The notes under the pieces are model-generated. The model was not told where the DNA came from, searched no databases, and saw nothing but the letters and a program-made list of their open reading frames with translations. A program made the translations under genes and the position numbers. Positions 1 through 64,000 of a stretch of 64,000 nt of DNA are shown one piece after another. This stretch comes from Eubacteriales bacterium (GTDB lineage: Bacteria > Bacillota > Clostridia > Saccharofermentanales > DTU023): positions 368,132 through 432,131 of the forward strand of contig JAUNLW010000001.1 of the NCBI GenBank assembly GCA_030532065.1, read 5' to 3'. Numbering within the stretch: the stretch's first letter is position 1; each line of letters opens with the position of its first letter.

Positions 1-1
1 C

Positions 2-886
2 GAAGATCTGCTGGTTCTTTGTGAAATGGTGGAAGAAGAACCTGAACAGCAACTGATTCAGGAGCTGGTCAAGTCAGAAACTCTCTGGCTTAAGCAGTTG
101 GGCGAGCTGGAAATGGAAACTTACTTCACCGATCCCATGGATACCAAAGAAGCGATCCTGACACTCCACGCCGGCGCTGGTGGGACTGAAGCTTGCGACT
201 GGGTTTCCATGCTTTTCAGGATGTACCAGCGTTGGGCAGAACAACATGAGCTGAGCCTAAAGATCTATGACAGTGTGGACGGGGAAGAAGCGGGCTATAA
301 GAGTATTTCTTTTGGTGTTAACGGGGATTATGCCTATGGGCGTCTTAAGCACGAAATGGGTGTACACCGTTTGGTCAGGATCTCACCCTTTGATTCAAGT
401 GGACGGCGTCATACTTCTTTTGCGTCTCTAGAAGTGCTGCCGCAGCTGGATAAAGACATTCAGATCGACATCAATCCGGATGACTTGCGAATTGACTATT
501 ACCGTTCTTCCGGGGCCGGTGGCCAACACGTTAATAAGACCTCTTCCGCGGTGCGGATAACTCATATACCGACCAACACGGTAGCGGCCTGCCAAAACGA
601 GCGCTCACAGATCCAAAACCGGGAAGCTGCCATGCAGTTGCTCAAGTCCAAGCTCTATAGCCTGGCTAAAGCTAAGCAACTGGAGCATATTGAAGATCTG
701 AAGGGTGAACAGAAAGACATTGCCTGGGGCAACCAGATCCGCTCTTATGTATTTTGCCCTTACACCTTGGTCAAGGATACGCGTACCGGATATCAAACGT
801 CGGACATAGATGCCGTGATGGACGGAGATATAGATCCCTTTATCCTGGCTATGCTGATTAAAGCTTCGAAGGAGGCAGAGCATTAA
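2..886 (+). CDS. prfB: Peptide chain release factor 2 (5' end cut by window edge)
   Basis: Class I release factor that recognises UGA and UAA stop codons and triggers peptidyl-tRNA hydrolysis on the ribosome. The frame is open from base 2, so the gene begins upstream; about 294 residues are visible against about 365 in full-length RF2. The missing part is the N-terminal helical domain, including the region where many prfB genes carry a programmed frameshift, so that cannot be judged. Visible hallmarks are SPFDSSGRRHTSFASLEV, which contains the SPF tripeptide typical of RF2 rather than RF1 (PxT), and the catalytic GGQ in SSGAGGQHVNKT. The stop codon is followed one base later by the nadD-yqeK start, and the Shine-Dalgarno GGAGG of the next gene lies inside prfB, so the two are probably co-transcribed. 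Confidence 0.97.
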   Translation, partial: EDLLVLCEMVEEEPEQQLIQELVKSETLWLKQLGELEMETYFTDPMDTKEAILTLHAGAGGTEACDWVSMLFRMYQRWAEQHELSLKIYDSVDGEEAGYKSISFGVNGDYAYGRLKHEMGVHRLVRISPFDSSGRRHTSFASLEVLPQLDKDIQIDINPDDLRIDYYRSSGAGGQHVNKTSSAVRITHIPTNTVAACQNERSQIQNREAAMQLLKSKLYSLAKAKQLEHIEDLKGEQKDIAWGNQIRSYVFCPYTLVKDTRTGYQTSDIDAVMDGDIDPFILAMLIKASKEAEH

Positions 887-887
887 G

Positions 888-2117
888 ATGCGAGCAAAAA
901 TTGCGATCTTTGGAGGTAGCTTTGACCCCTTCCATTTGGGGCATAGAAAGATAATCGAGGCGGCACAGGCGGCTAAGAAGTACGATGAGTTTATCGTTTT
1001 GCCTACCGGCACGCCTGCTTATAAGGACAGAGCTCTCAGCCCGGCGACTTACCGCTTTGCCACTACCAAAGCCGGTTTAGAGGGTCTTGATGGAATTACT
1101 ATCAGCACTCTGGAGTTAGAGTCCAGTGATGAGATCAGCTATACAGCGGATACGCTAATAGAGATAAAGAAGCTGGCTCAGCGCAAGTACGGTCATGATT
1201 TTCAGCTTTATCTGATTTACGGCTCGGATGCTTTGGACAGTTTTGCCTATTGGTATAAGCCGCGTGAGATCCTCCAAGAGGCAAAACTTCAGATCGCTCT
1301 TAGAGGTAAGGACGCTCAGCAGGCGGAGCATTATCAGGCGAAGGCAGAGCAGCTTATGGCTGAGTTTGGCGGCAAGATCAGCTTTTTCGCCATGCCGGCC
1401 TACGAGCTTTCCTCAAGCGAATTAAGGCTGGACCTGGTTAAAGGTAAAGTAAAGGATAAGTTCTACCCACCTGCTACCGCAGCTTTTTTACGTGAAAATA
1501 GACCTTATATTTTCGCGCACGAATACCAGGCATTACCGGCAGAGACACATCGACTCTTTCGGCGTTATGAGCAGGCCATCTGGTTTCAAATGTCCGAGGA
1601 GCGTAGGATCCACTCTGTAAATGTAGCTATGTTCGCTCTACATTTGGCTAACCTATACCGCGTAGATACCTCAACTGCCTTCCTCGCCGGTTTGCTGCAC
1701 GATGCCTGTAAACACTTCCCTTATGGGAAACAGCTGGATTTCATTAAGGAAAGTGGCTTTGACTATCCCGTAAATCCGTCGATAGCACATGGACCAGCTT
1801 CCGCCTATTGGATAAAAAAAGAATTAGGCGTGACCGATCCGGACATTCTCAATGCCGTCTGCTATCACACTACCGGCCGCCCGTCCATGTCAGCCCTGGA
1901 GAAGATCGTCTATTTGTCAGATAAGCTGGAATTTGGTCGTGACTACAAAGACCTGGAGCCAATCCGGCAAGTGGTCTATCAGGATCTGGATAAGGGACTT
2001 GCTCTGTGTGTGCAGGATGTGGCCAAGGCTCTAGAACGTAAAGGTGCCAGCCAGCATATTCTTACTATGGGCCTTATAGAAGAGCTGAAGGAACGAAAGT
2101 TACTTACCAACAATTAA
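888..2117 (+). CDS. nadD: Fusion of nicotinate-nucleotide adenylyltransferase (NadD) and YqeK-type HD hydrolase
   Basis: A 409-residue protein joining two normally separate enzymes. Residues 1-200 are NadD, which adenylates nicotinate mononucleotide in NAD synthesis. Evidence is the nucleotidyltransferase signature GGSFDPFHLGH (residues 9-19), YGSDALDSF and the C-terminal SSSELR. Residues 210-409 are an HD-domain protein of the YqeK family, whose members hydrolyse diadenosine tetraphosphate. Evidence is His242, the HD pair at 271-272 in LLHDACKHF, CYHTTGR and LEKIVYLSDKLE. In many Firmicutes nadD, yqeK and rsfS are adjacent separate genes; here the first two are one reading frame and rsfS follows, so the context fits. 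The ATG has GGAGG about 10 bases upstream. The fusion could couple NAD synthesis with Ap4A clearance, but that is inference. Confidence 0.93.
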   Translation: MRAKIAIFGGSFDPFHLGHRKIIEAAQAAKKYDEFIVLPTGTPAYKDRALSPATYRFATTKAGLEGLDGITISTLELESSDEISYTADTLIEIKKLAQRKYGHDFQLYLIYGSDALDSFAYWYKPREILQEAKLQIALRGKDAQQAEHYQAKAEQLMAEFGGKISFFAMPAYELSSSELRLDLVKGKVKDKFYPPATAAFLRENRPYIFAHEYQALPAETHRLFRRYEQAIWFQMSEERRIHSVNVAMFALHLANLYRVDTSTAFLAGLLHDACKHFPYGKQLDFIKESGFDYPVNPSIAHGPASAYWIKKELGVTDPDILNAVCYHTTGRPSMSALEKIVYLSDKLEFGRDYKDLEPIRQVVYQDLDKGLALCVQDVAKALERKGASQHILTMGLIEELKERKLLTNN

Positions 2118-2137
2118 TGTTACAATATTAAAAATGC

Positions 2138-2160
2138 CTGGTCAGTAATGATCTGACCAG
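2138..2160 (+). promoter_or_regulatory. Hairpin directly upstream of the rsfS ribosome binding site
   Basis: Perfect 8-bp inverted repeat CTGGTCAG / CTGACCAG with a 7-base loop. It ends one base before the CTTAGGAGG ribosome binding site of rsfS. No U-run follows, so it is not a classical terminator. It may be an mRNA stabiliser or processing site; the function is not shown by sequence. Confidence 0.5.
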
Positions 2161-2178
2161 CTTAGGAGGAATTTATAA

Positions 2179-2559
2179 ATGGCCTTAAACAGCCGTGAAT
2201 TAAGTGAATTTGTCTTACATATTTTAGATGAGAAAAAAGCTGACGATCTAAGCTGCATTCCGGTAGCCGAAAAAACCAGCTTAGCTGATTATTTTGTCAT
2301 GGCGTCGGCTAATACTCCCACCCATGTCAAAGCGCTGGCAGATGAAGTAATCTACAGGCTTAAGCAAGACTATGACATTCAACCTTTAGGTGTGGAAGGC
2401 TTTGAGACAGGACGTTGGGTGCTGGTGGACCTGGGCTCAGTAATCGTCCATATCATGCATAAGCAAGAACGCTCCTTCTATAATTTGGAAAAGTTCTGGG
2501 AAGGAAAAGAAGGAGAAAATCTCAGCCCCCTGGACAAGAAGAACCAGGCAGACGTCTAA
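2179..2559 (+). CDS. rsfS: Ribosomal silencing factor RsfS
   Basis: A 126-residue member of the RsfS/YbeB/Iojap family. It binds ribosomal protein uL14 on the large subunit and blocks subunit joining when nutrients are scarce. Family features are ADYFVMASANTPTHVKALAD near residues 35-54 and GRWVLVDLGSVIVHIMH near residues 88-104; the length is typical. A strong AGGAGG lies 8-9 bases before the ATG. The location after nadD-yqeK is the usual Firmicute arrangement. An 8-bp hairpin sits just upstream of the ribosome binding site. Confidence 0.95.
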   Translation: MALNSRELSEFVLHILDEKKADDLSCIPVAEKTSLADYFVMASANTPTHVKALADEVIYRLKQDYDIQPLGVEGFETGRWVLVDLGSVIVHIMHKQERSFYNLEKFWEGKEGENLSPLDKKNQADV

Positions 2560-2642
2560 ATTGTCGCAGTTTGTCGACAATTCACTAATACTTGCCCGCC
2601 CAAATCTGTCCTTACCCTCCAAACTGAGGGTGAGGATTTTTT

Positions 2643-3473
2643 ATGGCAAAAAAACAGAGAAAAACTAAAGTGTGGTCGGTCCAGAAAACCAGTCCGCGAT
2701 CAGAATCAGTTAGAATGCAGGCTCCAAAAACCAGCTACTGGCCGGCAGAGCTACAAGACGCCTCCTACAGTCAGGACAGCTCGGCTAGAGGCTATCATGC
2801 CAAGAAGCTCAGTGATGACTGGCAATATTATCTTTTAATTGGCAGTATGTTGTTACTGCTCTGGGTACTCAGCCGCTATGCTTTAATGAGCAGGTCGGGT
2901 GAGCGCTTTGCGCCCGCAGAAGAAAATCTGGCTTTCGCTCAGAACAAGAATAGCTTGGAGGCAGCAGAAGCAAGTCACGCAACTGCTGTTTATGATAGAA
3001 ATATTGAGAATCTTACTGAAAGCTCTGCCCCGGCTCTCATGTGGGTATACATCTCTGGCCAGGTGCAAAAGCCAGGAGTTTATCAAGTGGCTCCAGGCAG
3101 CATTGTTAATGATCTGGTGCTGTTAGCTGGCGGCCTAACACCCGAGGCCGAAACTGCACAGGTAAATTTAGCTGCCTTGCTCAGCCCTCATTCTCAGATC
3201 CACATTGGAGCAGAAGGAGAAGCGCCTGGCGCAGATTATTTACAGGATAAGAGCCAGTTTGTATCAGTAGAATCAGGTGGAGCTGTTTCACTAAATTACG
3301 CCAGTAAGGAAGAGCTTATGACCATACCTGGTATCGGGCCGGCGACGGCTGAAGCGATCATACGCTATCGTGAAAGCCTGACAGGAGAGATGAGCCTGGA
3401 GGACTTGCTCCAGGTGCCGGGCATTAAGGAAAAAAGATTCGAGCAGATCAGGCCTAACCTAACACTGCCTTGA
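2643..3473 (+). CDS. comEA: ComEA-like membrane-anchored DNA-binding protein (SLBB plus helix-hairpin-helix)
   Basis: A 276-residue protein with the domain order of ComEA, the surface DNA receptor of natural transformation. It has a basic N-terminus of about 60 residues, one transmembrane segment (about 61-80, YYLLIGSMLLLLWVLSRYAL) and an extracellular low-complexity stretch. An SLBB domain follows (about 132-190, containing SGQVQKPGVYQVAPGS), then a C-terminal tandem helix-hairpin-helix (about 215-276, with IPGIGPATAEAII and VPGIKEKR). The cytoplasmic N-terminal extension is longer than in Bacillus ComEA. No comEB/comEC is visible nearby, so competence cannot be claimed; some ComEA-like proteins only bind DNA. 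GAGGG/GTGAGG lies before the ATG and overlaps a small inverted repeat ACCCTC/GAGGGT that could mask it. Confidence 0.85.
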   Translation: MAKKQRKTKVWSVQKTSPRSESVRMQAPKTSYWPAELQDASYSQDSSARGYHAKKLSDDWQYYLLIGSMLLLLWVLSRYALMSRSGERFAPAEENLAFAQNKNSLEAAEASHATAVYDRNIENLTESSAPALMWVYISGQVQKPGVYQVAPGSIVNDLVLLAGGLTPEAETAQVNLAALLSPHSQIHIGAEGEAPGADYLQDKSQFVSVESGGAVSLNYASKEELMTIPGIGPATAEAIIRYRESLTGEMSLEDLLQVPGIKEKRFEQIRPNLTLP

Positions 3474-3566
3474 TAATCTTTGCTTAAAATAATGACAAAA
3501 CCTCGCCAGGAAGTATTTTAACGGGAAACTGGACGGGAAATTCTGCTATACCACGATCGTGCATCG

Positions 3567-3600
3567 AAAATAAAAAACGTAACCGTTGCGGCTACGAGTT
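3567..3600 (-). terminator. Rho-independent terminator of tRNA-Pro(CGG)
   Basis: On the minus strand the stem CGTAGCCG, loop CAA, stem CGGTTACG is followed by a T-run. The plus-strand reading also ends in TTTT, so it may act in both directions and serve the end of comEA. The same stem recurs after the second tRNA-Pro gene near 59.95 kb. Confidence 0.8.
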
Positions 3601-3607
3601 TTACATA

Positions 3608-3683
3608 TGGTCGGAGTGACTGGACTCGAACCAGCGGCCTCTTGCTCCCGAAGCAAGCGCTCTACCACCTGAGCTACACCCCG
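3608..3683 (-). tRNA. tRNA-Pro (anticodon CGG)
   Basis: A complete cloverleaf on the minus strand. The acceptor CGGGGTG pairs with CACTCCG, the discriminator base is A and CCA is encoded. The anticodon arm CTTGC-TTCGGGA-GCAAG gives CGG, which reads CCG. The T-arm is CTGG-TTCGAGT-CCAG. It is a close paralogue of the tRNA-Pro(GGG) gene at the other end of the window, and the duplicated block includes the terminator. Confidence 0.96.
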
Positions 3684-3695
3684 AAACTGAAAGAG

Positions 3696-3724
3696 ATTGT
3701 AGCTTTTTATCCATTGAAAAGCAA
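3696..3724 (-). promoter_or_regulatory. Promoter of tRNA-Pro(CGG)
   Basis: Minus strand -35 TTGCTT (3719-3724), 17-base spacer, -10 TACAAT (3696-3701), ending 12 bases before the tRNA. Its -35 box overlaps the -35 box of the divergent thyA promoter. Confidence 0.7.
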
Positions 3725-3742
3725 GGCACTTTTACGCATAAT
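3714..3742 (+). promoter_or_regulatory. Promoter of the thyA-folA-methyltransferase operon
   Basis: -35 TTGAAA (3714-3719), 17-base spacer, -10 CATAAT (3737-3742), about 40 bases before the thyA ATG. It overlaps the divergent tRNA promoter, so both probably cannot be occupied at once. Confidence 0.65.
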
Positions 3743-3782
3743 CAATTCACTAAGGCTAAAAGTGAAGGGGAAAGAGCAAGTT

Positions 3783-4610
3783 ATGAGTAAAGCAGATCAG
3801 ATTTTCAAGGCCACCTGCCGTAAAATTCTTGAAGAAGGCTGCTGGCAGGGAGAGAAGGTAAGAGCTGTTTGGCCAGACGGTGAGCCAGCAAGAGCAAAAA
3901 AGATCTTTGCAGTTGTCAACCGCTATGACCTTCAAGAAGAATTTCCTATTCTGACTTTGCGTAAAGTCCCATTGACCAACTGTGTTGATGAACTTTTGTG
4001 GATCTGGCAGAAAAAATCAAATCTGGTGTCTGATTTGAAGTCAGGTGTCTGGGATGCCTGGCAGCTGGAGGATGGCAGCATTGGCAAGGCCTATGGCTAT
4101 CAACTGGGTAAAAAGACTAACTACCGTGATGGCAGTTATGACCAGGTTGATCGCCTGTTAAAAGATCTACGAGAGAACCCTGACAGTCGTCGCCTGATCT
4201 GCAATATGTATAACATAGATGACTTGCCGGGGATGGCACTTTATCCCTGCGCTTACTCCATGACTTTCCACGTGGACAACGGCAAGTTGTCTGGCCTGCT
4301 TAATCAACGCAGCCAAGACATGCTGGTAGCAAACGGTTGGAATGTGACCCAATATGCCATCCTGCTCCATATGTTGGCCCAGGCCTCTGACCTGGAACCA
4401 GGTGAGCTGGTCCACGTGATCGCAGACGCGCACATCTATGACCGCCATATCCCCATGATTGAGGAACTGTTGGAGCGAAAAGAATACCCGGCGCCTCAGC
4501 TGGTGATAAACCCGCTGATTAAAGACTTTTATGATTTCAAACCGGAGCATTTCAAATTGATTAACTACCAATATGGCCCAGCGCTGGGTCATATACCGGT
4601 GGCTATTTAG
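3783..4610 (+). CDS. thyA: Thymidylate synthase (ThyA type)
   Basis: A 275-residue folate-dependent enzyme that methylates dUMP to dTMP and yields dihydrofolate. The catalytic cysteine lies in LYPCAYSM (Cys156). The neighbouring GLLNQRSQDMLVANGWN matches the phosphate/dUMP-binding region, and HIYDRH the C-terminal part. The frame is open further upstream through the tRNA gene, but translation must start at the ATG at 3783, preceded by AAGGGG; the earlier codons would lie in or before the promoter. It is followed by folA, which recycles the dihydrofolate product, and this functional pairing supports both calls. Confidence 0.96.
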   Translation: MSKADQIFKATCRKILEEGCWQGEKVRAVWPDGEPARAKKIFAVVNRYDLQEEFPILTLRKVPLTNCVDELLWIWQKKSNLVSDLKSGVWDAWQLEDGSIGKAYGYQLGKKTNYRDGSYDQVDRLLKDLRENPDSRRLICNMYNIDDLPGMALYPCAYSMTFHVDNGKLSGLLNQRSQDMLVANGWNVTQYAILLHMLAQASDLEPGELVHVIADAHIYDRHIPMIEELLERKEYPAPQLVINPLIKDFYDFKPEHFKLINYQYGPALGHIPVAI

Positions 4611-4632
4611 TAATACAAAGAGGTAAATGACG

Positions 4633-5139
4633 ATGCGAGCAATTGTGGCAATAGATCAGAATTTCGGTATAGGAGCGGGTGGGCAGCTGCTCCAACCTAT
4701 CTCACGCGACCTGAAGCGCTTCAAAAAGCTAACGATGGGAGGAGTTCTCATCTATGGTTCCAGGACTTTACTGACCTTTCCCAGGCAACAACCGCTGCCA
4801 GGTCGCAAAAACCTTATCTTATCCCGTAAACTGGCCGCCGATGCTGTCCCTGGAGCAGAGATTTTTCCTTCTTTACCGGCCTGCCTCTCGCGCGTGCAGG
4901 AACTGAAAACAGAAGGCTACTCTGAAGATCAAATCTGGGTTATCGGTGGGGCGAGTATCTACGAGTTGTTACTGCCCTACGTAGATCAGGTTTCTCTAAC
5001 GCGTATTGATAATGTCTACCAGGCAGAGGTTTATTTTCCAGACTTGGGCCAGTCAGACTTTAGCTGCGTGGAAGTAGGCGATTGGCTGGAGGAAGATGGT
5101 ATTCGCTTCCGTTATGAGGAGTGGGAGAGGATAGGCTAA
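4633..5139 (+). CDS. folA: Dihydrofolate reductase, divergent active-site loop
   Basis: Reduces dihydrofolate to tetrahydrofolate with NADPH. It is about 168 residues, near the family length. Recognisable parts are the N-terminal AIVAIDQNFGIG, the acidic residue in SRDLKRFKKLTMG (matching E. coli Asp27), LPGRKNLILSR (matching Arg57) and VIGGASIYELLLP. Unusual: the segment where most homologues have LPW is LLQ, so the near-invariant Trp is missing, and the following GR(K/H)T is GSRT. The ATG at 4627 lies only 4 bases after AGAGG; the ATG at 4633 has proper spacing and is preferred. It sits 22 bases after thyA, which supplies its substrate. Confidence 0.88.
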   Translation: MRAIVAIDQNFGIGAGGQLLQPISRDLKRFKKLTMGGVLIYGSRTLLTFPRQQPLPGRKNLILSRKLAADAVPGAEIFPSLPACLSRVQELKTEGYSEDQIWVIGGASIYELLLPYVDQVSLTRIDNVYQAEVYFPDLGQSDFSCVEVGDWLEEDGIRFRYEEWERIG

Positions 5140-5142
5140 GTT

Positions 5143-6231
5143 ATGAAAGAGGAGCATCCGAAAAACAGGATTCGCGAACTATTGCTGAGCGATCAGGCAT
5201 TACTTAAGCAATATCCGCTTAAAGCGGAAGATATGCGATTAGTAAAAACACGCCAGGCTTTTATCCGCAAGAGAAGACAGATGGCAGAAGTCCCGAGCCT
5301 GTTCCTTTGGCAGACGGACCAACGCCCAGCTCCACTCCTGTTTCTGGATTTGTCCTACAACGGACTGAGTGGCAGTCGTCTTACCGCTCTAAGACCAGCT
5401 CAAGATAATCAACCTTTTACGGAGGCTGACCTGGCTCTTTTACTGGCAGATGGTTTTGACTACTGGGATTTCCTCTATGATCTGGAACTCATATTGCCCT
5501 TGCGCGAGGGAGAGCCAGACCTCACTTACCATAATCACCGTGCGGAAAGACGGCCCTACTATGATGGAAAGAAAATTGGTGAGGCGGCCGTCTATTACTT
5601 CAAACGTCTTGAAATGAGGGCCAACACCATAGCTATTCCTTATCAGGATTTCCTCTTACTTGTTACTTGCGACCAAAAGGCTGAGCTTATTGAAAAGGCG
5701 AATTTTCTTAGCGCCGGTCAGGCGCCAGAAAATTTATCGGATTTCTTTGTACTATCAGCTTTAAACCTTGTGGACGAACAAGGTCTCTATCGTCCTGAGC
5801 GCTGGTCAAATAGCGTAAGTGACTTTGATCTGGCCTATCCGCCCTTGCTGCTAGAGGCAGGGAAGCAGGTCAGGGAATATTTTGCGCTCAAGCGGCAGGA
5901 CTTTGATTTGCCCTTACTGATTGACCAGGGCACAGATTTCCAGGTTGCCGTATGGCGAGAACTGGCCAGGATACCTTATGGTGAAACGATCAGCTACGGC
6001 GATCTGGCAGAGCGAGTAAGGCCGGACAGCCCCGAGCCTAAACACTATGCCAGGGCTTGTGGCGGCGCTTTAAATGCCAATCCTTTACCAATATTTCTCC
6101 CTTGCCATCGGGTAATCGGTCAAGCAGGAGAACTGGTTGGCTTCGGAGGAGGCGTGTCTGTTAAGGAAAAATTATTGAATTTAGAATTGCTTTATGGCTC
6201 TGTCATGGAAACAAAAATTAGTAAAGCTTGA
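5143..6231 (+). CDS. O6-methylguanine-DNA methyltransferase domain fused to an unassigned N-terminal region
   Basis: A 362-residue protein. About residues 232-350 form a complete Ogt/MGMT catalytic module. It has the linker KQVREYFALKRQDFDLPL, the helix-turn-helix region FQVAVWRELARIPYGETISYGDL and the suicidal cysteine Cys321 in LPCHRVIG, followed by GFGGG. Such enzymes remove alkyl groups from O6-alkylguanine by transferring them to the cysteine. Residues 1-230 are not recognised. They are rich in Leu, Asp, Tyr and Arg, with RKRRQ near 42-46 and the segment GKKIGEAAVYYFKRLEMR, but show no membrane segment or metal-binding cluster such as Ada carries. The ATG follows folA by 3 bases, so it is the third gene of the thyA operon. 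Its TGA overlaps the -35 box of the next tRNA promoter. Confidence 0.88.
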   Translation: MKEEHPKNRIRELLLSDQALLKQYPLKAEDMRLVKTRQAFIRKRRQMAEVPSLFLWQTDQRPAPLLFLDLSYNGLSGSRLTALRPAQDNQPFTEADLALLLADGFDYWDFLYDLELILPLREGEPDLTYHNHRAERRPYYDGKKIGEAAVYYFKRLEMRANTIAIPYQDFLLLVTCDQKAELIEKANFLSAGQAPENLSDFFVLSALNLVDEQGLYRPERWSNSVSDFDLAYPPLLLEAGKQVREYFALKRQDFDLPLLIDQGTDFQVAVWRELARIPYGETISYGDLAERVRPDSPEPKHYARACGGALNANPLPIFLPCHRVIGQAGELVGFGGGVSVKEKLLNLELLYGSVMETKISKA

Positions 6232-6257
6232 CAAAGTCTAAAGGTCATCCCTATAAT
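6228..6257 (+). promoter_or_regulatory. Consensus promoter of the His-Gln-Lys tRNA cluster
   Basis: Perfect -35 TTGACA (6228-6233), 18-base spacer, perfect -10 TATAAT (6252-6257). The -35 box overlaps the stop codon of the methyltransferase gene. This is one of the strongest-looking promoters in the window, as expected for tRNA. Confidence 0.92.
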
Positions 6258-6285
6258 GCTAGACGTGCTAAAAATTGCTGGTCAC

Positions 6286-6363
6286 GGTGGGATTAGCTCA
6301 GTTGGTTAGAGTGCCAGGTTGTGGCCCTGGAGGTCATGGGTTCGAATCCCATATTCCACCCCA
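6286..6363 (+). tRNA. tRNA-His (GTG)
   Basis: Anticodon arm CCAGG-TTGTGGC-CCTGG gives GTG. The acceptor GTGGGAT pairs with ATTCCAC. The extra G at position -1 faces C73, the identity mark of tRNA-His. CCA is encoded. Confidence 0.97.
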
Positions 6364-6380
6364 CTTTTAGCAAAAGACAT

Positions 6381-6455
6381 TGGGATGTCGCCAAGCGGTA
6401 AGGCACTGGACTTTGACTCCAGCATTCGTAGGTTCGAATCCTGCCATCCCAGCCA
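6381..6455 (+). tRNA. tRNA-Gln (TTG)
   Basis: Acceptor TGGGATG/CATCCCA, anticodon arm CTGGA-CTTTGAC-TCCAG giving TTG, encoded CCA. Second gene of the cluster, directly abutting tRNA-Lys with no spacer. Confidence 0.97.
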
Positions 6456-6531
6456 GATCCACTAGCTCAGCCGGTAGAGCATCTGACTTTTAATCAGGGG
6501 GTCGGGGGTTCGAATCCCCCGTGGGTCACCA
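6456..6531 (+). tRNA. tRNA-Lys (TTT)
   Basis: Acceptor GATCCAC/GTGGGTC, anticodon arm TCTGA-CTTTTAA-TCAGG giving TTT, T-arm GGGGG-TTCGAAT-CCCCC, encoded CCA. It starts on the base after the CCA of tRNA-Gln. Confidence 0.97.
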
Positions 6532-6536
6532 GAAAG

Positions 6537-6565
6537 CCTCGTAGGTATACACTTACGAGGTTTTT
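6537..6565 (+). terminator. Terminator of the His-Gln-Lys tRNA cluster
   Basis: Stem CCTCGTA / TACGAGG with a 10-base loop, followed by TTTTT. Confidence 0.9.
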
Positions 6566-6704
6566 CATTTAGCTTACTTATTGAGAATAAAAAGTTCTCA
6601 TTTCAAGGAAAGCTGACAGCCGTGGTGTCAGAAGCCCGTCTGCTGGCTCTTCGCTTAGGATCCGTGCTAAAATAAACTGAATTTGTACTGTTAAAGGAGT
6701 CTGT

Positions 6705-7844
6705 ATGGCTAAGCGAGATAAAAAGCAGCATCAGTTCCCCAGTGAATACAAGCTTTATATTTTCATGCCTCTAATCCTACTTCTAGTATCAGGGGCAATC
6801 ATGTTAGTAGATGGCATCACAAGTGCCAAAACTTTACGTTCTTTAGAAACTTCCACTCAGGCCTCGCAATCTGTTCTAATAGATCCCAGTGTAGAAATCA
6901 TTGAGACAGAAGCCAAGCCCGCTGAGCCGGCTGCGGCTAAGGCGACTTTGCCCAGGACTACAGATAAGCCAGAGGGAAAAGAGTTCCGTGGTGATCCTGC
7001 CTGGCCTACGGCTAAAGAAATGTTTGAATTTTTCAAAAAAACCAATGAGGCCAAGTTTGATCCCAAGCTGCAAATCTCCTGCCTGCGTGTCTTTTTAGAT
7101 GAGCAGGTAGTAGCAGCCTTCAAGGTAGACGCAAATGGCAAAGAACAGCTGGTTCGGGCCTTCCCGTGCTCAAGTGGTTATGTTGCCGGTCACACTCCTT
7201 TAGGCAAATACACCATGGGATTGCAAACTGAAGAAGCCTGGCTTTTCGATAATTCCTTGGCTCAGTATGGTGGCCAGATAACGGGTAATATTCTCTTTCA
7301 TTCCTTGCCTTCCTACGATGGCAGCCTCAATTCCGGCCTTAAACTTACTGACCTCAATTCCATGGGTTATGCGGCTTCTCACGGTTGTGTACGTCTTTTC
7401 TGTGTAGATGCCAAGTGGATCTACACCTATTGTCCAGTTGGCACGCCCATTGAAGTTTTACAAAACCGAGGCAAGACCTACGACTTTGTACCGAAGAAAG
7501 TTAACTATTTGCGCTTGAAGGCGGGCGCTCCCAAGTGGGATCCCAGTGACCCTGACCCCCATAATCCATACCATGATCTAACTGTCTTGGAAAAATGGGT
7601 TGTCCGAGAACCCTGGAAGCAAAATTATCAAGTATTGCCGCCAGTATGGCCGTCCTGGGTAATTGACTCACCTGCTCCTGGCGAGCCGGTCACTACTGAA
7701 AAGCAGGGAAGACCCGTCACGGAGCCAGAAACAACGATAGTAGAGAGCACCGGCATTTACGCTCCTACCGCAGCTCCAACAGAGCCGGAAGCACAAGTCA
7801 GCGCGCCCTTATATGCTCCGACTGCTCCTCAAGGAACAGAATAG
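6705..7844 (+). CDS. L,D-transpeptidase (YkuD family), membrane anchored
   Basis: A 379-residue cell-wall enzyme of the YkuD fold, which forms 3-3 peptide cross-links or attaches groups to the diaminopimelate residue. It has one N-terminal membrane segment (about 15-38) and an Ala/Pro/Glu-rich linker (about 60-100). The catalytic domain (about 122-253) has HTPLGKYTMG, His199 and the active-site motif ASHGCVRL with Cys228. A Pro/Thr/Glu-rich tail follows, in which YAPTA occurs twice. After the domain there is WDPSDPDPHNPY, a motif shared with the next gene (WDPTNDNPANPY), so the two are paralogues. AAAGGAG lies 8 bases before the ATG. The long disordered tail could span the wall. Confidence 0.92.
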   Translation: MAKRDKKQHQFPSEYKLYIFMPLILLLVSGAIMLVDGITSAKTLRSLETSTQASQSVLIDPSVEIIETEAKPAEPAAAKATLPRTTDKPEGKEFRGDPAWPTAKEMFEFFKKTNEAKFDPKLQISCLRVFLDEQVVAAFKVDANGKEQLVRAFPCSSGYVAGHTPLGKYTMGLQTEEAWLFDNSLAQYGGQITGNILFHSLPSYDGSLNSGLKLTDLNSMGYAASHGCVRLFCVDAKWIYTYCPVGTPIEVLQNRGKTYDFVPKKVNYLRLKAGAPKWDPSDPDPHNPYHDLTVLEKWVVREPWKQNYQVLPPVWPSWVIDSPAPGEPVTTEKQGRPVTEPETTIVESTGIYAPTAAPTEPEAQVSAPLYAPTAPQGTE

Positions 7845-7863
7845 GAGAAACAATTTAGGTAAT

Positions 7864-8727
7864 ATGCGACACGATAAAATTACGCGTATCCTCAGCGGCA
7901 TAGCTCTGACCCTTATAGCGATTACCTTACTGGTTTATATTTTTCATAGCAAGAACCAGGGAGCGGAAACCTTAGTCGATGAAGGAAAGCAAACAGAAAA
8001 GCAAGACCTGGCTGTGGAGGGACAGGAAAAGCCTACAGAGGAAATAGCAAAAGTCAGTGAAACCACAGCGGCCCCAGAAACAGAAAAACTCTCGATCTGG
8101 CCGCCACGCCCCCAAGGTGAGACTGACCTTGAGCGAATTAAACGTCTTATGCAACCTCTTGAGCCGGGTGAAGCAGGAGCGAATTACCTGATAAGGGTCT
8201 TTAAAGATCGACAAATGGTGGTAGTTTACAGCGATCCAGATCATGACCAGAGTTTCTCGAAGCTGGAACACGCTTTTGCCTGCTCGTCAGCGATTGAGCC
8301 TTATGACACACCGTCCGGAGATCATCAGTTGGGACTCAAGCTCTTATCCGGTTATATGTTGGATGGATCTTACTGTAAGTATTGCTCAGAATTTAAAACA
8401 ACTTACTATTTCCATGCGCCGCCTTCTTACGGCGATGTGGAGGAAGCAGGAGTAAATTGGCAGGACTATAACTCTCTGGGAAAAGAAGCTTCACACGGAT
8501 GTATCCGTCTTACCACCCGTGACGCCAAGTGGATCTTTGAGAACTGCGGCGAGAATACCAAGGTGGAAATATTGGATAGCAGCGAAGGTTATGGCGGCTT
8601 GCCGGATCAGATAGACCGGCTCATGATGCAGGAAGGAGAGCCCAGCTGGGATCCTACAAACGATAACCCGGCTAATCCTTATCTACAGGACCCCGCCCGA
8701 CTTTTATCCTATAACAAAACTAATTAA
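7864..8727 (+). CDS. L,D-transpeptidase (YkuD family), paralogue of the preceding gene
   Basis: A 287-residue protein. It has one N-terminal membrane segment (about 10-27), an acidic linker (about 30-80) and a YkuD domain with the motif ASHGCIRL (Cys213). Like its neighbour it ends with a W-D-P...N-P-Y motif, and the pair lies in tandem 19 bases apart, so a duplication followed by divergence is likely. The frame is open upstream to 7813 inside the previous gene. The ATG at 7864 is chosen because the hydrophobic anchor starts right after it and TTTAGG precedes it. A Cys pair (CKYC) near 171-174 is absent from the first copy. Confidence 0.9.
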   Translation: MRHDKITRILSGIALTLIAITLLVYIFHSKNQGAETLVDEGKQTEKQDLAVEGQEKPTEEIAKVSETTAAPETEKLSIWPPRPQGETDLERIKRLMQPLEPGEAGANYLIRVFKDRQMVVVYSDPDHDQSFSKLEHAFACSSAIEPYDTPSGDHQLGLKLLSGYMLDGSYCKYCSEFKTTYYFHAPPSYGDVEEAGVNWQDYNSLGKEASHGCIRLTTRDAKWIFENCGENTKVEILDSSEGYGGLPDQIDRLMMQEGEPSWDPTNDNPANPYLQDPARLLSYNKTN

Positions 8728-8811
8728 CTCCGGCTTGCCTGGCGGGATTACATCTGCTAGGCTAACCCGGTTAGAAATAATACTTAATTTTCTGAATCAA
8801 GGAGATACGAG

Positions 8812-10053
8812 ATGAGAGGAAATTTACTGTATGGCCAATCAGGCGGACCAACAGCCGTGATCAACTCAACTGCGGCCGGCGTTTTTTTAGAAGGCCTGGC
8901 GCAAACAGAAGCTATTGATCGCGTATATGGCGCCCATCATGGTATCGTAGGCATACTGGAAGATGATTTGTTCGACCTTACGGAAGAAGACCGCAGGGAA
9001 CTACTCTTGCTCAAGCAAACTCCTTCTTCAGTCTTGGGTTCCTGCCGCTATAAGCTGGCTGACCCCGAAGTAGACGAGACGGATTATGCTCGTATCTTGG
9101 AGATCTTCCGCAAGTACAATATCCGTTACTTCTTCTATAACGGCGGCAATGACTCTATGGATACCTGCCAGAAGATTTCCGCCTATCTAGTTGCTAAGCA
9201 ATATGAGTGCAAGGTAATTGGTTTACCCAAGACTATTGATAACGATTTAGTTGGTACCGACCACAGCCCCGGCTATGGTTCCGCCGCCCGCTATATTGCG
9301 ACTACTCTCATGGAGATCCACCAGGATGCTACTGTTTATGAGAGAGGACAGATCACGGTCGTGGAGATTATGGGCAGGAACGCTGGCTGGCTGACTGCTG
9401 CCGCCAGCTTGGCCCAACTCAAATGCTGTGGACCGGACTTACTCTTTCTGCCGGAAAAACCTTTTAACCTGGACCAGGTCATAGAAACTTGCCGCCAGGC
9501 TTACGCAGAGAAACATAATTTGATCATTGCCTTGTCTGAGGGAGTAAAGACTGAGGAAGGCAAGTTCCTGCCGGAATTAGAAGCGGACCTGGCTACAGAT
9601 GCTTTTGGCCATAAACAAATGGGCGGTGCCGCTCAGGCTTTGGTAGATATCCTGCAACAACATATACCGACTAAGTATCGTTATATCGAGCTTTCGCTGA
9701 TGCAGCGCTGCTCGGCCCACTTAGCTTCGAGACAGGATGTGGACGAAGCCTTCCTTTTGGGCTCCAGCGCGGTGCAGGCGGCAATTGCCGGCACCAGTGA
9801 TGTCATGGTGGCTTTAAAGCGACCTGAGCAAGGAATTTACAGGCCGGAGATTTGTCTGGTACCCTTGCGAGAAGTGGCTAATTACGAAAAAGCGATACCG
9901 CTGGACTGGATCAAGCCAGATCACACCGGTATGACGCAGGAGTTCTACGACTATGCCTTGCCTCTGATCAATGGCCGCCCGGATCTGGTACTTGACGAAG
10001 ACGGTTTGCCCCGCTTCGCTCATCTGCGCTTAAAGCCGGTGAGCGAGAAATAA
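8812..10053 (+). CDS. pfp: Pyrophosphate-dependent 6-phosphofructokinase
   Basis: A 413-residue PFK-family enzyme interconverting fructose 6-phosphate and fructose 1,6-bisphosphate. Phosphoryl-donor residues point to pyrophosphate: GGNDS (111-115) places Asp114 where ATP-PFKs have Gly, and PKTIDND (139-145) has Lys140 where ATP enzymes have Gly. Known PPi enzymes carry this Asp/Lys pair, and the reaction is then reversible. The substrate-binding MGRNAGWL is present. The residue before Asp114 is Asn rather than the more usual Asp, a variation within the family as far as I recall. AAGGAG precedes the ATG. It appears to be transcribed alone or with the next gene, 25 bases downstream. Confidence 0.92.
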   Translation: MRGNLLYGQSGGPTAVINSTAAGVFLEGLAQTEAIDRVYGAHHGIVGILEDDLFDLTEEDRRELLLLKQTPSSVLGSCRYKLADPEVDETDYARILEIFRKYNIRYFFYNGGNDSMDTCQKISAYLVAKQYECKVIGLPKTIDNDLVGTDHSPGYGSAARYIATTLMEIHQDATVYERGQITVVEIMGRNAGWLTAAASLAQLKCCGPDLLFLPEKPFNLDQVIETCRQAYAEKHNLIIALSEGVKTEEGKFLPELEADLATDAFGHKQMGGAAQALVDILQQHIPTKYRYIELSLMQRCSAHLASRQDVDEAFLLGSSAVQAAIAGTSDVMVALKRPEQGIYRPEICLVPLREVANYEKAIPLDWIKPDHTGMTQEFYDYALPLINGRPDLVLDEDGLPRFAHLRLKPVSEK

Positions 10054-10078
10054 GTCGTTTCGGCATAAACAAAGAGCT

Positions 10079-11542
10079 ATGTTGCGCGCAATTTTAACAA
10101 GTCATATATCGCAAGCTGACCAGGAAATGCTCAGTGTGCTTATCAACGACAGTTTGATGGGCAAACTGGCCGATGATGAAGCCCTAAACCGGGTAGTGAC
10201 CGGCAACCGTGAAGTCCATCTGATGGCTGATTTCTATTCTTCGGTCGATGATCGCTCAGAACGCCAGTACATCAAGGAGCAGGCAAGACTCCTGCAGCTG
10301 GTCTTTTCTGACCTGCAAACGCTGGGCTTATCGGCGCTGCCGTATGTGATAGATAAGTATCAGCCTGCAGCAGCATCACTCTTGATTGCTTCGGCAGAAT
10401 TGGTCCTCATCTGGCATGACCGTCAAAGAGGCGCCTATCTCTTAAGGAATGGCCGCCTGTTCAGGTTGCAGCCTACTCAAAGACCACAAGATCTATGGGC
10501 TGAGGACTGGATGCTCTACGGTGATTTCTATGCCTTCATTCCACAGGAAAATGATCTGTTTATGTTCCTCGCGCCGGAATTTATGGATCGTTTTAAGCCT
10601 GATCAGTTGGAAGAGATTTTTACCTCGCAAAATCAAATGTTCTCAGTTATGGCCAAGCTTAAAGAACTGGGACAAACCTACGGCTATGACCTGGATCACT
10701 CCTGGTTTGCCTTCCAGTTCCAAAGACTGGAAGTAAATCGCATCTACAAGGGCCATATTGAAGAGAACCTCAGCGAGGAAGTGCGCCGGATTGCCCGTAG
10801 CGAGGCCTTTACCAAATCTGTTTTACCTTCTAGGGTGATGCGGGTAAGTCAAGGCCAGAATCTTGTCGAGCTTGATCCCAGTGGCTACAGACCACGCCCA
10901 GTAGAGTCGCCCGCTGATCCCGAACAAGTAGAAAAACCACAGTTGGGAGATTGGCAGCGTTCCCGCCAAACAGAGCAACAGATCAATGTTATTGATGAAG
11001 AGGCGCGTCAGACCCAAAAGCGTAACTGGGAAGCTTACGCTGCTAAGGAAAAACCTTTAGATACTTATTTTGAAAAGGCACGCGAGTTTCAGATTGAGCC
11101 ACTGAAGGATAAGATCAGAGGACGGATCTGGCGCTTTTTCCATCTTTGGCCGGATCAACCTTTCTTCTCTAAATTCTTTGCCTCCTGCGTTTGTGTCTTG
11201 CTGGTGTTGCTCCTGGCTTTAGGCTTCAAGGGACTGCTTTACCGCAATGACCACACTACGCCGTTGGAGGTCGAGACGACTCCTACCACGCAAGAACAGG
11301 TGGTAGATAATGTGCTAGCCATACCACCTGCAGAAACCAACCTGGAGAAGGTCATCATTGTTAAGGTGAATAACCTGCAGATCCGTCAGGCTCAGGATTC
11401 TTCTTCCGCGCTCATGGCCAGCGTTAAACGAGGAGAGAGCTTAACTCAGCTTGCTCCGGAAGATGGCGGCTGGATCTACGTGCGCAACGAAGAGGGTATT
11501 GAAGGCTATGTCTATGCAGATTATCTCCTGCCACCTGAATAG
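10079..11542 (+). CDS. Membrane protein with degenerate PP2C-like region and extracellular SH3 domain
   Basis: A 487-residue protein, not assigned to a named gene. Residues about 95-210 resemble the second half of a PP2C-type Ser/Thr phosphatase: RGAYLLRNGRLFRL matches the GDSRAYLxRxG strand pair, and ENDLFMFLAPEFMD matches the GDxLLLCSDGLxD segment. The metal-binding Asp residues are not conserved, so catalysis is doubtful. A charged linker (260-350) precedes one transmembrane helix (about 363-388). A C-terminal bacterial SH3 domain (about 425-487, VNNLQIRQAQ...GWIYVRNEEGIEGYVYADYL) would be outside and could bind wall peptides. It could report wall state to a cytoplasmic pseudo-phosphatase; this is inference. 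The ribosome binding site is weak (AAAGAG). Confidence 0.7.
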   Translation: MLRAILTSHISQADQEMLSVLINDSLMGKLADDEALNRVVTGNREVHLMADFYSSVDDRSERQYIKEQARLLQLVFSDLQTLGLSALPYVIDKYQPAAASLLIASAELVLIWHDRQRGAYLLRNGRLFRLQPTQRPQDLWAEDWMLYGDFYAFIPQENDLFMFLAPEFMDRFKPDQLEEIFTSQNQMFSVMAKLKELGQTYGYDLDHSWFAFQFQRLEVNRIYKGHIEENLSEEVRRIARSEAFTKSVLPSRVMRVSQGQNLVELDPSGYRPRPVESPADPEQVEKPQLGDWQRSRQTEQQINVIDEEARQTQKRNWEAYAAKEKPLDTYFEKAREFQIEPLKDKIRGRIWRFFHLWPDQPFFSKFFASCVCVLLVLLLALGFKGLLYRNDHTTPLEVETTPTTQEQVVDNVLAIPPAETNLEKVIIVKVNNLQIRQAQDSSSALMASVKRGESLTQLAPEDGGWIYVRNEEGIEGYVYADYLLPPE

Positions 11543-11635
11543 TAAGTACTTTTGTTGCTTGCCTGCTGTCTTTGCTGCTCTAAAAAGACTGGACAAAGTC
11601 AGCTGGCATAAGGTATAGTAGGCGAGCACTTTAAT

Positions 11636-11664
11636 TTGACAGCCATAAGGGCTGGGCCTATAAT
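11636..11664 (+). promoter_or_regulatory. Consensus promoter of the Gly-Arg tRNA pair
   Basis: Perfect TTGACA (11636-11641), 17-base spacer, perfect TATAAT (11659-11664), about 30 bases before tRNA-Gly. Confidence 0.93.
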
Positions 11665-11693
11665 CTAGTAATTGATTAGCAGCTAACTCTTAT

Positions 11694-11767
11694 GCGGGTG
11701 TAGTTCAATGGCAGAACATCAGCCTTCCAAGCTGACTATGAGGGTTCGATTCCCTTCACCCGCTCCA
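11694..11767 (+). tRNA. tRNA-Gly (TCC)
   Basis: Acceptor GCGGGTG/CACCCGC, anticodon arm TCAGC-CTTCCAA-GCTGA giving TCC, encoded CCA. Confidence 0.97.
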
Positions 11768-11775
11768 TTTGCTAC

Positions 11776-11852
11776 GGGTGCGTAGCTCAGCTGGATAGAG
11801 CAACGGCCTTCTAAGCCGTAGGCCGGAGGTTCGAATCCTCTCGCACTCACCA
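11776..11852 (+). tRNA. tRNA-Arg (TCT)
   Basis: Acceptor GGGTGCG/CGCACTC, anticodon arm ACGGC-CTTCTAA-GCCGT giving TCT (reads AGA/AGG), encoded CCA. Confidence 0.97.
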
Positions 11853-11854
11853 TA

Positions 11855-11893
11855 AGCCTTGAAACGCTCGTGCTTTCAGGGCTTTTGCTTTTC
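11855..11893 (+). terminator. Terminator of the Gly-Arg tRNA pair
   Basis: 10-bp stem AGCCTTGAAA / TTTCAGGGCT with one wobble pair, loop of 9, followed by TTTGCTTTTCT. It starts three bases after the tRNA CCA. Confidence 0.85.
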
Positions 11894-12003
11894 TGGCCCA
11901 TGTAAGAGTAGATAGCCCATTCGGCCCTGCCAGGCGTTTAATTTTACTGTAACAGAGCTCAGTTAAACTCTAGTTGACCAACCGGGTCTACGAAAGGATC
12001 GGC

Positions 12004-13995
12004 ATGCCCAAGAACAAAAAATACGACAATGAGAGTATCAGCGCGCTTAAAGGAGCGGATCGCGTACGTCTGCGTCCCAGTGTTATTTTTGGCTCGGATG
12101 ATCTGAATGGATGCAAGCATTCCTTCTTTGAGATCCTCTCCAATTCTATTGATGAGGCGCGTGAAGGCTACGGTAGCGTGATTACCGTAACGCGTTTCGC
12201 GGATAATTCTTTGGAAGTGATCGATGAAGGCAGAGGTATACCGCTGGATTACAACCCTAAAGAAGAGCGTTACAACTGGGAGTTGGTCTATTGCGAGCTT
12301 TATGCCGGTGGTAAGTACAATAATCTGGAAAGTGGCAATTACCAGTACAGCCTGGGCCTGAACGGATTAGGCGCCTGCGCCACGCAGTACGCTTCGGAGT
12401 ATTTTGAGGTTTCGGTTTACCGAGATGGATTTCACTATGAGCTGTCCTTTGAGAAGGGCAAAAATATAGGTGGTTTAAAGAAAACAGCTTATAAGGGATC
12501 CAAGAGAGGCAGCCGTCAGAAATGGCGTCCGGATCGGGATGTATTTACAGAAATTATTATCCCTTTGGACTATTTCAAGCAGGTTTTACGCCAACAGGCC
12601 ATTATCAATGCAGGTATTCGTTTCCACTTGATCGATGAAGCGTCTGGCGAAAGCTGGGACTTTGTCTATCCAGAGGGCATCAAAGGCCATGTGGAAGAAC
12701 TTCTGGGAACGACCGGCCTGACTGAACCTTATTATTTTACTGGTGAGGGCAGAGGACGTGACCGTAAAGACAAAGAAGATTACCAGGTCAAAGCCGAGAT
12801 CTGCTTTGCTTTTTCCAACGATAATCCTGGTATTGAGTACTATCACAATTCCAGCTGGTTGGAGTACGGTGGCTCACCCGACCGCGCTGCCCGCTCTGCT
12901 TTTGTGGCGGTTCTGGATAGCCTTGCTAAAGAACAAAATCGTTACCAGGCAGAAGAGAGTAAAATCTCTTTCCGAGACATTGAGGATAGTCTGATTCTGG
13001 TGATTTCTTCTTTCTCCAGCTTTTCGTCTTACGAAAATCAGACTAAAAAAGCCATAAACAATCGCTACATCCAGGCTTTCCTTAGTGATCTGATTCGCGA
13101 GAACTTCCATGTTTGGGTGATTGAGCACCAGAAGGAAGCTCTGATAATACTGGACCAGGTACTGGTCAATAAGCGCAGTCGGGAACGGGCTGAGTCGCAG
13201 CGCCGGAATCTTAAGAAAAAACTCAGCGGTCAGATCGATAATATTTATAACCGGGTAGACAATTTTGTAGACTGCCGCAGTAAAGACGTAAATCGCCGTG
13301 AGTTATACATCGTAGAGGGTAACTCGGCTTTAGGCTCAGTAAAGATGGCCCGTAACGCAGAATTCCAGGCGGTCATCCCGCTGCGTGGTAAAATTTTAAA
13401 CTGCCTCAAAGCTTCCTATACTCAGATCTTCAAAAATGACATTATCATGGATCTCATCAAGCTGCTGGGCTGTGGTATCCACCTGGAAGGTCACAGCAAA
13501 CTCAAGGATGTACCGGACTTCAATATCGATAACTTGCGCTGGGATAAGATCATCATCTGCACCGACGCTGACGTGGATGGCTTCCAGATCCGTACGTTGA
13601 TACTGGCCATGTTCTACCGCTTGACGCCTCAGCTGATCGAAGAAGGTAAAATCCATATTGTAGAATCGCCTCTGTTTGAAATCAGTCATCAAGCAGGCAA
13701 AGATCAGAAAACTTACTTTGCCTATTCCGATAGAGAGAAGAACGGTCTGTTGGATAAGTTGAAGACCGGAAAGGTGCATGTACAGCGTTCTAAAGGTCTG
13801 GGCGAGAACGAGCCGGAAATGATGTGGATTACTACGATGAATCCTGATACCAGGCGACTTTACCAGGTCTATCCTGAAGATGCCGACAGTACCTTTGAGA
13901 TGTTTGATATTCTCCTGGGTAATAACCTGGAAGGACGTAAAGCCTATATTTCTGAGCATGGTCACCGCTATATGGATATGCTGGATGTGGTCTAG
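12004..13995 (+). CDS. Type IIA topoisomerase ATPase/TOPRIM subunit, divergent GyrB/ParE type
   Basis: A 663-residue B subunit. It has a GHKL ATPase domain (SNSIDEAREG, VIDEGRGIPL, LGLNGLGACATQ), a transducer domain and a TOPRIM domain with VEGNSALGS (Glu438-Gly444) and TDADVDGFQIR (Asp521, Asp523, Asp525). Classical GyrB/ParE has EGDSAGG and TDADVDGAHIR, so the Asp after EG is replaced by Asn and the second Gly by Leu. The protein belongs to a divergent branch. An upstream TTG (11974) also opens the frame, but the ATG at 12004 has AAAGGA before it. The A subunit follows 17 bases downstream, so the two form one enzyme, probably a topoisomerase IV-like decatenase; this needs biochemical proof. 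Confidence 0.88.
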   Translation: MPKNKKYDNESISALKGADRVRLRPSVIFGSDDLNGCKHSFFEILSNSIDEAREGYGSVITVTRFADNSLEVIDEGRGIPLDYNPKEERYNWELVYCELYAGGKYNNLESGNYQYSLGLNGLGACATQYASEYFEVSVYRDGFHYELSFEKGKNIGGLKKTAYKGSKRGSRQKWRPDRDVFTEIIIPLDYFKQVLRQQAIINAGIRFHLIDEASGESWDFVYPEGIKGHVEELLGTTGLTEPYYFTGEGRGRDRKDKEDYQVKAEICFAFSNDNPGIEYYHNSSWLEYGGSPDRAARSAFVAVLDSLAKEQNRYQAEESKISFRDIEDSLILVISSFSSFSSYENQTKKAINNRYIQAFLSDLIRENFHVWVIEHQKEALIILDQVLVNKRSRERAESQRRNLKKKLSGQIDNIYNRVDNFVDCRSKDVNRRELYIVEGNSALGSVKMARNAEFQAVIPLRGKILNCLKASYTQIFKNDIIMDLIKLLGCGIHLEGHSKLKDVPDFNIDNLRWDKIIICTDADVDGFQIRTLILAMFYRLTPQLIEEGKIHIVESPLFEISHQAGKDQKTYFAYSDREKNGLLDKLKTGKVHVQRSKGLGENEPEMMWITTMNPDTRRLYQVYPEDADSTFEMFDILLGNNLEGRKAYISEHGHRYMDMLDVV

Positions 13996-14012
13996 AAAGA
14001 GAACAAGAAAAC

Positions 14013-16307
14013 ATGGCTAAAGGTAAAAAGAGTAAGTCCAGTTCCTCAGGCCCCCAAAAGCCGGACAAGTTTAAGCAGCAGTCGGCAGATTATTTGGTGT
14101 TTGCTGATAACAGCCATAAAGGTGAGACTGAGCTGGTACCCATAACTGATACGCTGAAAGACAACTACATGCCCTATGCTATGTCCGTTATTATTTCGCG
14201 TGCCATACCGGAAATAGATGGTTTCAAGCCTTCTCAGCGCAAACTTCTCTACACCATGTATCGCATGGGACTTACTAAGGAGCACCGAGCCAAGTGCGCC
14301 GATATCGTGGGACAGGCAATGGCCTTCAACCCTCACGGTGACCAGACCATATACGAAACCATGGTGCGCATGACTCGCGGTAATGAAGCCTTGATTCATC
14401 CCTGGATTGACTCCAAAGGCAACATGGGTAAGGTCTATTCGCGTGATATGCAGTATGCGGCCTACCGTTATACCGAAGCCAAGTTGGACCAGTCCTGGGA
14501 AATCTTATTCAAAGGCCTAGAAAAAAACGCCGTTGATTTTGTCGATAACTATTCCGCGACTATGAAAGAGCCGGTACTGCTTCCGGCTGCTATCCCGACG
14601 GTCCTAATCAACGCCAATCAGGGTATTGCGGTAGGTATGGCCAGCAATATCTGCTCCTTCAATCTGGCAGAATGCTGCCTGGCTACCCGTGCTTTGATCC
14701 TTGATCCCAAAGTGGATCTTTTAGAGATTATGCCGGCGCCTGACTTTTCTACCGGAGCCAATATTATCTACGACCGTGAACAAATGGCCAAGATTTATGA
14801 GACGGGTAGAGGCTCCTTTAAACTACAGGCTAAAATGGATCTTTTTGAAGATTCCAAACGCATCGAGATCTCCGAAATCCCTTATTCCACCAGCGTAGAA
14901 GCCATCATTGAAGACATTAGCAAACAGATCAAAAATGGCAAGCTCAAAGAAATTGTAGATGTTCGCGATGAGACTGACCTTAACGGCCTGAGGATAACCT
15001 TGGACTTTAAGAAAAACGCGGATCTGGAGCTGGCTAAGAAGAAACTGTACCAAATGACTTCTCTGGTTTCCTCTTTTGCCTGCAATTTTAATATCTTGGT
15101 GGACAATCACCCGCAAGTTATGGGGGTACGAGAGATTCTTTTGACTTGGCTGGATTGGCGGAGAGTCTGCCTTAGTCGAGAACTGACCTTCGATAAGACT
15201 AAGCTGGAAGAGCGTCTCCATCTGCTACGTGCCCTGGAAAGCGTACTCTTGGATATTGATCGCGCTATTCGTATCATCCGGCAAACTGAAAAAGAAGACG
15301 AAGTTATCCCGCACCTCATGGCCGCTTTCAAAATTGACCAGGTCCAGGCAGAGTATGTGGCTGAGATTAAACTGCGCCATTTGAACCGAGAGTATTTGCT
15401 GCGCAGGACTCGGGATATTGCGGAAATTGAGGATCAGATCAGCGACCTTGATGCCATACTAAAATCTCCAAAGCGCCTGGACAAGCTTATTGCGGACCAA
15501 CTCTCTGATTACGCTAAGCGTTATGGTAAAGAACGACAAACAAAACTGGTCTCGTTGGAGTATGTGGAAAAGTTAAAAATTGAGCCTAAGATCGATGACT
15601 ATAACCTCAAGCTCTTCTTTACCCGTGACCAGTATCTCAAAAAATTACCCCTGACTTCCCTCAGGAGCGCCGGTGATCTTAAGCTAAAGGAAGATGACGA
15701 GATTATCCAGGAAATTGAAATTTCCAACTGCTCTGAGATTCTTTTCTTTAGTGACCGTGGCAACACCTATAAGCTCATGACCTATGAGCTGGATGACCAC
15801 AAGCCATCTCAATTTGGCGATTACGTGCCAAACTTGCTAGAACTGGAGAAAGGGGAGTCAATCCGCTATATTGTGGCCACGAAAGATTTTTCCGGCTATC
15901 TACTCCTGGCCTTTGCGGATGGCAGGGCAGTCAAGTTGAGTCTGGATGCCTACGAGACGAAAAATCGACGCAAAAAATTACTAAACGCCTTTTACGACCA
16001 GGCTGATCTCATGGGGCTTTTCTACGCGGAAGACCTACAAGGCTTTGGGGATCTGGCTATCATTTCCAATTCGCCTGCCAGAATGATCCTGGTAGACAGT
16101 GATCTGGTGCCCTATAAAAAGACCAGGAATTCCCAGGGCGCTCAGGTAATGAAGTTAAAAGAGGACCAAACGGTCAAAGAGGTTATCCGCTTAAACGCAG
16201 AGCAGGCCGAGGAGCTTTCTTATTACCGTGTTCGTACATTACCGGCAGCGGGACGTTATTTGCAGGACGACTTTATCAATGACAAACAGCTGAGTTTTGA
16301 CCTATAG
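14013..16307 (+). CDS. Type IIA topoisomerase cleavage subunit, divergent GyrA/ParC type
   Basis: A 764-residue A subunit that cuts and rejoins DNA through a tyrosine. Visible are YMPYAMSVIISRAIPEIDG near the N-terminus, FKPSQRKLLYTMY, the winged-helix FNPHGDQTIYETMVRM and catalytic Tyr153 in YRYTEAKL. A coiled tower region and a beta-pinwheel-like C-terminal domain (about 520-760) follow. I see no clear GyrA box, which fits a ParC-like role better than gyrase. The N-terminal 40 residues are Lys/Ser-rich and probably disordered. Paired with the preceding B subunit; the ribosome binding site AGAGAAC is modest. Confidence 0.9.
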   Translation: MAKGKKSKSSSSGPQKPDKFKQQSADYLVFADNSHKGETELVPITDTLKDNYMPYAMSVIISRAIPEIDGFKPSQRKLLYTMYRMGLTKEHRAKCADIVGQAMAFNPHGDQTIYETMVRMTRGNEALIHPWIDSKGNMGKVYSRDMQYAAYRYTEAKLDQSWEILFKGLEKNAVDFVDNYSATMKEPVLLPAAIPTVLINANQGIAVGMASNICSFNLAECCLATRALILDPKVDLLEIMPAPDFSTGANIIYDREQMAKIYETGRGSFKLQAKMDLFEDSKRIEISEIPYSTSVEAIIEDISKQIKNGKLKEIVDVRDETDLNGLRITLDFKKNADLELAKKKLYQMTSLVSSFACNFNILVDNHPQVMGVREILLTWLDWRRVCLSRELTFDKTKLEERLHLLRALESVLLDIDRAIRIIRQTEKEDEVIPHLMAAFKIDQVQAEYVAEIKLRHLNREYLLRRTRDIAEIEDQISDLDAILKSPKRLDKLIADQLSDYAKRYGKERQTKLVSLEYVEKLKIEPKIDDYNLKLFFTRDQYLKKLPLTSLRSAGDLKLKEDDEIIQEIEISNCSEILFFSDRGNTYKLMTYELDDHKPSQFGDYVPNLLELEKGESIRYIVATKDFSGYLLLAFADGRAVKLSLDAYETKNRRKKLLNAFYDQADLMGLFYAEDLQGFGDLAIISNSPARMILVDSDLVPYKKTRNSQGAQVMKLKEDQTVKEVIRLNAEQAEELSYYRVRTLPAAGRYLQDDFINDKQLSFDL

Positions 16308-16330
16308 ACAGGGTATAAAAGGAGCATCTT

Positions 16331-18181
16331 ATGTGGGGACAGGCAAGCGATTTTGTCCATGATGAGATAGATAAAAAGACCAGGCGGAGACGAAATCTGC
16401 GTTGGCTGATCGTGGTGGCCCTGCTCTTGGCTTTAGCGGCTACTTTTATTTATCTGGCCACCCATAAGCAGGAAACTGCCAGCCTGGCAGCTTTTTCTCA
16501 ATCCCTGGAAAAATCAGATTATCCCGCGGCCATGGCCAGCTACTATGAAGTGCAAGCCAAGGCCACAGATCTGGGCCGCTCAGATGCAGACCGGGATTTT
16601 TACCGCCAACAGCAGTTGGCTATGGAAAAACAAGTAAGCGCAATAGCCGCCGATATTTGGCAGCGCTTGCAAGCGGGAGAGAACTTAAGCGAAGATGATC
16701 TGGACAAGCTGGAGGGCTTTAAATTCCTCAGCTCCATCTATCTGATCCCCGAGATCAAGCTCGCGACTGAGCAGCTATTAGATGGTCAGCTGGCGCCTGA
16801 TGCCTGGCTAAGAGAGTTGAGCGCGCTTAAGGATATCAGCTATCTCAGTGACTTTATTGATGATCTTTTAGAACAGCAGGAAAGCCTGTTTGCCAAAATT
16901 GACGCTTTCAAAGAAGCAGGTGAGCTGGAAACCGGTGATAACTGGCAACTTACCTGGTCAAAATGGGAAGCTTTGGCCGATGACCAGGATGGATCGCGCC
17001 TGGCCAGAGAATATGCGGCTTATCGCTTGCGCAGCTTCCAGGGTCGAGAGTACATGCATCTCATGGACCTCACTGAGCAGATGATGGAGGCAGGCCAGTA
17101 TTATACGGCCTACCAGCTCTTGTCTTTGATGCACGAAGTCTTTCCCGATCGAGAAGAACTGACCAGCCGTCTGGTCGAATCTGAGGGGCTCTTACCGGCG
17201 TCAATTGAAGAATGGGACGATGACGTGCTTTGTCTGTCTATCCGTCCACTGGTGGTGCGACCGGAACTGGCTTTTGATCGAGGAGAAGACCCCACTTACG
17301 CTCAAACTGCGCTCATCAGCCAAACAGAATTCCTGCGTATCCTGGACAATCTCTATAAAGATGGATATGTTCTGATTTCACCCAGACAGTTTTACCCCTG
17401 GCCGGAGCGTCGCTTTACCATTCGTGTGCCCAGCGGCAAAAAACCCTTAATTTTGATTTTTGACCGCTGGCAGTATTCTGTGCTAAACCAAGTCTGTGGT
17501 ACCACCAGCAAACTTTATCTTGATGATGAGGGAGAGCTCCTGGCAGAAGCAGGTGATGATCAGGGACGCGACCTGGATGCAATTCCTATCTTAGAAGATT
17601 TTCTCGAGCAACACCCGGACTTTGCTTTTGACGGTGCCAAGGCAGTGCTTGCCTTAAATGTTGATGAATCACTGTTCGGCTTTACGGTATCGGACGAAGA
17701 AGTTGCGGAAAGCAAGGCCGCCTGGGCCAGAGTGGGCCAGCTTTATCCCACTTTAACCAGTGAGGAGATGAGTGATCACCGCGAGCGTGTCGCAGATCTT
17801 TTGGCATATTTGCAAAGGCATGGTTGGGATTTCGCGTCCGCCGGTTACATGGGCCACGATACAGCCAGTCTAGACTTAACTGACCTAGAAGAAGAGGTCG
17901 GTGCCTGGTCATCTTTACTTAACACCTGGTTGACAGAGGCGAGAGTTTTCGCTTTTCCCAATGGCAGCCATGTTTATAATCAAAGTGATTCTTTGGACCT
18001 GATCCTCAGCAGGGGCTTTAATATCTTTTTTGGCCAGGGACCCAAACCCTATCGCTTTATGGATCGCCGCTTCCTGCACTTTGACAGCCTGGCAGTCAAC
18101 GGGAACACGCTTACTTATCCGGGAAGTTATCTGTCAGACTTATTTGACTCTGACGCAATTCTAGATCGTAATCTGCGTTAA
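16331..18181 (+). CDS. Membrane-anchored polysaccharide deacetylase-like protein, catalytic motifs degenerate
   Basis: A 616-residue protein with a basic cytoplasmic start, one membrane anchor (about 22-44) and an alpha-helical, TPR-like region (about 45-280). The C-terminal domain (about 295-610) resembles the CE4 polysaccharide deacetylase fold as found in Firmicute surface proteins: FLRILDNLYKDGYVLISPRQF, KKPLILIFDRW, HGWDFASAGYMGHD and VFAFPNGSHV. The usual FDDGY metal motif is FDRWQY and the HxxH motif is not obvious, so it may not be an active deacetylase. AAAAGGAG precedes the ATG, 23 bases after the topoisomerase gene. Its last 71 bases overlap the 3' end of lysC on the other strand. 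Confidence 0.7.
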   Translation: MWGQASDFVHDEIDKKTRRRRNLRWLIVVALLLALAATFIYLATHKQETASLAAFSQSLEKSDYPAAMASYYEVQAKATDLGRSDADRDFYRQQQLAMEKQVSAIAADIWQRLQAGENLSEDDLDKLEGFKFLSSIYLIPEIKLATEQLLDGQLAPDAWLRELSALKDISYLSDFIDDLLEQQESLFAKIDAFKEAGELETGDNWQLTWSKWEALADDQDGSRLAREYAAYRLRSFQGREYMHLMDLTEQMMEAGQYYTAYQLLSLMHEVFPDREELTSRLVESEGLLPASIEEWDDDVLCLSIRPLVVRPELAFDRGEDPTYAQTALISQTEFLRILDNLYKDGYVLISPRQFYPWPERRFTIRVPSGKKPLILIFDRWQYSVLNQVCGTTSKLYLDDEGELLAEAGDDQGRDLDAIPILEDFLEQHPDFAFDGAKAVLALNVDESLFGFTVSDEEVAESKAAWARVGQLYPTLTSEEMSDHRERVADLLAYLQRHGWDFASAGYMGHDTASLDLTDLEEEVGAWSSLLNTWLTEARVFAFPNGSHVYNQSDSLDLILSRGFNIFFGQGPKPYRFMDRRFLHFDSLAVNGNTLTYPGSYLSDLFDSDAILDRNLR

Positions 18182-19331
18182 TAGTCCAGCCGCTAAGCTC
18201 AATGAAATGGTACCAAAGGCTCTTATAGGCTTTTAAGGCAAATTCGTCACTGATGCTAAAGAGCAGGCAGGCCGGAATTTTCATCTCATCTATGAGCTGG
18301 GCTTTAGGGTCCAAGGTCCGGAGTAGTTCCACGCCTTTCTTGGCCAGGTCACGACGTTCTTCGATCCCTTCTCCATTGATCGCCAATAAGGTGGTGATGC
18401 TGGTGTGTTTCAGAGAAACGGCCAGAGGAGCCACGCGCTTGGCCAGGTTATAGGAATTGATTTCAGTGCCTATATCTTGTGGCCGGAAGGAGTTTTTTAC
18501 ATACATGATTTGACCAGCATCAAGCATGGGCTTGATTGCTTCCGGGTGAAGGATTTGCGCGCCGAAACGTGCCATAGCTAGCATTTCCGCATAGCTGAGA
18601 TAATCGATTTTCCAGGCTTCCTGGATAATGTTGGGGTCTGCCTCATAGACACCACTGACATCAGACCAGATCTCACAGGTGGAATTAGTAGCCGCCGCCA
18701 GCCAGGAAGCGGTTACATCAGAGCCACCTCGAGAAAGAGGACGCCTGCAACCTTGCAGATCAAAGCCATAAAAACCAGGCACAACCAGTAAATCGTGATC
18801 AGCTAACAGCTTGGAAATATGCGTTCTTAACTTTACCAGAGAATCACCATGTACGTGATAGGCATCTTCAGACCAATATACAGACAAGCCTAATTTGCCC
18901 GCGTCGCAAAACTTTGCCTTATAACCTTGCTTACTCAGATAGGCAGCCAGTGTTGCCGCGGAAAAAACTTCGCCCAAAGGAATCAGGAGGTCTGAACGAT
19001 TTTCCGGTGATAGTAGAGAAAAATCCTGCTGAAAGTAAGACTCATAATCATCGCTGCTAAATAGATCAGAAATTTTGAGACCCAGGCCCTTCAGAATGGC
19101 TTTAAAACGCTCTTCTATCTCTGCTTGTATCTTAAGTCTTAGTCTTGGTGTCAGATAATTGGCAGCTAAATAAAGTAACAAGTCGGTTATTTTGCTGTCA
19201 CCTGTAAAACGTTTGCCGGGAGCGGAGCAAACGATGACTTTCCTTGCCGCATCCTCGCGGATTATATCTGTTACAGCCTTGAAATTATCAGCAGTTGCCA
19301 GAGATGAACCACCAAATTTTGCAACAATCAT
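18111..19331 (-). CDS. lysC: Aspartate kinase
   Basis: A 406-residue monofunctional aspartokinase, the first step to lysine, threonine, methionine and diaminopimelate. The N-terminus VAKFGGSSLA carries the KFGGSS signature, followed by SRGGSDVTA and SDVSGVYEADP. The C-terminal ACT region (about 305-406) starts near KHTSITTLLAINGEG and would bind feedback inhibitors. AAAGGA lies before the ATG on the minus strand. It stands alone, with no asd or dapA beside it. The final 23 codons are antisense to the end of the deacetylase-like gene. Confidence 0.93.
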   Translation of the reverse strand: MIVAKFGGSSLATADNFKAVTDIIREDAARKVIVCSAPGKRFTGDSKITDLLLYLAANYLTPRLRLKIQAEIEERFKAILKGLGLKISDLFSSDDYESYFQQDFSLLSPENRSDLLIPLGEVFSAATLAAYLSKQGYKAKFCDAGKLGLSVYWSEDAYHVHGDSLVKLRTHISKLLADHDLLVVPGFYGFDLQGCRRPLSRGGSDVTASWLAAATNSTCEIWSDVSGVYEADPNIIQEAWKIDYLSYAEMLAMARFGAQILHPEAIKPMLDAGQIMYVKNSFRPQDIGTEINSYNLAKRVAPLAVSLKHTSITTLLAINGEGIEERRDLAKKGVELLRTLDPKAQLIDEMKIPACLLFSISDEFALKAYKSLWYHFIELSGWTINADYDLELRQSQISLTDNFPDK

Positions 19332-19451
19332 TGCCCTTATCCTTTCTGCCAGAGTAAGCGGCCGACTTATAGGCCGAGAAGCTCAACAAGGAGATGAGAT
19401 CCAGACAATTTTAATTTATACCCATGCTATAATCAAGCGCAAGGAGGGCTT

Positions 19452-19973
19452 ATGGCGAAGCTTTTTATACCCGATTACTATACAGAAGATCTCACAAAAG
19501 TAGCTTGGAAAGCAATGCGTGAGCAGGGAATCGTACATGTTTACCTGGATATAGATAATACCTTGGAGCCTCAGGGAGCAAGAGTAGCCGGCCCCCGTAC
19601 GGCGATGATCTGTGAGGCTATTGAAGCTGCCGGTATGGGTGTATCCATACTCTCTAATGCCGCGGAAAGCAGAGCTGAGGAATTTTGCCAGCCACTGAAC
19701 TTAGATTATCTGGGTCTGGCGGCTAAGCCATTGGTGCATAAAATCAAAGGCCATATGAAAGTCAGGTCGCTGAAAGCCGATCAGGTCTTGCTGGTGGGCG
19801 ACCAGATTTTTACTGACCTCTGGTGTGCCAGATTTTTGGGTTGCCCGGTACTGCTTCAGGATAGCCTAGGCGGAAAAGAAACCGGTTTTTTAGCATTTAA
19901 ACGCAAATTAGAAGCTCTATTGGTGAAGCTGGGGCAGGATCCGAAAAAAGCTGCCCCGGCACCCTTGGCTTGA
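19452..19973 (+). CDS. yqeG: YqeG family HAD phosphatase
   Basis: A 173-residue HAD-superfamily IIIA hydrolase of the YqeG family. The nucleophile motif is YLDIDNTL (Asp33, Asp35). SILSNA supplies the second motif, a Lys follows near AAKPLVHKIKGH, and LVGDQIFTDLWCA gives the acidic motif. The family is universal in Firmicutes; the exact substrate is not established here. AAGGAGG is 5-6 bases before the ATG. A TATAAT at 19428-19433 may be its -10 box, but the -35 box is weak. It is divergent from lysC. Confidence 0.9.
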   Translation: MAKLFIPDYYTEDLTKVAWKAMREQGIVHVYLDIDNTLEPQGARVAGPRTAMICEAIEAAGMGVSILSNAAESRAEEFCQPLNLDYLGLAAKPLVHKIKGHMKVRSLKADQVLLVGDQIFTDLWCARFLGCPVLLQDSLGGKETGFLAFKRKLEALLVKLGQDPKKAAPAPLA

Positions 19974-19984
19974 GCAGCTACTTC

Positions 19985-20013
19985 TTGCAGATACGGGCGC
20001 TATAGCCTAGAAT
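19985..20013 (+). promoter_or_regulatory. Promoter of efp and downstream genes
   Basis: TTGCAG (19985-19990), 17-base spacer, TAGAAT (20008-20013), giving a leader of about 45 bases before efp. Confidence 0.65.
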
Positions 20014-20063
20014 AGACAAGCTAAAGGAAAATAATCGAACCTTAAGATTTAGGAGGATATTTT

Positions 20064-20627
20064 ATGATCAGTGCAGGTGATTTCCGTAACGGCGTTTGCT
20101 TCGAAATGGATGGCCAATTATATCAAGTAGTTGAGTTTCAACACGTAAAGCCCGGTAAAGGCGCAGCTTTTGTAAGAACTAAATACCGCAACATCAAGAC
20201 CGGTTCTGTAGTGGAGCACAGCTTTAACCCTAACGAAAAATTTGAAGAAGTACAGCTGTCCCGTGATGATATGACTTATATCTATAACGACGGCGATCTT
20301 TATTATTTCATGCACCAGGAAACCTATGAGCAGATTCCGGTAAATGCATCCATGCTGGGTGACAGCTTGCGTTTCCTCAAAGAGAACATGCCGGTAAAAG
20401 TGCTGTCTTACCAAGGCGAAATCATCTCAGTAGAGATTCCCAACTTCGTAGAATTAGAAGTAACTGAGTGTGAGCCTGGCGTAAAGGGTGATACCGCCAC
20501 CAATGCCACCAAGAACTGCAAGGTAGAGACCGGCGCGGAGTTGAGAGTACCTCTGTTTGTCAACCAAGGCGATATTATCCGCATCGATACCCGTGATGGC
20601 AGCTACATGGAGCGCGTTAAGAATTAG
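20064..20627 (+). CDS. efp: Elongation factor P
   Basis: A 187-residue translation factor that relieves ribosome stalling at polyproline. It has the usual length and N-terminal KOW-like domain with [21 protein letters not shown]. The Lys in GKGAA is the site that other species modify. OB domains end with [14 protein letters not shown] perfect AGGAGG lies 8 bases before the ATG. Two tRNA-Pro genes lie elsewhere in the window, and the L,D-transpeptidase tails are proline-rich. The Asp23-type genes follow 14 bases downstream. Confidence 0.97.
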
Positions 20628-20641
20628 AATTCCAATCAATT

Positions 20642-21013
20642 ATGGTAGATTACGCCGAAAACCTCTCGATTAAGGGAGAGCGAAGCTTATCCCGGGGATT
20701 TATTGCCCAATATGCGGCTGAAGCTGCTTTGAGGGTGCCGGGTGTGGCTTTTCTGGATACCGGTTTGGTAGTGTCCCTTAAAGAAGCTTTCGGTGCCGAG
20801 CATTATGGAAAAGGCATCAGAGTACGCTTTGACCATAATGACTCAGCCATAGTAAATATTGATGCCTACCCGGTCATGTATTATGGCTGTGTGTTGCCGG
20901 ACGTGGCCTGGGAGGTACAAGAAAAGATCAAAGCTGACGTAGAAAAGTATACTGGCCTCATCGTCCACGAGGTCAACGTCCAAGTTATGAGCGTGATAGA
21001 AAGAGAGAGGTAA
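20642..21013 (+). CDS. Asp23/Gls24 family envelope stress protein
   Basis: A 123-residue Asp23/Gls24 (YqhY-like) protein. Motifs are the AAEAALRVPGVAFLDTG region and VNIDAYPVMYYGCVLPDVAWEVQEKIKADVEKYTG (shown across residues about 65-100), which matches the family's amphipathic helix. In Firmicutes this gene sits upstream of nusB, as here. Members attach to the membrane through AmaP, encoded next with one base between the genes. No clear ribosome binding site is visible; translation may depend on coupling with efp. Confidence 0.88.
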   Translation: MVDYAENLSIKGERSLSRGFIAQYAAEAALRVPGVAFLDTGLVVSLKEAFGAEHYGKGIRVRFDHNDSAIVNIDAYPVMYYGCVLPDVAWEVQEKIKADVEKYTGLIVHEVNVQVMSVIERER

Positions 21014-21014
21014 G

Positions 21015-21566
21015 ATGAGTCGCTGGAGCCGCCTTACAAGCGTCGTATTTTCTTTCCTGATAGCCGCAGGATCGCTACTAACTGTTCTTATGTTTCTCTC
21101 AGATTATATTATGAACGCTATGGTAGCTTTTTATCTACGCCTGCAAAAAGATCCGGGCGCGCGCACGATTATTGTTGTGTTAGCCGTGATCTTCTTTATT
21201 GCCGGTACAACCTCGCTCTTGCTGTCTATCATGAATGCCCGCCTGCATAAGGCCAGAGTAAGATCCAGCAATCTGGGTAACATCGATATCGGCGCGGACG
21301 CGATTGAGAGTATTGCTTTAAACGCGGCCAAGTCTTCACAATCCGGTGTTAAGTCGGTCAAAGCTAGAGTGGCACCTAAGGAAGGTGACAAGCTCTTGGT
21401 CAGTCTCAACATTACAACTTATTCGGATGTGGAGATCCCTGCTATGATGAATAAGGTCCAGGACCGTGTTAAGAAAGACATTGAGCGCTACACGGGTATC
21501 GAAGTTGTAGAGGTGCCGATCAAGGTTACTCAGGTAGATGCGGTTTCGGCGCGTATTGACCGCTAA
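21015..21566 (+). CDS. amaP: AmaP-like alkaline shock response membrane anchor
   Basis: A 183-residue protein with two transmembrane helices (about 9-31 and 48-72) and a C-terminal soluble Asp23-like domain (SVKARVAPKEGDKLLVSLN..., ERYTGIEVVEVPIKVTQV). This architecture defines AmaP, which anchors Asp23/Gls24 proteins at the membrane. It is placed between an Asp23-family gene and a DUF2273 gene, the common trio. Confidence 0.85.
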   Translation: MSRWSRLTSVVFSFLIAAGSLLTVLMFLSDYIMNAMVAFYLRLQKDPGARTIIVVLAVIFFIAGTTSLLLSIMNARLHKARVRSSNLGNIDIGADAIESIALNAAKSSQSGVKSVKARVAPKEGDKLLVSLNITTYSDVEIPAMMNKVQDRVKKDIERYTGIEVVEVPIKVTQVDAVSARIDR

Positions 21567-21582
21567 TTGAGGTGGGCGAATT

Positions 21583-21828
21583 ATGCCGGAACGTAAATCT
21601 TTTCTCAAACAGATAGCTGAAGATTTTTCGCGCTTGAGCGCAGGCGGCAAAGGTGCTGCCTTGGGCTTTGGCTTAGGGCTCTTACTGGTTATCTTTGGCC
21701 TTTGGCGTACGCTATTCATTATTTTGCTTACCGTGATCGGCTATCTGCTGGGTTTTCGGATCATATTCCGTTACGGCAGTGTGCGTGAGTTTTTAGATAA
21801 GCTCTTCCCACCAGGCTTTTTTCGTTAG
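21583..21828 (+). CDS. DUF2273 family small membrane protein
   Basis: An 81-residue protein with two closely spaced hydrophobic stretches (about 25-42 and 45-62), a glycine-rich start (GGKGAALGFGLGL) and the ending DKLFPPGFFR. Small DUF2273 proteins regularly accompany Asp23 and AmaP genes; their function is not established. GAGGTGGG precedes the ATG. Confidence 0.75.
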   Translation: MPERKSFLKQIAEDFSRLSAGGKGAALGFGLGLLLVIFGLWRTLFIILLTVIGYLLGFRIIFRYGSVREFLDKLFPPGFFR

Positions 21829-21839
21829 GAGTCGCTTAT

Positions 21840-22244
21840 ATGAAAAGTAGAAGTCAAATTCGCGAAAATGCTCTGCAATTTCTCTATCTCTTGTCTTACC
21901 AACCAGATGACAAAGACAAGCAGAGAGAGATGTTTATTGAGGCACAGGGCTTAGCTAGTGAAGACCTGCCTTTCTTTGATTGCCTAGTGGAGGGCGTTTT
22001 AACCCATGAAGCCGAATTAGATAAAGAAATTGAGCCGCAATTAGTAGATTGGCGTCTCTCGCGTTTGCCGATCTTAGATCGCAACATCTTGCGCATGGCT
22101 TTATTTGAGCTCAATTATTTAGAGGAAGTACCGGAAGCGGTATCTATCTCGGAAGCGGTCAATTTAGCCAAGAAATACTGCGATGACAAAGCCGGCCCCT
22201 ATATCAACGCGGTATTAGGCAAGTTGGCTAGAGAGAGAGGATAG
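21840..22244 (+). CDS. nusB: Transcription antitermination factor NusB
   Basis: A 134-residue all-helical NusB. It starts with the typical SRSQIRENALQFLYLLSYQ and ends with the conserved KKYCDDKAGPYINAVLGKLA. NusB joins NusE/S10 on boxA RNA in rRNA antitermination. GGAGTCGC lies before the ATG. It is the normal leading neighbour of xseA in Clostridia. Confidence 0.95.
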   Translation: MKSRSQIRENALQFLYLLSYQPDDKDKQREMFIEAQGLASEDLPFFDCLVEGVLTHEAELDKEIEPQLVDWRLSRLPILDRNILRMALFELNYLEEVPEAVSISEAVNLAKKYCDDKAGPYINAVLGKLARERG

Positions 22245-22250
22245 TTAATC

Positions 22251-23534
22251 GTGGCGGAGCAGCTCACAGTCACTGCGCTCAACCGTCTGGTCGCTAACTA
22301 TTTAGCTAATCCCAGTTTGCAGAATTTGGCCGTAGCTGGTGAAATCAGTGGCGCCAGGCTCTATAGCTCGGGACATTTCTATTTCACCCTTAAGGATCAG
22401 ACGGCACAAGTCTTCTGTGTCATGTTTAAGAGTGATGTGCAACGTCAGGGCCGCTTGCCACAGAATGGCGAAGCGGTAATCTGCCGTGGCAAGGTCAATC
22501 TCTATGAGCGGGGAGGCAGTTATCAGCTGCAAGTGCGCTCCATTGATGCCGCTGGTAAAGGCACCGTCTGGCAGCGCTTTGAGGCTTTGAAGCAGCAACT
22601 GGAAGCCAAAGGTTATTTTGATCAGGCACATAAGCAGACTTTACCCTTTATGCCCAGAGTAATTGGTTTGGTGACCTCACAAGATGGCGCTGTAATTCGG
22701 GATATTCTACATGTTTCCAGGCGTCGTTTCCCAGGTGTGTCATATAAATTGATTTCTGTTCATGTGCAAGGCGAAGGCGCAGCGGCTGAGATTGCTAACG
22801 CTATCAGGCTCTTTAATGTTTTAAATAATGTAGAATTGATTATTGTTGCCCGTGGCGGTGGCTCTATGGAAGATCTCTGGGCCTTTAATGAGCCAAGTGT
22901 AGCTGAAGCAATTTACCATTCTCAAATTCCTCTCATTTCCGCAGTGGGCCACGAAACTGACTTTACCATTGCGGACTTTGTGGCCGACAAGCGTGCCCCA
23001 ACACCTTCCACAGCGGCAGAGATCGCTGTGCCGGTTAGACAAGAGCTGGTAAGCAGATTAGAATACCTGACTCAGGCTCTAAACCGTAATAGTCTGCGCC
23101 AGGTCACTCAGAAACGGGAAAGACTGGAGCATTGTTCTTTGAGATTGGAGCAGGCCATTAAACGTCGCTTAGAACAGGAAGAACAAAGATTAGACCTTCT
23201 GACAGCGCATCCGGTCTTTTATCGCCCAGGATTAGGTTTGGAACATCGACGAGTCAAATTACAAGCACTTTTGGACAGTATGGACCGGCAGATTTCTCGG
23301 CGTCAGGACGTTGAGAGGGCACGCTTAGCGCATCTTATAGAGAAGTTAGATTTAGCCAGCCCTAACAAATTGCTGGAAAAAGGTTATATTCTAGCCTTGG
23401 ACCAACAAGGCCGGCCCTTAACAGAAGCCAAGCAGTTAAAGCTTGGCGAATACCTTGACCTGCGCTTTCAAGATGGCCTGGTTGAGAGTAAGGTAGAAGC
23501 GATAGAACTGCATGCAGAAGACTCAGTTGATTAA
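22251..23534 (+). CDS. xseA: Exodeoxyribonuclease VII large subunit
   Basis: A 427-residue catalytic subunit of ExoVII, which degrades single-stranded DNA. It has an N-terminal OB-fold (LAVAGEISGARLYSSGHFYFTLKD). The catalytic domain has GLVTSQDGAVIRDI, VARGGGSMEDLWAFNEP and SAVGHETDFTIADFVADKRAPTPS (residues about 225-250). A coiled-coil follows (about 275-370), and a C-terminal strand ends with LDLRFQDGLVESKV. It uses a GTG start with AGAGAGGA upstream. xseB follows 31 bases later and encodes its partner. Confidence 0.95.
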   Translation: MAEQLTVTALNRLVANYLANPSLQNLAVAGEISGARLYSSGHFYFTLKDQTAQVFCVMFKSDVQRQGRLPQNGEAVICRGKVNLYERGGSYQLQVRSIDAAGKGTVWQRFEALKQQLEAKGYFDQAHKQTLPFMPRVIGLVTSQDGAVIRDILHVSRRRFPGVSYKLISVHVQGEGAAAEIANAIRLFNVLNNVELIIVARGGGSMEDLWAFNEPSVAEAIYHSQIPLISAVGHETDFTIADFVADKRAPTPSTAAEIAVPVRQELVSRLEYLTQALNRNSLRQVTQKRERLEHCSLRLEQAIKRRLEQEEQRLDLLTAHPVFYRPGLGLEHRRVKLQALLDSMDRQISRRQDVERARLAHLIEKLDLASPNKLLEKGYILALDQQGRPLTEAKQLKLGEYLDLRFQDGLVESKVEAIELHAEDSVD

Positions 23535-23565
23535 CTCTTAATGAATTGATAAAGGAAGGCAATCC

Positions 23566-23838
23566 ATGGAAAATACGGATACTAACCACAAAAAAGATCT
23601 GCGAGACCTGTCATACGAAGAAGCCATTGCGGAACTGGAAAGCATTGTAAATAAGCTGGAACGGGGAGAGGCAAAATTGGCTGAATCCGCAGCGCTCTAT
23701 ACGCGTGGTGTGCAGCTGGCACGTCATTGTTCTTCCATTCTCAAGTCCATGGAAGAGAGCCTCAGTAAATTGACTATTGATGCTGAGGGCGAGCTGGTTG
23801 ATCAGAAAGTAGATAGTTATGAGAGAGAATCTCGCTAA
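23566..23838 (+). CDS. xseB: Exodeoxyribonuclease VII small subunit
   Basis: A 90-residue helical protein with the XseB signature SYEEAIAELESIVNKLERG followed by LYTRGVQLARHCSSIL. It wraps around the XseA coiled-coil. AAGGAAGG precedes the ATG. Its last 20 bases overlap the start of ispA, which suggests translational coupling. Confidence 0.94.
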   Translation: MENTDTNHKKDLRDLSYEEAIAELESIVNKLERGEAKLAESAALYTRGVQLARHCSSILKSMEESLSKLTIDAEGELVDQKVDSYERESR

Positions 23839-24727
23839 TCAATCCGAGTGGCTGTTTTATAAGACACGGGTCGAGACTTACCTTGCGCAAAAACTACCGC
23901 TTACAGGACAAAAATACGATCCGGTGCTGGAGGCTATGCGGTATAGCCTCCTGGCAGGTGGCAAGAGAGTAAGAGCCAGTTTGGTTCTACTAATGGGCGA
24001 GGCCTTGGCGCAAAACGAGGCACCGATTTTGGAAATGGCTGCGGCCCTGGAAATGATTCACGCCTACTCACTTATTCACGATGATCTACCTGCCATGGAC
24101 AATGATGACTGGCGGCGGGGAAGACCTTCCTGTCACGTTGCCTACGGCGAGGCACTGGCTATCTTAGCCGGTGACGGACTACTCAATTCTGCGATGGAAG
24201 TTCTATTTAATCTGTCGCGTTATGGCCAAAATGCCGTGAAGGCTGCTGGGTTTATAGCTAAGATGGCAGGAGTTTATGGCATGATAGGTGGTCAAACGCT
24301 GGACTTGTGTTTGACAGGCAAAAAACAATCTGAGATTCCAGAAAAAGAGCTCCTGCAGATGATTGACCTTAAATGCGCGGCGCTTTTCCGAGCTGCTTTG
24401 GCTGGCCCTGCCATTATGGCTGGACTTGAGTCTGGCTTGTGCCGGAAAATCGAAGAGCTCGCCAGTGTTTGGGGCTCTTACTTCCAATTCCAGGATGATC
24501 TATTAGACGCCGAAGCCAGTCGTGACAGCCTGGGAAAAACTGTAGGCAAAGATCAACGGGATCACAAGCTGACCTCGCTTTCTTTCTACGGCCAAGAGCG
24601 CTTAAAAGAGATTTTAGAAGCTGAGGAACAACGCATGGCCCAGCTCTTAGATGAACTCACACAAGACGGACTAAAACTGGATAAGATCCGTGCTTATTTT
24701 AACTATCTCAGCCAGAGGACTTTTTAA
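23819..24727 (+). CDS. ispA: Farnesyl/geranyl diphosphate synthase (IspA type)
   Basis: A 302-residue polyprenyl synthase that condenses isopentenyl units to C10-C20 diphosphates. It has GGKRVRASL, the first Asp-rich motif DDLPAMDNDDWRRGRP and the second Asp-rich motif FQFQDDLLDAEA; the basic GKTVGKDQ follows. No clear ribosome binding site is seen, and the ATG lies inside the end of xseB. Its stop overlaps the start of dxs (TAATG), so the isoprenoid genes are tightly coupled. Confidence 0.93.
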   Translation: MRENLANQSEWLFYKTRVETYLAQKLPLTGQKYDPVLEAMRYSLLAGGKRVRASLVLLMGEALAQNEAPILEMAAALEMIHAYSLIHDDLPAMDNDDWRRGRPSCHVAYGEALAILAGDGLLNSAMEVLFNLSRYGQNAVKAAGFIAKMAGVYGMIGGQTLDLCLTGKKQSEIPEKELLQMIDLKCAALFRAALAGPAIMAGLESGLCRKIEELASVWGSYFQFQDDLLDAEASRDSLGKTVGKDQRDHKLTSLSFYGQERLKEILEAEEQRMAQLLDELTQDGLKLDKIRAYFNYLSQRTF

Positions 24728-26598
24728 TGGCTCAAACTTTCCCAAACATTTCTGACCCATCCGAGTTAAAAGATTATTCTGTGGCGGAGCTGGAATCTCT
24801 GGCTGCTCTTTGTCGTCAGGAAATTATGCGGACTGTTAGCCATACTGGTGGCCACCTGGCTTCCAATCTAGGGGTAGTAGAACTTACTTTGGCCTTGGCT
24901 AGGACTTTTGATTTTGGCCCTGAACGCGACCGCCTGATCTTTGATGTCGGTCACCAGTCTTATACCTGGAAACTGATAACCGGAAGATCAGGTGAGTTTT
25001 ACAGCCTGAGACAGCAGGGAGGCTTGTCCGGTTTCCCCAAGCGCAGCGAAAGTCCCTATGATTTTTATGATGCCGGGCATTCTTCCACGGCTGCCTCCAT
25101 TGCTTTGGGTTGTCAGAGAGCGGATCGGCTAAATGGTGTACAGAGACAAAATGTGGTAGTGCTGGGTGATGGAGCGCTTACAGGTGGCATGGCCTTCGAG
25201 GCCCTCAATGATGCCGGTCAGAGCCAGGATCCGATCAAAGTGATCCTCAACGACAACCAGATGTCCATAGACCATAATGTAGGCGCTCTAGCCAGACACT
25301 TGGAAAAGATTCGTATTTCAAATTCCTATCTTGGCCTGAAAAAACAGGTTAAAAACAGCCTGGATAATGGCTCTGGCGCAGCTGCCAGGGTGAAGGACTT
25401 TTTGACGGATTTCAAGCAGAATTTGCGCCTGCGTTTACACAAAGAATCCATCTTTTTTGAGGCCTTAGGCTTCCGTTATTATGGACCAGTAGATGGCCAT
25501 AACATACCAGACCTGCTGGCCAGTTTGCGAGCCGTGCAGTTATCTGATAAGCCGACCATACTTCATGTCATTACTAAAAAAGGCCAGGGCTACTCTCCAG
25601 CCGAAGAAGAACCTTCCCGCTTCCATGGCGTAGCGCCCTTCTTTCTGGATGCCAAGACACAGCAGAGCAAACAGAGTAATGGCCGTAAGACCTTCTCTAA
25701 CTATGTCTCAGATTTCCTAGTTGATGCTGCAAGTAGGGATGAGCAAGTTTGCGCTATTACGGCGGCCATGGCTCAAGGTACCGGCCTTGCCGATTTTGAA
25801 ATTAAATTTCCCGAACGTTTCTTCGATACCGGCATCACGGAGCAGCACGCAGTCAGCTTGGGCGCAGGTCTCAGTCTGGCTGGTAAAAAAGTTTTCGTCG
25901 CCCTATACTCTACTTTTAGTCAAAGAGCGGTGGACCAGATCCTGCACGATGTTTGCCTGGAAAATCTGCCAGTTTGCTTCTTGCTGGACAGGGCAGGTGA
26001 GGTGGGGGCGGATGGAGAAACCCATCAGGGCCTGTACGACATTAGTATTTTTTCTTCTTTCCCTAATCTGCAACTTTTCGCGCCGGCTGACGGACGCGAC
26101 CTTGAGCTCCTGATAGAAGAGGCTTTAAAGACCAATATCCCCATGATGATTCGTTACCCTAAGGCCAAAACAGAGTATGACCTTGGCATAAACAACAGAA
26201 ATTTGCGAACTTTGCGCTTGATGCGGCCAGGCCGAGAAATAGCCATTATTGCCTACGGAGTTATGGCTGACAGTGCTTTGCAAGCTGCGGAAATTCTAGA
26301 AAAAAATAATCATTCTGTGGCAGTTTATTCATTAATTACTGGAAATAATATACAAGTTAATGATAAAATAGAGGAGCTTTGTAGCTATCAGCACGTCAGT
26401 ATTGTGGAAGACGGCATCAGAACCGGCGGAGTGGCAGAAAATCTTGCTCTAAAGCTTTGTGAGCAAGGGCTTAAAGTGCCGCTCTTACACACGGTACAAA
26501 ATGGTTTGCGTGGGCAGGCCACGAGAGAAGAATTGCTAAAGGAGGAAGGTTTAGATCCGGAAGGTATTGCCAGTACAATCCTGGCTTCTCTGAATTAA
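24727..26598 (+). CDS. dxs: 1-deoxy-D-xylulose-5-phosphate synthase
   Basis: A 623-residue thiamine-diphosphate enzyme opening the MEP pathway from pyruvate and glyceraldehyde 3-phosphate. Visible parts are SHTGGHLASNLGVVELTLAL, DVGHQSYTWKLITGR, the thiamine-binding GDGALTGGMAFEALND with NDNQMSI, DTGITEQHAVSLGAGLS in the pyrimidine-binding domain, and DRAGEVGADGETHQG. In most Clostridia tlyA follows dxs; here nadK follows almost directly. Confidence 0.96.
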   Translation: MAQTFPNISDPSELKDYSVAELESLAALCRQEIMRTVSHTGGHLASNLGVVELTLALARTFDFGPERDRLIFDVGHQSYTWKLITGRSGEFYSLRQQGGLSGFPKRSESPYDFYDAGHSSTAASIALGCQRADRLNGVQRQNVVVLGDGALTGGMAFEALNDAGQSQDPIKVILNDNQMSIDHNVGALARHLEKIRISNSYLGLKKQVKNSLDNGSGAAARVKDFLTDFKQNLRLRLHKESIFFEALGFRYYGPVDGHNIPDLLASLRAVQLSDKPTILHVITKKGQGYSPAEEEPSRFHGVAPFFLDAKTQQSKQSNGRKTFSNYVSDFLVDAASRDEQVCAITAAMAQGTGLADFEIKFPERFFDTGITEQHAVSLGAGLSLAGKKVFVALYSTFSQRAVDQILHDVCLENLPVCFLLDRAGEVGADGETHQGLYDISIFSSFPNLQLFAPADGRDLELLIEEALKTNIPMMIRYPKAKTEYDLGINNRNLRTLRLMRPGREIAIIAYGVMADSALQAAEILEKNNHSVAVYSLITGNNIQVNDKIEELCSYQHVSIVEDGIRTGGVAENLALKLCEQGLKVPLLHTVQNGLRGQATREELLKEEGLDPEGIASTILASLN

Positions 26599-26613
26599 GC
26601 CTTGAGTACGCCC

Positions 26614-27429
26614 ATGGGAAAGAAATTTGGCATCCATGCCAATGAAAGCAGAGATCCCGGTTTTAAAGTGCGCGACAAAGTCGAGGCGATATTGGCTGAT
26701 GCCGGTATTGAAGCGGTCTTTGACGAACGGGCATATGCAGATTGTGAGCTGATTATCGCTCTGGGAGGCGATGGTACTTTCCTGTCTCTGGCGCATATCG
26801 ACTCGGCCAGGGGGATTCCCTGCATAGGTGTCAACCTTGGTAGTGTAGGCTTCCTGATGGATATTGAGCCGGACCAGCTGGAAGATTCACTGGCCAAACT
26901 CATTCGGGGTGATTATTTTCTCCAGGAAAGACTGATGCTGGCGACAGAGGTCTACGATGATTCAGGTTGCCTGTTAATGCAGAGTGAAGCACTCAACGAC
27001 ATCGTGGTTACTCGAGAAGGTGGCTCCAGGATCATTACGACCGAAGTCTCTATCAATGGTGTAAGTGTGGAGAGAATTCCAGGAGATGGTTTGATCGTAG
27101 CCAGTCCTACCGGCTCTACCGCTTACTCGCTTGCCGCCGGCGGACCGATTGTTCATCCGTCTATGGATGTTCTCCTGATTACCCCAATCTGTCCCCATAC
27201 TCTGCACAACCGTAGCTATCTGGCCTCGGGAGACGCGCTCGTGGAGTTGAGTTTACTTGACCCGGAGTCTGTTTCCGCTGTTTCGGCAGATGGTAAGAAT
27301 ACGGTTAAATTGCCCACGGGACAAATCAAGATCAAAGCCTCCGATCGCCGCTTCCTCATGATTCTGACCGAAGACTACTTTTATCAACGCTTGCCTCAAA
27401 AAATACAAGAAAGGGGAAGGACCAGATGA
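26614..27429 (+). CDS. nadK: NAD kinase
   Basis: A 271-residue enzyme that phosphorylates NAD to NADP. Motifs are the IIALGGDGTFLSLAH nucleotide-binding loop, VNLGSVGFLMDI, LNDIVVTREGGSRI and GDGLIVASPTGSTAYSLAAGGPIV. The frame also opens at a TTG (26602); the ATG at 26614 is a reasonable choice, but neither has a good ribosome binding site, so coupling to dxs is likely. Its stop overlaps the argR start (ATGA). Confidence 0.93.
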   Translation: MGKKFGIHANESRDPGFKVRDKVEAILADAGIEAVFDERAYADCELIIALGGDGTFLSLAHIDSARGIPCIGVNLGSVGFLMDIEPDQLEDSLAKLIRGDYFLQERLMLATEVYDDSGCLLMQSEALNDIVVTREGGSRIITTEVSINGVSVERIPGDGLIVASPTGSTAYSLAAGGPIVHPSMDVLLITPICPHTLHNRSYLASGDALVELSLLDPESVSAVSADGKNTVKLPTGQIKIKASDRRFLMILTEDYFYQRLPQKIQERGRTR

Positions 27430-27911
27430 GAAACGAAAAGAATCATCGTCAATCACGCATTTTGCAAATTGTAAAAAATCAGACTGTAGGTACACAGGCC
27501 GAGCTAGTCCAGGCACTAAGAGAATTAGGTTTGGAGGTCACGCAGGCGACTGTGTCGCGTGACATTAAAGAGCTGGGCATCATCAAGGTCGCGACTGCCA
27601 GCGGTGACCAGATATATGTACCTATGCATCAGAGTGGCGAAGGAGCTTCCGGTAGATTTATGAAGGTCTTCCGTGAGGCTGTAACTTCTATTCACACTTC
27701 AGATTCGTTGGTCATCGTTAAGACTTTGCCCGGCATGGCTCAAGCTGCTGCCTCAGCCTTGGATTCTATGCACCTGGATAATTTGATTGGCTCCATTGCC
27801 GGTGACGACAATGTCTTTATCGCGACTCCTTCAGCCAAAGATGCCGAAAGTATGCGAGACCATCTGATCACTTTGTCACATATCGCTCCGGATCTCAATG
27901 AGAGCTTTTAA
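27426..27911 (+). CDS. argR: Arginine repressor ArgR/AhrC
   Basis: A 161-residue regulator. The N-terminal winged helix has TQAELVQALRELGLEVTQAT followed by VSRDIKELGIIKV. The C-terminal oligomerisation and arginine-binding domain includes LPGMAQAAASALD and IGSIAGDDNVFIAT. The middle VTQATVSRDIKELG is diagnostic. It sits between nadK and recN as in most Clostridia. No ARG box is evident beside it. Confidence 0.94.
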   Translation: MRNEKNHRQSRILQIVKNQTVGTQAELVQALRELGLEVTQATVSRDIKELGIIKVATASGDQIYVPMHQSGEGASGRFMKVFREAVTSIHTSDSLVIVKTLPGMAQAAASALDSMHLDNLIGSIAGDDNVFIATPSAKDAESMRDHLITLSHIAPDLNESF

Positions 27912-27923
27912 TTGGTGATGGGC

Positions 27924-29630
27924 ATGTTACTAGGGCTTAGTATCCAAGATTTTGCCTTGATCAAAGACCTAGATATCACATGTGGAAGTGGACTTACTAT
28001 CGTCAGTGGAGAAACTGGCGCGGGTAAGTCCATTTTTTTGGATGCCATAAGTTTTATCAGTGGCCAGAGAGCCAGTCGTGAATTAGTCCGTAAGGGACAA
28101 AAAACGGCTAGGGTAGACGCAATTTTCGATGACGTCTTTCACCTGATCCCTCCGGAGCTTTGCGAGCGTTGTGGGCTGGAAGCACAGGACCTAGAAGACG
28201 GTCAGCTCTTGCTTAGTCGAGAACTGGACAGCAACGGACGTAGTACCGCCAGGGTAAACGGACGACTAGTCACTATCACCGTACTGAGGGAATTGGGAGA
28301 CCTGCTCTTTGCCATACACGCTCAAAATGAGCAAGTGACCTTGTTTCAGAATAAGCGTCAGCGGCTGCTCCTGGATCGCTATACAGGCAGCGAACTGACC
28401 ATGCTGCGGCAAGAGTGGCAAACGCTGCGTCAGAGAAGGATTACGGGCATCAAACAACTTTCTGACTTAGGCCTCAAGCCGGAAGAACGTCAGCGTGAGC
28501 TAGAAATACTGGATTATCAGATAGCGGAGATTGCCTCTTCTTACGAGAATGAGTCCGATTTGATCCAAGCTCAGGAGCGCTTCCGTGAGTTGGCTAACGC
28601 GGCCGGTATTAGGCAGGTTTTGGCCGAAGCGCTGCGGGTTTTTAACCCAGACGAAGAAGTGTCGGTGCTTAGTCTCCTTAATGAAGTGGAAGCTTTGGTA
28701 GAAAAAGGTGCCCGCCATTCTCAGCGCTTAGAGAATTACAGCTTCCGCCTGACGGAAACCGAGAACGAGCTACGGCAGCAGTATTATGACCTGCTTTCTA
28801 TTTATGAAGATTTAAACCTCGACGAAGCGGAGTATTCCGCTTTGGAAGAAGATTTAAAGCACTGGGACCAACTGGCACAAAAGTATGGCCCCTCCTGGCA
28901 AGAGGTAGCCGTTTTTGCCAAGTCAGCTGAAGAAAAAGCAGACTTTCTCCGGCACAGCCAGGAAAGTTTTAATGCCCTTAGAGCTTCTCTTAGAGAAGAT
29001 GAACACAGGGCAGAAGAACTGGCCAAAGCCATGCATGAACTACGTACACGAGCGGCCAGGCAGCTGGAACAAGAAATCGAGACAAGTCTGCATGAATTAA
29101 ATATGCCCTATGCGCGTTTTGAAATTCGAGTGGACCAGGTCGAAGCTGGTGATCCCGGTTATTGGGGAGTTGAGGGCAGGGATGAGGTGGAGTTTTATAT
29201 TTCTACTAATAAGGGTGAAGATCTGCTGCCATTAGCTAAGATCGCCTCCGGCGGTGAAAGCTCCCGTATTCTTCTGGCCATCAAGGAAATACTAGCGCGT
29301 CTGGACCACATACCTGTATTGATTTTTGACGAGATTGATTCCGGTATCAGCGGGGACACGGCGCAGTTACTGGGCCAAAAACTGGTGCGACTATCACGGG
29401 AAGCTCAGGTAATTGCGGTTACCCACACCGCTCAGATCGCCGCCATGGCCGATCAGCATTTCTATCTCTACAAACAGGTGGAAGCTGATCGTACCGAAAC
29501 GTGTCTTGAAGAACTTGACCAGGCAGGCCGCATAAAAGAATTGTCCCGCCTCTTGGTGGGCACTACCACTGATGATAAAGTTTTAGGACTTGCAGCTAAA
29601 CTACTAGGACAATATAATCAAAAGGCCTAG
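27924..29630 (+). CDS. recN: DNA repair protein RecN
   Basis: An SMC-like ATPase of about 568 residues acting in double-strand break repair. The N-terminal Walker A is GETGAGKS within LTIVSGETGAGKSIFLDAIS. Long coiled-coils (about 150-370) carry the arms. The C-terminal signature IASGGESSRILLAIK and Walker B VLIFDEIDSGISG complete the ATPase. Starts at TTG 27912 and ATG 27918 are possible; the ATG at 27924 gives the usual MLLGLSIQDFALI N-terminus and has GGTGATG at proper spacing. A strong promoter lies inside its last 50 bases. Confidence 0.95.
   Translation: MLLGLSIQDFALIKDLDITCGSGLTIVSGETGAGKSIFLDAISFISGQRASRELVRKGQKTARVDAIFDDVFHLIPPELCERCGLEAQDLEDGQLLLSRELDSNGRSTARVNGRLVTITVLRELGDLLFAIHAQNEQVTLFQNKRQRLLLDRYTGSELTMLRQEWQTLRQRRITGIKQLSDLGLKPEERQRELEILDYQIAEIASSYENESDLIQAQERFRELANAAGIRQVLAEALRVFNPDEEVSVLSLLNEVEALVEKGARHSQRLENYSFRLTETENELRQQYYDLLSIYEDLNLDEAEYSALEEDLKHWDQLAQKYGPSWQEVAVFAKSAEEKADFLRHSQESFNALRASLREDEHRAEELAKAMHELRTRAARQLEQEIETSLHELNMPYARFEIRVDQVEAGDPGYWGVEGRDEVEFYISTNKGEDLLPLAKIASGGESSRILLAIKEILARLDHIPVLIFDEIDSGISGDTAQLLGQKLVRLSREAQVIAVTHTAQIAAMADQHFYLYKQVEADRTETCLEELDQAGRIKELSRLLVGTTTDDKVLGLAAKLLGQYNQKA
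29590..29618 (+). promoter_or_regulatory. Promoter of the hut operon, inside the recN 3' end
   Basis: TTGCAG (29590-29595), 17-base spacer, perfect TATAAT (29613-29618). It lies within the last codons of recN and would give a leader of only about 28 bases before hutH. This makes hut transcription independent of recN. Confidence 0.75.
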
Positions 29631-29652
29631 ATAATTTTCAAGGAGGATTCCA

Positions 29653-31176
29653 ATGGATAATATTCTCATGTTAAACGGACGTGATCTTACTTTAGAAGAT
29701 CTCGTTCAAGTTGCCCGCCACGGCCGTAAAGTTGATATCAGTTCCGACGCTCGTGAACGGATTTTGGCTTCCGAACAGATTGTTAAAGATATTGTTAACT
29801 CTAACGAGCCTGTTTATGGTATTTCAACCGGCTATGGTGAGTTTTCCACCGTTAAGATCAGCAAAGAAGAAAATATGGCGCTGCAACGCAACCTGATCCT
29901 CAGCCACGCCTGCGCTGTAGGTGAGCCCTTTGCCGAGGACGAAGTTCGCGCCATTATGCTGTTGCGTCTTAACACTCTTTGCAGTGGTTACTCCGGTGTT
30001 AGCCATGAGGCTCCTGTTATCCTGCGTGACATGTTAAACCTGAATATTATTCCCTATGTACCTTCAAAGGGATCTTTGGGAGCCTCCGGCGACTTGGCTA
30101 ACTTGGCTCACATCGCACTGACCATGATTGGTGAAGGTGAGGTCATTGAAAATGGCAAACGTCGGCCCAGCGCGGAAGTATTAAAAGAAAAAGGCTTACA
30201 ACCCATCGAGTTAAAAGGCAAAGATGGTCTGGCCTTGATCAATGGTACACCTATCATGGCCGGTATTGGCAGCCTGGCTCTCTATGACGCGGAAAATCTT
30301 TTGAGAACCGCTAACCAGGCAGCTTCTCTCAGCTTTGAAGCCCTTATGGGTATCACCGCTGCTTTGGATCCTCGTGTACACGCTGTACGCCCTCATCCCG
30401 GTCAGGCTGAGACCGCCGCTTACATTTTACGCATGCTTGAAGACTCCAGCTCCATCAACAGTCGTGAAGGTGACGTCCAAGACGCTTATACCTTACGCTG
30501 CGTACCCCAGGTGCACGGAGCGGTTAGCGACGCTCTCAGACATATTCGTCAAGTAATCGACATTGAGCTGAACTCAGTTACCGATAACCCCCTGGTTTTC
30601 CCTGACAACCACGATGTTATCTCTGGCGGTAACTTCCACGGTGAGCCTCTGGCCCTGCAGCTGGACTTCCTGGGTATAGCCGTTTCTGAGCTGGCTAATA
30701 TCAGTGAGCGCAGAATTGAACGCCTGGTCAACCCTCAGCTTAACTACGGCCTGCCTGCCTTCCTGGTAGAAAAAGGCGGCGTCAACTCTGGTTTTATGAT
30801 CCCGCAATATACCGCCGCTGCTTTGGTTTCAGAGAATAAAGTCCTGGCACATCCTGCTTCTGTTGACTCTATCCCTTCTTCAGCTAACAAGGAAGACCAC
30901 GTAAGCATGGGTTCTATTGCTGCCCGTAAGGCAAGAGAGATTGTCAAAAACACCCGTAACGTACTGGCTATTGAATGGTTAGTGGCAGCCCAAGCCTGTG
31001 ATCTGCGTAAAGTAGAAAAGTTTGGTAAGGGTACTGCCCAGATGATGGAAGAAGTACGTTCCATCGCTAAACACTATGACGAAGATCGCGTCATGTACCC
31101 TGATATCCATGCTATCAGCAAGCTGTTGACCAACCCTGAAGTATTAGATCGTGTAGAAGCTAAGATCAATCTGTAG
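29653..31176 (+). CDS. hutH: Histidine ammonia-lyase
   Basis: A 507-residue lyase that removes ammonia from histidine to give urocanate. The electrophilic MIO cofactor forms from Ala144-Ser145-Gly146 in GSLGASGDLANLAHIAL. YGISTGYGEF supplies the active-site Tyr, and LILSHACAVG carries the His expected of histidine rather than phenylalanine/tyrosine lyases. The three following genes complete formimino-glutamate handling, supporting the substrate. A perfect AGGAGG precedes the ATG. It is separated from ftcD by a terminator-like structure. Codon use looks more uniform than in neighbours, fitting high expression. Confidence 0.95.
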   Translation: MDNILMLNGRDLTLEDLVQVARHGRKVDISSDARERILASEQIVKDIVNSNEPVYGISTGYGEFSTVKISKEENMALQRNLILSHACAVGEPFAEDEVRAIMLLRLNTLCSGYSGVSHEAPVILRDMLNLNIIPYVPSKGSLGASGDLANLAHIALTMIGEGEVIENGKRRPSAEVLKEKGLQPIELKGKDGLALINGTPIMAGIGSLALYDAENLLRTANQAASLSFEALMGITAALDPRVHAVRPHPGQAETAAYILRMLEDSSSINSREGDVQDAYTLRCVPQVHGAVSDALRHIRQVIDIELNSVTDNPLVFPDNHDVISGGNFHGEPLALQLDFLGIAVSELANISERRIERLVNPQLNYGLPAFLVEKGGVNSGFMIPQYTAAALVSENKVLAHPASVDSIPSSANKEDHVSMGSIAARKAREIVKNTRNVLAIEWLVAAQACDLRKVEKFGKGTAQMMEEVRSIAKHYDEDRVMYPDIHAISKLLTNPEVLDRVEAKINL

Positions 31177-31188
31177 TTTGTAAGTCTG

Positions 31189-31247
31189 CCCCAGCCCTTA
31201 CTTAAGCCACATGCATAATTGCCGATGTGGCCTGGACTGGGGTTTTT
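31189..31247 (+). terminator. Terminator/attenuator-like structure between hutH and ftcD
   Basis: Outer stem CCCCAG / CTGGGG followed by TTTTT, enclosing an inner hairpin GCCACAT / ATGTGGC. It sits in the 90-base gap inside the hut gene set, so it may terminate part of the transcripts and make hutH more abundant than the downstream genes. Whether it is regulated is unknown. Confidence 0.75.
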
Positions 31248-31266
31248 GAGATTGAAAGGAACAATC

Positions 31267-32169
31267 ATGTCAAATCAATTAATTGAGTGCGTACCCAATT
31301 TTAGTAACGGTCGTGATCCGGAAGTCATGCAACAGATTCTCGCTCCCTTTTTCCGTAATCCTGAGATCAGAGTGCTGGACTATAGCCAAGATGCTGACCA
31401 TAACCGTGGCGTTGTGACTCTGATTGGAAGCCCGGAAGCGCTTGAGCCGGCTATTGTAGAGGCTGTCGGCGTAGCTGCCAGACTAATCGATCTGAGAAAG
31501 CACCATGGTGCTCACCCCCGCATGGGCGCTACCGACGTTATCCCTTTTGTGCCTATCCGTAACTGCACGGTTCAGGACTGTGATGAGCTGGCCAAACGTG
31601 TTGGCAAACGTATCGGTGAAGAACATAAGATCCCGGTATATCTCTATGAAGATTCTGCTACCAGCCCCAACCGCAAGAACCTGGCCAAGATTCGTAAGGG
31701 TGAGTTTGAAGGCTTTGCCGATAAGATCAGGGAAGACGAGTGGAAGCCTGACTTCGGTCCGCAAGAGATCCATCCTTCCGCTGGTGTCGTTGCAATTGGC
31801 GCCAGACAATTCCTGATCGCCTACAACATCAATCTGGATACCGATAAACTGGAGATCGCTGACGCTATCGCCAAAAAGGTACGCTTTGTAGGTGGCGGTT
31901 TCCGCTTTGTTAAGGCCATGGGTGTAGAACTGCACGAGCGCAATCAGGTACAAGTTTCCATGAACTTGACTAACTTTGAGAAATCTCATATTTACCAGGT
32001 ATTTGAAGCCGTTAAGATGGAAGCTCGCCGCTATGGCGTCAACGTTGTAGGTTCTGAGGTCATAGGACTCGCTCCTATGGCCGCTCTGCTCGATACTGCA
32101 GCCTATTATCTGCAACTTGAGGGCTTTACAGCTGAGCAAGTAATCGAGACCAGACTTTTGGAGCAATAG
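31267..32169 (+). CDS. ftcD: Glutamate formimidoyltransferase
   Basis: A 300-residue enzyme that moves the formimino group of N-formimino-glutamate to tetrahydrofolate. It starts with the family hallmark LIECVPNFSNGRD; DADHNRGVVTLIG and HPRMGATDVIPFVPI follow. It corresponds to the N-terminal half of the bifunctional animal FTCD; the cyclodeaminase half is encoded separately by fchA. The ATG at 31267 is chosen (GAAAGGAA before it); codons further upstream lie in the terminator. Confidence 0.95.
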   Translation: MSNQLIECVPNFSNGRDPEVMQQILAPFFRNPEIRVLDYSQDADHNRGVVTLIGSPEALEPAIVEAVGVAARLIDLRKHHGAHPRMGATDVIPFVPIRNCTVQDCDELAKRVGKRIGEEHKIPVYLYEDSATSPNRKNLAKIRKGEFEGFADKIREDEWKPDFGPQEIHPSAGVVAIGARQFLIAYNINLDTDKLEIADAIAKKVRFVGGGFRFVKAMGVELHERNQVQVSMNLTNFEKSHIYQVFEAVKMEARRYGVNVVGSEVIGLAPMAALLDTAAYYLQLEGFTAEQVIETRLLEQ

Positions 32170-32170
32170 G

Positions 32171-33436
32171 ATGACTGAGCAAATTAAAATCCTGCGTTCT
32201 AATTCTATCTACACCGGTATCAGTGACCGCCCCCTGATCGATGGGTATATTCTGATCCAAGGCTCGAAAATTCTGGAGCTCAAGGAAGGGGAGATCACTG
32301 CTGGCGATCTGGCAAAGTCTGACAAAGTATATGACTTCCGAGCCAAGACCATTACCCCTGGCCTCATCGACAGCCATACCCACCTGGTACATGGCGGATC
32401 ACGTGAAAAAGAACTGGCCCTTAAACTGGCCGGAGCTTCCTACATGGAGATCCATAAGGTGGGTGGTATCAAGAGCACGGTAGCTGCTACTCGCGCTGCC
32501 AGTTCCCAGGAACTGCGACTCAAGGCGCAGAAAACTTTGGAAAATATGCTGCGCCATGGTACCACCACGGTGGAAGCGAAAAGTGGCTATGGCCTTGACC
32601 TAGAAACAGAGCTGAGAGTGTTGCGGATCAACCGTGAACTGGATAAGATCCAGCCTATGACAGTAGTTTCTACCTATATGGGTGCTCATGACCTGCCGAA
32701 AGAGTTCGACCATAACGAAGCTTATATTGATTTTATGATCAATGAGGTGATGCCTAAGGTAAAAGAAGAAGGCCTGGCTGAATTCGTAGACGTCTTCTGC
32801 GAAGAAGGCATTTTCTCGCTGGAAGACACCAGAAAGATCGGCGAAGCTGCTAAAAAGATGGGCTTTAAGCTCAAGATCCACGCAGATGAGATTGAGTCCA
32901 TGGGTGGTGCCGGTCTTGCGGCGGAATTGGGAGCGACTTCCTCTGAACACCTGATGGCAATCGCTGATGAAGATATTCCTCGCATGGCTGACTCCGGCAC
33001 GGTGGCTGTCGTATTGCCTGCTACTACCTTCTTCCTCCGCGCGGAGCGCTTCGCTCCTGCTAAGAAAATGCGCGCCGAGGGTGTAACGGTTGCTATTGCC
33101 AGCGACTATAATCCTGGCTCATCACCCTGTGAGAACCTGCAAATGGCCATGGACATGGCTTGCTTCGGCATGGGACTGGAACCGCTGGAAATCCTGGAAG
33201 GCGTGACTATCAACGCGGCTAAAGCTGTGAACCTGGACGACCAGTATGGCAGTCTGGAAGCCGGTAAGTACGCTGACTTTACCATTTTTGACGCCAGCAG
33301 CCCCGACTACATCTTCTACCACTTTGGCGTAAATAACGTCACTGATGTCTTTAAGTGGGGAGAGCAGGTCTTATGTGACCGCAATCTCAATACAGAAGCT
33401 GTGGACCGAGTACTGGCCAATAAAAACTCTCACTAA
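32171..33436 (+). CDS. hutI: Imidazolonepropionase
   Basis: A 421-residue amidohydrolase that opens imidazolone-propionate to N-formimino-glutamate, the substrate of FtcD. The metal site begins with DSHTHLVHGGSREKEL. TVEAKSGYGLDLETEL, KIHADEI and SEHLMAI are further family motifs, and VAIASDYNPGSSP holds the metal-binding Asp. One base separates it from ftcD. No hutU (urocanase), the step between HutH and HutI, is in the window. Confidence 0.95.
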   Translation: MTEQIKILRSNSIYTGISDRPLIDGYILIQGSKILELKEGEITAGDLAKSDKVYDFRAKTITPGLIDSHTHLVHGGSREKELALKLAGASYMEIHKVGGIKSTVAATRAASSQELRLKAQKTLENMLRHGTTTVEAKSGYGLDLETELRVLRINRELDKIQPMTVVSTYMGAHDLPKEFDHNEAYIDFMINEVMPKVKEEGLAEFVDVFCEEGIFSLEDTRKIGEAAKKMGFKLKIHADEIESMGGAGLAAELGATSSEHLMAIADEDIPRMADSGTVAVVLPATTFFLRAERFAPAKKMRAEGVTVAIASDYNPGSSPCENLQMAMDMACFGMGLEPLEILEGVTINAAKAVNLDDQYGSLEAGKYADFTIFDASSPDYIFYHFGVNNVTDVFKWGEQVLCDRNLNTEAVDRVLANKNSH

Positions 33437-33451
33437 ACTCTTAGACTATGC

Positions 33452-33477
33452 AAGCGGCGCAACAGAAAATGCCGCTT
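33452..33477 (+). promoter_or_regulatory. Hairpin in the hutI-fchA gap
   Basis: Inverted repeat AAGCGGC / GCCGCTT (7 bp, 12-base loop) ending just before the AAGGAG of fchA. No T-run follows. Possible stabiliser or processing site. Confidence 0.45.
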
Positions 33478-33491
33478 AGAAGGAGAAAATT

Positions 33492-34136
33492 ATGGATAAA
33501 AAATTACGTGATATGACAGTAACGGAAATTTTGGAACTTACCGCTTCTGACGCTCCGGCTCCCGGTGGTGGTTCTATTTCTGCTCTGGTAGCTGGTTTAG
33601 GCTCCGCGCTTGGTCAGATGGTATTAGCCCTTACCTTTGGCAAGAAGGCCTATGAAGCCTTAGATGAAGGCATCCAGGGCCAACTACAGGCTGAGGATGA
33701 GGAATTGGCTCGCTTGCGCGAGCGCCTTCTGGAACTGGTAGATACCGACACTGAGGCTTTCACCGCCTATATGGACGCGCTGAAGATGCCGAAAGAAACT
33801 GAAACTGAGAAAGCTCAACGCAGCCAGGCTCTGGCTGACGCCGCTATCTTCTCCATGCAGGTACCGCTTGAGACCGCTGAGCGCTGCCTCAACGTCCTGA
33901 AATGCCTCCCTCCGGTGGCTCGCTATGGTAACAAAAATGCGGTTACCGATGCCGGTGTGGCAGCTCTGACTGCCAGAGCTGCTTGTGAAGGCGCTCTACT
34001 TAACGTCAAGATCAACTTGCCGTCTGTTAAGGATGAGCAGATTAGGGATAAGGCAGCCAGCCACTCAGAAGCAGTTCTAAAAGAAGCCAACGCTATCTGC
34101 GAAGAAGTAATGGAGATCGTTTACAGCAAGCTCTAA
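33492..34136 (+). CDS. fchA: Formiminotetrahydrofolate cyclodeaminase
   Basis: A 214-residue helical enzyme that converts 5-formimino-tetrahydrofolate to methenyl-tetrahydrofolate and ammonia, returning the histidine-derived carbon to the folate pool. Signatures are SDAPAPGGGSISALVAGLGSAL near residues 17-38 and GNKNAVTDAGVAALTARAA. AGAAGGAG precedes the ATG. The stop codon overlaps by four bases the stop of the convergent pseudouridine synthase gene. Transcription from here probably ends at the terminator inside that gene. Confidence 0.94.
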   Translation: MDKKLRDMTVTEILELTASDAPAPGGGSISALVAGLGSALGQMVLALTFGKKAYEALDEGIQGQLQAEDEELARLRERLLELVDTDTEAFTAYMDALKMPKETETEKAQRSQALADAAIFSMQVPLETAERCLNVLKCLPPVARYGNKNAVTDAGVAALTARAACEGALLNVKINLPSVKDEQIRDKAASHSEAVLKEANAICEEVMEIVYSKL

Positions 34137-35038
34137 AGACTAGTAAAGTCACAGTGAGCGATTAAGCTCTCTATATCTGAGGGAAGCGGGTCCACCACAT
34201 GGATCCGCTTTTTTGTTCTGGGATCAGCAAAGCTTAAACTGGCGGCGTGCAGAGCCTGGCGAGCGATCAGAGATTCGCTCGCGCCGAGTGATTCCGCAAG
34301 AGCTTCCTGATCCTTGTAGCCGTACATACTGTCTCCCACAATCGGATGGCCAATATGTGCCATGTGGACTCTTATCTGATGAGTGCGACCCGTTAGGAGC
34401 TCACATTCAACCAGACTCAAGTCACTTTTTTTCGCGTAGGCCAAAACACGGTAGCGGGTTTTGGCGTATTTTCCGTAGGGACTGACGCAGCGTTCGATTA
34501 GGCTAGTCTGCGACCGGGCAATAGGAGCTTCAATTTCACCTTGTTCGTCTGTGAAGTGTCCGTGTACGACCGTGAGGTATTTCTTCTCAATTTTGCTTTG
34601 GGCTAACACACTGTGAGCGTAACCATTGAGGGCGATAATTACTAAACCGCTGGTGTCGCGATCCAAGCGATTTACCGGGTGCAGGGTATCGTCGGAAATC
34701 AGGCTACAGAGATCTTCTAACTCATGATTTAGGCAAGGGTGTACTACTTGACCTGGCTTTTTGGACAAGATCAACAGGTCTTCATTTTGGAAAAGCGGCT
34801 GTTGGTCAGCGGGGAAGTGGAGCTTAGGATGAGGGGTATCAAGGTCCACGGCCGCGTAAACTTGGTCACCTGGCTCCAAGGGTGTCCAAAGTGGACTATC
34901 TTGGCCGTTAATGCGTAATAAACCTTCCCAGCGCAGGCGGCGCAAAAGTTTTTTGGACATGCCAAAATGTGCCCTCAGTCCTTCTTTGGCTGGGAGGCCG
35001 ATTTCTTTTTCGCTTACTGTAAAGTTAAATTCCTGCAA
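34133..35038 (-). CDS. RluA-family pseudouridine synthase
   Basis: A 301-residue enzyme isomerising uridine to pseudouridine in rRNA or tRNA. The catalytic Asp is in VNRLDRDTSGLVI, where most relatives have HRLD. ECELLTGRTHQIRVHMAHIGHPIVGD is the family's conserved C-terminal motif (residues about 213-238). An S4-like N-terminal region (SKKLLRRLRWEGLLRINGQ) is present. It is distinct from the RluD-like gene after lspA, so the window holds two paralogues with possibly different target sites. A plus-strand terminator is embedded in its last codons. Confidence 0.9.
   Translation of the reverse strand: MQEFNFTVSEKEIGLPAKEGLRAHFGMSKKLLRRLRWEGLLRINGQDSPLWTPLEPGDQVYAAVDLDTPHPKLHFPADQQPLFQNEDLLILSKKPGQVVHPCLNHELEDLCSLISDDTLHPVNRLDRDTSGLVIIALNGYAHSVLAQSKIEKKYLTVVHGHFTDEQGEIEAPIARSQTSLIERCVSPYGKYAKTRYRVLAYAKKSDLSLVECELLTGRTHQIRVHMAHIGHPIVGDSMYGYKDQEALAESLGASESLIARQALHAASLSFADPRTKKRIHVVDPLPSDIESLIAHCDFTSL
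34184..34214 (+). terminator. Terminator of the hut operon, inside the antisense coding end of the pseudouridine synthase gene
   Basis: 10-bp stem AAGCGGGTCC / GGATCCGCTT with a 7-base loop ACCACAT, followed by a T-run. It lies about 48 bases after the fchA stop and within the 3' coding region of the convergent gene. Confidence 0.8.
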
Positions 35039-35064
35039 TTTTCTAACCTCTCCGGCCTATTTTA

Positions 35065-35092
35065 GGCAGGAAGCCTGCCGACAGGCAAGCCT
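35065..35092. repeat. Pair of short hairpins in the divergent intergenic region
   Basis: GGCAGG-AAG-CCTGCC followed four bases later by AGGC-AA-GCCT, within a 156-base divergent gap. Flanking TTTAGGC and GGCCTACTAAA can also pair with bulges. No T-run. Function unknown; it lies in the leader of the minus-strand pseudouridine synthase gene. Confidence 0.4.
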
Positions 35093-35115
35093 GGCCTACT
35101 AAAGACTGGTTACAA

Positions 35116-35145
35116 TTGACTTTGTGTATGTCTAACAACTACAAT
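35116..35145 (+). promoter_or_regulatory. Promoter of rny
   Basis: TTGACT (35116-35121), 18-base spacer, TACAAT (35140-35145), about 45 bases before the RNase Y ribosome binding site. Confidence 0.7.
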
Positions 35146-35194
35146 TAGTAAGTGCCAAATTTATTTCGTGCAACTTGAAAATTTAATATAGGAG

Positions 35195-36787
35195 GTGATT
35201 ACCATAGAGTGGTTACTATTTGTATTGGGCCTAGTCGTAGGTGCCTTTATCTCCTTTATGCTAGTTTTTTACTACTTCAAAAAGGGTTTAGATAAAACAA
35301 GCCAAGCCATCGAACGGGAACGTCTCCGCCTCAAAGAGGATATGGAGAAGGTCCAGGCAGATGCTAAGAAAACCATTGCTGATGCTGAGAAAGACGCGGA
35401 AAATCGTAAACGTGAGTTGTTGATCCAAGCAAAAGAAACGGTACATCAGGCGAAGTTAGACCTGGACAGCGAAGTTAGAGAACGACGCTTAGAGCTACAA
35501 AATGAGGATAATCGTCTGCAGCAGAAAAGCTTGCAGCTGGATAAACGCGGCAAGGAATTGGCAAAACAAGATCGTGACCTAGAAAATCGCTTACGCTCTG
35601 TGCGCAGTCGCGAAGAGCGTTTGGATAATGCCGAAGAAGAACAGCGCCTTGAGTTAGAGAGAATCGCTGGTCTTGGCGCGGCAGAAGCCGAAGAGAGAGT
35701 CATGGCCAAAGCCAATGAGGTGATGACCCATGATATGGCAGTCATGTTACGCAAATTGAATGAGGAAGCGTTAGAGACAGCTGATATGAAAGCTAAGGAA
35801 ATAATTGTTTCCTCCATTCAACGCTATGCCTCGGATTACGTGAGTGACGCGACAGTTTCGGTCGTAACATTACCCAATGAGGAAATGAAGGGCCGTATTA
35901 TCGGCCGTGAAGGCAGAAACATCCGTACCATTGAGAGCTTGACCGGTGTGGACTTAATTATTGACGATACACCAGAAGCTGTTATCCTTTCTTCTTTTGA
36001 CCCCATCAGGCGCGAGATTGCTCGTATTGCCATTGAAAAATTGGTCTTTGATGGACGTATCCATCCGGCCAGAATTGAGGAAATGGTAGAGAAGGCCAAG
36101 AGAGAGGTGGATCAATCCATTAAGGAAGCCGGTGAGAAGGCAGTCTTCGAGACCGGTGTGGTAGGTTTACATCCGGAGATCGTTCGTCTCTTAGGTAGAA
36201 TGAAATACCGGACCAGTTACGGACAAAATGTCTTACAGCACTCCATTGAGGTCTGCCATCTGACAGGAGCTATGGCCGCGGAATTAGATCTGGACGTAAG
36301 TCTGGCTAAGCGTGCTGGCCTGCTCCACGACCTTGGCAAGGCAATCGACTTTGAAACCGAAGGCTCTCACATTGAGTTAGGTGCCGAAATTGCTCGCAAA
36401 TATCACGAGAATGAAGTGGTCATTAACGCAATCGAGTCTCATCACGGTGACATGGAGACCATCAGCTTGATTTCCAGCCTGGTAAGTGCCGCGGACGCTA
36501 TCTCAGCGGCCAGACCGGGAGCAAGACACGAGAATGTGGAGACCTACATCAAGCGTATCGAGAAATTGGAATCTATTGCGAATTCTTTTAACGGTGTGGA
36601 AAAGAGTTACGCTGTCCAGGCCGGACGTGAGATCAGAGTCATGGTCAGACCGGAAGATATTTCGGATGATGATATGATCCTGACCGCCCATGAGATCAGC
36701 AAACAGATTGAAGCTGAGCTCAACTATCCCGGCCAGATCAAAGTCCAGTTGATTCGAGAGCAGCGCGTAGTTGATTATGCTAAGTAA
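35195..36787 (+). CDS. rny: Ribonuclease Y
   Basis: A membrane-bound endoribonuclease starting mRNA decay, about 527-530 residues. It has one N-terminal membrane helix ([20 protein letters not shown]) and a long charged coiled-coil (about 30-200). A KH domain ([15 protein letters not shown]) and an HD domain (catalytic pair in [12 protein letters not shown]) follow, with [10 protein letters not shown] downstream. The start is odd. The only early standard start codon, GTG 35195, lies inside the near-perfect Shine-Dalgarno AGGAGGTGAT. The codon at ideal spacing is ATA 35204 (ATT 35198 is nearer), and the next standard codon is TTG 35225, inside the membrane helix. The coordinate given is the conventional GTG; the real start may be non-canonical. 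Confidence 0.93.
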
Positions 36788-36800
36788 ATCGCAAACACAA

Positions 36801-36833
36801 AAAACCGAAGTCATTACCGGCTTCGGTTTTTTT
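36801..36833 (+). terminator. Terminator of rny
   Basis: 10-bp stem AAAACCGAAG / CTTCGGTTTT, 10-base loop, T-run; starts 13 bases after the stop codon. Confidence 0.92.
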
Positions 36834-36919
36834 CATACCCACATCTATTGACGCCAGAGTGCGGCGGCTTTTCTTCCTGTGCTAAAATGAGCCAGAGTTT
36901 AATGGCAAGGGAGGAGGGC

Positions 36920-38722
36920 ATGTTCCCTGAAGCTTTTAGAAAATCTAACCAGTCTGAGAAAAAATACTCCAGCTGGCGAAGTATCTTGTGCTGTCTTTTA
37001 ATTGTCTGCTTATTGTGGCTGGCAATTAGCAGTTTTGCGTGCCGCGAAATTCAAGCGGCTGGGCAGGATGTTATTCGTCTGGCCTGGGAGAAAAGAGATA
37101 ATTTTAATCCTCTCAAAACTTTCGATGAGAGTGGACGCGCGGTCTTACCTCTGGTCTATCGGGGACTTTTTGTTATTGATGATGCGGAGGCCCTGCGTAC
37201 AGACCTGGCCAGTGCCGCGGAGTGGTCTTATGATCATCTGGCGCTAAAGATTGATCTAAAAAAAGATGAGTCTTTTAGTAATGGAAAAGGTCTTACTGCT
37301 CAGGACGTTGCCCTCTCGATCCTCTATTACCGCTTTTATTTGGAAGAATACCTGTCATCCGACCAGGTACAGATAGAGATGGTGGAAACTGAAGAAGGTA
37401 TTGCTTCAAACAATCTTGGACCGGAGCTTGATTATCCCCAAAACTACATTCTGGATTCCAGCGGCAGTGCTATGGCTTCTGAATGGCAGGGACCGGAAAG
37501 TGAGGCAGAAACTGGTGCAGAAGCTGAAGTAGATGAAGCACTGAGATTCGGTTACCAGGCACAGCTAGATTATCTCTACGCCTTGCGCTCTGACTCTTAT
37601 GATATTGAGGCTTTGCGAGCCATCGAGCAGATTGAGATTATAGACCAGCATAGTTTGATCATTTATCTAAAAGAAATCACAGATCGTCTGCCTTGGTGCT
37701 TAACCATGCCGATTATTCCACAGGAAAAGATGGAAGTGTTTAGTGAGCTTATACCGGGAATCGGTCACTATAAATTCATCAGACAAGGTGAAACAATATA
37801 TCTTGAACCTGTGTCACAGGCGAAACGCGGCAGTCATCGCTTGGAGCTGTTAAGTTACGACACTTTTACCAAAGCTCTTGAGGCCTTTAGCGATGGCAAG
37901 ATTGACCTCCTGTTTTGTCCCGCGACTTACTTCCTTAATCTCTCTTTGCGTTCTGACCTGAATACCATTAGCCAGGAGACGAGTGATTATTATTATTTAA
38001 AGTGTGGTTTTGCTACGGAATTTCCTCTAGCCATGTTGGAGAATCAGCTGCTGCTGCGAGAGGGACTGAGCTACAGCCCTGCCAGCCGCTATATAACGAG
38101 TGACTGGCCCTATGTTCTGCACCAAAGAGATTGGCGCAGGGCTTATGCCAGGCAGAATTCCGCAACGGCAGAACAGGAATCGGTGGAAGCCTGGCAACGC
38201 TTACGCGAAGCCCTGGGTGATCGCAAACTGGTGCTGGCTGCGGAGTCCAACAGCTATAACCGCTATATAGTAGATGGACTTAGTGATTTTTTTAGACAGC
38301 TATCGATACCCTTTGAGGTATTGTGGATTTCGCCTGATCAATACACGACCTTTGCCCAAAGTGGTCGCTATGATCTTTTGCTCTGCCATACGTACTTGTC
38401 TTATCCTATAGACGCGCAAGTCCTGCGTCAGGAGATCTATGATCTATCTCCTTATTTGGTCTATAAGCTGCCGGTAGTTGGTGGTGACGACTTGATCACA
38501 CCACTTTTTGCCTATGCCTGGAACTTAGAGGACGAACAACTGCCCACCACTGCTTTGGCAGACTACTACCAAACTGTACAGGCGAGCCTGACCAGAACGG
38601 GTATCTTTGAACTCTTTTTTGCGCCGCAGGGCCTGCTGGTAGGCGAACGCTTGTCCGGCAACCAGCACCCGCCTGCCTGGGATGTTTATCGAGGAATTGA
38701 GGATTTTACTATATGCGACTAA
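36920..38722 (+). CDS. Extracellular solute-binding protein (family 5-like), orphan
   Basis: A 600-residue exported protein. A hydrophobic segment (about 20-40) ends in SFAC (Cys41), a possible but atypical lipobox. The mature part resembles peptide/nickel-binding family 5 proteins: IRLAWEKRDNFNPLKTF, LVYRGLFVIDDAEAL, SFSNGKGLTAQDVALSIL and a two-lobe pattern. An acidic insertion rich in Glu and Ala lies near 190-215. No permease or ATPase genes are near. GGGAGGAGG precedes the ATG at 36920; the frame is open upstream without a ribosome binding site. It overlaps lspA by 10 bases, so it is co-translated with the lipoprotein signal peptidase. Confidence 0.75.
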   Translation: MFPEAFRKSNQSEKKYSSWRSILCCLLIVCLLWLAISSFACREIQAAGQDVIRLAWEKRDNFNPLKTFDESGRAVLPLVYRGLFVIDDAEALRTDLASAAEWSYDHLALKIDLKKDESFSNGKGLTAQDVALSILYYRFYLEEYLSSDQVQIEMVETEEGIASNNLGPELDYPQNYILDSSGSAMASEWQGPESEAETGAEAEVDEALRFGYQAQLDYLYALRSDSYDIEALRAIEQIEIIDQHSLIIYLKEITDRLPWCLTMPIIPQEKMEVFSELIPGIGHYKFIRQGETIYLEPVSQAKRGSHRLELLSYDTFTKALEAFSDGKIDLLFCPATYFLNLSLRSDLNTISQETSDYYYLKCGFATEFPLAMLENQLLLREGLSYSPASRYITSDWPYVLHQRDWRRAYARQNSATAEQESVEAWQRLREALGDRKLVLAAESNSYNRYIVDGLSDFFRQLSIPFEVLWISPDQYTTFAQSGRYDLLLCHTYLSYPIDAQVLRQEIYDLSPYLVYKLPVVGGDDLITPLFAYAWNLEDEQLPTTALADYYQTVQASLTRTGIFELFFAPQGLLVGERLSGNQHPPAWDVYRGIEDFTICD

Positions 38723-39213
38723 TTGTACTGGGACTGGTGCTGATCAGCCTGGACCAAATTAGCAAATGGGCCGCGCGAGCTTATTTACAAAACCAAGATG
38801 CTTTCGTGGTTATTGAGGATTTTTTCTCTTTCCGTTATGTGGAAAACCGTGGTGCGGCTTGGGGTATGCTTAACAATAAAACTTGGGGTCCCTGGATCTT
38901 AACCATCGTAGCCCTCGCACTTACCATCTTTTTGCTGTATAGAATGCGTTATTTGCATTCGCCTGCCCTAAGGGTTTTTCTTACTTTGATTATTAGCGGT
39001 TCAATTGGCAACCTAATTGATCGCTTTGTTTTCGGCTACGTCACAGACTTTATCAGCTTTCGCTTTGGCAGCTATTATTTCCCGGTATTCAACTTGGCCG
39101 ATTCTTTTATCACTGTGGGCGTAGCGCTAACCATCATTTATATTTTGTTCATCAATAAAGCTGCGTTAAACGAAATTTGGGAGATGCTGGATGTTAAAGA
39201 CGCTCAGAGCTGA
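38713..39213 (+). CDS. lspA: Lipoprotein signal peptidase
   Basis: A 166-residue membrane aspartyl protease that cleaves lipoprotein signal peptides after lipidation. Four hydrophobic helices are visible. The catalytic Asp residues are in IGNLIDRFVFGYVTDF and FNLADSFITVG; DQISKWAARAYL and YVENRGAAWGML are further hallmarks. It overlaps the solute-binding gene by 10 bases and the RluD gene by 23. Likely substrates in this window are the thioredoxin lipoprotein and perhaps the solute-binding protein. Confidence 0.95.
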   Translation: MRLIVLGLVLISLDQISKWAARAYLQNQDAFVVIEDFFSFRYVENRGAAWGMLNNKTWGPWILTIVALALTIFLLYRMRYLHSPALRVFLTLIISGSIGNLIDRFVFGYVTDFISFRFGSYYFPVFNLADSFITVGVALTIIYILFINKAALNEIWEMLDVKDAQS

Positions 39214-40102
39214 GGCAGACGCCGGTAGACTGGATACTTATCTGGCCAGAGAATTTCCTGATTATTCTCGCAGTCAACTGCGCAAATATTTTGACGCGGG
39301 GGAAATCCTGGTCAATGGCGAGCAGGTAAAGCCGAGTTATAAGGTACAGGCAGGCGACGCTATTGAAGTAAAGCTGGAGCCTTTGCAACGAGAAAGCTTG
39401 CCGGAAGAGGAGGATATTCCCTTAGATATTCTCTATGAAGATGAAGACTTGCTGGTAGTAAATAAGCCGCGCGGACTGGTAGTTCACCCGGCGGTGGGCC
39501 ATAGTTCTGGCACCTTGGTGAATGCCCTGCTTTATCATGCAGGGCATGACCTATCCAGCCTGGGAGGTGAATTCCGACCAGGTATCGTGCATCGCCTGGA
39601 TAAGGATACTTCTGGCGCGCTCTTAGTAGCTAAAAATGACCGCATGCACTGGCTTCTGGCGGAGCTATTCAAAGATCGCGCTGTAGAGCGTGAGTATCAC
39701 GCATTGGTGTGGGGGAAGCCCCAAAGCCGCGCCGGACTGATTGATGCTCCTATCGGACGTGATCCCAACAATCGTCAAAGAATGGCTGTAACTCCTAAGG
39801 GCAAGCCAGCGCTGACGCACTTTGAGACGCTGGAAGAATTTGCCAGGACCAGCGAGCTGGCGCTCCGACTGGAGACTGGACGCACTCACCAAATAAGGGT
39901 GCATTTGCAATACATCGGCAACCCGGTAATAGGCGACCAGATCTATGCTCCCAAAAGGCTTTCGCCAGGTTTTGAGGGCCAGGCTCTTCACGCTTACCGC
40001 TTAGCCTTTACTGATCCGCGTGACGGTAGTTGGCGTGAGTTTGTCGCGCCGCTGCCGGAGGACTACCTCAGCCTCCGACAAGAGTTGCGTCAGATGTTAT
40101 AA
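39191..40102 (+). CDS. Pseudouridine synthase RluD/YlyB type
   Basis: A 303-residue enzyme with an N-terminal S4 RNA-binding domain (RLDTYLAREFPDYSRSQLRK) and a RluA catalytic domain. The catalytic motif is GIVHRLDKDTSGALLVAKND, and ETGRTHQIRVHLQYIGNPVIGD follows. The lspA-rluD order is the standard Firmicute arrangement, where the gene is called ylyB. GGGAG precedes the ATG inside lspA. The -10 box of the phoH promoter overlaps its stop codon. Confidence 0.93.
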   Translation: MLKTLRAEADAGRLDTYLAREFPDYSRSQLRKYFDAGEILVNGEQVKPSYKVQAGDAIEVKLEPLQRESLPEEEDIPLDILYEDEDLLVVNKPRGLVVHPAVGHSSGTLVNALLYHAGHDLSSLGGEFRPGIVHRLDKDTSGALLVAKNDRMHWLLAELFKDRAVEREYHALVWGKPQSRAGLIDAPIGRDPNNRQRMAVTPKGKPALTHFETLEEFARTSELALRLETGRTHQIRVHLQYIGNPVIGDQIYAPKRLSPGFEGQALHAYRLAFTDPRDGSWREFVAPLPEDYLSLRQELRQML

Positions 40103-40103
40103 T
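40075..40103 (+). promoter_or_regulatory. Promoter of phoH and the following operon
   Basis: CCGACA (40075-40080), 17-base spacer, TATAAT (40098-40103), at the very end of the pseudouridine synthase gene, about 31 bases before the phoH start. Confidence 0.55.
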
Positions 40104-40133
40104 GAGCCTAATTCAACACCTGTGAGGATGCGT

Positions 40134-41126
40134 ATGCGAAGAATTGTGGATCTAGCCAATAGCGATGAAGCATTAGCCTTGTTAGGCGTGCTAAATTCCT
40201 ATGCCCAAATGGTGGATGATTGCTTTGGCGTGACAACAACACAAACACAAGAAGGTCTGCTCATTGAAGGTGACGATCTGGCGACCGAAAGAGCGGAGGC
40301 TATTTGGCGTGCCCTGTTGGCGCGTTATCGTCACGACGCTACCATTACTGAACGCGAAGTACGCCATTTGCTCAATTTGGCTACCAACCAGGACGGCAAC
40401 GGTGGTATCAGTGGTGGTATGAGTGATGAAGTTATTTGCGTGAGTGCCAAAGGCAGGCCGATCAGGCCCAAGACTAACGGGCAGAGTGCCTACATTCACG
40501 CGATTGATCATAACGAGCTTACTTTTGCCATAGGACCTGCTGGTACCGGTAAGACCTATCTGGCGGTAGCGATGGCAGTTAAGGCTTTTAAAGCGCATAA
40601 GGTAGCGCGTATCATCCTTACACGTCCGGCGGTAGAAGCAGGAGAAAGTCTGGGTTTTCTGCCGGGAGATCTACAATCTAAAGTAGATCCCTATATGCGT
40701 CCGCTATACGACGCGCTTTACGAATTAATGGGCTTTGATCAATTCCAGACAGCTGTGGAACGCGGCATTATTGAGATTTCACCCCTGGCTTACATGCGTG
40801 GGCGTACCCTGGACGATGCCTTTATCATTCTTGACGAAGCGCAGAATACTACGCCCAACCAGATGAAGATGTTTTTAACCCGCTTGGGCTTTCACTCTAA
40901 AGCAGTTGTAACCGGTGACGTTACCCAGATCGATCTGCCGCGTGATGTAAGAAGTGGCCTCTTAGATACCAAGCGTATTTTGGCGGAAGTTGAAGGTGTC
41001 GCTTATGTGGAGCTCACACGTCAGGACGTAGTGCGTAACCCTCTGGTGCAGAAGATCATCACGGCTTATGAGAAAGATGAGCATCGCCAGGCGCGTGGAC
41101 CGCATATGCAAAAATGGACTAAGTAA
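40134..41126 (+). CDS. phoH: PhoH family ATPase
   Basis: A 330-residue P-loop ATPase of the PhoH family, often linked to RNA metabolism through its neighbour YbeY. Walker A is AIGPAGTGKTYLAVAMAVKA, Walker B is AFIILDEAQNTTPNQMKMFL, and VTGDVTQIDLPRDV follows. An N-terminal KH-like region is likely (residues 1-100). The frame stays open upstream in another gene; the ATG at 40134 has GAGG at good spacing. It heads the phoH-yqfF-ybeY-era-recO cluster. Confidence 0.94.
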   Translation: MRRIVDLANSDEALALLGVLNSYAQMVDDCFGVTTTQTQEGLLIEGDDLATERAEAIWRALLARYRHDATITEREVRHLLNLATNQDGNGGISGGMSDEVICVSAKGRPIRPKTNGQSAYIHAIDHNELTFAIGPAGTGKTYLAVAMAVKAFKAHKVARIILTRPAVEAGESLGFLPGDLQSKVDPYMRPLYDALYELMGFDQFQTAVERGIIEISPLAYMRGRTLDDAFIILDEAQNTTPNQMKMFLTRLGFHSKAVVTGDVTQIDLPRDVRSGLLDTKRILAEVEGVAYVELTRQDVVRNPLVQKIITAYEKDEHRQARGPHMQKWTK

Positions 41127-41131
41127 AGCCT

Positions 41132-43285
41132 ATGCTTAAACTGATTAACTTTCTCAAAAAAAGAAAAGTGTCGATAACTCTCATGGCGGCAGTGATAATT
41201 GCCACTGTGCTCTTAGTCCATTTTGGCTCTAAACCCAGACGTTACGATCTCAAGATCAATGATGTCTCTCCCATGGACATTGAAGCTCCGAGAAGCATTA
41301 TTGATATCAATGCCTCTCGCCAGAGAGCTCTGGAAGCCAAAGCGCAGGCACCGGATGTCTATTCGCGTTCGGAAGATCTGAGCCAGCGTTCGCTGCAGAA
41401 AGTTTACGACTTTCTCTATTTGCTCAACCATGAGCGGCAAAATCTTTATACCCGTAACGAAGATGGTAATATTACTCGACCCGGTCGAGGCATCTTTTAT
41501 GTCGCTAGTCATGAGCTGCAAGAAAAGTACAAAGACAACTATGGTTACGATTTTAGCCTGCAAGATGTAGAGAGGCTGTTAAATATTCCCCAAGGACGTT
41601 TCAAGTCTTTCGAGAATCGTATGCGCACGGTAGCAGAGGCTGTTATGGCAGGCTCTGTAGACAACGTCGGCCTGCGTTCAGCAATTAGTAAGAACTCCAG
41701 TCAGCTTGAAGGCGGCAATATAATCTACCCAGAAGATAATGTTTTGCTGCGCTCCTGTCTGGAAAAACTGCTTAAGGGCAATGTGGTCTACAACGAGGAG
41801 GCTACGCTCAACAGCAAACAGGAAGCTTACGACCGCGTAATGCAAAACCCCATAATGATCAATCGAGGTAGCCGCATCGTATCCACAGGCGAGGTAATTA
41901 GCGAAGAAGTTTTTGAAATCTTGAAATCTTTGGGCCTGGTAGAAACGGAGAGCCTGGATTGGGGCATTTTGGGTGGGCAGATCTTGATGGTGACTTTGGT
42001 ACTCGCCATAATGGCTCTTTATCTCTACAGCCATGACCCAGGTTTACTGGCCATTAACCGCCGCTCGGCGGCTTTGTTTACCGCTTTCTTGTTACCCATT
42101 GCGATAGCGGCCTATCTGGGTCAGGAATATCAGTTAGCTCCGCCTGTATATTTCACAGCGGTCGTAGTGAGCGCTTATTTCGGCTATCAGACTTCAATCG
42201 TGGTCACACTTGCCCAAATACTGGTAGTTCTGCCTTTGGTCAACTTTAACCCTGCTTTCGCGTTGGTAGCGATCTGCGGCAGTTTGATGGCCGCTCACTA
42301 TACTAAAGACCTTAAATCCCAGGCGACCCTGGCCAAGCTGTTATTACTCATAGGAGTACTAAATCTACTGACTTCCACTGCCTATACACTCATGCAAGGT
42401 GGCAATGTTATTGGCGCGACTATATACATTACTACCAGTGTTATCTCGGCTCTATTATCTGTAGTAGCAGCTATTGGACTGATGCCGCTCTTTGAGATGA
42501 TCTTCAACATTGTCTCGCCGGCCAGCCTTATTGAGCTGTCACAACCAAAGCATCCCTTATTGAAGCGCCTTTTCCTGGAAGCCCCCGGTACTTCCCAACA
42601 CTCCATGATGGTGGCTAATTTAGCCGATGCCGGCGCGGAAGCTATCGGCGCGGACTCTCTGCTTTGCCGTGTAGGCGCTTATTACCACGATATAGGCAAG
42701 TTGCGTAATCCGCTTTATTTTACGGAAAATCAAGGTGACTATAACCCGCATAAAGAACTCAGCCCGGAAGAAAGCCGGGATATTATTGTACGTCACCCTC
42801 AGGATGGTGTGGAATTGGGCAGGAAGTACAACTTGCCGCAGACAATCCTTGACTTCATGGTGGAGCACCATGGTACAACCATCCTGGCTTATTTTTATGC
42901 CGAGGCTTCCAAAGCTGCGGAAGAAAAGGGTGAGGAACCGCCCAATCCCGATGATTATCGCTATAGAGGCCCGCTACCTTCATCTCCGGAAACAGCGGTA
43001 GTTATGTTCGCTGACTCTACAGAAGCTGCCGTCAAATCTTTGAAAGCAACTTCTATGGATGAAGTAGAAGACAAAATCCGCCAAGTCTTCCAAATAAAGC
43101 TGGATCAAAACCAATTAGTTAATTCCGGCCTGGGTTTTGCCGACATAGAAAAGATCATTCAGGCCTTTATCCAAGTTTATTCCGGCCATTTCCACGAAAG
43201 GATCAAGTACCCCGATGCCCCAAAAGTTGAGAATTACGATTATCAATCGACAGCGTCAGATAAGTCTGGCACCCTGGCTAAATAA
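41132..43285 (+). CDS. Membrane HD-domain phosphodiesterase (7TMR-HD, YqfF/PgpH type)
   Basis: A 717-residue protein. It has one N-terminal membrane helix (about 14-32), a large external 7TMR-HDED domain (about 40-270) and seven membrane helices (about 280-470). A cytoplasmic HD domain (about 485-700) has HSMMVANLADAGAEAIGADS, the pair in VGAYYHDIGKLRNPLYF, and EHHGT. PgpH proteins of this architecture hydrolyse cyclic di-AMP; that activity here is by family. The gene lies between phoH and ybeY as in other Firmicutes and overlaps the next gene by 71 bases. Confidence 0.92.
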   Translation: MLKLINFLKKRKVSITLMAAVIIATVLLVHFGSKPRRYDLKINDVSPMDIEAPRSIIDINASRQRALEAKAQAPDVYSRSEDLSQRSLQKVYDFLYLLNHERQNLYTRNEDGNITRPGRGIFYVASHELQEKYKDNYGYDFSLQDVERLLNIPQGRFKSFENRMRTVAEAVMAGSVDNVGLRSAISKNSSQLEGGNIIYPEDNVLLRSCLEKLLKGNVVYNEEATLNSKQEAYDRVMQNPIMINRGSRIVSTGEVISEEVFEILKSLGLVETESLDWGILGGQILMVTLVLAIMALYLYSHDPGLLAINRRSAALFTAFLLPIAIAAYLGQEYQLAPPVYFTAVVVSAYFGYQTSIVVTLAQILVVLPLVNFNPAFALVAICGSLMAAHYTKDLKSQATLAKLLLLIGVLNLLTSTAYTLMQGGNVIGATIYITTSVISALLSVVAAIGLMPLFEMIFNIVSPASLIELSQPKHPLLKRLFLEAPGTSQHSMMVANLADAGAEAIGADSLLCRVGAYYHDIGKLRNPLYFTENQGDYNPHKELSPEESRDIIVRHPQDGVELGRKYNLPQTILDFMVEHHGTTILAYFYAEASKAAEEKGEEPPNPDDYRYRGPLPSSPETAVVMFADSTEAAVKSLKATSMDEVEDKIRQVFQIKLDQNQLVNSGLGFADIEKIIQAFIQVYSGHFHERIKYPDAPKVENYDYQSTASDKSGTLAK

Positions 43286-44759
43286 AAGTTTGAAAAAACT
43301 TTTAAATAGCGGCTTGGAGCGCACTTTAATATCTATTGCTGGTGAAGAGGAAGACAGCGATCTTAACTTTTCACTCTGCCTTAGTTTTTTGGACACCAAG
43401 GCTATGACCGACTTGAACTCTGAGCAAAGAGGTATTGATCAGCTAACTGATGTGTTGTCTTTTCCTTCTTTTGAATTCCAAGAGGGCAGTTTATCTGTAC
43501 CACTTCAGGGTTATGATTTCGTCGATCCATTCAGTGAGGAACGTGAAATTTTCTTGGGCGATATCGTGATTTCCCCTTTTAGAGCTGAGGAACAGGCAGA
43601 AGACTTGGATCAGAGCTTAGAGCGTGAGATTGCCTTTTTAGCTTTGCACGGTTTATTACATCTATTAGGTTATGACCATGAAGAAGATAGAGAGGCTGAA
43701 CGGATGTTTAGCTTACAAAGAGAATTGATCCAAAATTTTGAGGTTTTATCAGAAGAAAGCGTGGAATTGGATCAAACTGCGTGGCAGGCAGAATTGGCTG
43801 ACTGGCGCGAACAACTGGCTTATGATCAGAAACTGCCGGAAGTAAAGAAAGCCGGTTTTATCGCTTTGATCGGACGCGCCAATGTGGGCAAGTCGACTTT
43901 ACTCAATCAGATCAATGGTCAGGAACTTGCCATTACTAGCTATAAACCCCAGACAACGCGTACCTTGATCCGCTCTGTGGTTTACGAAAAAGACTGCCAG
44001 ATGGCCTTCCTGGATGTGCCGGGTATTCACCCCAATAAACATGCCTTAGATCGCTATATGTCGCGTGCCATCAGCCTGGCCCTACAGGAAGCGGATATTA
44101 TCTGCCTACTCATTGATGCTCGCTTTAAACCGCGGGTAGAAGCGGTTGAGCTTAGGGTTGCCAAACAGGCCCATGACCGGGGCAAGCCACTTTTCCTCTT
44201 GCTAAATAAGTCGGATATAGCAGATAAAGAAGCTATGTTGCCCTTGATTGCCGCTTTCTCGGAAAAATTGGATCCAGATGTAGTAATCCCTATTTCCGCC
44301 CTTACCGGTGACGGATTGGACATTCTGTACGATGAGATAGCCCGCTATTTGCCAGAATCCGGCCCTTTGTTTGCTGTAGACGATTATACCAATCAGACAG
44401 AGTCTGAACTGGCCGCGGAGCTTATCCGCCAACAGGTACTACTGCAAATGCAAGATGAGATCCCTCATGGCACTGCGGTCGTGATCGACAATTTCGAAGA
44501 AGACACAGGACAAGTGCCGCGTCACTTGTCTGTTGCCGCCAGCATTGTGACCGAGCGACAAAATCACAAAGGCATGCTCCTTGGTAAGAGAGGCGTCAGA
44601 ATCAAGCAGATCCGCCTGGCTTCAGAAGATAGAATTGCGGAAGTATTGGATTGTAGCTGTGACCTGGAGCTATTTGTCAGGGTAAAAGAGGGCTGGCGTA
44701 ACAGGCCAGACAGCTTAAATGAACTGGGTTATAAGATCCAGGAAGTGGATATAGAATAG
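43215..44759 (+). CDS. era: Fusion of endoribonuclease YbeY and GTPase Era
   Basis: A 514-residue single reading frame holding two ribosome-assembly factors. Residues 1-170 are YbeY, the 16S rRNA-processing RNase, with the zinc motif HGLLHLLGYDH (His145, His149, His155). After a linker of about 40 residues, residues 210-514 are Era: the G1 loop GRANVGKS (220-227), QTTRT, DVPGIH, NKSD, SALTGDG and a KH domain with GKRGVRIKQI. Genes dgkA and cdd usually lie between ybeY and era; both are absent, so their loss may have allowed the fusion. The ATG at 43215 lies in the end of the preceding gene, with AAAGGA 12 bases upstream. Both domains keep their catalytic residues. Confidence 0.94.
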   Translation: MPQKLRITIINRQRQISLAPWLNKSLKKLLNSGLERTLISIAGEEEDSDLNFSLCLSFLDTKAMTDLNSEQRGIDQLTDVLSFPSFEFQEGSLSVPLQGYDFVDPFSEEREIFLGDIVISPFRAEEQAEDLDQSLEREIAFLALHGLLHLLGYDHEEDREAERMFSLQRELIQNFEVLSEESVELDQTAWQAELADWREQLAYDQKLPEVKKAGFIALIGRANVGKSTLLNQINGQELAITSYKPQTTRTLIRSVVYEKDCQMAFLDVPGIHPNKHALDRYMSRAISLALQEADIICLLIDARFKPRVEAVELRVAKQAHDRGKPLFLLLNKSDIADKEAMLPLIAAFSEKLDPDVVIPISALTGDGLDILYDEIARYLPESGPLFAVDDYTNQTESELAAELIRQQVLLQMQDEIPHGTAVVIDNFEEDTGQVPRHLSVAASIVTERQNHKGMLLGKRGVRIKQIRLASEDRIAEVLDCSCDLELFVRVKEGWRNRPDSLNELGYKIQEVDIE

Positions 44760-44760
44760 C

Positions 44761-45561
44761 GTGGGGCACATTACAACCAAGGCTTTTGTTATGCGGTCAG
44801 TAGTCTACGGTGAGAATCGCAGACTGCTGGATCTCTTGTCTGAAAAGGGAGAGATTTTGACGGTATCATGCCGTATGTCCAGTAAACTCAGTCCCATTAA
44901 TGCCTTGACCATGAATTTTATCCTGGCAGAGTTTGAGCTTTTTGCCTATCGAGATAGGCTTCGTTTAGACGGTGGACGCTTAGAGTACAACTTCAGCGGC
45001 CTGCAGGAAGACTTTGACCGTCTGGCGGCTGCTTCTCATTTGGCTGAGATCTACTTAGACGCGTTGCGTACGCATGAGGCTATGCCCCAAGCCTATCAAC
45101 TCTGGGCCTATAGTGTGAATCGCCTCAACCATAGCACTACACCTTTAATGGATGTGCGAGTAGCACAACTACGCTTCTTGTCAGATCTGGGTTTTCGTCC
45201 CTGGCTCTACGATTGTGGAGTCTGTCATGCGGAATATGGAGAAGGGACAAGTTTCAGCTTTACGGAAGCCTCTTTGCTTTGCCGTAAACCCAGCTGCAGG
45301 CAAGATCTGGATCGCCATCAAATGGTAACTGTTTCACCCGGACTTTTAGCTGCTTTACGTTATATTTTGGATGCGCCTTATAACGCCTTGTTTAGCTTTG
45401 ACTTATCTGCTAGAGTTCGAAAGGAATTTAAAGCTTTTTCAGATCGCTATTTAGAATGGGTCATGGAAAAAGCCTATCATCGCTTAGACTTAGTAGAAGA
45501 TTTAGCGAGGTTTACTCAGGAAATCAAGGCCGGTAATCCACCGGCCGGAAAAGGTGAATAA
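44761..45561 (+). CDS. recO: DNA repair protein RecO
   Basis: A 266-residue RecO, which loads RecA with RecR at single-strand gaps. It has an N-terminal OB-fold (ITTKAFVMRSVVYGENRRLLDLLS, residues about 3-26) and a helical C-terminal domain. A zinc-type set is formed by CGVCHAEYG and LLCRKPSCRQ. It starts with GTG one base after the era stop, with no strong ribosome binding site, so it is probably coupled to Era. era-recO adjacency is standard. Confidence 0.9.
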   Translation: MGHITTKAFVMRSVVYGENRRLLDLLSEKGEILTVSCRMSSKLSPINALTMNFILAEFELFAYRDRLRLDGGRLEYNFSGLQEDFDRLAAASHLAEIYLDALRTHEAMPQAYQLWAYSVNRLNHSTTPLMDVRVAQLRFLSDLGFRPWLYDCGVCHAEYGEGTSFSFTEASLLCRKPSCRQDLDRHQMVTVSPGLLAALRYILDAPYNALFSFDLSARVRKEFKAFSDRYLEWVMEKAYHRLDLVEDLARFTQEIKAGNPPAGKGE

Positions 45562-45562
45562 A

Positions 45563-46225
45563 ATGAAATACAACAGTGTCACAGACATCATTGGTCCGGT
45601 CATGGTCGGACCATCCAGTTCCCATACGGCGGGAGCGGTTCGTATCGGTCAGGTGGCCCGCTCTATCTATGGGGGTCAGGCTGAAGAAGCAGACCTGACT
45701 TTCTACGGATCATTCGCTCACACCTTCAAGGGTCACGGCACAGACGTAGCTGTGGTTGCCGGCCTACTGGGTTTAAGCACCTTTGATATCTGTATTCCCG
45801 AAGCTTTTGCTTTGGCTAAAGCCGCGGGCCTCAAAGTAACCATCAAAGCCTCTGATGAATTAACTGACCATCCCAATACTGCAAAAATCGTTATGCGGGG
45901 ACCGGCAGGCGAAGTCACAGTCACCGGTATTTCCATTGGTGGTGGCAGTGTACAGATTACTGAAGTCAACGATTTCCAGATTCGCGTGAGTGACGATAAA
46001 CCCACTACTTTGATCATCCACCAGGATAAGGCGGGTGTAATTGCCTCTGTTACAGAAGTCTTTGGCCGCCACAATGTCAATATCGCTCACATGGAAGTTG
46101 CTCGTAAAGAAAGAGGGGAGTTGGCCCTCATGTCTATCGAAACTGATGAAAAAGTTGATGAAGAAATTCTTTCTACGTTACGTAAGCTGCCTTATATGTA
46201 TAAGGTCATTCACATTAAGCGCTAG
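45563..46225 (+). CDS. sdaAB: L-serine dehydratase, beta subunit
   Basis: A 220-residue subunit of the iron-sulfur serine dehydratase. Its N-terminal domain has DIIGPVMVGPSSSHTAGAVRIG, and a C-terminal ACT domain begins near TTLIIHQDKAGVIASVTEVF. The ACT domain may sense serine. A GTG at 45554 opens the frame earlier, but the ATG at 45563 has AAAGGTG ahead and fits the family. It overlaps no gene but starts right at the recO stop. Confidence 0.94.
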   Translation: MKYNSVTDIIGPVMVGPSSSHTAGAVRIGQVARSIYGGQAEEADLTFYGSFAHTFKGHGTDVAVVAGLLGLSTFDICIPEAFALAKAAGLKVTIKASDELTDHPNTAKIVMRGPAGEVTVTGISIGGGSVQITEVNDFQIRVSDDKPTTLIIHQDKAGVIASVTEVFGRHNVNIAHMEVARKERGELALMSIETDEKVDEEILSTLRKLPYMYKVIHIKR

Positions 46226-46237
46226 GAGATATAGAAG

Positions 46238-47131
46238 ATGCAGTTCAATAATGTAACCGAGTTGGTAAATTTATGTGAGACTCATAATTTCCCCATCTGG
46301 GAGGTAATGGTCAGGCAGGAGATCCATCTTACCGAACGCAGTCGTGAAGAAATTATAGAAGATATAGAGCACAAGGTAGATGTTATGGAGGCTTCCATAG
46401 CGCGCGGCGATACCGGTGTAACTTCTTACTCCGGACTCAGCGGTGGCGATGCCAGAAAAATGTTCGATTACAAGCAGTCTGGTAAAGGTTTGAGTGGTGA
46501 TTTTGTACTGGAAGCAATCTCTGCGGCTCTGGCGGTAAATGAAGTCAATGCCGCCATGGGTGTGATCTGCGCTACTCCTACTGCGGGTTCTGCCGGTGTG
46601 GTGCCTGCGCTGCTCAGCGCTTGCAGCAAAAAAATGGACTTAACTTTGGAGCAGAAGGTCCAGTTTGTATTGACCGCCGGCGCTATGGGACTTTGTATCG
46701 GCAACCAGGCTCCCTTAGCCGGCGCTTCTGGTGGTTGCCAGGCTGAGGTCGGTTCTGCTTCCGGTATGGCTGCGGCAGCGATGACATATATTGCCGGAGG
46801 CAGCCCTCAACAATCAGCCGATGCCCTGGCTATGGCGCTTAAGAATATCTTGGGTTTAGTCTGTGACCCGGTTGCTGGTTTAGTCGAGATCCCTTGTATT
46901 AAACGTAACGCCATGGGCGTGGTAAACGCCATCGCCGCGGCAGAGATGGCTTTGGCAGGTATTGAGTCCAAGATCCCAGCAGATGAAGTCATTCAAACCA
47001 TGGGACATATTGGCCAGCTAATGCCGGCTGCTTTGCGCGAAACTGCCCTGGGAGGCCTGGCCAGCACCGCTACAGGCAAACGTTACGCGGAGGAATTGGC
47101 TAATAAACGCGAAGAAACATTGTCAGACTAG
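46238..47131 (+). CDS. sdaAA: L-serine dehydratase, alpha subunit
   Basis: A 297-residue catalytic subunit that deaminates serine to pyruvate with a [4Fe-4S] cluster. Family features are GVICATPTAGSAGVVPALL, GLVCDPVAGLVEIPCIKRN with cluster-type cysteines, and ALRETALGGLA near the end. TAGGAGATA precedes the ATG. Beta and alpha subunits in tandem are the Bacillus/Clostridium arrangement. Its transcript probably ends at the terminator inside the convergent helicase gene. Confidence 0.95.
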   Translation: MQFNNVTELVNLCETHNFPIWEVMVRQEIHLTERSREEIIEDIEHKVDVMEASIARGDTGVTSYSGLSGGDARKMFDYKQSGKGLSGDFVLEAISAALAVNEVNAAMGVICATPTAGSAGVVPALLSACSKKMDLTLEQKVQFVLTAGAMGLCIGNQAPLAGASGGCQAEVGSASGMAAAAMTYIAGGSPQQSADALAMALKNILGLVCDPVAGLVEIPCIKRNAMGVVNAIAAAEMALAGIESKIPADEVIQTMGHIGQLMPAALRETALGGLASTATGKRYAEELANKREETLSD

Positions 47132-47133
47132 CT

Positions 47134-49797
47134 TCAATTTTCGTTTTGCTGCCAAAAGTCCTGTAAACAGAGAGTAAGGTCTTCGGGTCCCTCTAAAAAG
47201 TGGGGCCTTTTTTCTGCGCTGAAAAGACCGCGATAGGGTTCTTGCCCCCAGCGCTTATCGATGAGGAGCACAAAACCTTTGTCGGTCTCACTGCGGATGA
47301 GCCGTCCGGCAGCCTGACGGATGCGTTGGAAAGCCGGAAAAACGTAAGCAAAGAGAAAGCCGGAACCGAGGCTTGAATCACTATATTCCGCCAGAAGCTG
47401 TCTTTCCGGACTGATACCAGGCAAGCCTACCCCTACACAGATAACACCAGACAGTTGTTCCCCTTGCAGGTCGATACCTTCAGAGAACATGCCGCCTAAA
47501 ACGGCCAGACCAATTAAGGTTTCTTCGCCGTAAGACTTAAAGCTATCTAAAAAAGCCGTCTTAGCCTGGCTGTTAAAGCCTGGTCGTTGGGCGATAATCC
47601 GGGTTTTCTCCGGCCTGCCATAGGCTTGAATATTTTTCACCAGCTGCTTTAGATAGGCGTGGGACGGCAGAAAGATCAGATAATTGCCGGTTTTTTCAGC
47701 ACAAGCGCGGAATATGGTTTCTCTTACCGCATTTAAGCTGGCGGCGCGATCCTGATAGCGCAAGGAAAGCGAGCTTTCTACCAGGAGCAGTTGATTTTCC
47801 CTGGGAAAGGGAGAAGGGAGACGTAAGCGCTCCGGCGGATCAACTGTGGCCTTAGAATAAAGCAGCTTTTCATAGTAAACCTGTGGATTTAATGTGGCTG
47901 AGAAGAATACCAGTGGGTGTTTATCATAGTAGCTTCGGCTTAGAAAAGCAGCGGCATCCAGGCAAAGTAGTGACAGGTAGCAGTCATCACCCAACCGACG
48001 CGCGCCGGTAATGTAAGCTTGGTTGTAATACTCGCTTAATATTCTTTGAAAGTGAAGCAGGTCAAAGAAGGTCTGCAAGAACTCCTGCCTACCAGGGAAA
48101 TCCCATTGTTCATCGAAAAACTGTCGCAGGTCGCGAATCAGTCTGGCCAGACTCGCTTCCAAGCGGTCTGGTTTCTTGCGTAAGGCCAGAAAATCGCCTG
48201 CCAATACCCAATCTTCAGTTAGAGAAGATTGGCACAAGGAGTTTCCGAGCCGAGGAAGTTTTGTTTTTATATCAGGCTCTTCAGCCTGACTAAAAATTCT
48301 CTCAATACTCTCAAAGATAGCTATAAAGGCTTCCAAAGAAGCTTTTAAAGCCTGGTAGGCTTGAGTGAAAGGAAGATACTCTTCTTTTTGCCACAGTGTA
48401 CGGAGCTTTAATAAGCCTGAAAGTGTAAGAGTGGCTGAGAACATTTGCCGTCCTCGGGCAGCCAGATTATGGGCTTCATCTACCAAAATACCAATGGGTG
48501 CCTCTTCTTCATCATCGAAGAAGCGCTTTAAGCGGATGCGGGGGTCAAATACATGATTGTAATCTCCAATGATCACGTCACAATAAAGCGCTGCATCCAG
48601 AGATAGCTCAAATGGACAAAGCTGGTGTTTATCAGCCACCGCCTGGATTACAGTTTGGTCCAGGTTTTCATAGTTGAGGAGTTCTGCCAAAGCGTCAGGC
48701 AGGTTTTTATAATAATTGACCGCGAAAGGGCAAATCCTTTGCTCGCAGTAGTAGTTTGGCTGTAGGCAGATTTTCTCCTTGGCAGTGAGATAAATTGAAC
48801 GCACCAGACAAAGGGAATTCTCTCTCAAATGTTGAAGCGCGGTCTGAGCCTGATCGCGTGTAGAGATCATGGCAGTAGCGTAGAAGACTCTTTTGATGTA
48901 ACCGGCAGCCAAAGCCTTGAGGGAGGGGTAGAGCGTAGCCATGGTCTTACCAATGCCTGTTGGTGCTTCTACAAATAGGGTACGCTTATCGCGCATACAG
49001 GCCAGTACTTCTCGCATAAGTTCTGTTTGCCCCGAGCGCAATTGAGCATAGGGAAAACGCGCAGCTTTTAAAGAAGCGTCACGCCTTTCCTGCCAGCGTA
49101 TGACATTCGCTACCTGGTTTAAGTAGGACCTGGCCGTTGACTCAAGAAAATCTCGCAGCTCAGCGGCCGTATTAGTAAATCTAATCAGCAGATAGTCATC
49201 TTCATCCACCGATACATAGATTAAGAGCGTCTCATAACTTGGTCTGGAAAAATTTTCTGCCTGCGCCAACATGGCCGTGTATAGCAGAGCCTGAGCTCGA
49301 TGCTCCGCCCGACCTTCTCTGGCTAATTTAAGCTTAGGACCACGGAAAGACTTGAATTCGACTACTTGCCAATAATCAGGAAACTTTAGTAGAAGATCAG
49401 CTCTACCACGTATCTCAAGCGCAGCTTCTTTTCCGAAAATAGTACAGTTAAGAGAATACTCTTCGTAGAATTCTGCAGCAGCATAAGCCGTCTCAGCCCG
49501 CAGAGCGCGAACAGCTTTTTGCTGAGCTCTAATACCCTCAACACCTTCAATAGCCGCGTAGTCAGTGCCAGCAAGTCCGCCTTCTCGGTGAACGAGTTCT
49601 GCCAATCTACGCGCCGAAATCTGAATCGTCTGTGGTGTGGGTTTTTCTGCCTCAGACTTAAGCTCGTCCGAAGTCTTGTGATCAGAGGGATTTACCTCCG
49701 TCAAGTCTTGATTCTGAGTAGATCCGAATCCACCAACGCTGCTTTTATCCCGAGCGGAATTGTTAGCTTGGAAATTAGCCTTAATCATACTCAACAT
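47134..49797 (-). CDS. Rad3/DinG-type helicase with N-terminal PD-(D/E)XK nuclease-like domain
   Basis: An 887-residue protein. Residues about 90-240 carry a RecB-like nuclease pattern: GRADLLLK (Asp134) and QVVEFKSF (Glu147, Lys149), followed by AEHRAQALLYTAML. Residues 255-887 are an XPD/DinG superfamily 2 helicase. Walker A is APTGIGKT (278-285), four or more cysteines (ICLQPNYYC, RICPF) suggest an Fe-S cluster, the DEAH box is in ILVDEAHNLAARG, and the late motif is QAAGRLIRSETDKG. Likely a DNA repair helicase-nuclease. The first 55 residues look disordered, and a TATAAT overlaps the annotated ATG without a ribosome binding site, so translation may start further in. A plus-strand terminator lies in its 3' coding end. 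Confidence 0.85.
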   Translation of the reverse strand: MLSMIKANFQANNSARDKSSVGGFGSTQNQDLTEVNPSDHKTSDELKSEAEKPTPQTIQISARRLAELVHREGGLAGTDYAAIEGVEGIRAQQKAVRALRAETAYAAAEFYEEYSLNCTIFGKEAALEIRGRADLLLKFPDYWQVVEFKSFRGPKLKLAREGRAEHRAQALLYTAMLAQAENFSRPSYETLLIYVSVDEDDYLLIRFTNTAAELRDFLESTARSYLNQVANVIRWQERRDASLKAARFPYAQLRSGQTELMREVLACMRDKRTLFVEAPTGIGKTMATLYPSLKALAAGYIKRVFYATAMISTRDQAQTALQHLRENSLCLVRSIYLTAKEKICLQPNYYCEQRICPFAVNYYKNLPDALAELLNYENLDQTVIQAVADKHQLCPFELSLDAALYCDVIIGDYNHVFDPRIRLKRFFDDEEEAPIGILVDEAHNLAARGRQMFSATLTLSGLLKLRTLWQKEEYLPFTQAYQALKASLEAFIAIFESIERIFSQAEEPDIKTKLPRLGNSLCQSSLTEDWVLAGDFLALRKKPDRLEASLARLIRDLRQFFDEQWDFPGRQEFLQTFFDLLHFQRILSEYYNQAYITGARRLGDDCYLSLLCLDAAAFLSRSYYDKHPLVFFSATLNPQVYYEKLLYSKATVDPPERLRLPSPFPRENQLLLVESSLSLRYQDRAASLNAVRETIFRACAEKTGNYLIFLPSHAYLKQLVKNIQAYGRPEKTRIIAQRPGFNSQAKTAFLDSFKSYGEETLIGLAVLGGMFSEGIDLQGEQLSGVICVGVGLPGISPERQLLAEYSDSSLGSGFLFAYVFPAFQRIRQAAGRLIRSETDKGFVLLIDKRWGQEPYRGLFSAEKRPHFLEGPEDLTLCLQDFWQQNEN
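47186..47213 (+). terminator. Terminator of the sdaAB-sdaAA operon, inside the antisense coding end of the helicase gene
   Basis: Stem GGTCCC / GGGGCC (one wobble), 10-base loop, followed by TTTTTT. About 55 bases after the sdaAA stop and within the 3' coding part of the convergent gene. Confidence 0.7.
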
Positions 49798-49818
49798 TAT
49801 AGCTTAAAGGCGTATCAA

Positions 49819-49850
49819 TAAAAAAAGACAAGCCTCTTGAGACTTGTCTT
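49819..49850 (-). terminator. Terminator of tRNA-Leu(CAG)
   Basis: Minus-strand stem AAGACAAG / CTTGTCTT with 10-base loop, followed by TTTTTT. It touches the last base of the tRNA CCA. Confidence 0.9.
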
Positions 49851-49936
49851 GGTGCGGAAAACAGGAATCGAACCTGCACGATATTGCTACCACTAGCACC
49901 TGAAGCTAGCGCGTCTGCCAGTTCCGCCATTTCCGC
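49850..49936 (-). tRNA. tRNA-Leu (CAG)
   Basis: Class II tRNA with a long variable arm. Acceptor GCGGAAA pairs with TTTCCGC. The anticodon loop TTCAGGT within GCTAGC-TTCAGGT-GCTAGT gives CAG, which reads CTG. CCA is encoded. Confidence 0.96.
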
Positions 49937-49948
49937 ATGGCTTAGGCT

Positions 49949-49977
49949 ATATTACTCTAGAGTTTGATAAATTGCAA
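49949..49977 (-). promoter_or_regulatory. Promoter of tRNA-Leu(CAG)
   Basis: Minus strand TTGCAA (49972-49977), 17-base spacer, TAATAT (49949-49954), 12 bases before the tRNA. Confidence 0.7.
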
Positions 49978-50075
49978 GCCCCTTCAAAAATAGTTTTCTG
50001 GGAAGCCTCGTCCGGAGAAACGGCTTCTCTGATCTCAAGTAAAGTTTTATGCCAGCTAGCTTAATTCACCCAGGC

Positions 50076-50104
50076 TTAGCAATAAGAGCCGAATAGTCTA
50101 TACT
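50076..50104 (+). promoter_or_regulatory. Promoter of murD
   Basis: TTAGCA (50076-50081), 17-base spacer, TATACT (50099-50104), about 32 bases before the GTG start. Confidence 0.6.
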
Positions 50105-50136
50105 GAAGCACGTAAGCTTAAGAGGAGGACAAAAAA

Positions 50137-51561
50137 GTGCGAAGGTCCTTTGATGATTTTCTTCACTGGTTGACTGATAAAAAAGTCGCGGTGTTAGGGG
50201 CGGGCGTTAGTAATCGCCCGTTGATTCGATTGTTATTAGAGTCAGGGATAAACCTGACCATATTTGACCGCCAAACTAAGGAAAATCTCGCGCCTTTCCT
50301 GACAGAACTGGCTGCTGACGGTTATAAACCGGAAATTTCTTTAGGAACGGATTATTTATCGGCTTTGTCCGGCTTTGATTTGATCTTTAAGACGCCTATT
50401 GTGCGCATAGATCTCCCAGAACTGTTAGCGGAACGTAGGCGCGGCTGCATCATCACGTCAGAAATGGAAGTCTTCCTCAATTTCTGCCCGGCAGAAGTTT
50501 TTGCCATTAGCGGTTCCGATGGTAAAACTACGACCTCCAGCCTTACGGCAGCGATTTTAGAAGCTGCCGGATACCATACCTATTTAGGAGGTAATATTGG
50601 TTTGCCGCTTCTGAATCAGCTGTCTAAAATGGCCGCAGAAGATAAAGTGGTGGTAGAGCTGTCCAGTTTCCAACTAATGGGCATGATTGCCCAAATAGAT
50701 AATGCTGCTCTCACCAATCTCAGTCCTAATCACTTGGATGTGCATAAAGACTATGAAGAATACCGTGAGGCTAAAGCACAAATCTTTCGCCATCAAGGAC
50801 CATGTGGCCGTTTAGTGCTTAACGGGGAGTGCGCAGAGCTTGCTTCCTGGGCCATGGAGGCCCAAGGGCAGGTAATCTGGACCGCCAAACGTCCTTTTGG
50901 TGATCAAGAACTTTATGGCATTGAAGCTGACCATCTTTTCTACCAGGCTGCGCCTGCCTTAGAAAGGGAAAAGCTACTTGATCGCTTTGAGCTTAAGCTC
51001 TTGGGACGGCATAACGCGCTCAATGTACTGACGGCTTTGGCTTTGACAAAAGAAGTGGTGAATAGACAACAGGCTCTGGCTGCGGTTACGGCTTTTACCG
51101 GAGTAGAGCATCGCATTGAACTTATTCGCACTCTTGATGGCGTAGACTACTATAACAGTTCTATTGATTCATCACCCAGTAGAACGGTACAGACGCTGGC
51201 GGTTTTCCAGGAGAAGGAAACACCGCTTCTACTGATAGCCGGTGGTAAAGATAAAAAGTTAGACTATCTGGAGCTGGGCCATGCTATTTTGGCATCTTCG
51301 CGCAAGCTTTATCTTTACGGAGCCAATGCCGCACTGATCGAAGCAGGTGTACAGGCAGCTCAAGATGAAGGCGAAAAAGCAAAATACGATCTGGAGATAC
51401 AACACTGCGATTCATATGAGGAAGCGCTCAATTTAGCACACCAAGCCGGGCAGAAAGGTGAGGCCGTTTTGCTGTCACCTGCGGGTACCTCCTTTGATCA
51501 CTTTAAGAACTTTGAGGAGAGAGGAAAGGCTTTCAAGGCTGCGGTGCGCGAGCTGGCGTAA
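50137..51561 (+). CDS. murD: UDP-N-acetylmuramoyl-L-alanine--D-glutamate ligase
   Basis: A 474-residue Mur ligase adding D-glutamate to UDP-MurNAc-L-Ala. It has an N-terminal Rossmann domain (KVAVLGAGVSNRPLIRLL), the central ATP-binding ISGSDGKTTTSSLTAAIL, and EHRIELIRTLDGVDYYNSSIDSSP at the C-terminal domain entry (residues about 325-350). LIAGGKDKKLDY and LLSPAGTSFDHFKNFEERG are MurD-typical. It uses a GTG start with AAGAGGAGGA ahead. It stands outside any dcw cluster. Its product feeds later steps in which MurT would amidate the glutamate it added. Confidence 0.95.
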   Translation: MRRSFDDFLHWLTDKKVAVLGAGVSNRPLIRLLLESGINLTIFDRQTKENLAPFLTELAADGYKPEISLGTDYLSALSGFDLIFKTPIVRIDLPELLAERRRGCIITSEMEVFLNFCPAEVFAISGSDGKTTTSSLTAAILEAAGYHTYLGGNIGLPLLNQLSKMAAEDKVVVELSSFQLMGMIAQIDNAALTNLSPNHLDVHKDYEEYREAKAQIFRHQGPCGRLVLNGECAELASWAMEAQGQVIWTAKRPFGDQELYGIEADHLFYQAAPALEREKLLDRFELKLLGRHNALNVLTALALTKEVVNRQQALAAVTAFTGVEHRIELIRTLDGVDYYNSSIDSSPSRTVQTLAVFQEKETPLLLIAGGKDKKLDYLELGHAILASSRKLYLYGANAALIEAGVQAAQDEGEKAKYDLEIQHCDSYEEALNLAHQAGQKGEAVLLSPAGTSFDHFKNFEERGKAFKAAVRELA

Positions 51562-51565
51562 ATGG

Positions 51566-51595
51566 TTGTTTCCCTAGACAAACAGGCCTTAAAAT
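51566..51595 (+). promoter_or_regulatory. Promoter of rpsO-pnp
   Basis: TTGTTT (51566-51571), 18-base spacer, TAAAAT (51590-51595). The resulting leader of about 80 bases contains complementary pieces (ACCC/GGGT) and could carry an S15-binding autoregulatory fold, which is not proven. Confidence 0.5.
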
Positions 51596-51681
51596 GCTAA
51601 CATCTAATCTGATTTTGCCCAAACTAGGTCAATGGAAAGTCCAACCCTGACGTGGTTTCGGGTCTATTAAAAGGAGTAATT

Positions 51682-51945
51682 ATGGACAAAAATCGTAAGA
51701 ACGCTATCATTCAGGAATACGCCACTCACGAAGGCGACACCGGTTCACCCGAAGTACAGATCGCTATTCTCACCGAGCGTATTGCTCACCTGACCGGCCA
51801 CTTAAAGAATCACCCTAATGATCACCACTCCCGTCGTGGATTGCTGACCATGGTCGGTAAGCGGAGAGGCTTGCTTGATTATTTGATGGAAACAGATATC
51901 GAGCGTTACAGAAACCTCATCGCCCGCTTAGATTTGAGACGCTAA
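51682..51945 (+). CDS. rpsO: 30S ribosomal protein uS15
   Basis: An 87-residue small-subunit protein binding 16S rRNA early in assembly. It has the conserved [19 protein letters not shown] and [20 protein letters not shown]. The ATG at 51682 follows AAAAGGAG; an upstream in-frame ATG at 51652 has no ribosome binding site. Followed by a terminator and pnp, the widely conserved order. Confidence 0.97.
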
Positions 51946-51950
51946 TTACC

Positions 51951-51987
51951 AAAGGGCGGGCGCACAAAAGTCGCCCGCCTCTTTATT
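51951..51987 (+). terminator. Terminator between rpsO and pnp
   Basis: 8-bp GC stem GGCGGGCG / CGCCCGCC with a 9-base loop, flanked by AAAG and TCTTTATT. Partial termination here would separate S15 and PNPase levels. Confidence 0.88.
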
Positions 51988-52110
51988 AGGGTTAAAGACA
52001 GACCGTGGGTCGTAGATTGCGCTACTTAGCCTGGACTCAGATCGGTTGGTTCAAGTGGTGGAATCTACAAACTACAGTCTGCCTTTTCCCCTTGTTTCTA
52101 TGGAGGAAAT

Positions 52111-54507
52111 ATGGAAAGAAAGATTTTTTCAACTAAATTTGCCGGCCGCCACTTGGAAATTGAAGTAGGTGAGCTGGCGCAATTTGCCAATGGTTCTGTT
52201 TTGGTGCGTTACGGTGACACAGTAGTACTCACCACAGCCACTTGTTCTGAAGCTCGGGAAGGCGTTGACTTTTTCCCACTCAGTGTAGATTACGAAGAAA
52301 AAATGTATGCCATCGGAAAAATCCCTGGTGGCTTCCTGCGCCGTGAAGGCAGGCCTACTGAGAAAGCAACTCTCACAGCGCGTATGCTGGATCGCCAGAT
52401 CCGTCCTTTTTTCCCGGATGGCTTCCGCAACGATGTCACAGTCAATAACCTGGTGCTGTCAGTAGATAAGGACAATTCGCCGGAAGTTGCCGCTATGATC
52501 GGCACCAATTTAGCCTTAGCTATTTCTGACATCCCCTTTGAAGGGCCGCTGGCCGGTGTTCAAATGGGTATGATTGATGGTAAACCTATCCTTTGTCCCA
52601 CTTGGGAAGAGGTTGAGCAAAGTGACCTGCACTTAACGGTTGCTGGTAGCCTGACCAAAGTTTGCATGATTGAGGCGGGCGGCAATGAGATTCCTGAAGC
52701 TCTCATGATGGAAGCCATTATTGAGGCTCATGAGGCTGTTAAGCAGCTGATCCATTTCTTTGAAAAAATTGTGACTGAAGTAGGTAAAGAAAAATTTGCC
52801 TTTGAGTCCGGTGAGCTAAATACTGAAGTTTACCAGACCATTAAAGACCAGTTTTATCAAGAGATCGTTGATGGTATGCAGGAGGCCGATAAGTCCGTAC
52901 GTGACGCTAATGTCCGCGCTGTCAGTGAAAAGATAGCTCCTGTATTGGAAGAGAGCTATCCTGACGAGGTCGCGCGCTTAGGCGAGATCGTCGATAAGCT
53001 TCAGGAAGATGCTGTGCGCGACTTGCTTTACAACCAGCATAAGCGTGTAGATGGTCGTGGCCTGCATGAGATCCGTCCTCTGGATGCTCGCGTAGCGGTA
53101 TTGCCCAGAACCCATGGTTCGGCTTACTTCCGTCGTGGTCAGACTCAGGTTTTATCTATTGCCACTCTAGGTACTCTTTCTAACGCGCAAATGCTGGATT
53201 CTATTGATCCGGTAACTGAGAAGCGCTACATGCACCATTATAATTTCCCTGGCTACAGTGTAGGCGAGTCCAAGCCCAGCCGCAGCCCCGGCCGTCGTGA
53301 GATAGGTCACGGTGCTTTAGCAGAAAAGGCTTTGCTGCCGGTTATTCCTTCTGCTGATGAATTCCCTTACGCTATCCGTGTAGTATCTGAAGTAACTATG
53401 TCTAACGGATCTACCTCTCAGGCTTCCATTTGCGGATCTACCCTGGCCCTGATGGATGCGGGTGTACCTGTTAAGCGTCCTGTTGCGGGTATTTCTTCCG
53501 GCCTGATTTCTCATGCTGACAACGACGATGACTATTTGGTATTCATGGATATCCAAGGTATCGAAGACTTCTATGGCGACATGGACTTTAAAGTAGGCGG
53601 TACCAGTGAGGGTATCACCGCTATCCAAGTTGATATCAAGAATAAGGGCCTTACTTATAACATGATCAGAGATGCCCTGGAGATCACTCGTGAGGGTCGT
53701 ATGCAGATCATCAACGAATGTCTCTTACCCGCAATAGCCGAGCCCAGAGATGAGCTGAGCCCTTATGCGCCGAAAATCGAAACCATTGACATTCCTGCAG
53801 ATAAAATCCGTGAAATCATTGGTTCCGGTGGTAAAAATATCAAGCGAATCACGGATGAATCAGGTTGCGAAATCGACATCCAAGAAGAAGGAGCAGTTGG
53901 CCACGTATTTATTGCCGCGCCTGACGCTGCATCTGCGGAAGTTGCCATGCGCCTAATTCGTACGATCGCTTATGATCCGGAACCAGGTGAGATCTTTGAT
54001 GCGACTGTTACTCGCTTAATGACCTTTGGTGCTTTTGTCGAATATGCTCCCGGCAAGGAAGGCTTAGTCCATATTTCCAAGCTCTCCTGGGACCACGTCG
54101 ATAAGGTAGAGGATGTAGTTGAGCCTGGCCAAAAGGTTCGCGTTATTGTTACGGATATCGACTCTCAAGGTCGTATCAACTTATCCATACGTGATCTCCT
54201 GCCCAAGCCCGCCAACTACGATAGCCAGGCTCGTCGCCCTGAACGCAACTATGAGCGCAGACAGGATGACCGTTATGATTCCCGATCTGATGATCGTAGA
54301 CGCGGTAGAGGCTATGACGATCGCCGTGATGACCGTCGCGATGACAGACGTAATAACTACAGACGTAATGATCGTTCAGATGATGGCCGTAGAGATAGCC
54401 GTGGTAACGATAATCGCCGCGAGAACCGTTATAACAACCGTCGCGATGATCGTAGATCATCACGCAACAACTATGATGACTCTGATATTAACGTAAGAGA
54501 TTTCTAA
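52111..54507 (+). CDS. pnp: Polyribonucleotide nucleotidyltransferase with a long Arg/Asp-rich tail
   Basis: A 798-residue phosphorolytic 3'-5' exoribonuclease. Two RNase PH domains are visible (RYGDTVVLTTATCS, RRGQTQVLSIATLGT, and SNGSTSQASICGSTLALMD). A KH domain follows (IREIIGSGGKNIKRI), then an S1 domain (FGAFVEYAPGKEGLVHISKLS). Residues about 699-798 are an extra tail made mostly of Arg, Asp, Asn, Ser and Tyr: about a third Arg and a quarter Asp, with repeated DDRRDDRR. Typical PNPase ends shortly after S1, near 700 residues. The tail is probably disordered and could bind RNA or other degradosome parts; RNase Y is encoded about 16 kb away. TGGAGGAAAT precedes the ATG. Confidence 0.96.
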   Translation: MERKIFSTKFAGRHLEIEVGELAQFANGSVLVRYGDTVVLTTATCSEAREGVDFFPLSVDYEEKMYAIGKIPGGFLRREGRPTEKATLTARMLDRQIRPFFPDGFRNDVTVNNLVLSVDKDNSPEVAAMIGTNLALAISDIPFEGPLAGVQMGMIDGKPILCPTWEEVEQSDLHLTVAGSLTKVCMIEAGGNEIPEALMMEAIIEAHEAVKQLIHFFEKIVTEVGKEKFAFESGELNTEVYQTIKDQFYQEIVDGMQEADKSVRDANVRAVSEKIAPVLEESYPDEVARLGEIVDKLQEDAVRDLLYNQHKRVDGRGLHEIRPLDARVAVLPRTHGSAYFRRGQTQVLSIATLGTLSNAQMLDSIDPVTEKRYMHHYNFPGYSVGESKPSRSPGRREIGHGALAEKALLPVIPSADEFPYAIRVVSEVTMSNGSTSQASICGSTLALMDAGVPVKRPVAGISSGLISHADNDDDYLVFMDIQGIEDFYGDMDFKVGGTSEGITAIQVDIKNKGLTYNMIRDALEITREGRMQIINECLLPAIAEPRDELSPYAPKIETIDIPADKIREIIGSGGKNIKRITDESGCEIDIQEEGAVGHVFIAAPDAASAEVAMRLIRTIAYDPEPGEIFDATVTRLMTFGAFVEYAPGKEGLVHISKLSWDHVDKVEDVVEPGQKVRVIVTDIDSQGRINLSIRDLLPKPANYDSQARRPERNYERRQDDRYDSRSDDRRRGRGYDDRRDDRRDDRRNNYRRNDRSDDGRRDSRGNDNRRENRYNNRRDDRRSSRNNYDDSDINVRDF

Positions 54508-54522
54508 TCGAGCAGGAAAGTA

Positions 54523-55899
54523 ATGAAACGGTTCTATAACAAAACTAGTTTCTTTAACAATTTAAGACGCCAGCTTGCTTTCAAGCTGGCGCTTTTTACG
54601 CGTAAATGCTTGATGCTGCTGGGACGCAAGGCCACCAGTATGCCTGGCAGAGTGGCCCTTAAGATCTACCCCAGATTATTGGCCGATTTATGCAATGGCC
54701 GTCCAGTCATAGTGGTCAGCGGAACTAACGGCAAAACTTCTACACTTAATATGCTGGTGCATATTTTAGAAACAGATGGCAGGAAGGTGATTGCCAACCG
54801 CGGTGGCGCCAATATGCCGGATGGTTTTATCAGCGCTATTGCCGCCCAAAAAGATTTACTTAATTCAGCTGACACTTGTCTGGCTTTTGAAGTAGATGAA
54901 GCCTGGTTTGCCAAAATCTCAAACCAGTTACAGGCCGATCTGGTCATATTTACCAATCTATATCGCGACCAGGCTGACCGCTATGGCGATCCCTATGCCA
55001 CGCGTAAGCTCTTGGAAAGTGGACTTGAGCAAGTACCGGAAGCTCTACTGGTAACCAGCGCGGATGAGCCCTTGGTGGCCTCCCTGGGACAAGCCAGAAA
55101 GGCTCCAGCATTCTACTTTGGTTTAGATGACAGCTGTTTGCAAAGTGATCTGGGTGATCATCCGGAAGAGCATTTTCCCAGTAGCTGCCCCATATGTTTG
55201 GAGCCATTGAGCTTTGAACTAAAATCCCTGCCGGGTCAGGGTAAATACCATTGCGCAGCCTGCGGATTTAAAAGACCTGCTTTGGATCTGACTATACTTC
55301 CTCAGAGTGCTGCAAACAGAGCTAGCTTCTTGGGAGATTACGGTAACATTGATTTAAATCTCACCCATTCTGCCCTCTACGAATTATATAATGCCGCGGC
55401 AGCCGCTCTTTCTGCACAGAAATGGGGCGTTCCTGGTTCGGTTATTAGAGAAGGTCTGGAATCTTTTTCCGGCATAGACTTCCGCAACCAACAGATCAAC
55501 TTGGACCAGGACAGAGCTATTTGCCTTAACCTGGTCAAGAACCCGGTAGGTATGACCGTTGCTTTGGAAAGTATGGCTAAGCAGCCCGTTCGCTACTTGT
55601 TATTAGCGATCAATAATCGTGAGAGTGACGGCAGAGACATCAGCTGGTTATCCAGCGTAGACTACAGCGCCTTAAAAGCGTGTGCCTCGCAGCTTTATAA
55701 TATAGTGGTATCTGGTAGTCAAAGTGCTGCGCTTAAAACTGAACTCATTAAGCAGGGATTTGATCCCCAACTGATACATGAAGAAACAAATATTTCTCAC
55801 GCCTGGCAAATAATAAATGATAGCCTGAAAGCGGGAGAGTTGGCATATGTTTTGCCGAATTATACAGCCATGCTTGACCTTCAATCAGTCATGCATTAG
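54523..55899 (+). CDS. murT: Mur ligase family protein MurT (lipid II isoglutaminyl synthase subunit)
   Basis: A 458-residue Mur-ligase-like protein. It has the ATP-binding VSGTNGKTSTLNMLVHIL and LVIFTNLYRDQADRYGD. A four-cysteine zinc ribbon (CPIC...CAAC) is inserted in the central domain at about 225-250. The C-terminal domain includes NLVKNPVGMTVALESM, SDGRDISWLSSVDY and LPNYTAMLDLQ. These are MurT features. MurT with GatD converts the D-glutamate of lipid II to D-isoglutamine. A GatD-like gene is expected next, but the following gene belongs to a different amidotransferase family. AGGAAAG precedes the ATG, 15 bases after pnp. Confidence 0.88.
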   Translation: MKRFYNKTSFFNNLRRQLAFKLALFTRKCLMLLGRKATSMPGRVALKIYPRLLADLCNGRPVIVVSGTNGKTSTLNMLVHILETDGRKVIANRGGANMPDGFISAIAAQKDLLNSADTCLAFEVDEAWFAKISNQLQADLVIFTNLYRDQADRYGDPYATRKLLESGLEQVPEALLVTSADEPLVASLGQARKAPAFYFGLDDSCLQSDLGDHPEEHFPSSCPICLEPLSFELKSLPGQGKYHCAACGFKRPALDLTILPQSAANRASFLGDYGNIDLNLTHSALYELYNAAAAALSAQKWGVPGSVIREGLESFSGIDFRNQQINLDQDRAICLNLVKNPVGMTVALESMAKQPVRYLLLAINNRESDGRDISWLSSVDYSALKACASQLYNIVVSGSQSAALKTELIKQGFDPQLIHEETNISHAWQIINDSLKAGELAYVLPNYTAMLDLQSVMH

Positions 55900-55914
55900 A
55901 GGAGGAAAGAGCTA

Positions 55915-56649
55915 ATGTCAGAAAAAAAACCGGTGATCGGCATCTTCGGCCAGATCGAACAACCCAAAGACTACATTCAACCAGGATACCGCAGGGTAGC
56001 TTTCAACGAAGACTATGTGCGGGCGATTAATGAAGCCGGCGGCATTCCCATGGTCATAGTTCCCATTGAGGACCACCGAGGTCTTGAAGATCAGGTTAAA
56101 CTTTGTGATGGCCTCTTTTTTATTGGCGGTCACGACCTGCATCCTTCACGTTATGGTGAAGATCCACTGCCTGGCCTGCATGAGGTTGAGCTTAATCGAG
56201 ATGCCTTTGAGTTCTTAGGCCTGGAGCTGGCGCTAAAGTATAAGAAGCCCTGTTTTGGTATTTGCCGTGGTATGCAGCTGATCAATGCCTACTTTGGTGG
56301 CACTCTCTATCAGGATATCTACAGCCAGGTACCTACCAGTATCCAACACAATCAAAAGGGACACATCGGTGGGCCAAGCCACAAGGTGCTGCTGACTCAA
56401 GACGGCTTTGTGGCCAAGGCTCTTAACCAGGAAAGCCTTATGACCAACAGCCACCATCACCAGGCCGTCAAAGACCTTGCGCCCGGTTTTAATGTAGTGG
56501 CTACGGCTTCCGGTGACGGTTGCATCGAGGCAATCGAGCGCAAGAGCCAGCCTTTCATCGGCGGAGTGCAGTGGCATCCGGAGATGCTGTTAGCTTATGG
56601 AGACCAGACGCAATTAGCTCTGTTCCGTTATTTTGTAAGTCAATGCTAG
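55915..56649 (+). CDS. Class I glutamine amidotransferase-like protein (peptidase C26, PuuD type)
   Basis: A 244-residue protein with the C26 nucleophile elbow GICRGMQLINAYFGGTLYQD (Cys117), then NSHHHQAVK and VQWHPE (His221, Glu223), a complete Cys-His-Glu triad. Relatives hydrolyse gamma-glutamyl bonds, for example gamma-glutamyl-GABA. It lies 15 bases after murT, with GAGGAGGAAAG before the ATG, so the two are co-expressed. It may act on glutamyl products of wall turnover or replace GatD as the ammonia source for MurT; both are inference. It lacks the GICGGYQ-type elbow expected of GatD. Confidence 0.85.
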   Translation: MSEKKPVIGIFGQIEQPKDYIQPGYRRVAFNEDYVRAINEAGGIPMVIVPIEDHRGLEDQVKLCDGLFFIGGHDLHPSRYGEDPLPGLHEVELNRDAFEFLGLELALKYKKPCFGICRGMQLINAYFGGTLYQDIYSQVPTSIQHNQKGHIGGPSHKVLLTQDGFVAKALNQESLMTNSHHHQAVKDLAPGFNVVATASGDGCIEAIERKSQPFIGGVQWHPEMLLAYGDQTQLALFRYFVSQC

Positions 56650-56652
56650 GGC

Positions 56653-58254
56653 TTAATCTGCTGCTTCATTGATTATTTTTTTGTAAAAATGGCCTGCTTT
56701 CCATAATTCACGCAGGTCAGGATCCATTACAGGACGCATCCGGGTCGGGCTGTCATAGGCCTTGATCCGGTGATCCTGTTGGCTGTAATCAGCTAAGCTT
56801 TCCTGACCATAAGTACCGCGTAGGTGTGACTCGGTCATAAATAGTTTAAGATCAGCTTGCATTTCCTGACTGACTTCCTGGTATTGCTTACTGGTTACCA
56901 GACCGCGGAAAAAATAGGTGCCGTGCTTGGCATACTGATTGCCAAATAGCAGGTAAAGATCAGATGTATGGAAAGCGCCAAAGTTGGAAACTTTCTGTGC
57001 TGCACTGCTCCAGTCAAGCCGCGTAAAATAAGTCGGTGTTACTTTAGAAGCTTCCTCAGCATACCATTCCATAGGAATGCCGATCATGGCATCGGTTATG
57101 ACCTGGCTCCTGGCTTCCGCTGGGCTCATACGCTCCAGATAAGCCTCTCTTAGAGCCTGATACCAAGCTGCGTCGGATTCGTCAATTCCTTCGTCCATGA
57201 TGCCTTCAATACCCCAATTCTCTGCCATGGTCGGAATTTTAGTCAGGACTGCTAATTCGTCTTTAGTCATGCTGCACCAAAGAGGGATCTGCAATTTCTC
57301 GCCTCGTTGATGAGTTCTGCGCATCAAAGCAATAGGATTGGCTTCTAAAATATCGTTTTGTGTACTTGGAGTATAGGTACCGGAACCTATCCCGTCTTCA
57401 GCACTAAAACCTTTGATCAATTGGTTGAGGTCAGGCCAGCGCTCAGGCGGGTAAAGCTCAGAAGGCTGTTTAACTTCGCAATAGGAGAGAAAATCTCTGG
57501 ACCGTTGGTAACTCTCCTCCGGCTCAATAAAAGCGTAAGGAATACCGCTTAAAATAATTGCTCGTTTAAAGAGACCTTTCGCTTCTTTGACGAAGGGAAA
57601 AGCTGATACGATACTGCCCCCGGAAGATTCCCCCATGATGGTAATATTATTGGGATCGCCGCCAAAACTTGCCAGTTCTCGCTGTAGCCAGCGCAGGGCA
57701 GAGCAGAGGTCTCTGAAACCGTTATTTGGTGTGCATTCGGCGTCAAACTGAGAAAAGTCACAAAAACCCAGAGGGCCAATCCGGTAATTGGGAATGGCAA
57801 CAATTATATTTAGATTGGCTGCCAGATAATCACCGTTAATTTCCTCACTGCGGTTAGAACCATTCATAAAAGAGCCACCGTGAATAAAAAAGAGGCAAGG
57901 CAGGCTTGTTTCTGTATTCTCTACAGCTGACTTAGGTACGTGGAGATTGAGATATTGGCAGGCTGCTGAACGTGGGTAGCTGCTCTTAGCTTGCAGACAA
58001 GCCGGGAAGTCCTCCGGTGAGTTGCTGTAGGATACCTGGTCCAATTCTTTATCTACAGGATCAAATAAGGGGCGAGGACTGGTGCTGGCATAATCTACCG
58101 GCGGCGAGAAAATCAAAGGCTGGCCGGCGACATTCATTTTCAGATGAGCATAAGGAATACCGTAAATAGAATATACTTCGTTATCCTGATAAGCCTGATA
58201 ATAGTGGCGCCCCACTTTAACACTTGAAATTTCTTTTGTCCTGTTTAGCACCAT
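56653..58254 (-). CDS. Type B carboxylesterase/lipase
   Basis: A 533-residue alpha/beta hydrolase of the carboxylesterase type B family. The oxyanion loop is HGGSFMNGS (from residue 125), the nucleophile motif is GESSGGS (Ser210; most relatives have GESAGG), and GAFHTSDLYLLFGNQ supplies the His. There is no signal peptide, so it is probably cytoplasmic; the substrate is unknown. AAGGAGA precedes the ATG. It is convergent with the C26 gene, with 3 bases between stops, and divergent from the secreted protein gene. Confidence 0.88.
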   Translation of the reverse strand: MVLNRTKEISSVKVGRHYYQAYQDNEVYSIYGIPYAHLKMNVAGQPLIFSPPVDYASTSPRPLFDPVDKELDQVSYSNSPEDFPACLQAKSSYPRSAACQYLNLHVPKSAVENTETSLPCLFFIHGGSFMNGSNRSEEINGDYLAANLNIIVAIPNYRIGPLGFCDFSQFDAECTPNNGFRDLCSALRWLQRELASFGGDPNNITIMGESSGGSIVSAFPFVKEAKGLFKRAIILSGIPYAFIEPEESYQRSRDFLSYCEVKQPSELYPPERWPDLNQLIKGFSAEDGIGSGTYTPSTQNDILEANPIALMRRTHQRGEKLQIPLWCSMTKDELAVLTKIPTMAENWGIEGIMDEGIDESDAAWYQALREAYLERMSPAEARSQVITDAMIGIPMEWYAEEASKVTPTYFTRLDWSSAAQKVSNFGAFHTSDLYLLFGNQYAKHGTYFFRGLVTSKQYQEVSQEMQADLKLFMTESHLRGTYGQESLADYSQQDHRIKAYDSPTRMRPVMDPDLRELWKAGHFYKKIINEAAD

Positions 58255-58446
58255 GGCACTTATCTCTCCTTGCGCAGTAATACACTCAGAGTCGTAACTT
58301 AATCGGCTCTTTTTATCAGACTACAACAACTTTCCAAAAAATAATAGAGCATAATAAACATTGTGCAGAGTCAACTGCTAACCGATTAAAATAGAATTTA
58401 CTTAACTCTGCTTAATTTAACAGTGTACTTCTCTATATTTCAGTTA

Positions 58447-58459
58447 GCGTTACTAACGC
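58447..58459. promoter_or_regulatory. Palindrome GCGTTACTAACGC, candidate operator
   Basis: A perfect 13-base palindrome (6 bp arms, one central base) between a possible TATATT box (58434-58439) and the ribosome binding site of the secreted protein gene. The 230-base gap also has an 8-bp inverted repeat with arms at 58299-58306 and 58382-58389. No strong promoter is evident otherwise. Confidence 0.4.
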
Positions 58460-58484
58460 CAATCTTTCAAGGAGGAGTTGTTTG

Positions 58485-59855
58485 ATGACTCACAGCAAAA
58501 AAATAATCAGTTTACTGCTCGTTATGGTGGTAACTCTATCCCTTTCTCTAGGCTTTAATAGGCAAGATCTGCTTGCTGAAGCAGAAGAACCCTGGGAAAT
58601 CGCTCTCAAAAATAAGTACTTTAATTATGATGTGACAGATGCCGCTACTGAGGCTTCCAGCCATCTACAAGGTATTTGTGTAGATGACGAGATGAAATAT
58701 GCTTACTTATCCTACACTGATACGCTCTTAAAACTTGACCTTGCCAGCGGTGAAGTGGTTGGCAGTGTTTGCGACTTTGGACCTGGTAGCATTACCGCTG
58801 AAGGCGGCGCGCACATCGGTTGTCTGGCTTATTATAACGGTAAAGTTTACGGCTCTTTGGAATATAAATCTCCAGGTAAAAAATTCTTCCTGGTTGTCTT
58901 TGATCCCAGCAAGATAACGGAAATTGGCATGAGCTTCCAGGATATGGAAGAAGGTGTCGACGCAGTATTACTGGCAGAGCCTACCGCTGACTTTAGAGAT
59001 CCTTTGAATGACGAGCCAAGCAGTGACGATGGCACAGCGGTAAACAACGATCCTCTGGGACACAGATTTGGTTGTTCCGGTATTGATGGTGTAACTTTTG
59101 CCAGATTACCTGGAGATGATAGTGATAAAATTTACTGCCTCGTTGCCTACGGCATTTTCGCAAATGGTGAAGAGTGGCAGCAGCGTTATGACAACAATTA
59201 CAACATAATTCAGGTTTATGATCCAGAGATGTTTGATGAACACTACGATCCTGAGACTGGCGAAGGCGACAGCGTATTACGACGTTTTGTTTATGAGCGT
59301 GGTATAGATATGAGTTTTGAAGAAAACGAAGCCTTGAATGCGGTCGACACATATTACGTTTGGACCGGTACTACCACGTGGGGTTGCCAAAATCTGGAAG
59401 CCGAAAGAGACAGCAGGGACATTGTGCTTTATACCTACAGTACACCTAAGAAAGGCTGGGAAAAGTGGAGTCAGGCAGATGCCGCCTTTGTTATTGATGG
59501 TGAGGCAGGCTATGAGCTGAAGGAGCTGGAAGTCGGACAAAGCAATAAAAATTCTGACCAAGAAATTCGCGAAGCTGCTTTGTCTAAGGCTGATTGCTAT
59601 AAAGTAGATGGCATATTCCCAGAAGTCAAACATTTATCTTTGAAGTGCATCTGCGGCGAAGATTGCCAGGCCCAAGAATGGGCTGATACCGGATACAACA
59701 CTATGGTCTGTGGTGCTGTTATTGATGGATCAACCGCAACCTTTGGCATTGTTTCCTTAGGCAATGACTATTACTTTATGGCCCATGATAAATATCAAAT
59801 GTCACTTTTCCAAAGAGACGAGAACTTTAACTTCACTCTGGTTGGAGAGAAGTAA
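58485..59855 (+). CDS. Secreted protein of unknown function
   Basis: A 456-residue protein with a clear signal peptide (about 1-32: basic start, IISLLLVMVVTLSLSLG, then a likely cut near LLAEAEE). The mature part has repeated strand patterns such as LLKLDLASGEVVGSV, YNGKVYGSLEYKS and FFLVVFDPSKI, suggestive of a beta-propeller, with acidic loops (DEPSSDDGTAVNNDP, DPETGEGDS). At least nine cysteines occur, with CICGEDC near residue 388. I do not recognise the family. A TTG one codon earlier also opens the frame; the ATG has GGAGGA at good spacing. It may be a surface or exported ligand-binding protein. Confidence 0.65.
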   Translation: MTHSKKIISLLLVMVVTLSLSLGFNRQDLLAEAEEPWEIALKNKYFNYDVTDAATEASSHLQGICVDDEMKYAYLSYTDTLLKLDLASGEVVGSVCDFGPGSITAEGGAHIGCLAYYNGKVYGSLEYKSPGKKFFLVVFDPSKITEIGMSFQDMEEGVDAVLLAEPTADFRDPLNDEPSSDDGTAVNNDPLGHRFGCSGIDGVTFARLPGDDSDKIYCLVAYGIFANGEEWQQRYDNNYNIIQVYDPEMFDEHYDPETGEGDSVLRRFVYERGIDMSFEENEALNAVDTYYVWTGTTTWGCQNLEAERDSRDIVLYTYSTPKKGWEKWSQADAAFVIDGEAGYELKELEVGQSNKNSDQEIREAALSKADCYKVDGIFPEVKHLSLKCICGEDCQAQEWADTGYNTMVCGAVIDGSTATFGIVSLGNDYYFMAHDKYQMSLFQRDENFNFTLVGEK

Positions 59856-59886
59856 GTAAGTCACCAGTAGCTTAAGATTGTCCGTG

Positions 59887-59920
59887 AAAAACCCCCCACA
59901 AGCCTTTGTCTGTGGGGGGT
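59887..59920 (-). terminator. Strong hairpin, minus-strand terminator-like
   Basis: 10-bp stem ACCCCCCACA / TGTGGGGGGT with 10-base loop. The T-run follows only on the minus strand, so it would back up the tRNA-Pro terminator. On the plus strand it could still protect the 3' end of the secreted protein mRNA. Confidence 0.6.
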
Positions 59921-59945
59921 ATACCACGTTCATATATTTAAAATT

Positions 59946-59978
59946 AAAAACCCCGTAACCGTTGCGGCTACGAGGTTT
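59946..59978 (-). terminator. Terminator of tRNA-Pro(GGG)
   Basis: 14-bp minus-strand stem AAACCTCGTAGCCG / CGGTTACGGGGTTT with loop CAA and a T-rich tail. Paralogous to the terminator of tRNA-Pro(CGG). Confidence 0.9.
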
Positions 59979-59983
59979 CAACA

Positions 59984-60059
59984 TGGTCGGAGTGACTAGA
60001 CTTGAACTAGCGGCCTCTTGCACCCCAAGCAAGCACTCTACCACCTGAGCTACACCCCG
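59984..60059 (-). tRNA. tRNA-Pro (anticodon GGG)
   Basis: Acceptor CGGGGTG/CACTCCG, anticodon arm CTTGC-TTGGGGT-GCAAG giving GGG (reads CCC/CCT), encoded CCA. It differs from tRNA-Pro(CGG) mainly in the anticodon loop and in paired T-arm changes (CTAG/CTAG for CTGG/CCAG), which keep the stem intact. Confidence 0.96.
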
Positions 60060-60072
60060 AAACACTCTGACT

Positions 60073-60100
60073 ATTATAGTGGCAAATTTTTAGTTGTCAA
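60073..60100 (-). promoter_or_regulatory. Promoter of tRNA-Pro(GGG)
   Basis: Minus strand perfect TTGACA (60095-60100), 16-base spacer, perfect TATAAT (60073-60078), 13 bases before the tRNA. Confidence 0.88.
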
Positions 60101-60167
60101 GTTTATATTGATTCGCGAGAATTCAGTTAATGATAGTATGGTGCTAGTTGAAAGTGAGGTATTGGTT

Positions 60168-60944
60168 ATGCTGAGTTATACTTTTCTTGGCCATAGTGGT
60201 TTCTTATTTGAATTCCCCCGTTTTTTCCTGCTTGTCGACTATTTTAAGGACGAGGCAAGGATGATGGATTCCATACAAAATGACCCACGTCCTTTATTAT
60301 GCCTGGCGACGCACAGCCATCAGGATCATTTTAATCCGGATATCCTGAGTTTTAAGCATAATGCCGGCATCTATTATGTGCTTGATGAGAGCTGCAAGCA
60401 TTCCTGGTCGAAGAAGAATTGGGGACTCTATTCTGACTATCCTTTGTTGTGGGTAAAAGCGGGCGAACAGTTAGATCTGGGCGAGGCTTTAGCCAAACTC
60501 AGGCCTGAGGAAGAGGCGGCTCGAGCTTTTGAAGGATTAAGACTTTCTTGCTATAAATCTACGGATGAGGGCTCAGCATTTCTTTTTGAATATCTTGGAG
60601 AGCTGCTTTTTCATGCGGGAGATCTCAATGATTGGGATTGGCAAGATGAGGATTCGCCAGCCATGGAACTCGCTTTTAGAAAATCTTTGCTTTCCCTGCA
60701 TGACGATTTGCGTAAACGCCGGATAGACTATGCCTTTTTTCCGGTAGATGAGCGATTGGGGCAAACTTGTTTTAAGGGCCCTAGTTACTTCCTGGAACAT
60801 TTCCAACCGCGTCACTATATACCCATGCATAATTTTGGCCAAAATCTGGCACAAGCGGAGTTGCGAGCGGTCTATGAGGGAAATCCAATCAGCGATATCC
60901 AGGGCGCGCTAAAACCCGGAACAAGAATATTGACAGTCGAATAA
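60168..60944 (+). CDS. MBL-fold metal-dependent hydrolase
   Basis: A 258-residue metallo-beta-lactamase-fold protein. The metal motif is THSHQDHFNPDIL (His49, His51, Asp53, His54). FLFEYLGELLFHAGDLNDWDW provides the later metal ligands, and PMHNFGQN a C-terminal His. It resembles the UlaG/YtnP-like L-ascorbate-lactonase branch, but the substrate is not determinable. The open frame reaches back through the tRNA gene; the ATG at 60168 with GTGAGG ahead is the likely start. The downstream gene is convergent. Confidence 0.85.
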   Translation: MLSYTFLGHSGFLFEFPRFFLLVDYFKDEARMMDSIQNDPRPLLCLATHSHQDHFNPDILSFKHNAGIYYVLDESCKHSWSKKNWGLYSDYPLLWVKAGEQLDLGEALAKLRPEEEAARAFEGLRLSCYKSTDEGSAFLFEYLGELLFHAGDLNDWDWQDEDSPAMELAFRKSLLSLHDDLRKRRIDYAFFPVDERLGQTCFKGPSYFLEHFQPRHYIPMHNFGQNLAQAELRAVYEGNPISDIQGALKPGTRILTVE

Positions 60945-60949
60945 GTAAC

Positions 60950-60966
60950 GTCTTGTTTAGCAAGAC
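60950..60966. terminator. Weak hairpin between convergent genes
   Basis: GTCTTG-TTTAG-CAAGAC in the 27-base gap between the metallo-hydrolase and flavoprotein genes, followed by TAATTCT. Possibly a bidirectional terminator; the T-run is poor. Confidence 0.4.
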
Positions 60967-60971
60967 TAATT

Positions 60972-62312
60972 CTAGTGCTTGTATTGCCGAGCTATAGCTT
61001 TACCGGCTAAGTAACCACTGGCGAAAGCAAACTGTAAGTTAAAACCTCCACACTGTCCATCTATGTCGAGACATTCTCCCACGAAGTGTAGTTGGGGGAG
61101 TTGTTTCACAGAAAAGTCGTGGGCTTTGACTTGATTAAGAGCGATTCCTCCGGTAGTGGCCATGGCCTCTTGATAGCTGGCCAAGTGTTGAAGAGGCCAA
61201 AGCTGTTTGTTGATGTCCTCACAGAAATATTGCCAGTCTACCTTGTGAAGATACTTTGCTTTTTGTTTCAGTAGGTGCTGGCTTCGTTTGCTAAGCAAAT
61301 TCTCATCCGTGAAGAATTTAACTAAGCGCTGCGGCAAAAGCTCCGTTAATAGATTCTTGAACTGCTTGTCGAGACTTTTGGCTTGCCAGTTTTCCAGAAC
61401 CTCAAGGTCTGAGTTTATAAAGCTTATTTGTATTGCCAGGGGAAGCTTTGGTTCTCTCGCGGCGTAACGCGACAGATCTAAAGCCAGAGGCCCAGAAAGG
61501 CCTTTATGAGTAAAAAGCAGATCTCCACTGATAACCGGAGAGTATTTCTTACGGGGAGTTTTGCTGCTTAAATCAGACATGCTGAGATGAGGACGATTTA
61601 GAGAAACTAAGGAGCCTGTTACAGAGCTAAGGCTTAAACCGGCCAGGTCTTGGCCTCTAACTTGACTGTAGTTGATATATAGGGGAGCCATGGCAGGACC
61701 GGTAGTTTGTAATTTAAGGCCTAATTCCAGAGCTAATTGATAGGCGAATCCCTTTGAGCCAGTCTTGGGATAAGACCGGCCACCGCTTGCTACAACCAGA
61801 TTTTCTCCACTAAAGATTTTTCCGGATTTGGTTTTGACTATAAAGTGTGGTGACGGTGTAGTATTGCCGACTTGATCCCACTTGACTTGAGTTACTTCTT
61901 CTCGGCATTTTAGATTGATCTTTGCTTGCCGCAGTTGCTCCTCGAGGCAAAGTAAAACGTCCAGAGCGCGGTTAGAGCGAGGATAGACCTTGTTGCCTTC
62001 ATGGGTCAGCTCAAGACCGGCTTCTTTGAAAAAATTACACAAGGCTTGAGGGGGGAGGGCGCGCAAAGCGGGGGAGACAAATTTTTCCTGACCATAATAG
62101 TGTCTTGCTAGGTCCTCAATCTCCAGGTCTTGCGTTAAATTGCAGCGGCCATTACCTGTGAGTAACAGCTTGGCTCCTGGTCTAGGGTTAGTTTCCAGAA
62201 GCAGGATATCTGAAGCTTGGAGTCCATGCGTTGAGGCTGACAGAGCTGTGCCCATGCCACTAGGGCCGGCTCCGATGATGATCAATTTAAAGATTTTCCT
62301 GTTGTTTGCCAT
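60972..62312 (-). CDS. NAD(P)/FAD-dependent oxidoreductase (HI0933/YhiN family)
   Basis: A 446-residue flavoprotein. The N-terminal dinucleotide fold has LIIIGAGPSGMGTALSAS. The middle motif VASGGRSYPKTGSKGFAYQLA and the C-terminal VGECLDIDGQCGGFNLQFAF are hallmarks of the HI0933-like family. This family includes BaiN, a bile-acid reductase of gut clostridia, but most members have no known substrate, so no function beyond redox enzyme is claimed. A TATAAT lies just before its start on the minus strand, overlapping the end of the upstream terminator. Confidence 0.87.
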   Translation of the reverse strand: MANNRKIFKLIIIGAGPSGMGTALSASTHGLQASDILLLETNPRPGAKLLLTGNGRCNLTQDLEIEDLARHYYGQEKFVSPALRALPPQALCNFFKEAGLELTHEGNKVYPRSNRALDVLLCLEEQLRQAKINLKCREEVTQVKWDQVGNTTPSPHFIVKTKSGKIFSGENLVVASGGRSYPKTGSKGFAYQLALELGLKLQTTGPAMAPLYINYSQVRGQDLAGLSLSSVTGSLVSLNRPHLSMSDLSSKTPRKKYSPVISGDLLFTHKGLSGPLALDLSRYAAREPKLPLAIQISFINSDLEVLENWQAKSLDKQFKNLLTELLPQRLVKFFTDENLLSKRSQHLLKQKAKYLHKVDWQYFCEDINKQLWPLQHLASYQEAMATTGGIALNQVKAHDFSVKQLPQLHFVGECLDIDGQCGGFNLQFAFASGYLAGKAIARQYKH

Positions 62313-62322
62313 GGCTTCATTA

Positions 62323-62354
62323 TAAACAAAAGCACCACCCAGAAGAGTGGTGCT
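62323..62354 (-). terminator. Terminator of the thioredoxin lipoprotein gene
   Basis: Minus-strand stem AGCACCAC / GTGGTGCT with 8-base loop, followed by TTTGTTTAT. Confidence 0.85.
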
Positions 62355-62388
62355 GATTACAAATAGCTTTGCCTTTTTCCGGCCAGGT

Positions 62389-63045
62389 CTATTTATTGTT
62401 TTCTACGATTGCGTCCTTGATTTCTTCGACGTTCCTGCCACTGAAACCGGTCCACATTTTGATCACTTCACCTTGCTTGAGCAGGACAAAGTGAGGGATG
62501 CCTTGTACTTTGTATTCAGAAGATACGTCGTTGGGTACTAAGTCAGCGTTGAGCTTAAGCACTTGCACTTCGTCAAGATGGTCAGCCGCAATCTTGTCAA
62601 CTACCGGAGATGCCTGCATGCAAGGTCCGCACCAGGGAGCCCAGAAGTCGAGCAGTACAACGTCTTGCTCTTTCAGCCAGGCACTGAAGTCTTCTGGTTT
62701 CTCAAAGCCCATATCCTGGAATACCTGGCTTTTATCTTCTTTGGTAACTACCTTTTGGTAGGCTACGTCTTCAGATAACTCCTCCGACACTTTTGCGTCT
62801 GATTTTTCTTCTGACTCGGTATCTTTAGCTTCGGTTTCTTTATCAGCCTCTGACTCTGTGACCTTGGTGTCTTCTTGGTTTTCTTCAGCTGATTCGGTTG
62901 CCTCATTCTCTACTGCAGCTGTGGTTTCTTTAGAAGCAGAAGTAGTTGTGGTATCAGGCTTCTTGTTGCCGTCAGCACAAGCCGCAAAAAGGCTACCACT
63001 TACTAAAAGCGCTACGAACAGAATGAGAAGTTTATGTTTTTTCAA
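62389..63045 (-). CDS. Thioredoxin-fold lipoprotein
   Basis: A 218-residue exported protein. The signal peptide ends in a lipobox-like LFAAC (Cys23). A linker of about 70 residues (about 28-97) is almost only Glu, Thr, Ser, Asp, Lys and Ala. The thioredoxin domain (about 100-218) has FWAPWCGPC (Cys139, Cys142) and the cis-Pro in VQGIPHFVLL. It should reduce or exchange disulfides on the cell surface. The start codon is TTG with AAGGAAGGG upstream; spacing is 11 bases. A dedicated electron donor (CcdA type) is not in the window. LspA, encoded at 38.7 kb, would process it. Confidence 0.9.
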   Translation of the reverse strand: MKKHKLLILFVALLVSGSLFAACADGNKKPDTTTTSASKETTAAVENEATESAEENQEDTKVTESEADKETEAKDTESEEKSDAKVSEELSEDVAYQKVVTKEDKSQVFQDMGFEKPEDFSAWLKEQDVVLLDFWAPWCGPCMQASPVVDKIAADHLDEVQVLKLNADLVPNDVSSEYKVQGIPHFVLLKQGEVIKMWTGFSGRNVEEIKDAIVENNK

Positions 63046-63079
63046 AATAAATTTACCCTTCCTTTCAATAACTTAGGTT

Positions 63080-63125
63080 AAAAACAACCCGAGTTTGAAT
63101 GTTACTTATGATCTTACCCGGGTTG
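63080..63125 (-). terminator. Terminator of the M16 peptidase gene
   Basis: Minus-strand stem CAACCCG / CGGGTTG with a long loop, followed by TTTTT, in the 107-base gap before the thioredoxin gene. Confidence 0.65.
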
Positions 63126-63152
63126 AGAGCAATAATCAGTAACTTAAGTTTA

Positions 63153-64000
63153 CTAATCCTCAGAACTGACTTCTTCAAGCTCTACTCGGTGGAAATACAT
63201 CTTGATGCCTTCTACCTCGAAAGACAGCTTTTCCTCTGCCAAATTGGCTTCCAAGCTGCTGCCATCTTCAAAGAGGTAGTAGACACCATCTTCATTCAGC
63301 CAGAGCGCGGGGGGATAAGACTCACCGTCTTGATAGCTCAGGAATGTGCCATCCTCCAGGAACTCATATGTTACTTCAATACCTAAAGCGCTGGAGGGGA
63401 AGTAGTTTTCGTCAAAACTAAAACTGTCAAAGACCCAAGTGCCTAAGATCGGATCTTCCGGATCGGCGGCTACCGCTTCTTCAGGAATAGCGACTTTACT
63501 TTCTACGATACTTACCAGTTGATCAAAGAGATCTGCGTTTTCTTTGATCTTAGCCTGGTTGCCTAAAACAATGAGATTGTTTCCTTCCTGCATGGCGGCT
63601 TTTATAGCTTCACCATATGCCTTGATGTCTTCGAGTTTTGTGCCCAGTACTTCTTGAGCTTCCTTAGCATAGTAATCGTTGCTGAAGCCGTTGATATAGC
63701 GGTAAGCTACCTGGCTAGCTGCATCTGCTCCGGGCACAGGGTAGGCTTTGAAGTAGCCGATAATGACTTGTTCTAAGTCTTCCTCACTGAGGTCCAGGTC
63801 GTTGAGAAAATCACCCATATTATCAAAGGCTTCAACGGTTTCTCTTAAATTGGGGTCGGAGTAGGAATAGGCAGCGAAGTTACCATAATTATCGATGAAG
63901 GAGTAAGCTCCATAAGCACCGCCCTTGGCACGTAGTTCCGGATACAGATAGAGGTTATCTAAGACCAGGGTAACTACATTGCGACTGCCATTTAGTTCGG
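63153..64000 (-). CDS. C-terminal part of an M16 (presequence protease-like) metallopeptidase with a lipocalin-like tail; 5' end cut by window edge
   Basis: The frame stays open to the right edge, so only about 282 C-terminal residues are seen. Upstream of the first Met (63818) the translation continues with the segment LYPELRAKGGAYGAYSF and then ETVEAFDNMGDFL. This matches the last domain of M16C presequence-protease-like enzymes, where R-x-K/Q-GGAYG is conserved. The zinc motif HxxEH would be in the missing N-terminal half. After residue-level linker AADPEDP, the final 90 residues (ILGTWVFDSFSFDEN...YEFLEDGTFLSYQDG) look like a small lipocalin-like beta-barrel, which is not part of standard M16 proteins. 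Such a tail suggests a surface or exported form. Confidence 0.8.
   Translation of the reverse strand, partial: ELNGSRNVVTLVLDNLYLYPELRAKGGAYGAYSFIDNYGNFAAYSYSDPNLRETVEAFDNMGDFLNDLDLSEEDLEQVIIGYFKAYPVPGADAASQVAYRYINGFSNDYYAKEAQEVLGTKLEDIKAYGEAIKAAMQEGNNLIVLGNQAKIKENADLFDQLVSIVESKVAIPEEAVAADPEDPILGTWVFDSFSFDENYFPSSALGIEVTYEFLEDGTFLSYQDGESYPPALWLNEDGVYYLFEDGSSLEANLAEEKLSFEVEGIKMYFHRVELEEVSSED

Follow-up and report, generated by a model that had tools for sequence, protein, structure and literature searches.

Proteins in which the endoribonuclease YbeY is joined to the GTPase Era have been in the literature since at least 2019, when Wood et al. (2019; PMC6738653) stated such a fusion for clostridial species. 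The fusion to YbeY is by far the most frequent one described for Era, occurring in several Clostridia, some Selenomonadales and Thermoleophilum album, and the 2023 review that reports this distribution raises the question of how such complex Era proteins work (PMC10582724). We found no experiments on any fused YbeY-Era protein in the literature. As separate proteins, the two partners have been connected repeatedly: an interaction of YbeY, Era and S11 is described in E. coli (PMC5101352), mitochondrial ERAL1 interacts with YBEY in the context of uS11m loading (PMC7515705), and taken together these studies report that YbeY and Era interact, that additional Era genetically rescues the loss of ybeY, and that both are linked to uS11 on the 30S platform (PMC5101352, PMC10582724, PMC7515705). 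The review assigns YbeY and Era a joint role at the platform, in the installation of uS11 (PMC10582724).

The stretch of DNA analysed here (64,000 nucleotides, hereafter the window) encodes a protein of this type, and the initial annotation, which knew of no common YbeY-Era fusion, is contradicted on this point by the papers just cited. Like the described clostridial proteins (PMC6738653, PMC10582724), it carries YbeY N-terminal to a complete Era in one frame, and it probably comes from the same broad bacterial group, the gene set, the cluster and the small size of the genome all fitting Clostridia. There is no difference in kind: the window protein is a further member, from a small-genome species, of a set in which linker length varies between lineages. 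What we add is small, namely a finer map of fused and split states within one order, forms with a near-zero linker, and the observation that this gene offers no plausible internal site for starting Era; the map and the near-zero-linker forms were not found in the papers searched and may still be reported elsewhere. The features of the locus are as follows (positions in the window):

41132..43285, + strand: gene for a PgpH-type 7TM-HD protein, upstream neighbour, with a 71-nt overlap with the fusion gene in another frame
43215..44759, + strand: ybeY-era fusion gene for 514 aa, coordinates ending with the stop codon (open frame, Pfam and NCBIfam matches, frame kept in the genus)
43215..43742, + strand: YbeY domain, residues 1-176 (PF02130 at 31-174, TIGR00043 at 36-176)
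43428..43430, + strand: R72, the conserved YbeY arginine (aligned to the Arg of solved YbeY proteins)
43647..43679, + strand: YbeY metal-site motif HGLLHLLGYDH with H145, H149 and H155 (sequence and alignment to solved YbeY; conserved in the relatives examined)
43743..43847, + strand: linker, about residues 177-211, varying among relatives and containing neither an in-frame ATG nor a start codon that at least 4 Shine-Dalgarno bases would support
43848..44756, + strand: Era, residues 212-514, GTPase then KH domain (NF000908 at 212-506)
43872..43895, + strand: Era G1 loop GRANVGKS, residues 220-227 (sequence and alignment to solved Era)
44457..44699, + strand: Era KH domain, residues 415-495, with the GxxG-type loop GKRG (PF07650)
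44761..45561, + strand: recO, downstream neighbour, starting one base past the stop codon of the fusion gene

The fusion gene is a single open frame of 514 codons, from the ATG at 43215 to the TAG ending at 44759, and Pfam, NCBIfam and alignments agree with the earlier reading of it as a complete YbeY followed by a complete Era. Pfam places YbeY at residues 31-174 (PF02130, E 2.5e-35, 121.6 bits against a cut-off of 25), MMR_HSR1 at 216-332 (E 8.7e-22) and KH_2 at 415-495 (PF07650, E 2.5e-12). The NCBIfam equivalog models score above their curated cut-offs for both YbeY (TIGR00043, 123.5 bits versus 45) and Era (NF000908, 291.3 bits versus 237; TIGR00436, 200.1 bits versus 116.25). Alignment with solved proteins bears out the residue numbers given initially for the three histidines and the G1 loop, and shows that the three-histidine metal site (HxxxHxxxxxH) and the conserved arginine of YbeY are present. 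The two parts are separated by a linker of about 35 residues. Near 44013-44030, the G3 motif of the Era part reads DVPGIH, the solved Era proteins having DTPGI. Genome-wide, the fusion gene is the sole ybeY gene and encodes the sole full-length Era, the remaining GTPase matches being weak, partial and 27-35% identical to Era. By family criteria the protein is thus a YbeY endoribonuclease joined to an Era GTPase, for which RNase activity, GTP hydrolysis and 30S binding are predicted.

Compared with the separate YbeY and Era of S. aureus and E. coli, both domains match the equivalog models and the solved structures over their full length, and the gene lies among neighbours, phoH and recO, that are typical of era clusters (PMC10582724); the difference is that the pair is covalently joined and that neither dgkA nor cdd separates its two parts. 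The order in the window is phoH, the PgpH-type 7TM-HD gene, ybeY-era and recO. The overlap of the PgpH-type gene with the fusion gene (43215-43285) is of a kind common at this junction across the order; taking the first possible start as reference, such overlaps measure between 4 nt and over 100 nt. A genome-wide search for prokaryotic DgkA (PF01219) gave no match anywhere in the assembly (roughly 93% complete, 27 contigs), and two genes of the deaminase family (PF00383), each a candidate for cdd, are located at other places on the contig. The gene order and these searches therefore uphold the earlier remark that neither dgkA nor cdd intervenes between ybeY and era.

That an assembly or sequencing error erased a stop between two genes has to be considered for a genome in 27 contigs with unfused relatives. 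Yet the two other genus members share the continuous frame (52-56% identity), so that it is open in 3/3 genus genomes, and dozens of further genomes are fused as well, including the single-contig genomes G039 and G042 from another family of the order. We therefore reject this explanation, whose probability we regard as negligible; the fusion in the window is genuine and typical of its lineage.

Within the order, fused and split states form a mosaic. In the family of the window, the genera g1 (that of the window), g3, g4 and g6 are fused and g2, g5 and g7 are not; every examined locus is fused in families f2 and f4, and ybeY and era are separate in every examined locus of family f3. In the split members of the order they are adjacent and often overlapping genes. 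A quick-method tree built on the concatenated YbeY and Era sequences of 72 loci, from which the direction of change is not readable, requires five changes between fused and separate; well-supported branches enforce two or more of these. Outside the order, one of the 137 genomes of the same class with a YbeY match carries the fusion (G198, locus L114; 479 aa, confirmed by Pfam), and none of 148 other genomes sampled from the phylum does, all frames but one being too short. That one, a 668-aa YbeY frame in G606, was rejected as a GC-rich open frame running ahead of a lone YbeY. In G637 (L113), a frame of 311 aa falls short of the length that both proteins together would need. A scan of genome contigs yielded no more than three distant relatives, in none of which YbeY and Era share a frame. 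Given the counts in the class and the phylum, the fused architecture is typical of the order and rare elsewhere within the samples drawn.

The junction itself varies considerably. In many unfused relatives ybeY and era share a few bases at their ends (overlaps such as ATGA), and in others the gap between them measures from a few to a few dozen bases, so that one indel or one altered stop codon could merge the genes. In two unfused loci, L010 (G043) and L011 (G057), the genes stand in the same reading frame, split by a short stop-containing stretch, an arrangement that appears close to a fusion or fission event. Among the fused loci, the spacing between the third YbeY histidine and the Era G1 loop is the same in every g3 locus (34 residues, 5/5) and likewise in every g4 locus (31 residues, 9/9), which leaves almost no linker. 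In g6 it is mostly 33-36, with one value of 107, and values of 47 to 122 occur in g1, f2 and f4, where the linker is variable and often acidic. Locus L086 (G022) has about 70 extra acidic, repeat-like linker residues, hence its distance of 107 versus 33-36 in the rest of its genus. All three YbeY histidines are conserved in 45/45 fused loci examined. The YbeY arginine is replaced by Met in fused L080 and L086 (G013 and G022) and in separate L073, with the three histidines kept; judging from this substitution, nuclease activity may be reduced in these relatives.

A fused gene might still release a free Era from an internal start. The 40 codons ahead of the Era G1 loop in the window gene contain neither an in-frame ATG nor a start codon with a Shine-Dalgarno match of at least 4 bases, and free Era from internal initiation therefore appears unlikely in this genome. 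By this simple motif count (a start codon plus at least 4 matching Shine-Dalgarno bases), 23/25 unfused relatives have a supported era start and 16/45 fused genes pass the test for an internal one.

We propose, with a probability of roughly 0.7, that this lineage-typical fusion acts as a tether to the nascent 30S platform. An indel or stop loss at the junction of adjacent or overlapping ybeY and era genes, as relatives have them, would have produced one frame; the GTPase and KH domains of Era would attach to h45 and the platform of the nascent 30S; YbeY would be brought along at 1:1 stoichiometry and would then act on or with the uS11/platform region and, if a nuclease, on nearby RNA. What our data contribute to this scheme is the single frame, the two intact domains, the conservation of the fused frame, and the adjacency or overlap of the genes in unfused relatives. 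The tether is supported by the completeness of both domains with their catalytic and G-motif residues, by the fused frame in the two other genus genomes and many other members of the order, by the retention of the YbeY histidines in every fused locus, by the neighbouring, often overlapping genes of unfused relatives, by the missing internal era start in the window gene as against nearly all unfused relatives, and by the literature links of YbeY, Era and uS11 (PMC5101352, PMC7515705, PMC10582724). It is weakened by the loss of the arginine in two fused relatives, where full nuclease activity may be lost in places, by the wide variation of the linker in length and sequence, which fits a tether but equally neutral drift, and by closely related genera that manage without the fusion. 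On balance, a tether is the most likely working mode, and the step shared by the partners is most likely platform assembly and not terminal 3' cleavage.

The neutral counterpart of this proposal is that overlapping, translationally coupled ybeY and era genes fuse and split by chance, with nothing but co-expression being kept. Overlaps between neighbours are indeed general in the cluster, and the genes alternate between fused and split in a single family. Moreover, YbeY has been joined to another partner: in a genome from a different family of the class (G188, L115:1405-2358) it is fused in frame to cytidine deaminase in a protein of 317 aa, with PF02130 and PF00383 both above cut-offs and separate era and recO genes directly downstream. 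The cluster has produced two kinds of fusion, and for this one a literature search of titles and abstracts returned no report. As in the window, YbeY forms one chain with its next neighbour in the cluster; the difference is that this neighbour is a cytidine deaminase and Era remains a separate gene, and YbeY thus also joins a neighbour without a known ribosome role. Against joining by chance, whole families (f2, f4) keep the fused state across large sequence divergence, and the partners interact physically and genetically already as separate proteins. We consider a purely neutral origin unlikely.

The remaining alternative concerns the site of action and not the joining. The initial annotation had the fusion hold nuclease and GTPase at the 3' end of 16S rRNA for its final maturation, for which the intact YbeY histidines and the disturbed 16S processing reported upon loss of YbeY and of Era speak. 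The 2023 review, in contrast, argues that Era leaves before late or final processing of the 16S 3' end and points to installation of uS11 at the platform (PMC10582724), which weakens this reading, and loss of human YBEY occurs without misprocessing of 12S rRNA (PMC7515705). A role in final 3' maturation is thus very improbable; what survives of the earlier idea is the co-delivery of both factors to one place on the 30S.

Fusion of the two partners hints at a step of ribosome assembly that they have in common, and the compact fusions with a near-zero linker could help to locate YbeY on the small subunit. It is conceivable, and we put it forward tentatively as less probable than not, that YbeY and Era have been joined more than once because both factors occupy neighbouring sites of the 30S platform simultaneously. 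If this were true, the near-zero-linker forms of g3 and g4 would hold the YbeY C-terminus a few residues from the first strand of Era, and would offer naturally occurring distance restraints with which YbeY could be positioned on the nascent subunit. The fusion itself not being new, its value is that of a good experimental system and of a small evolutionary case study.
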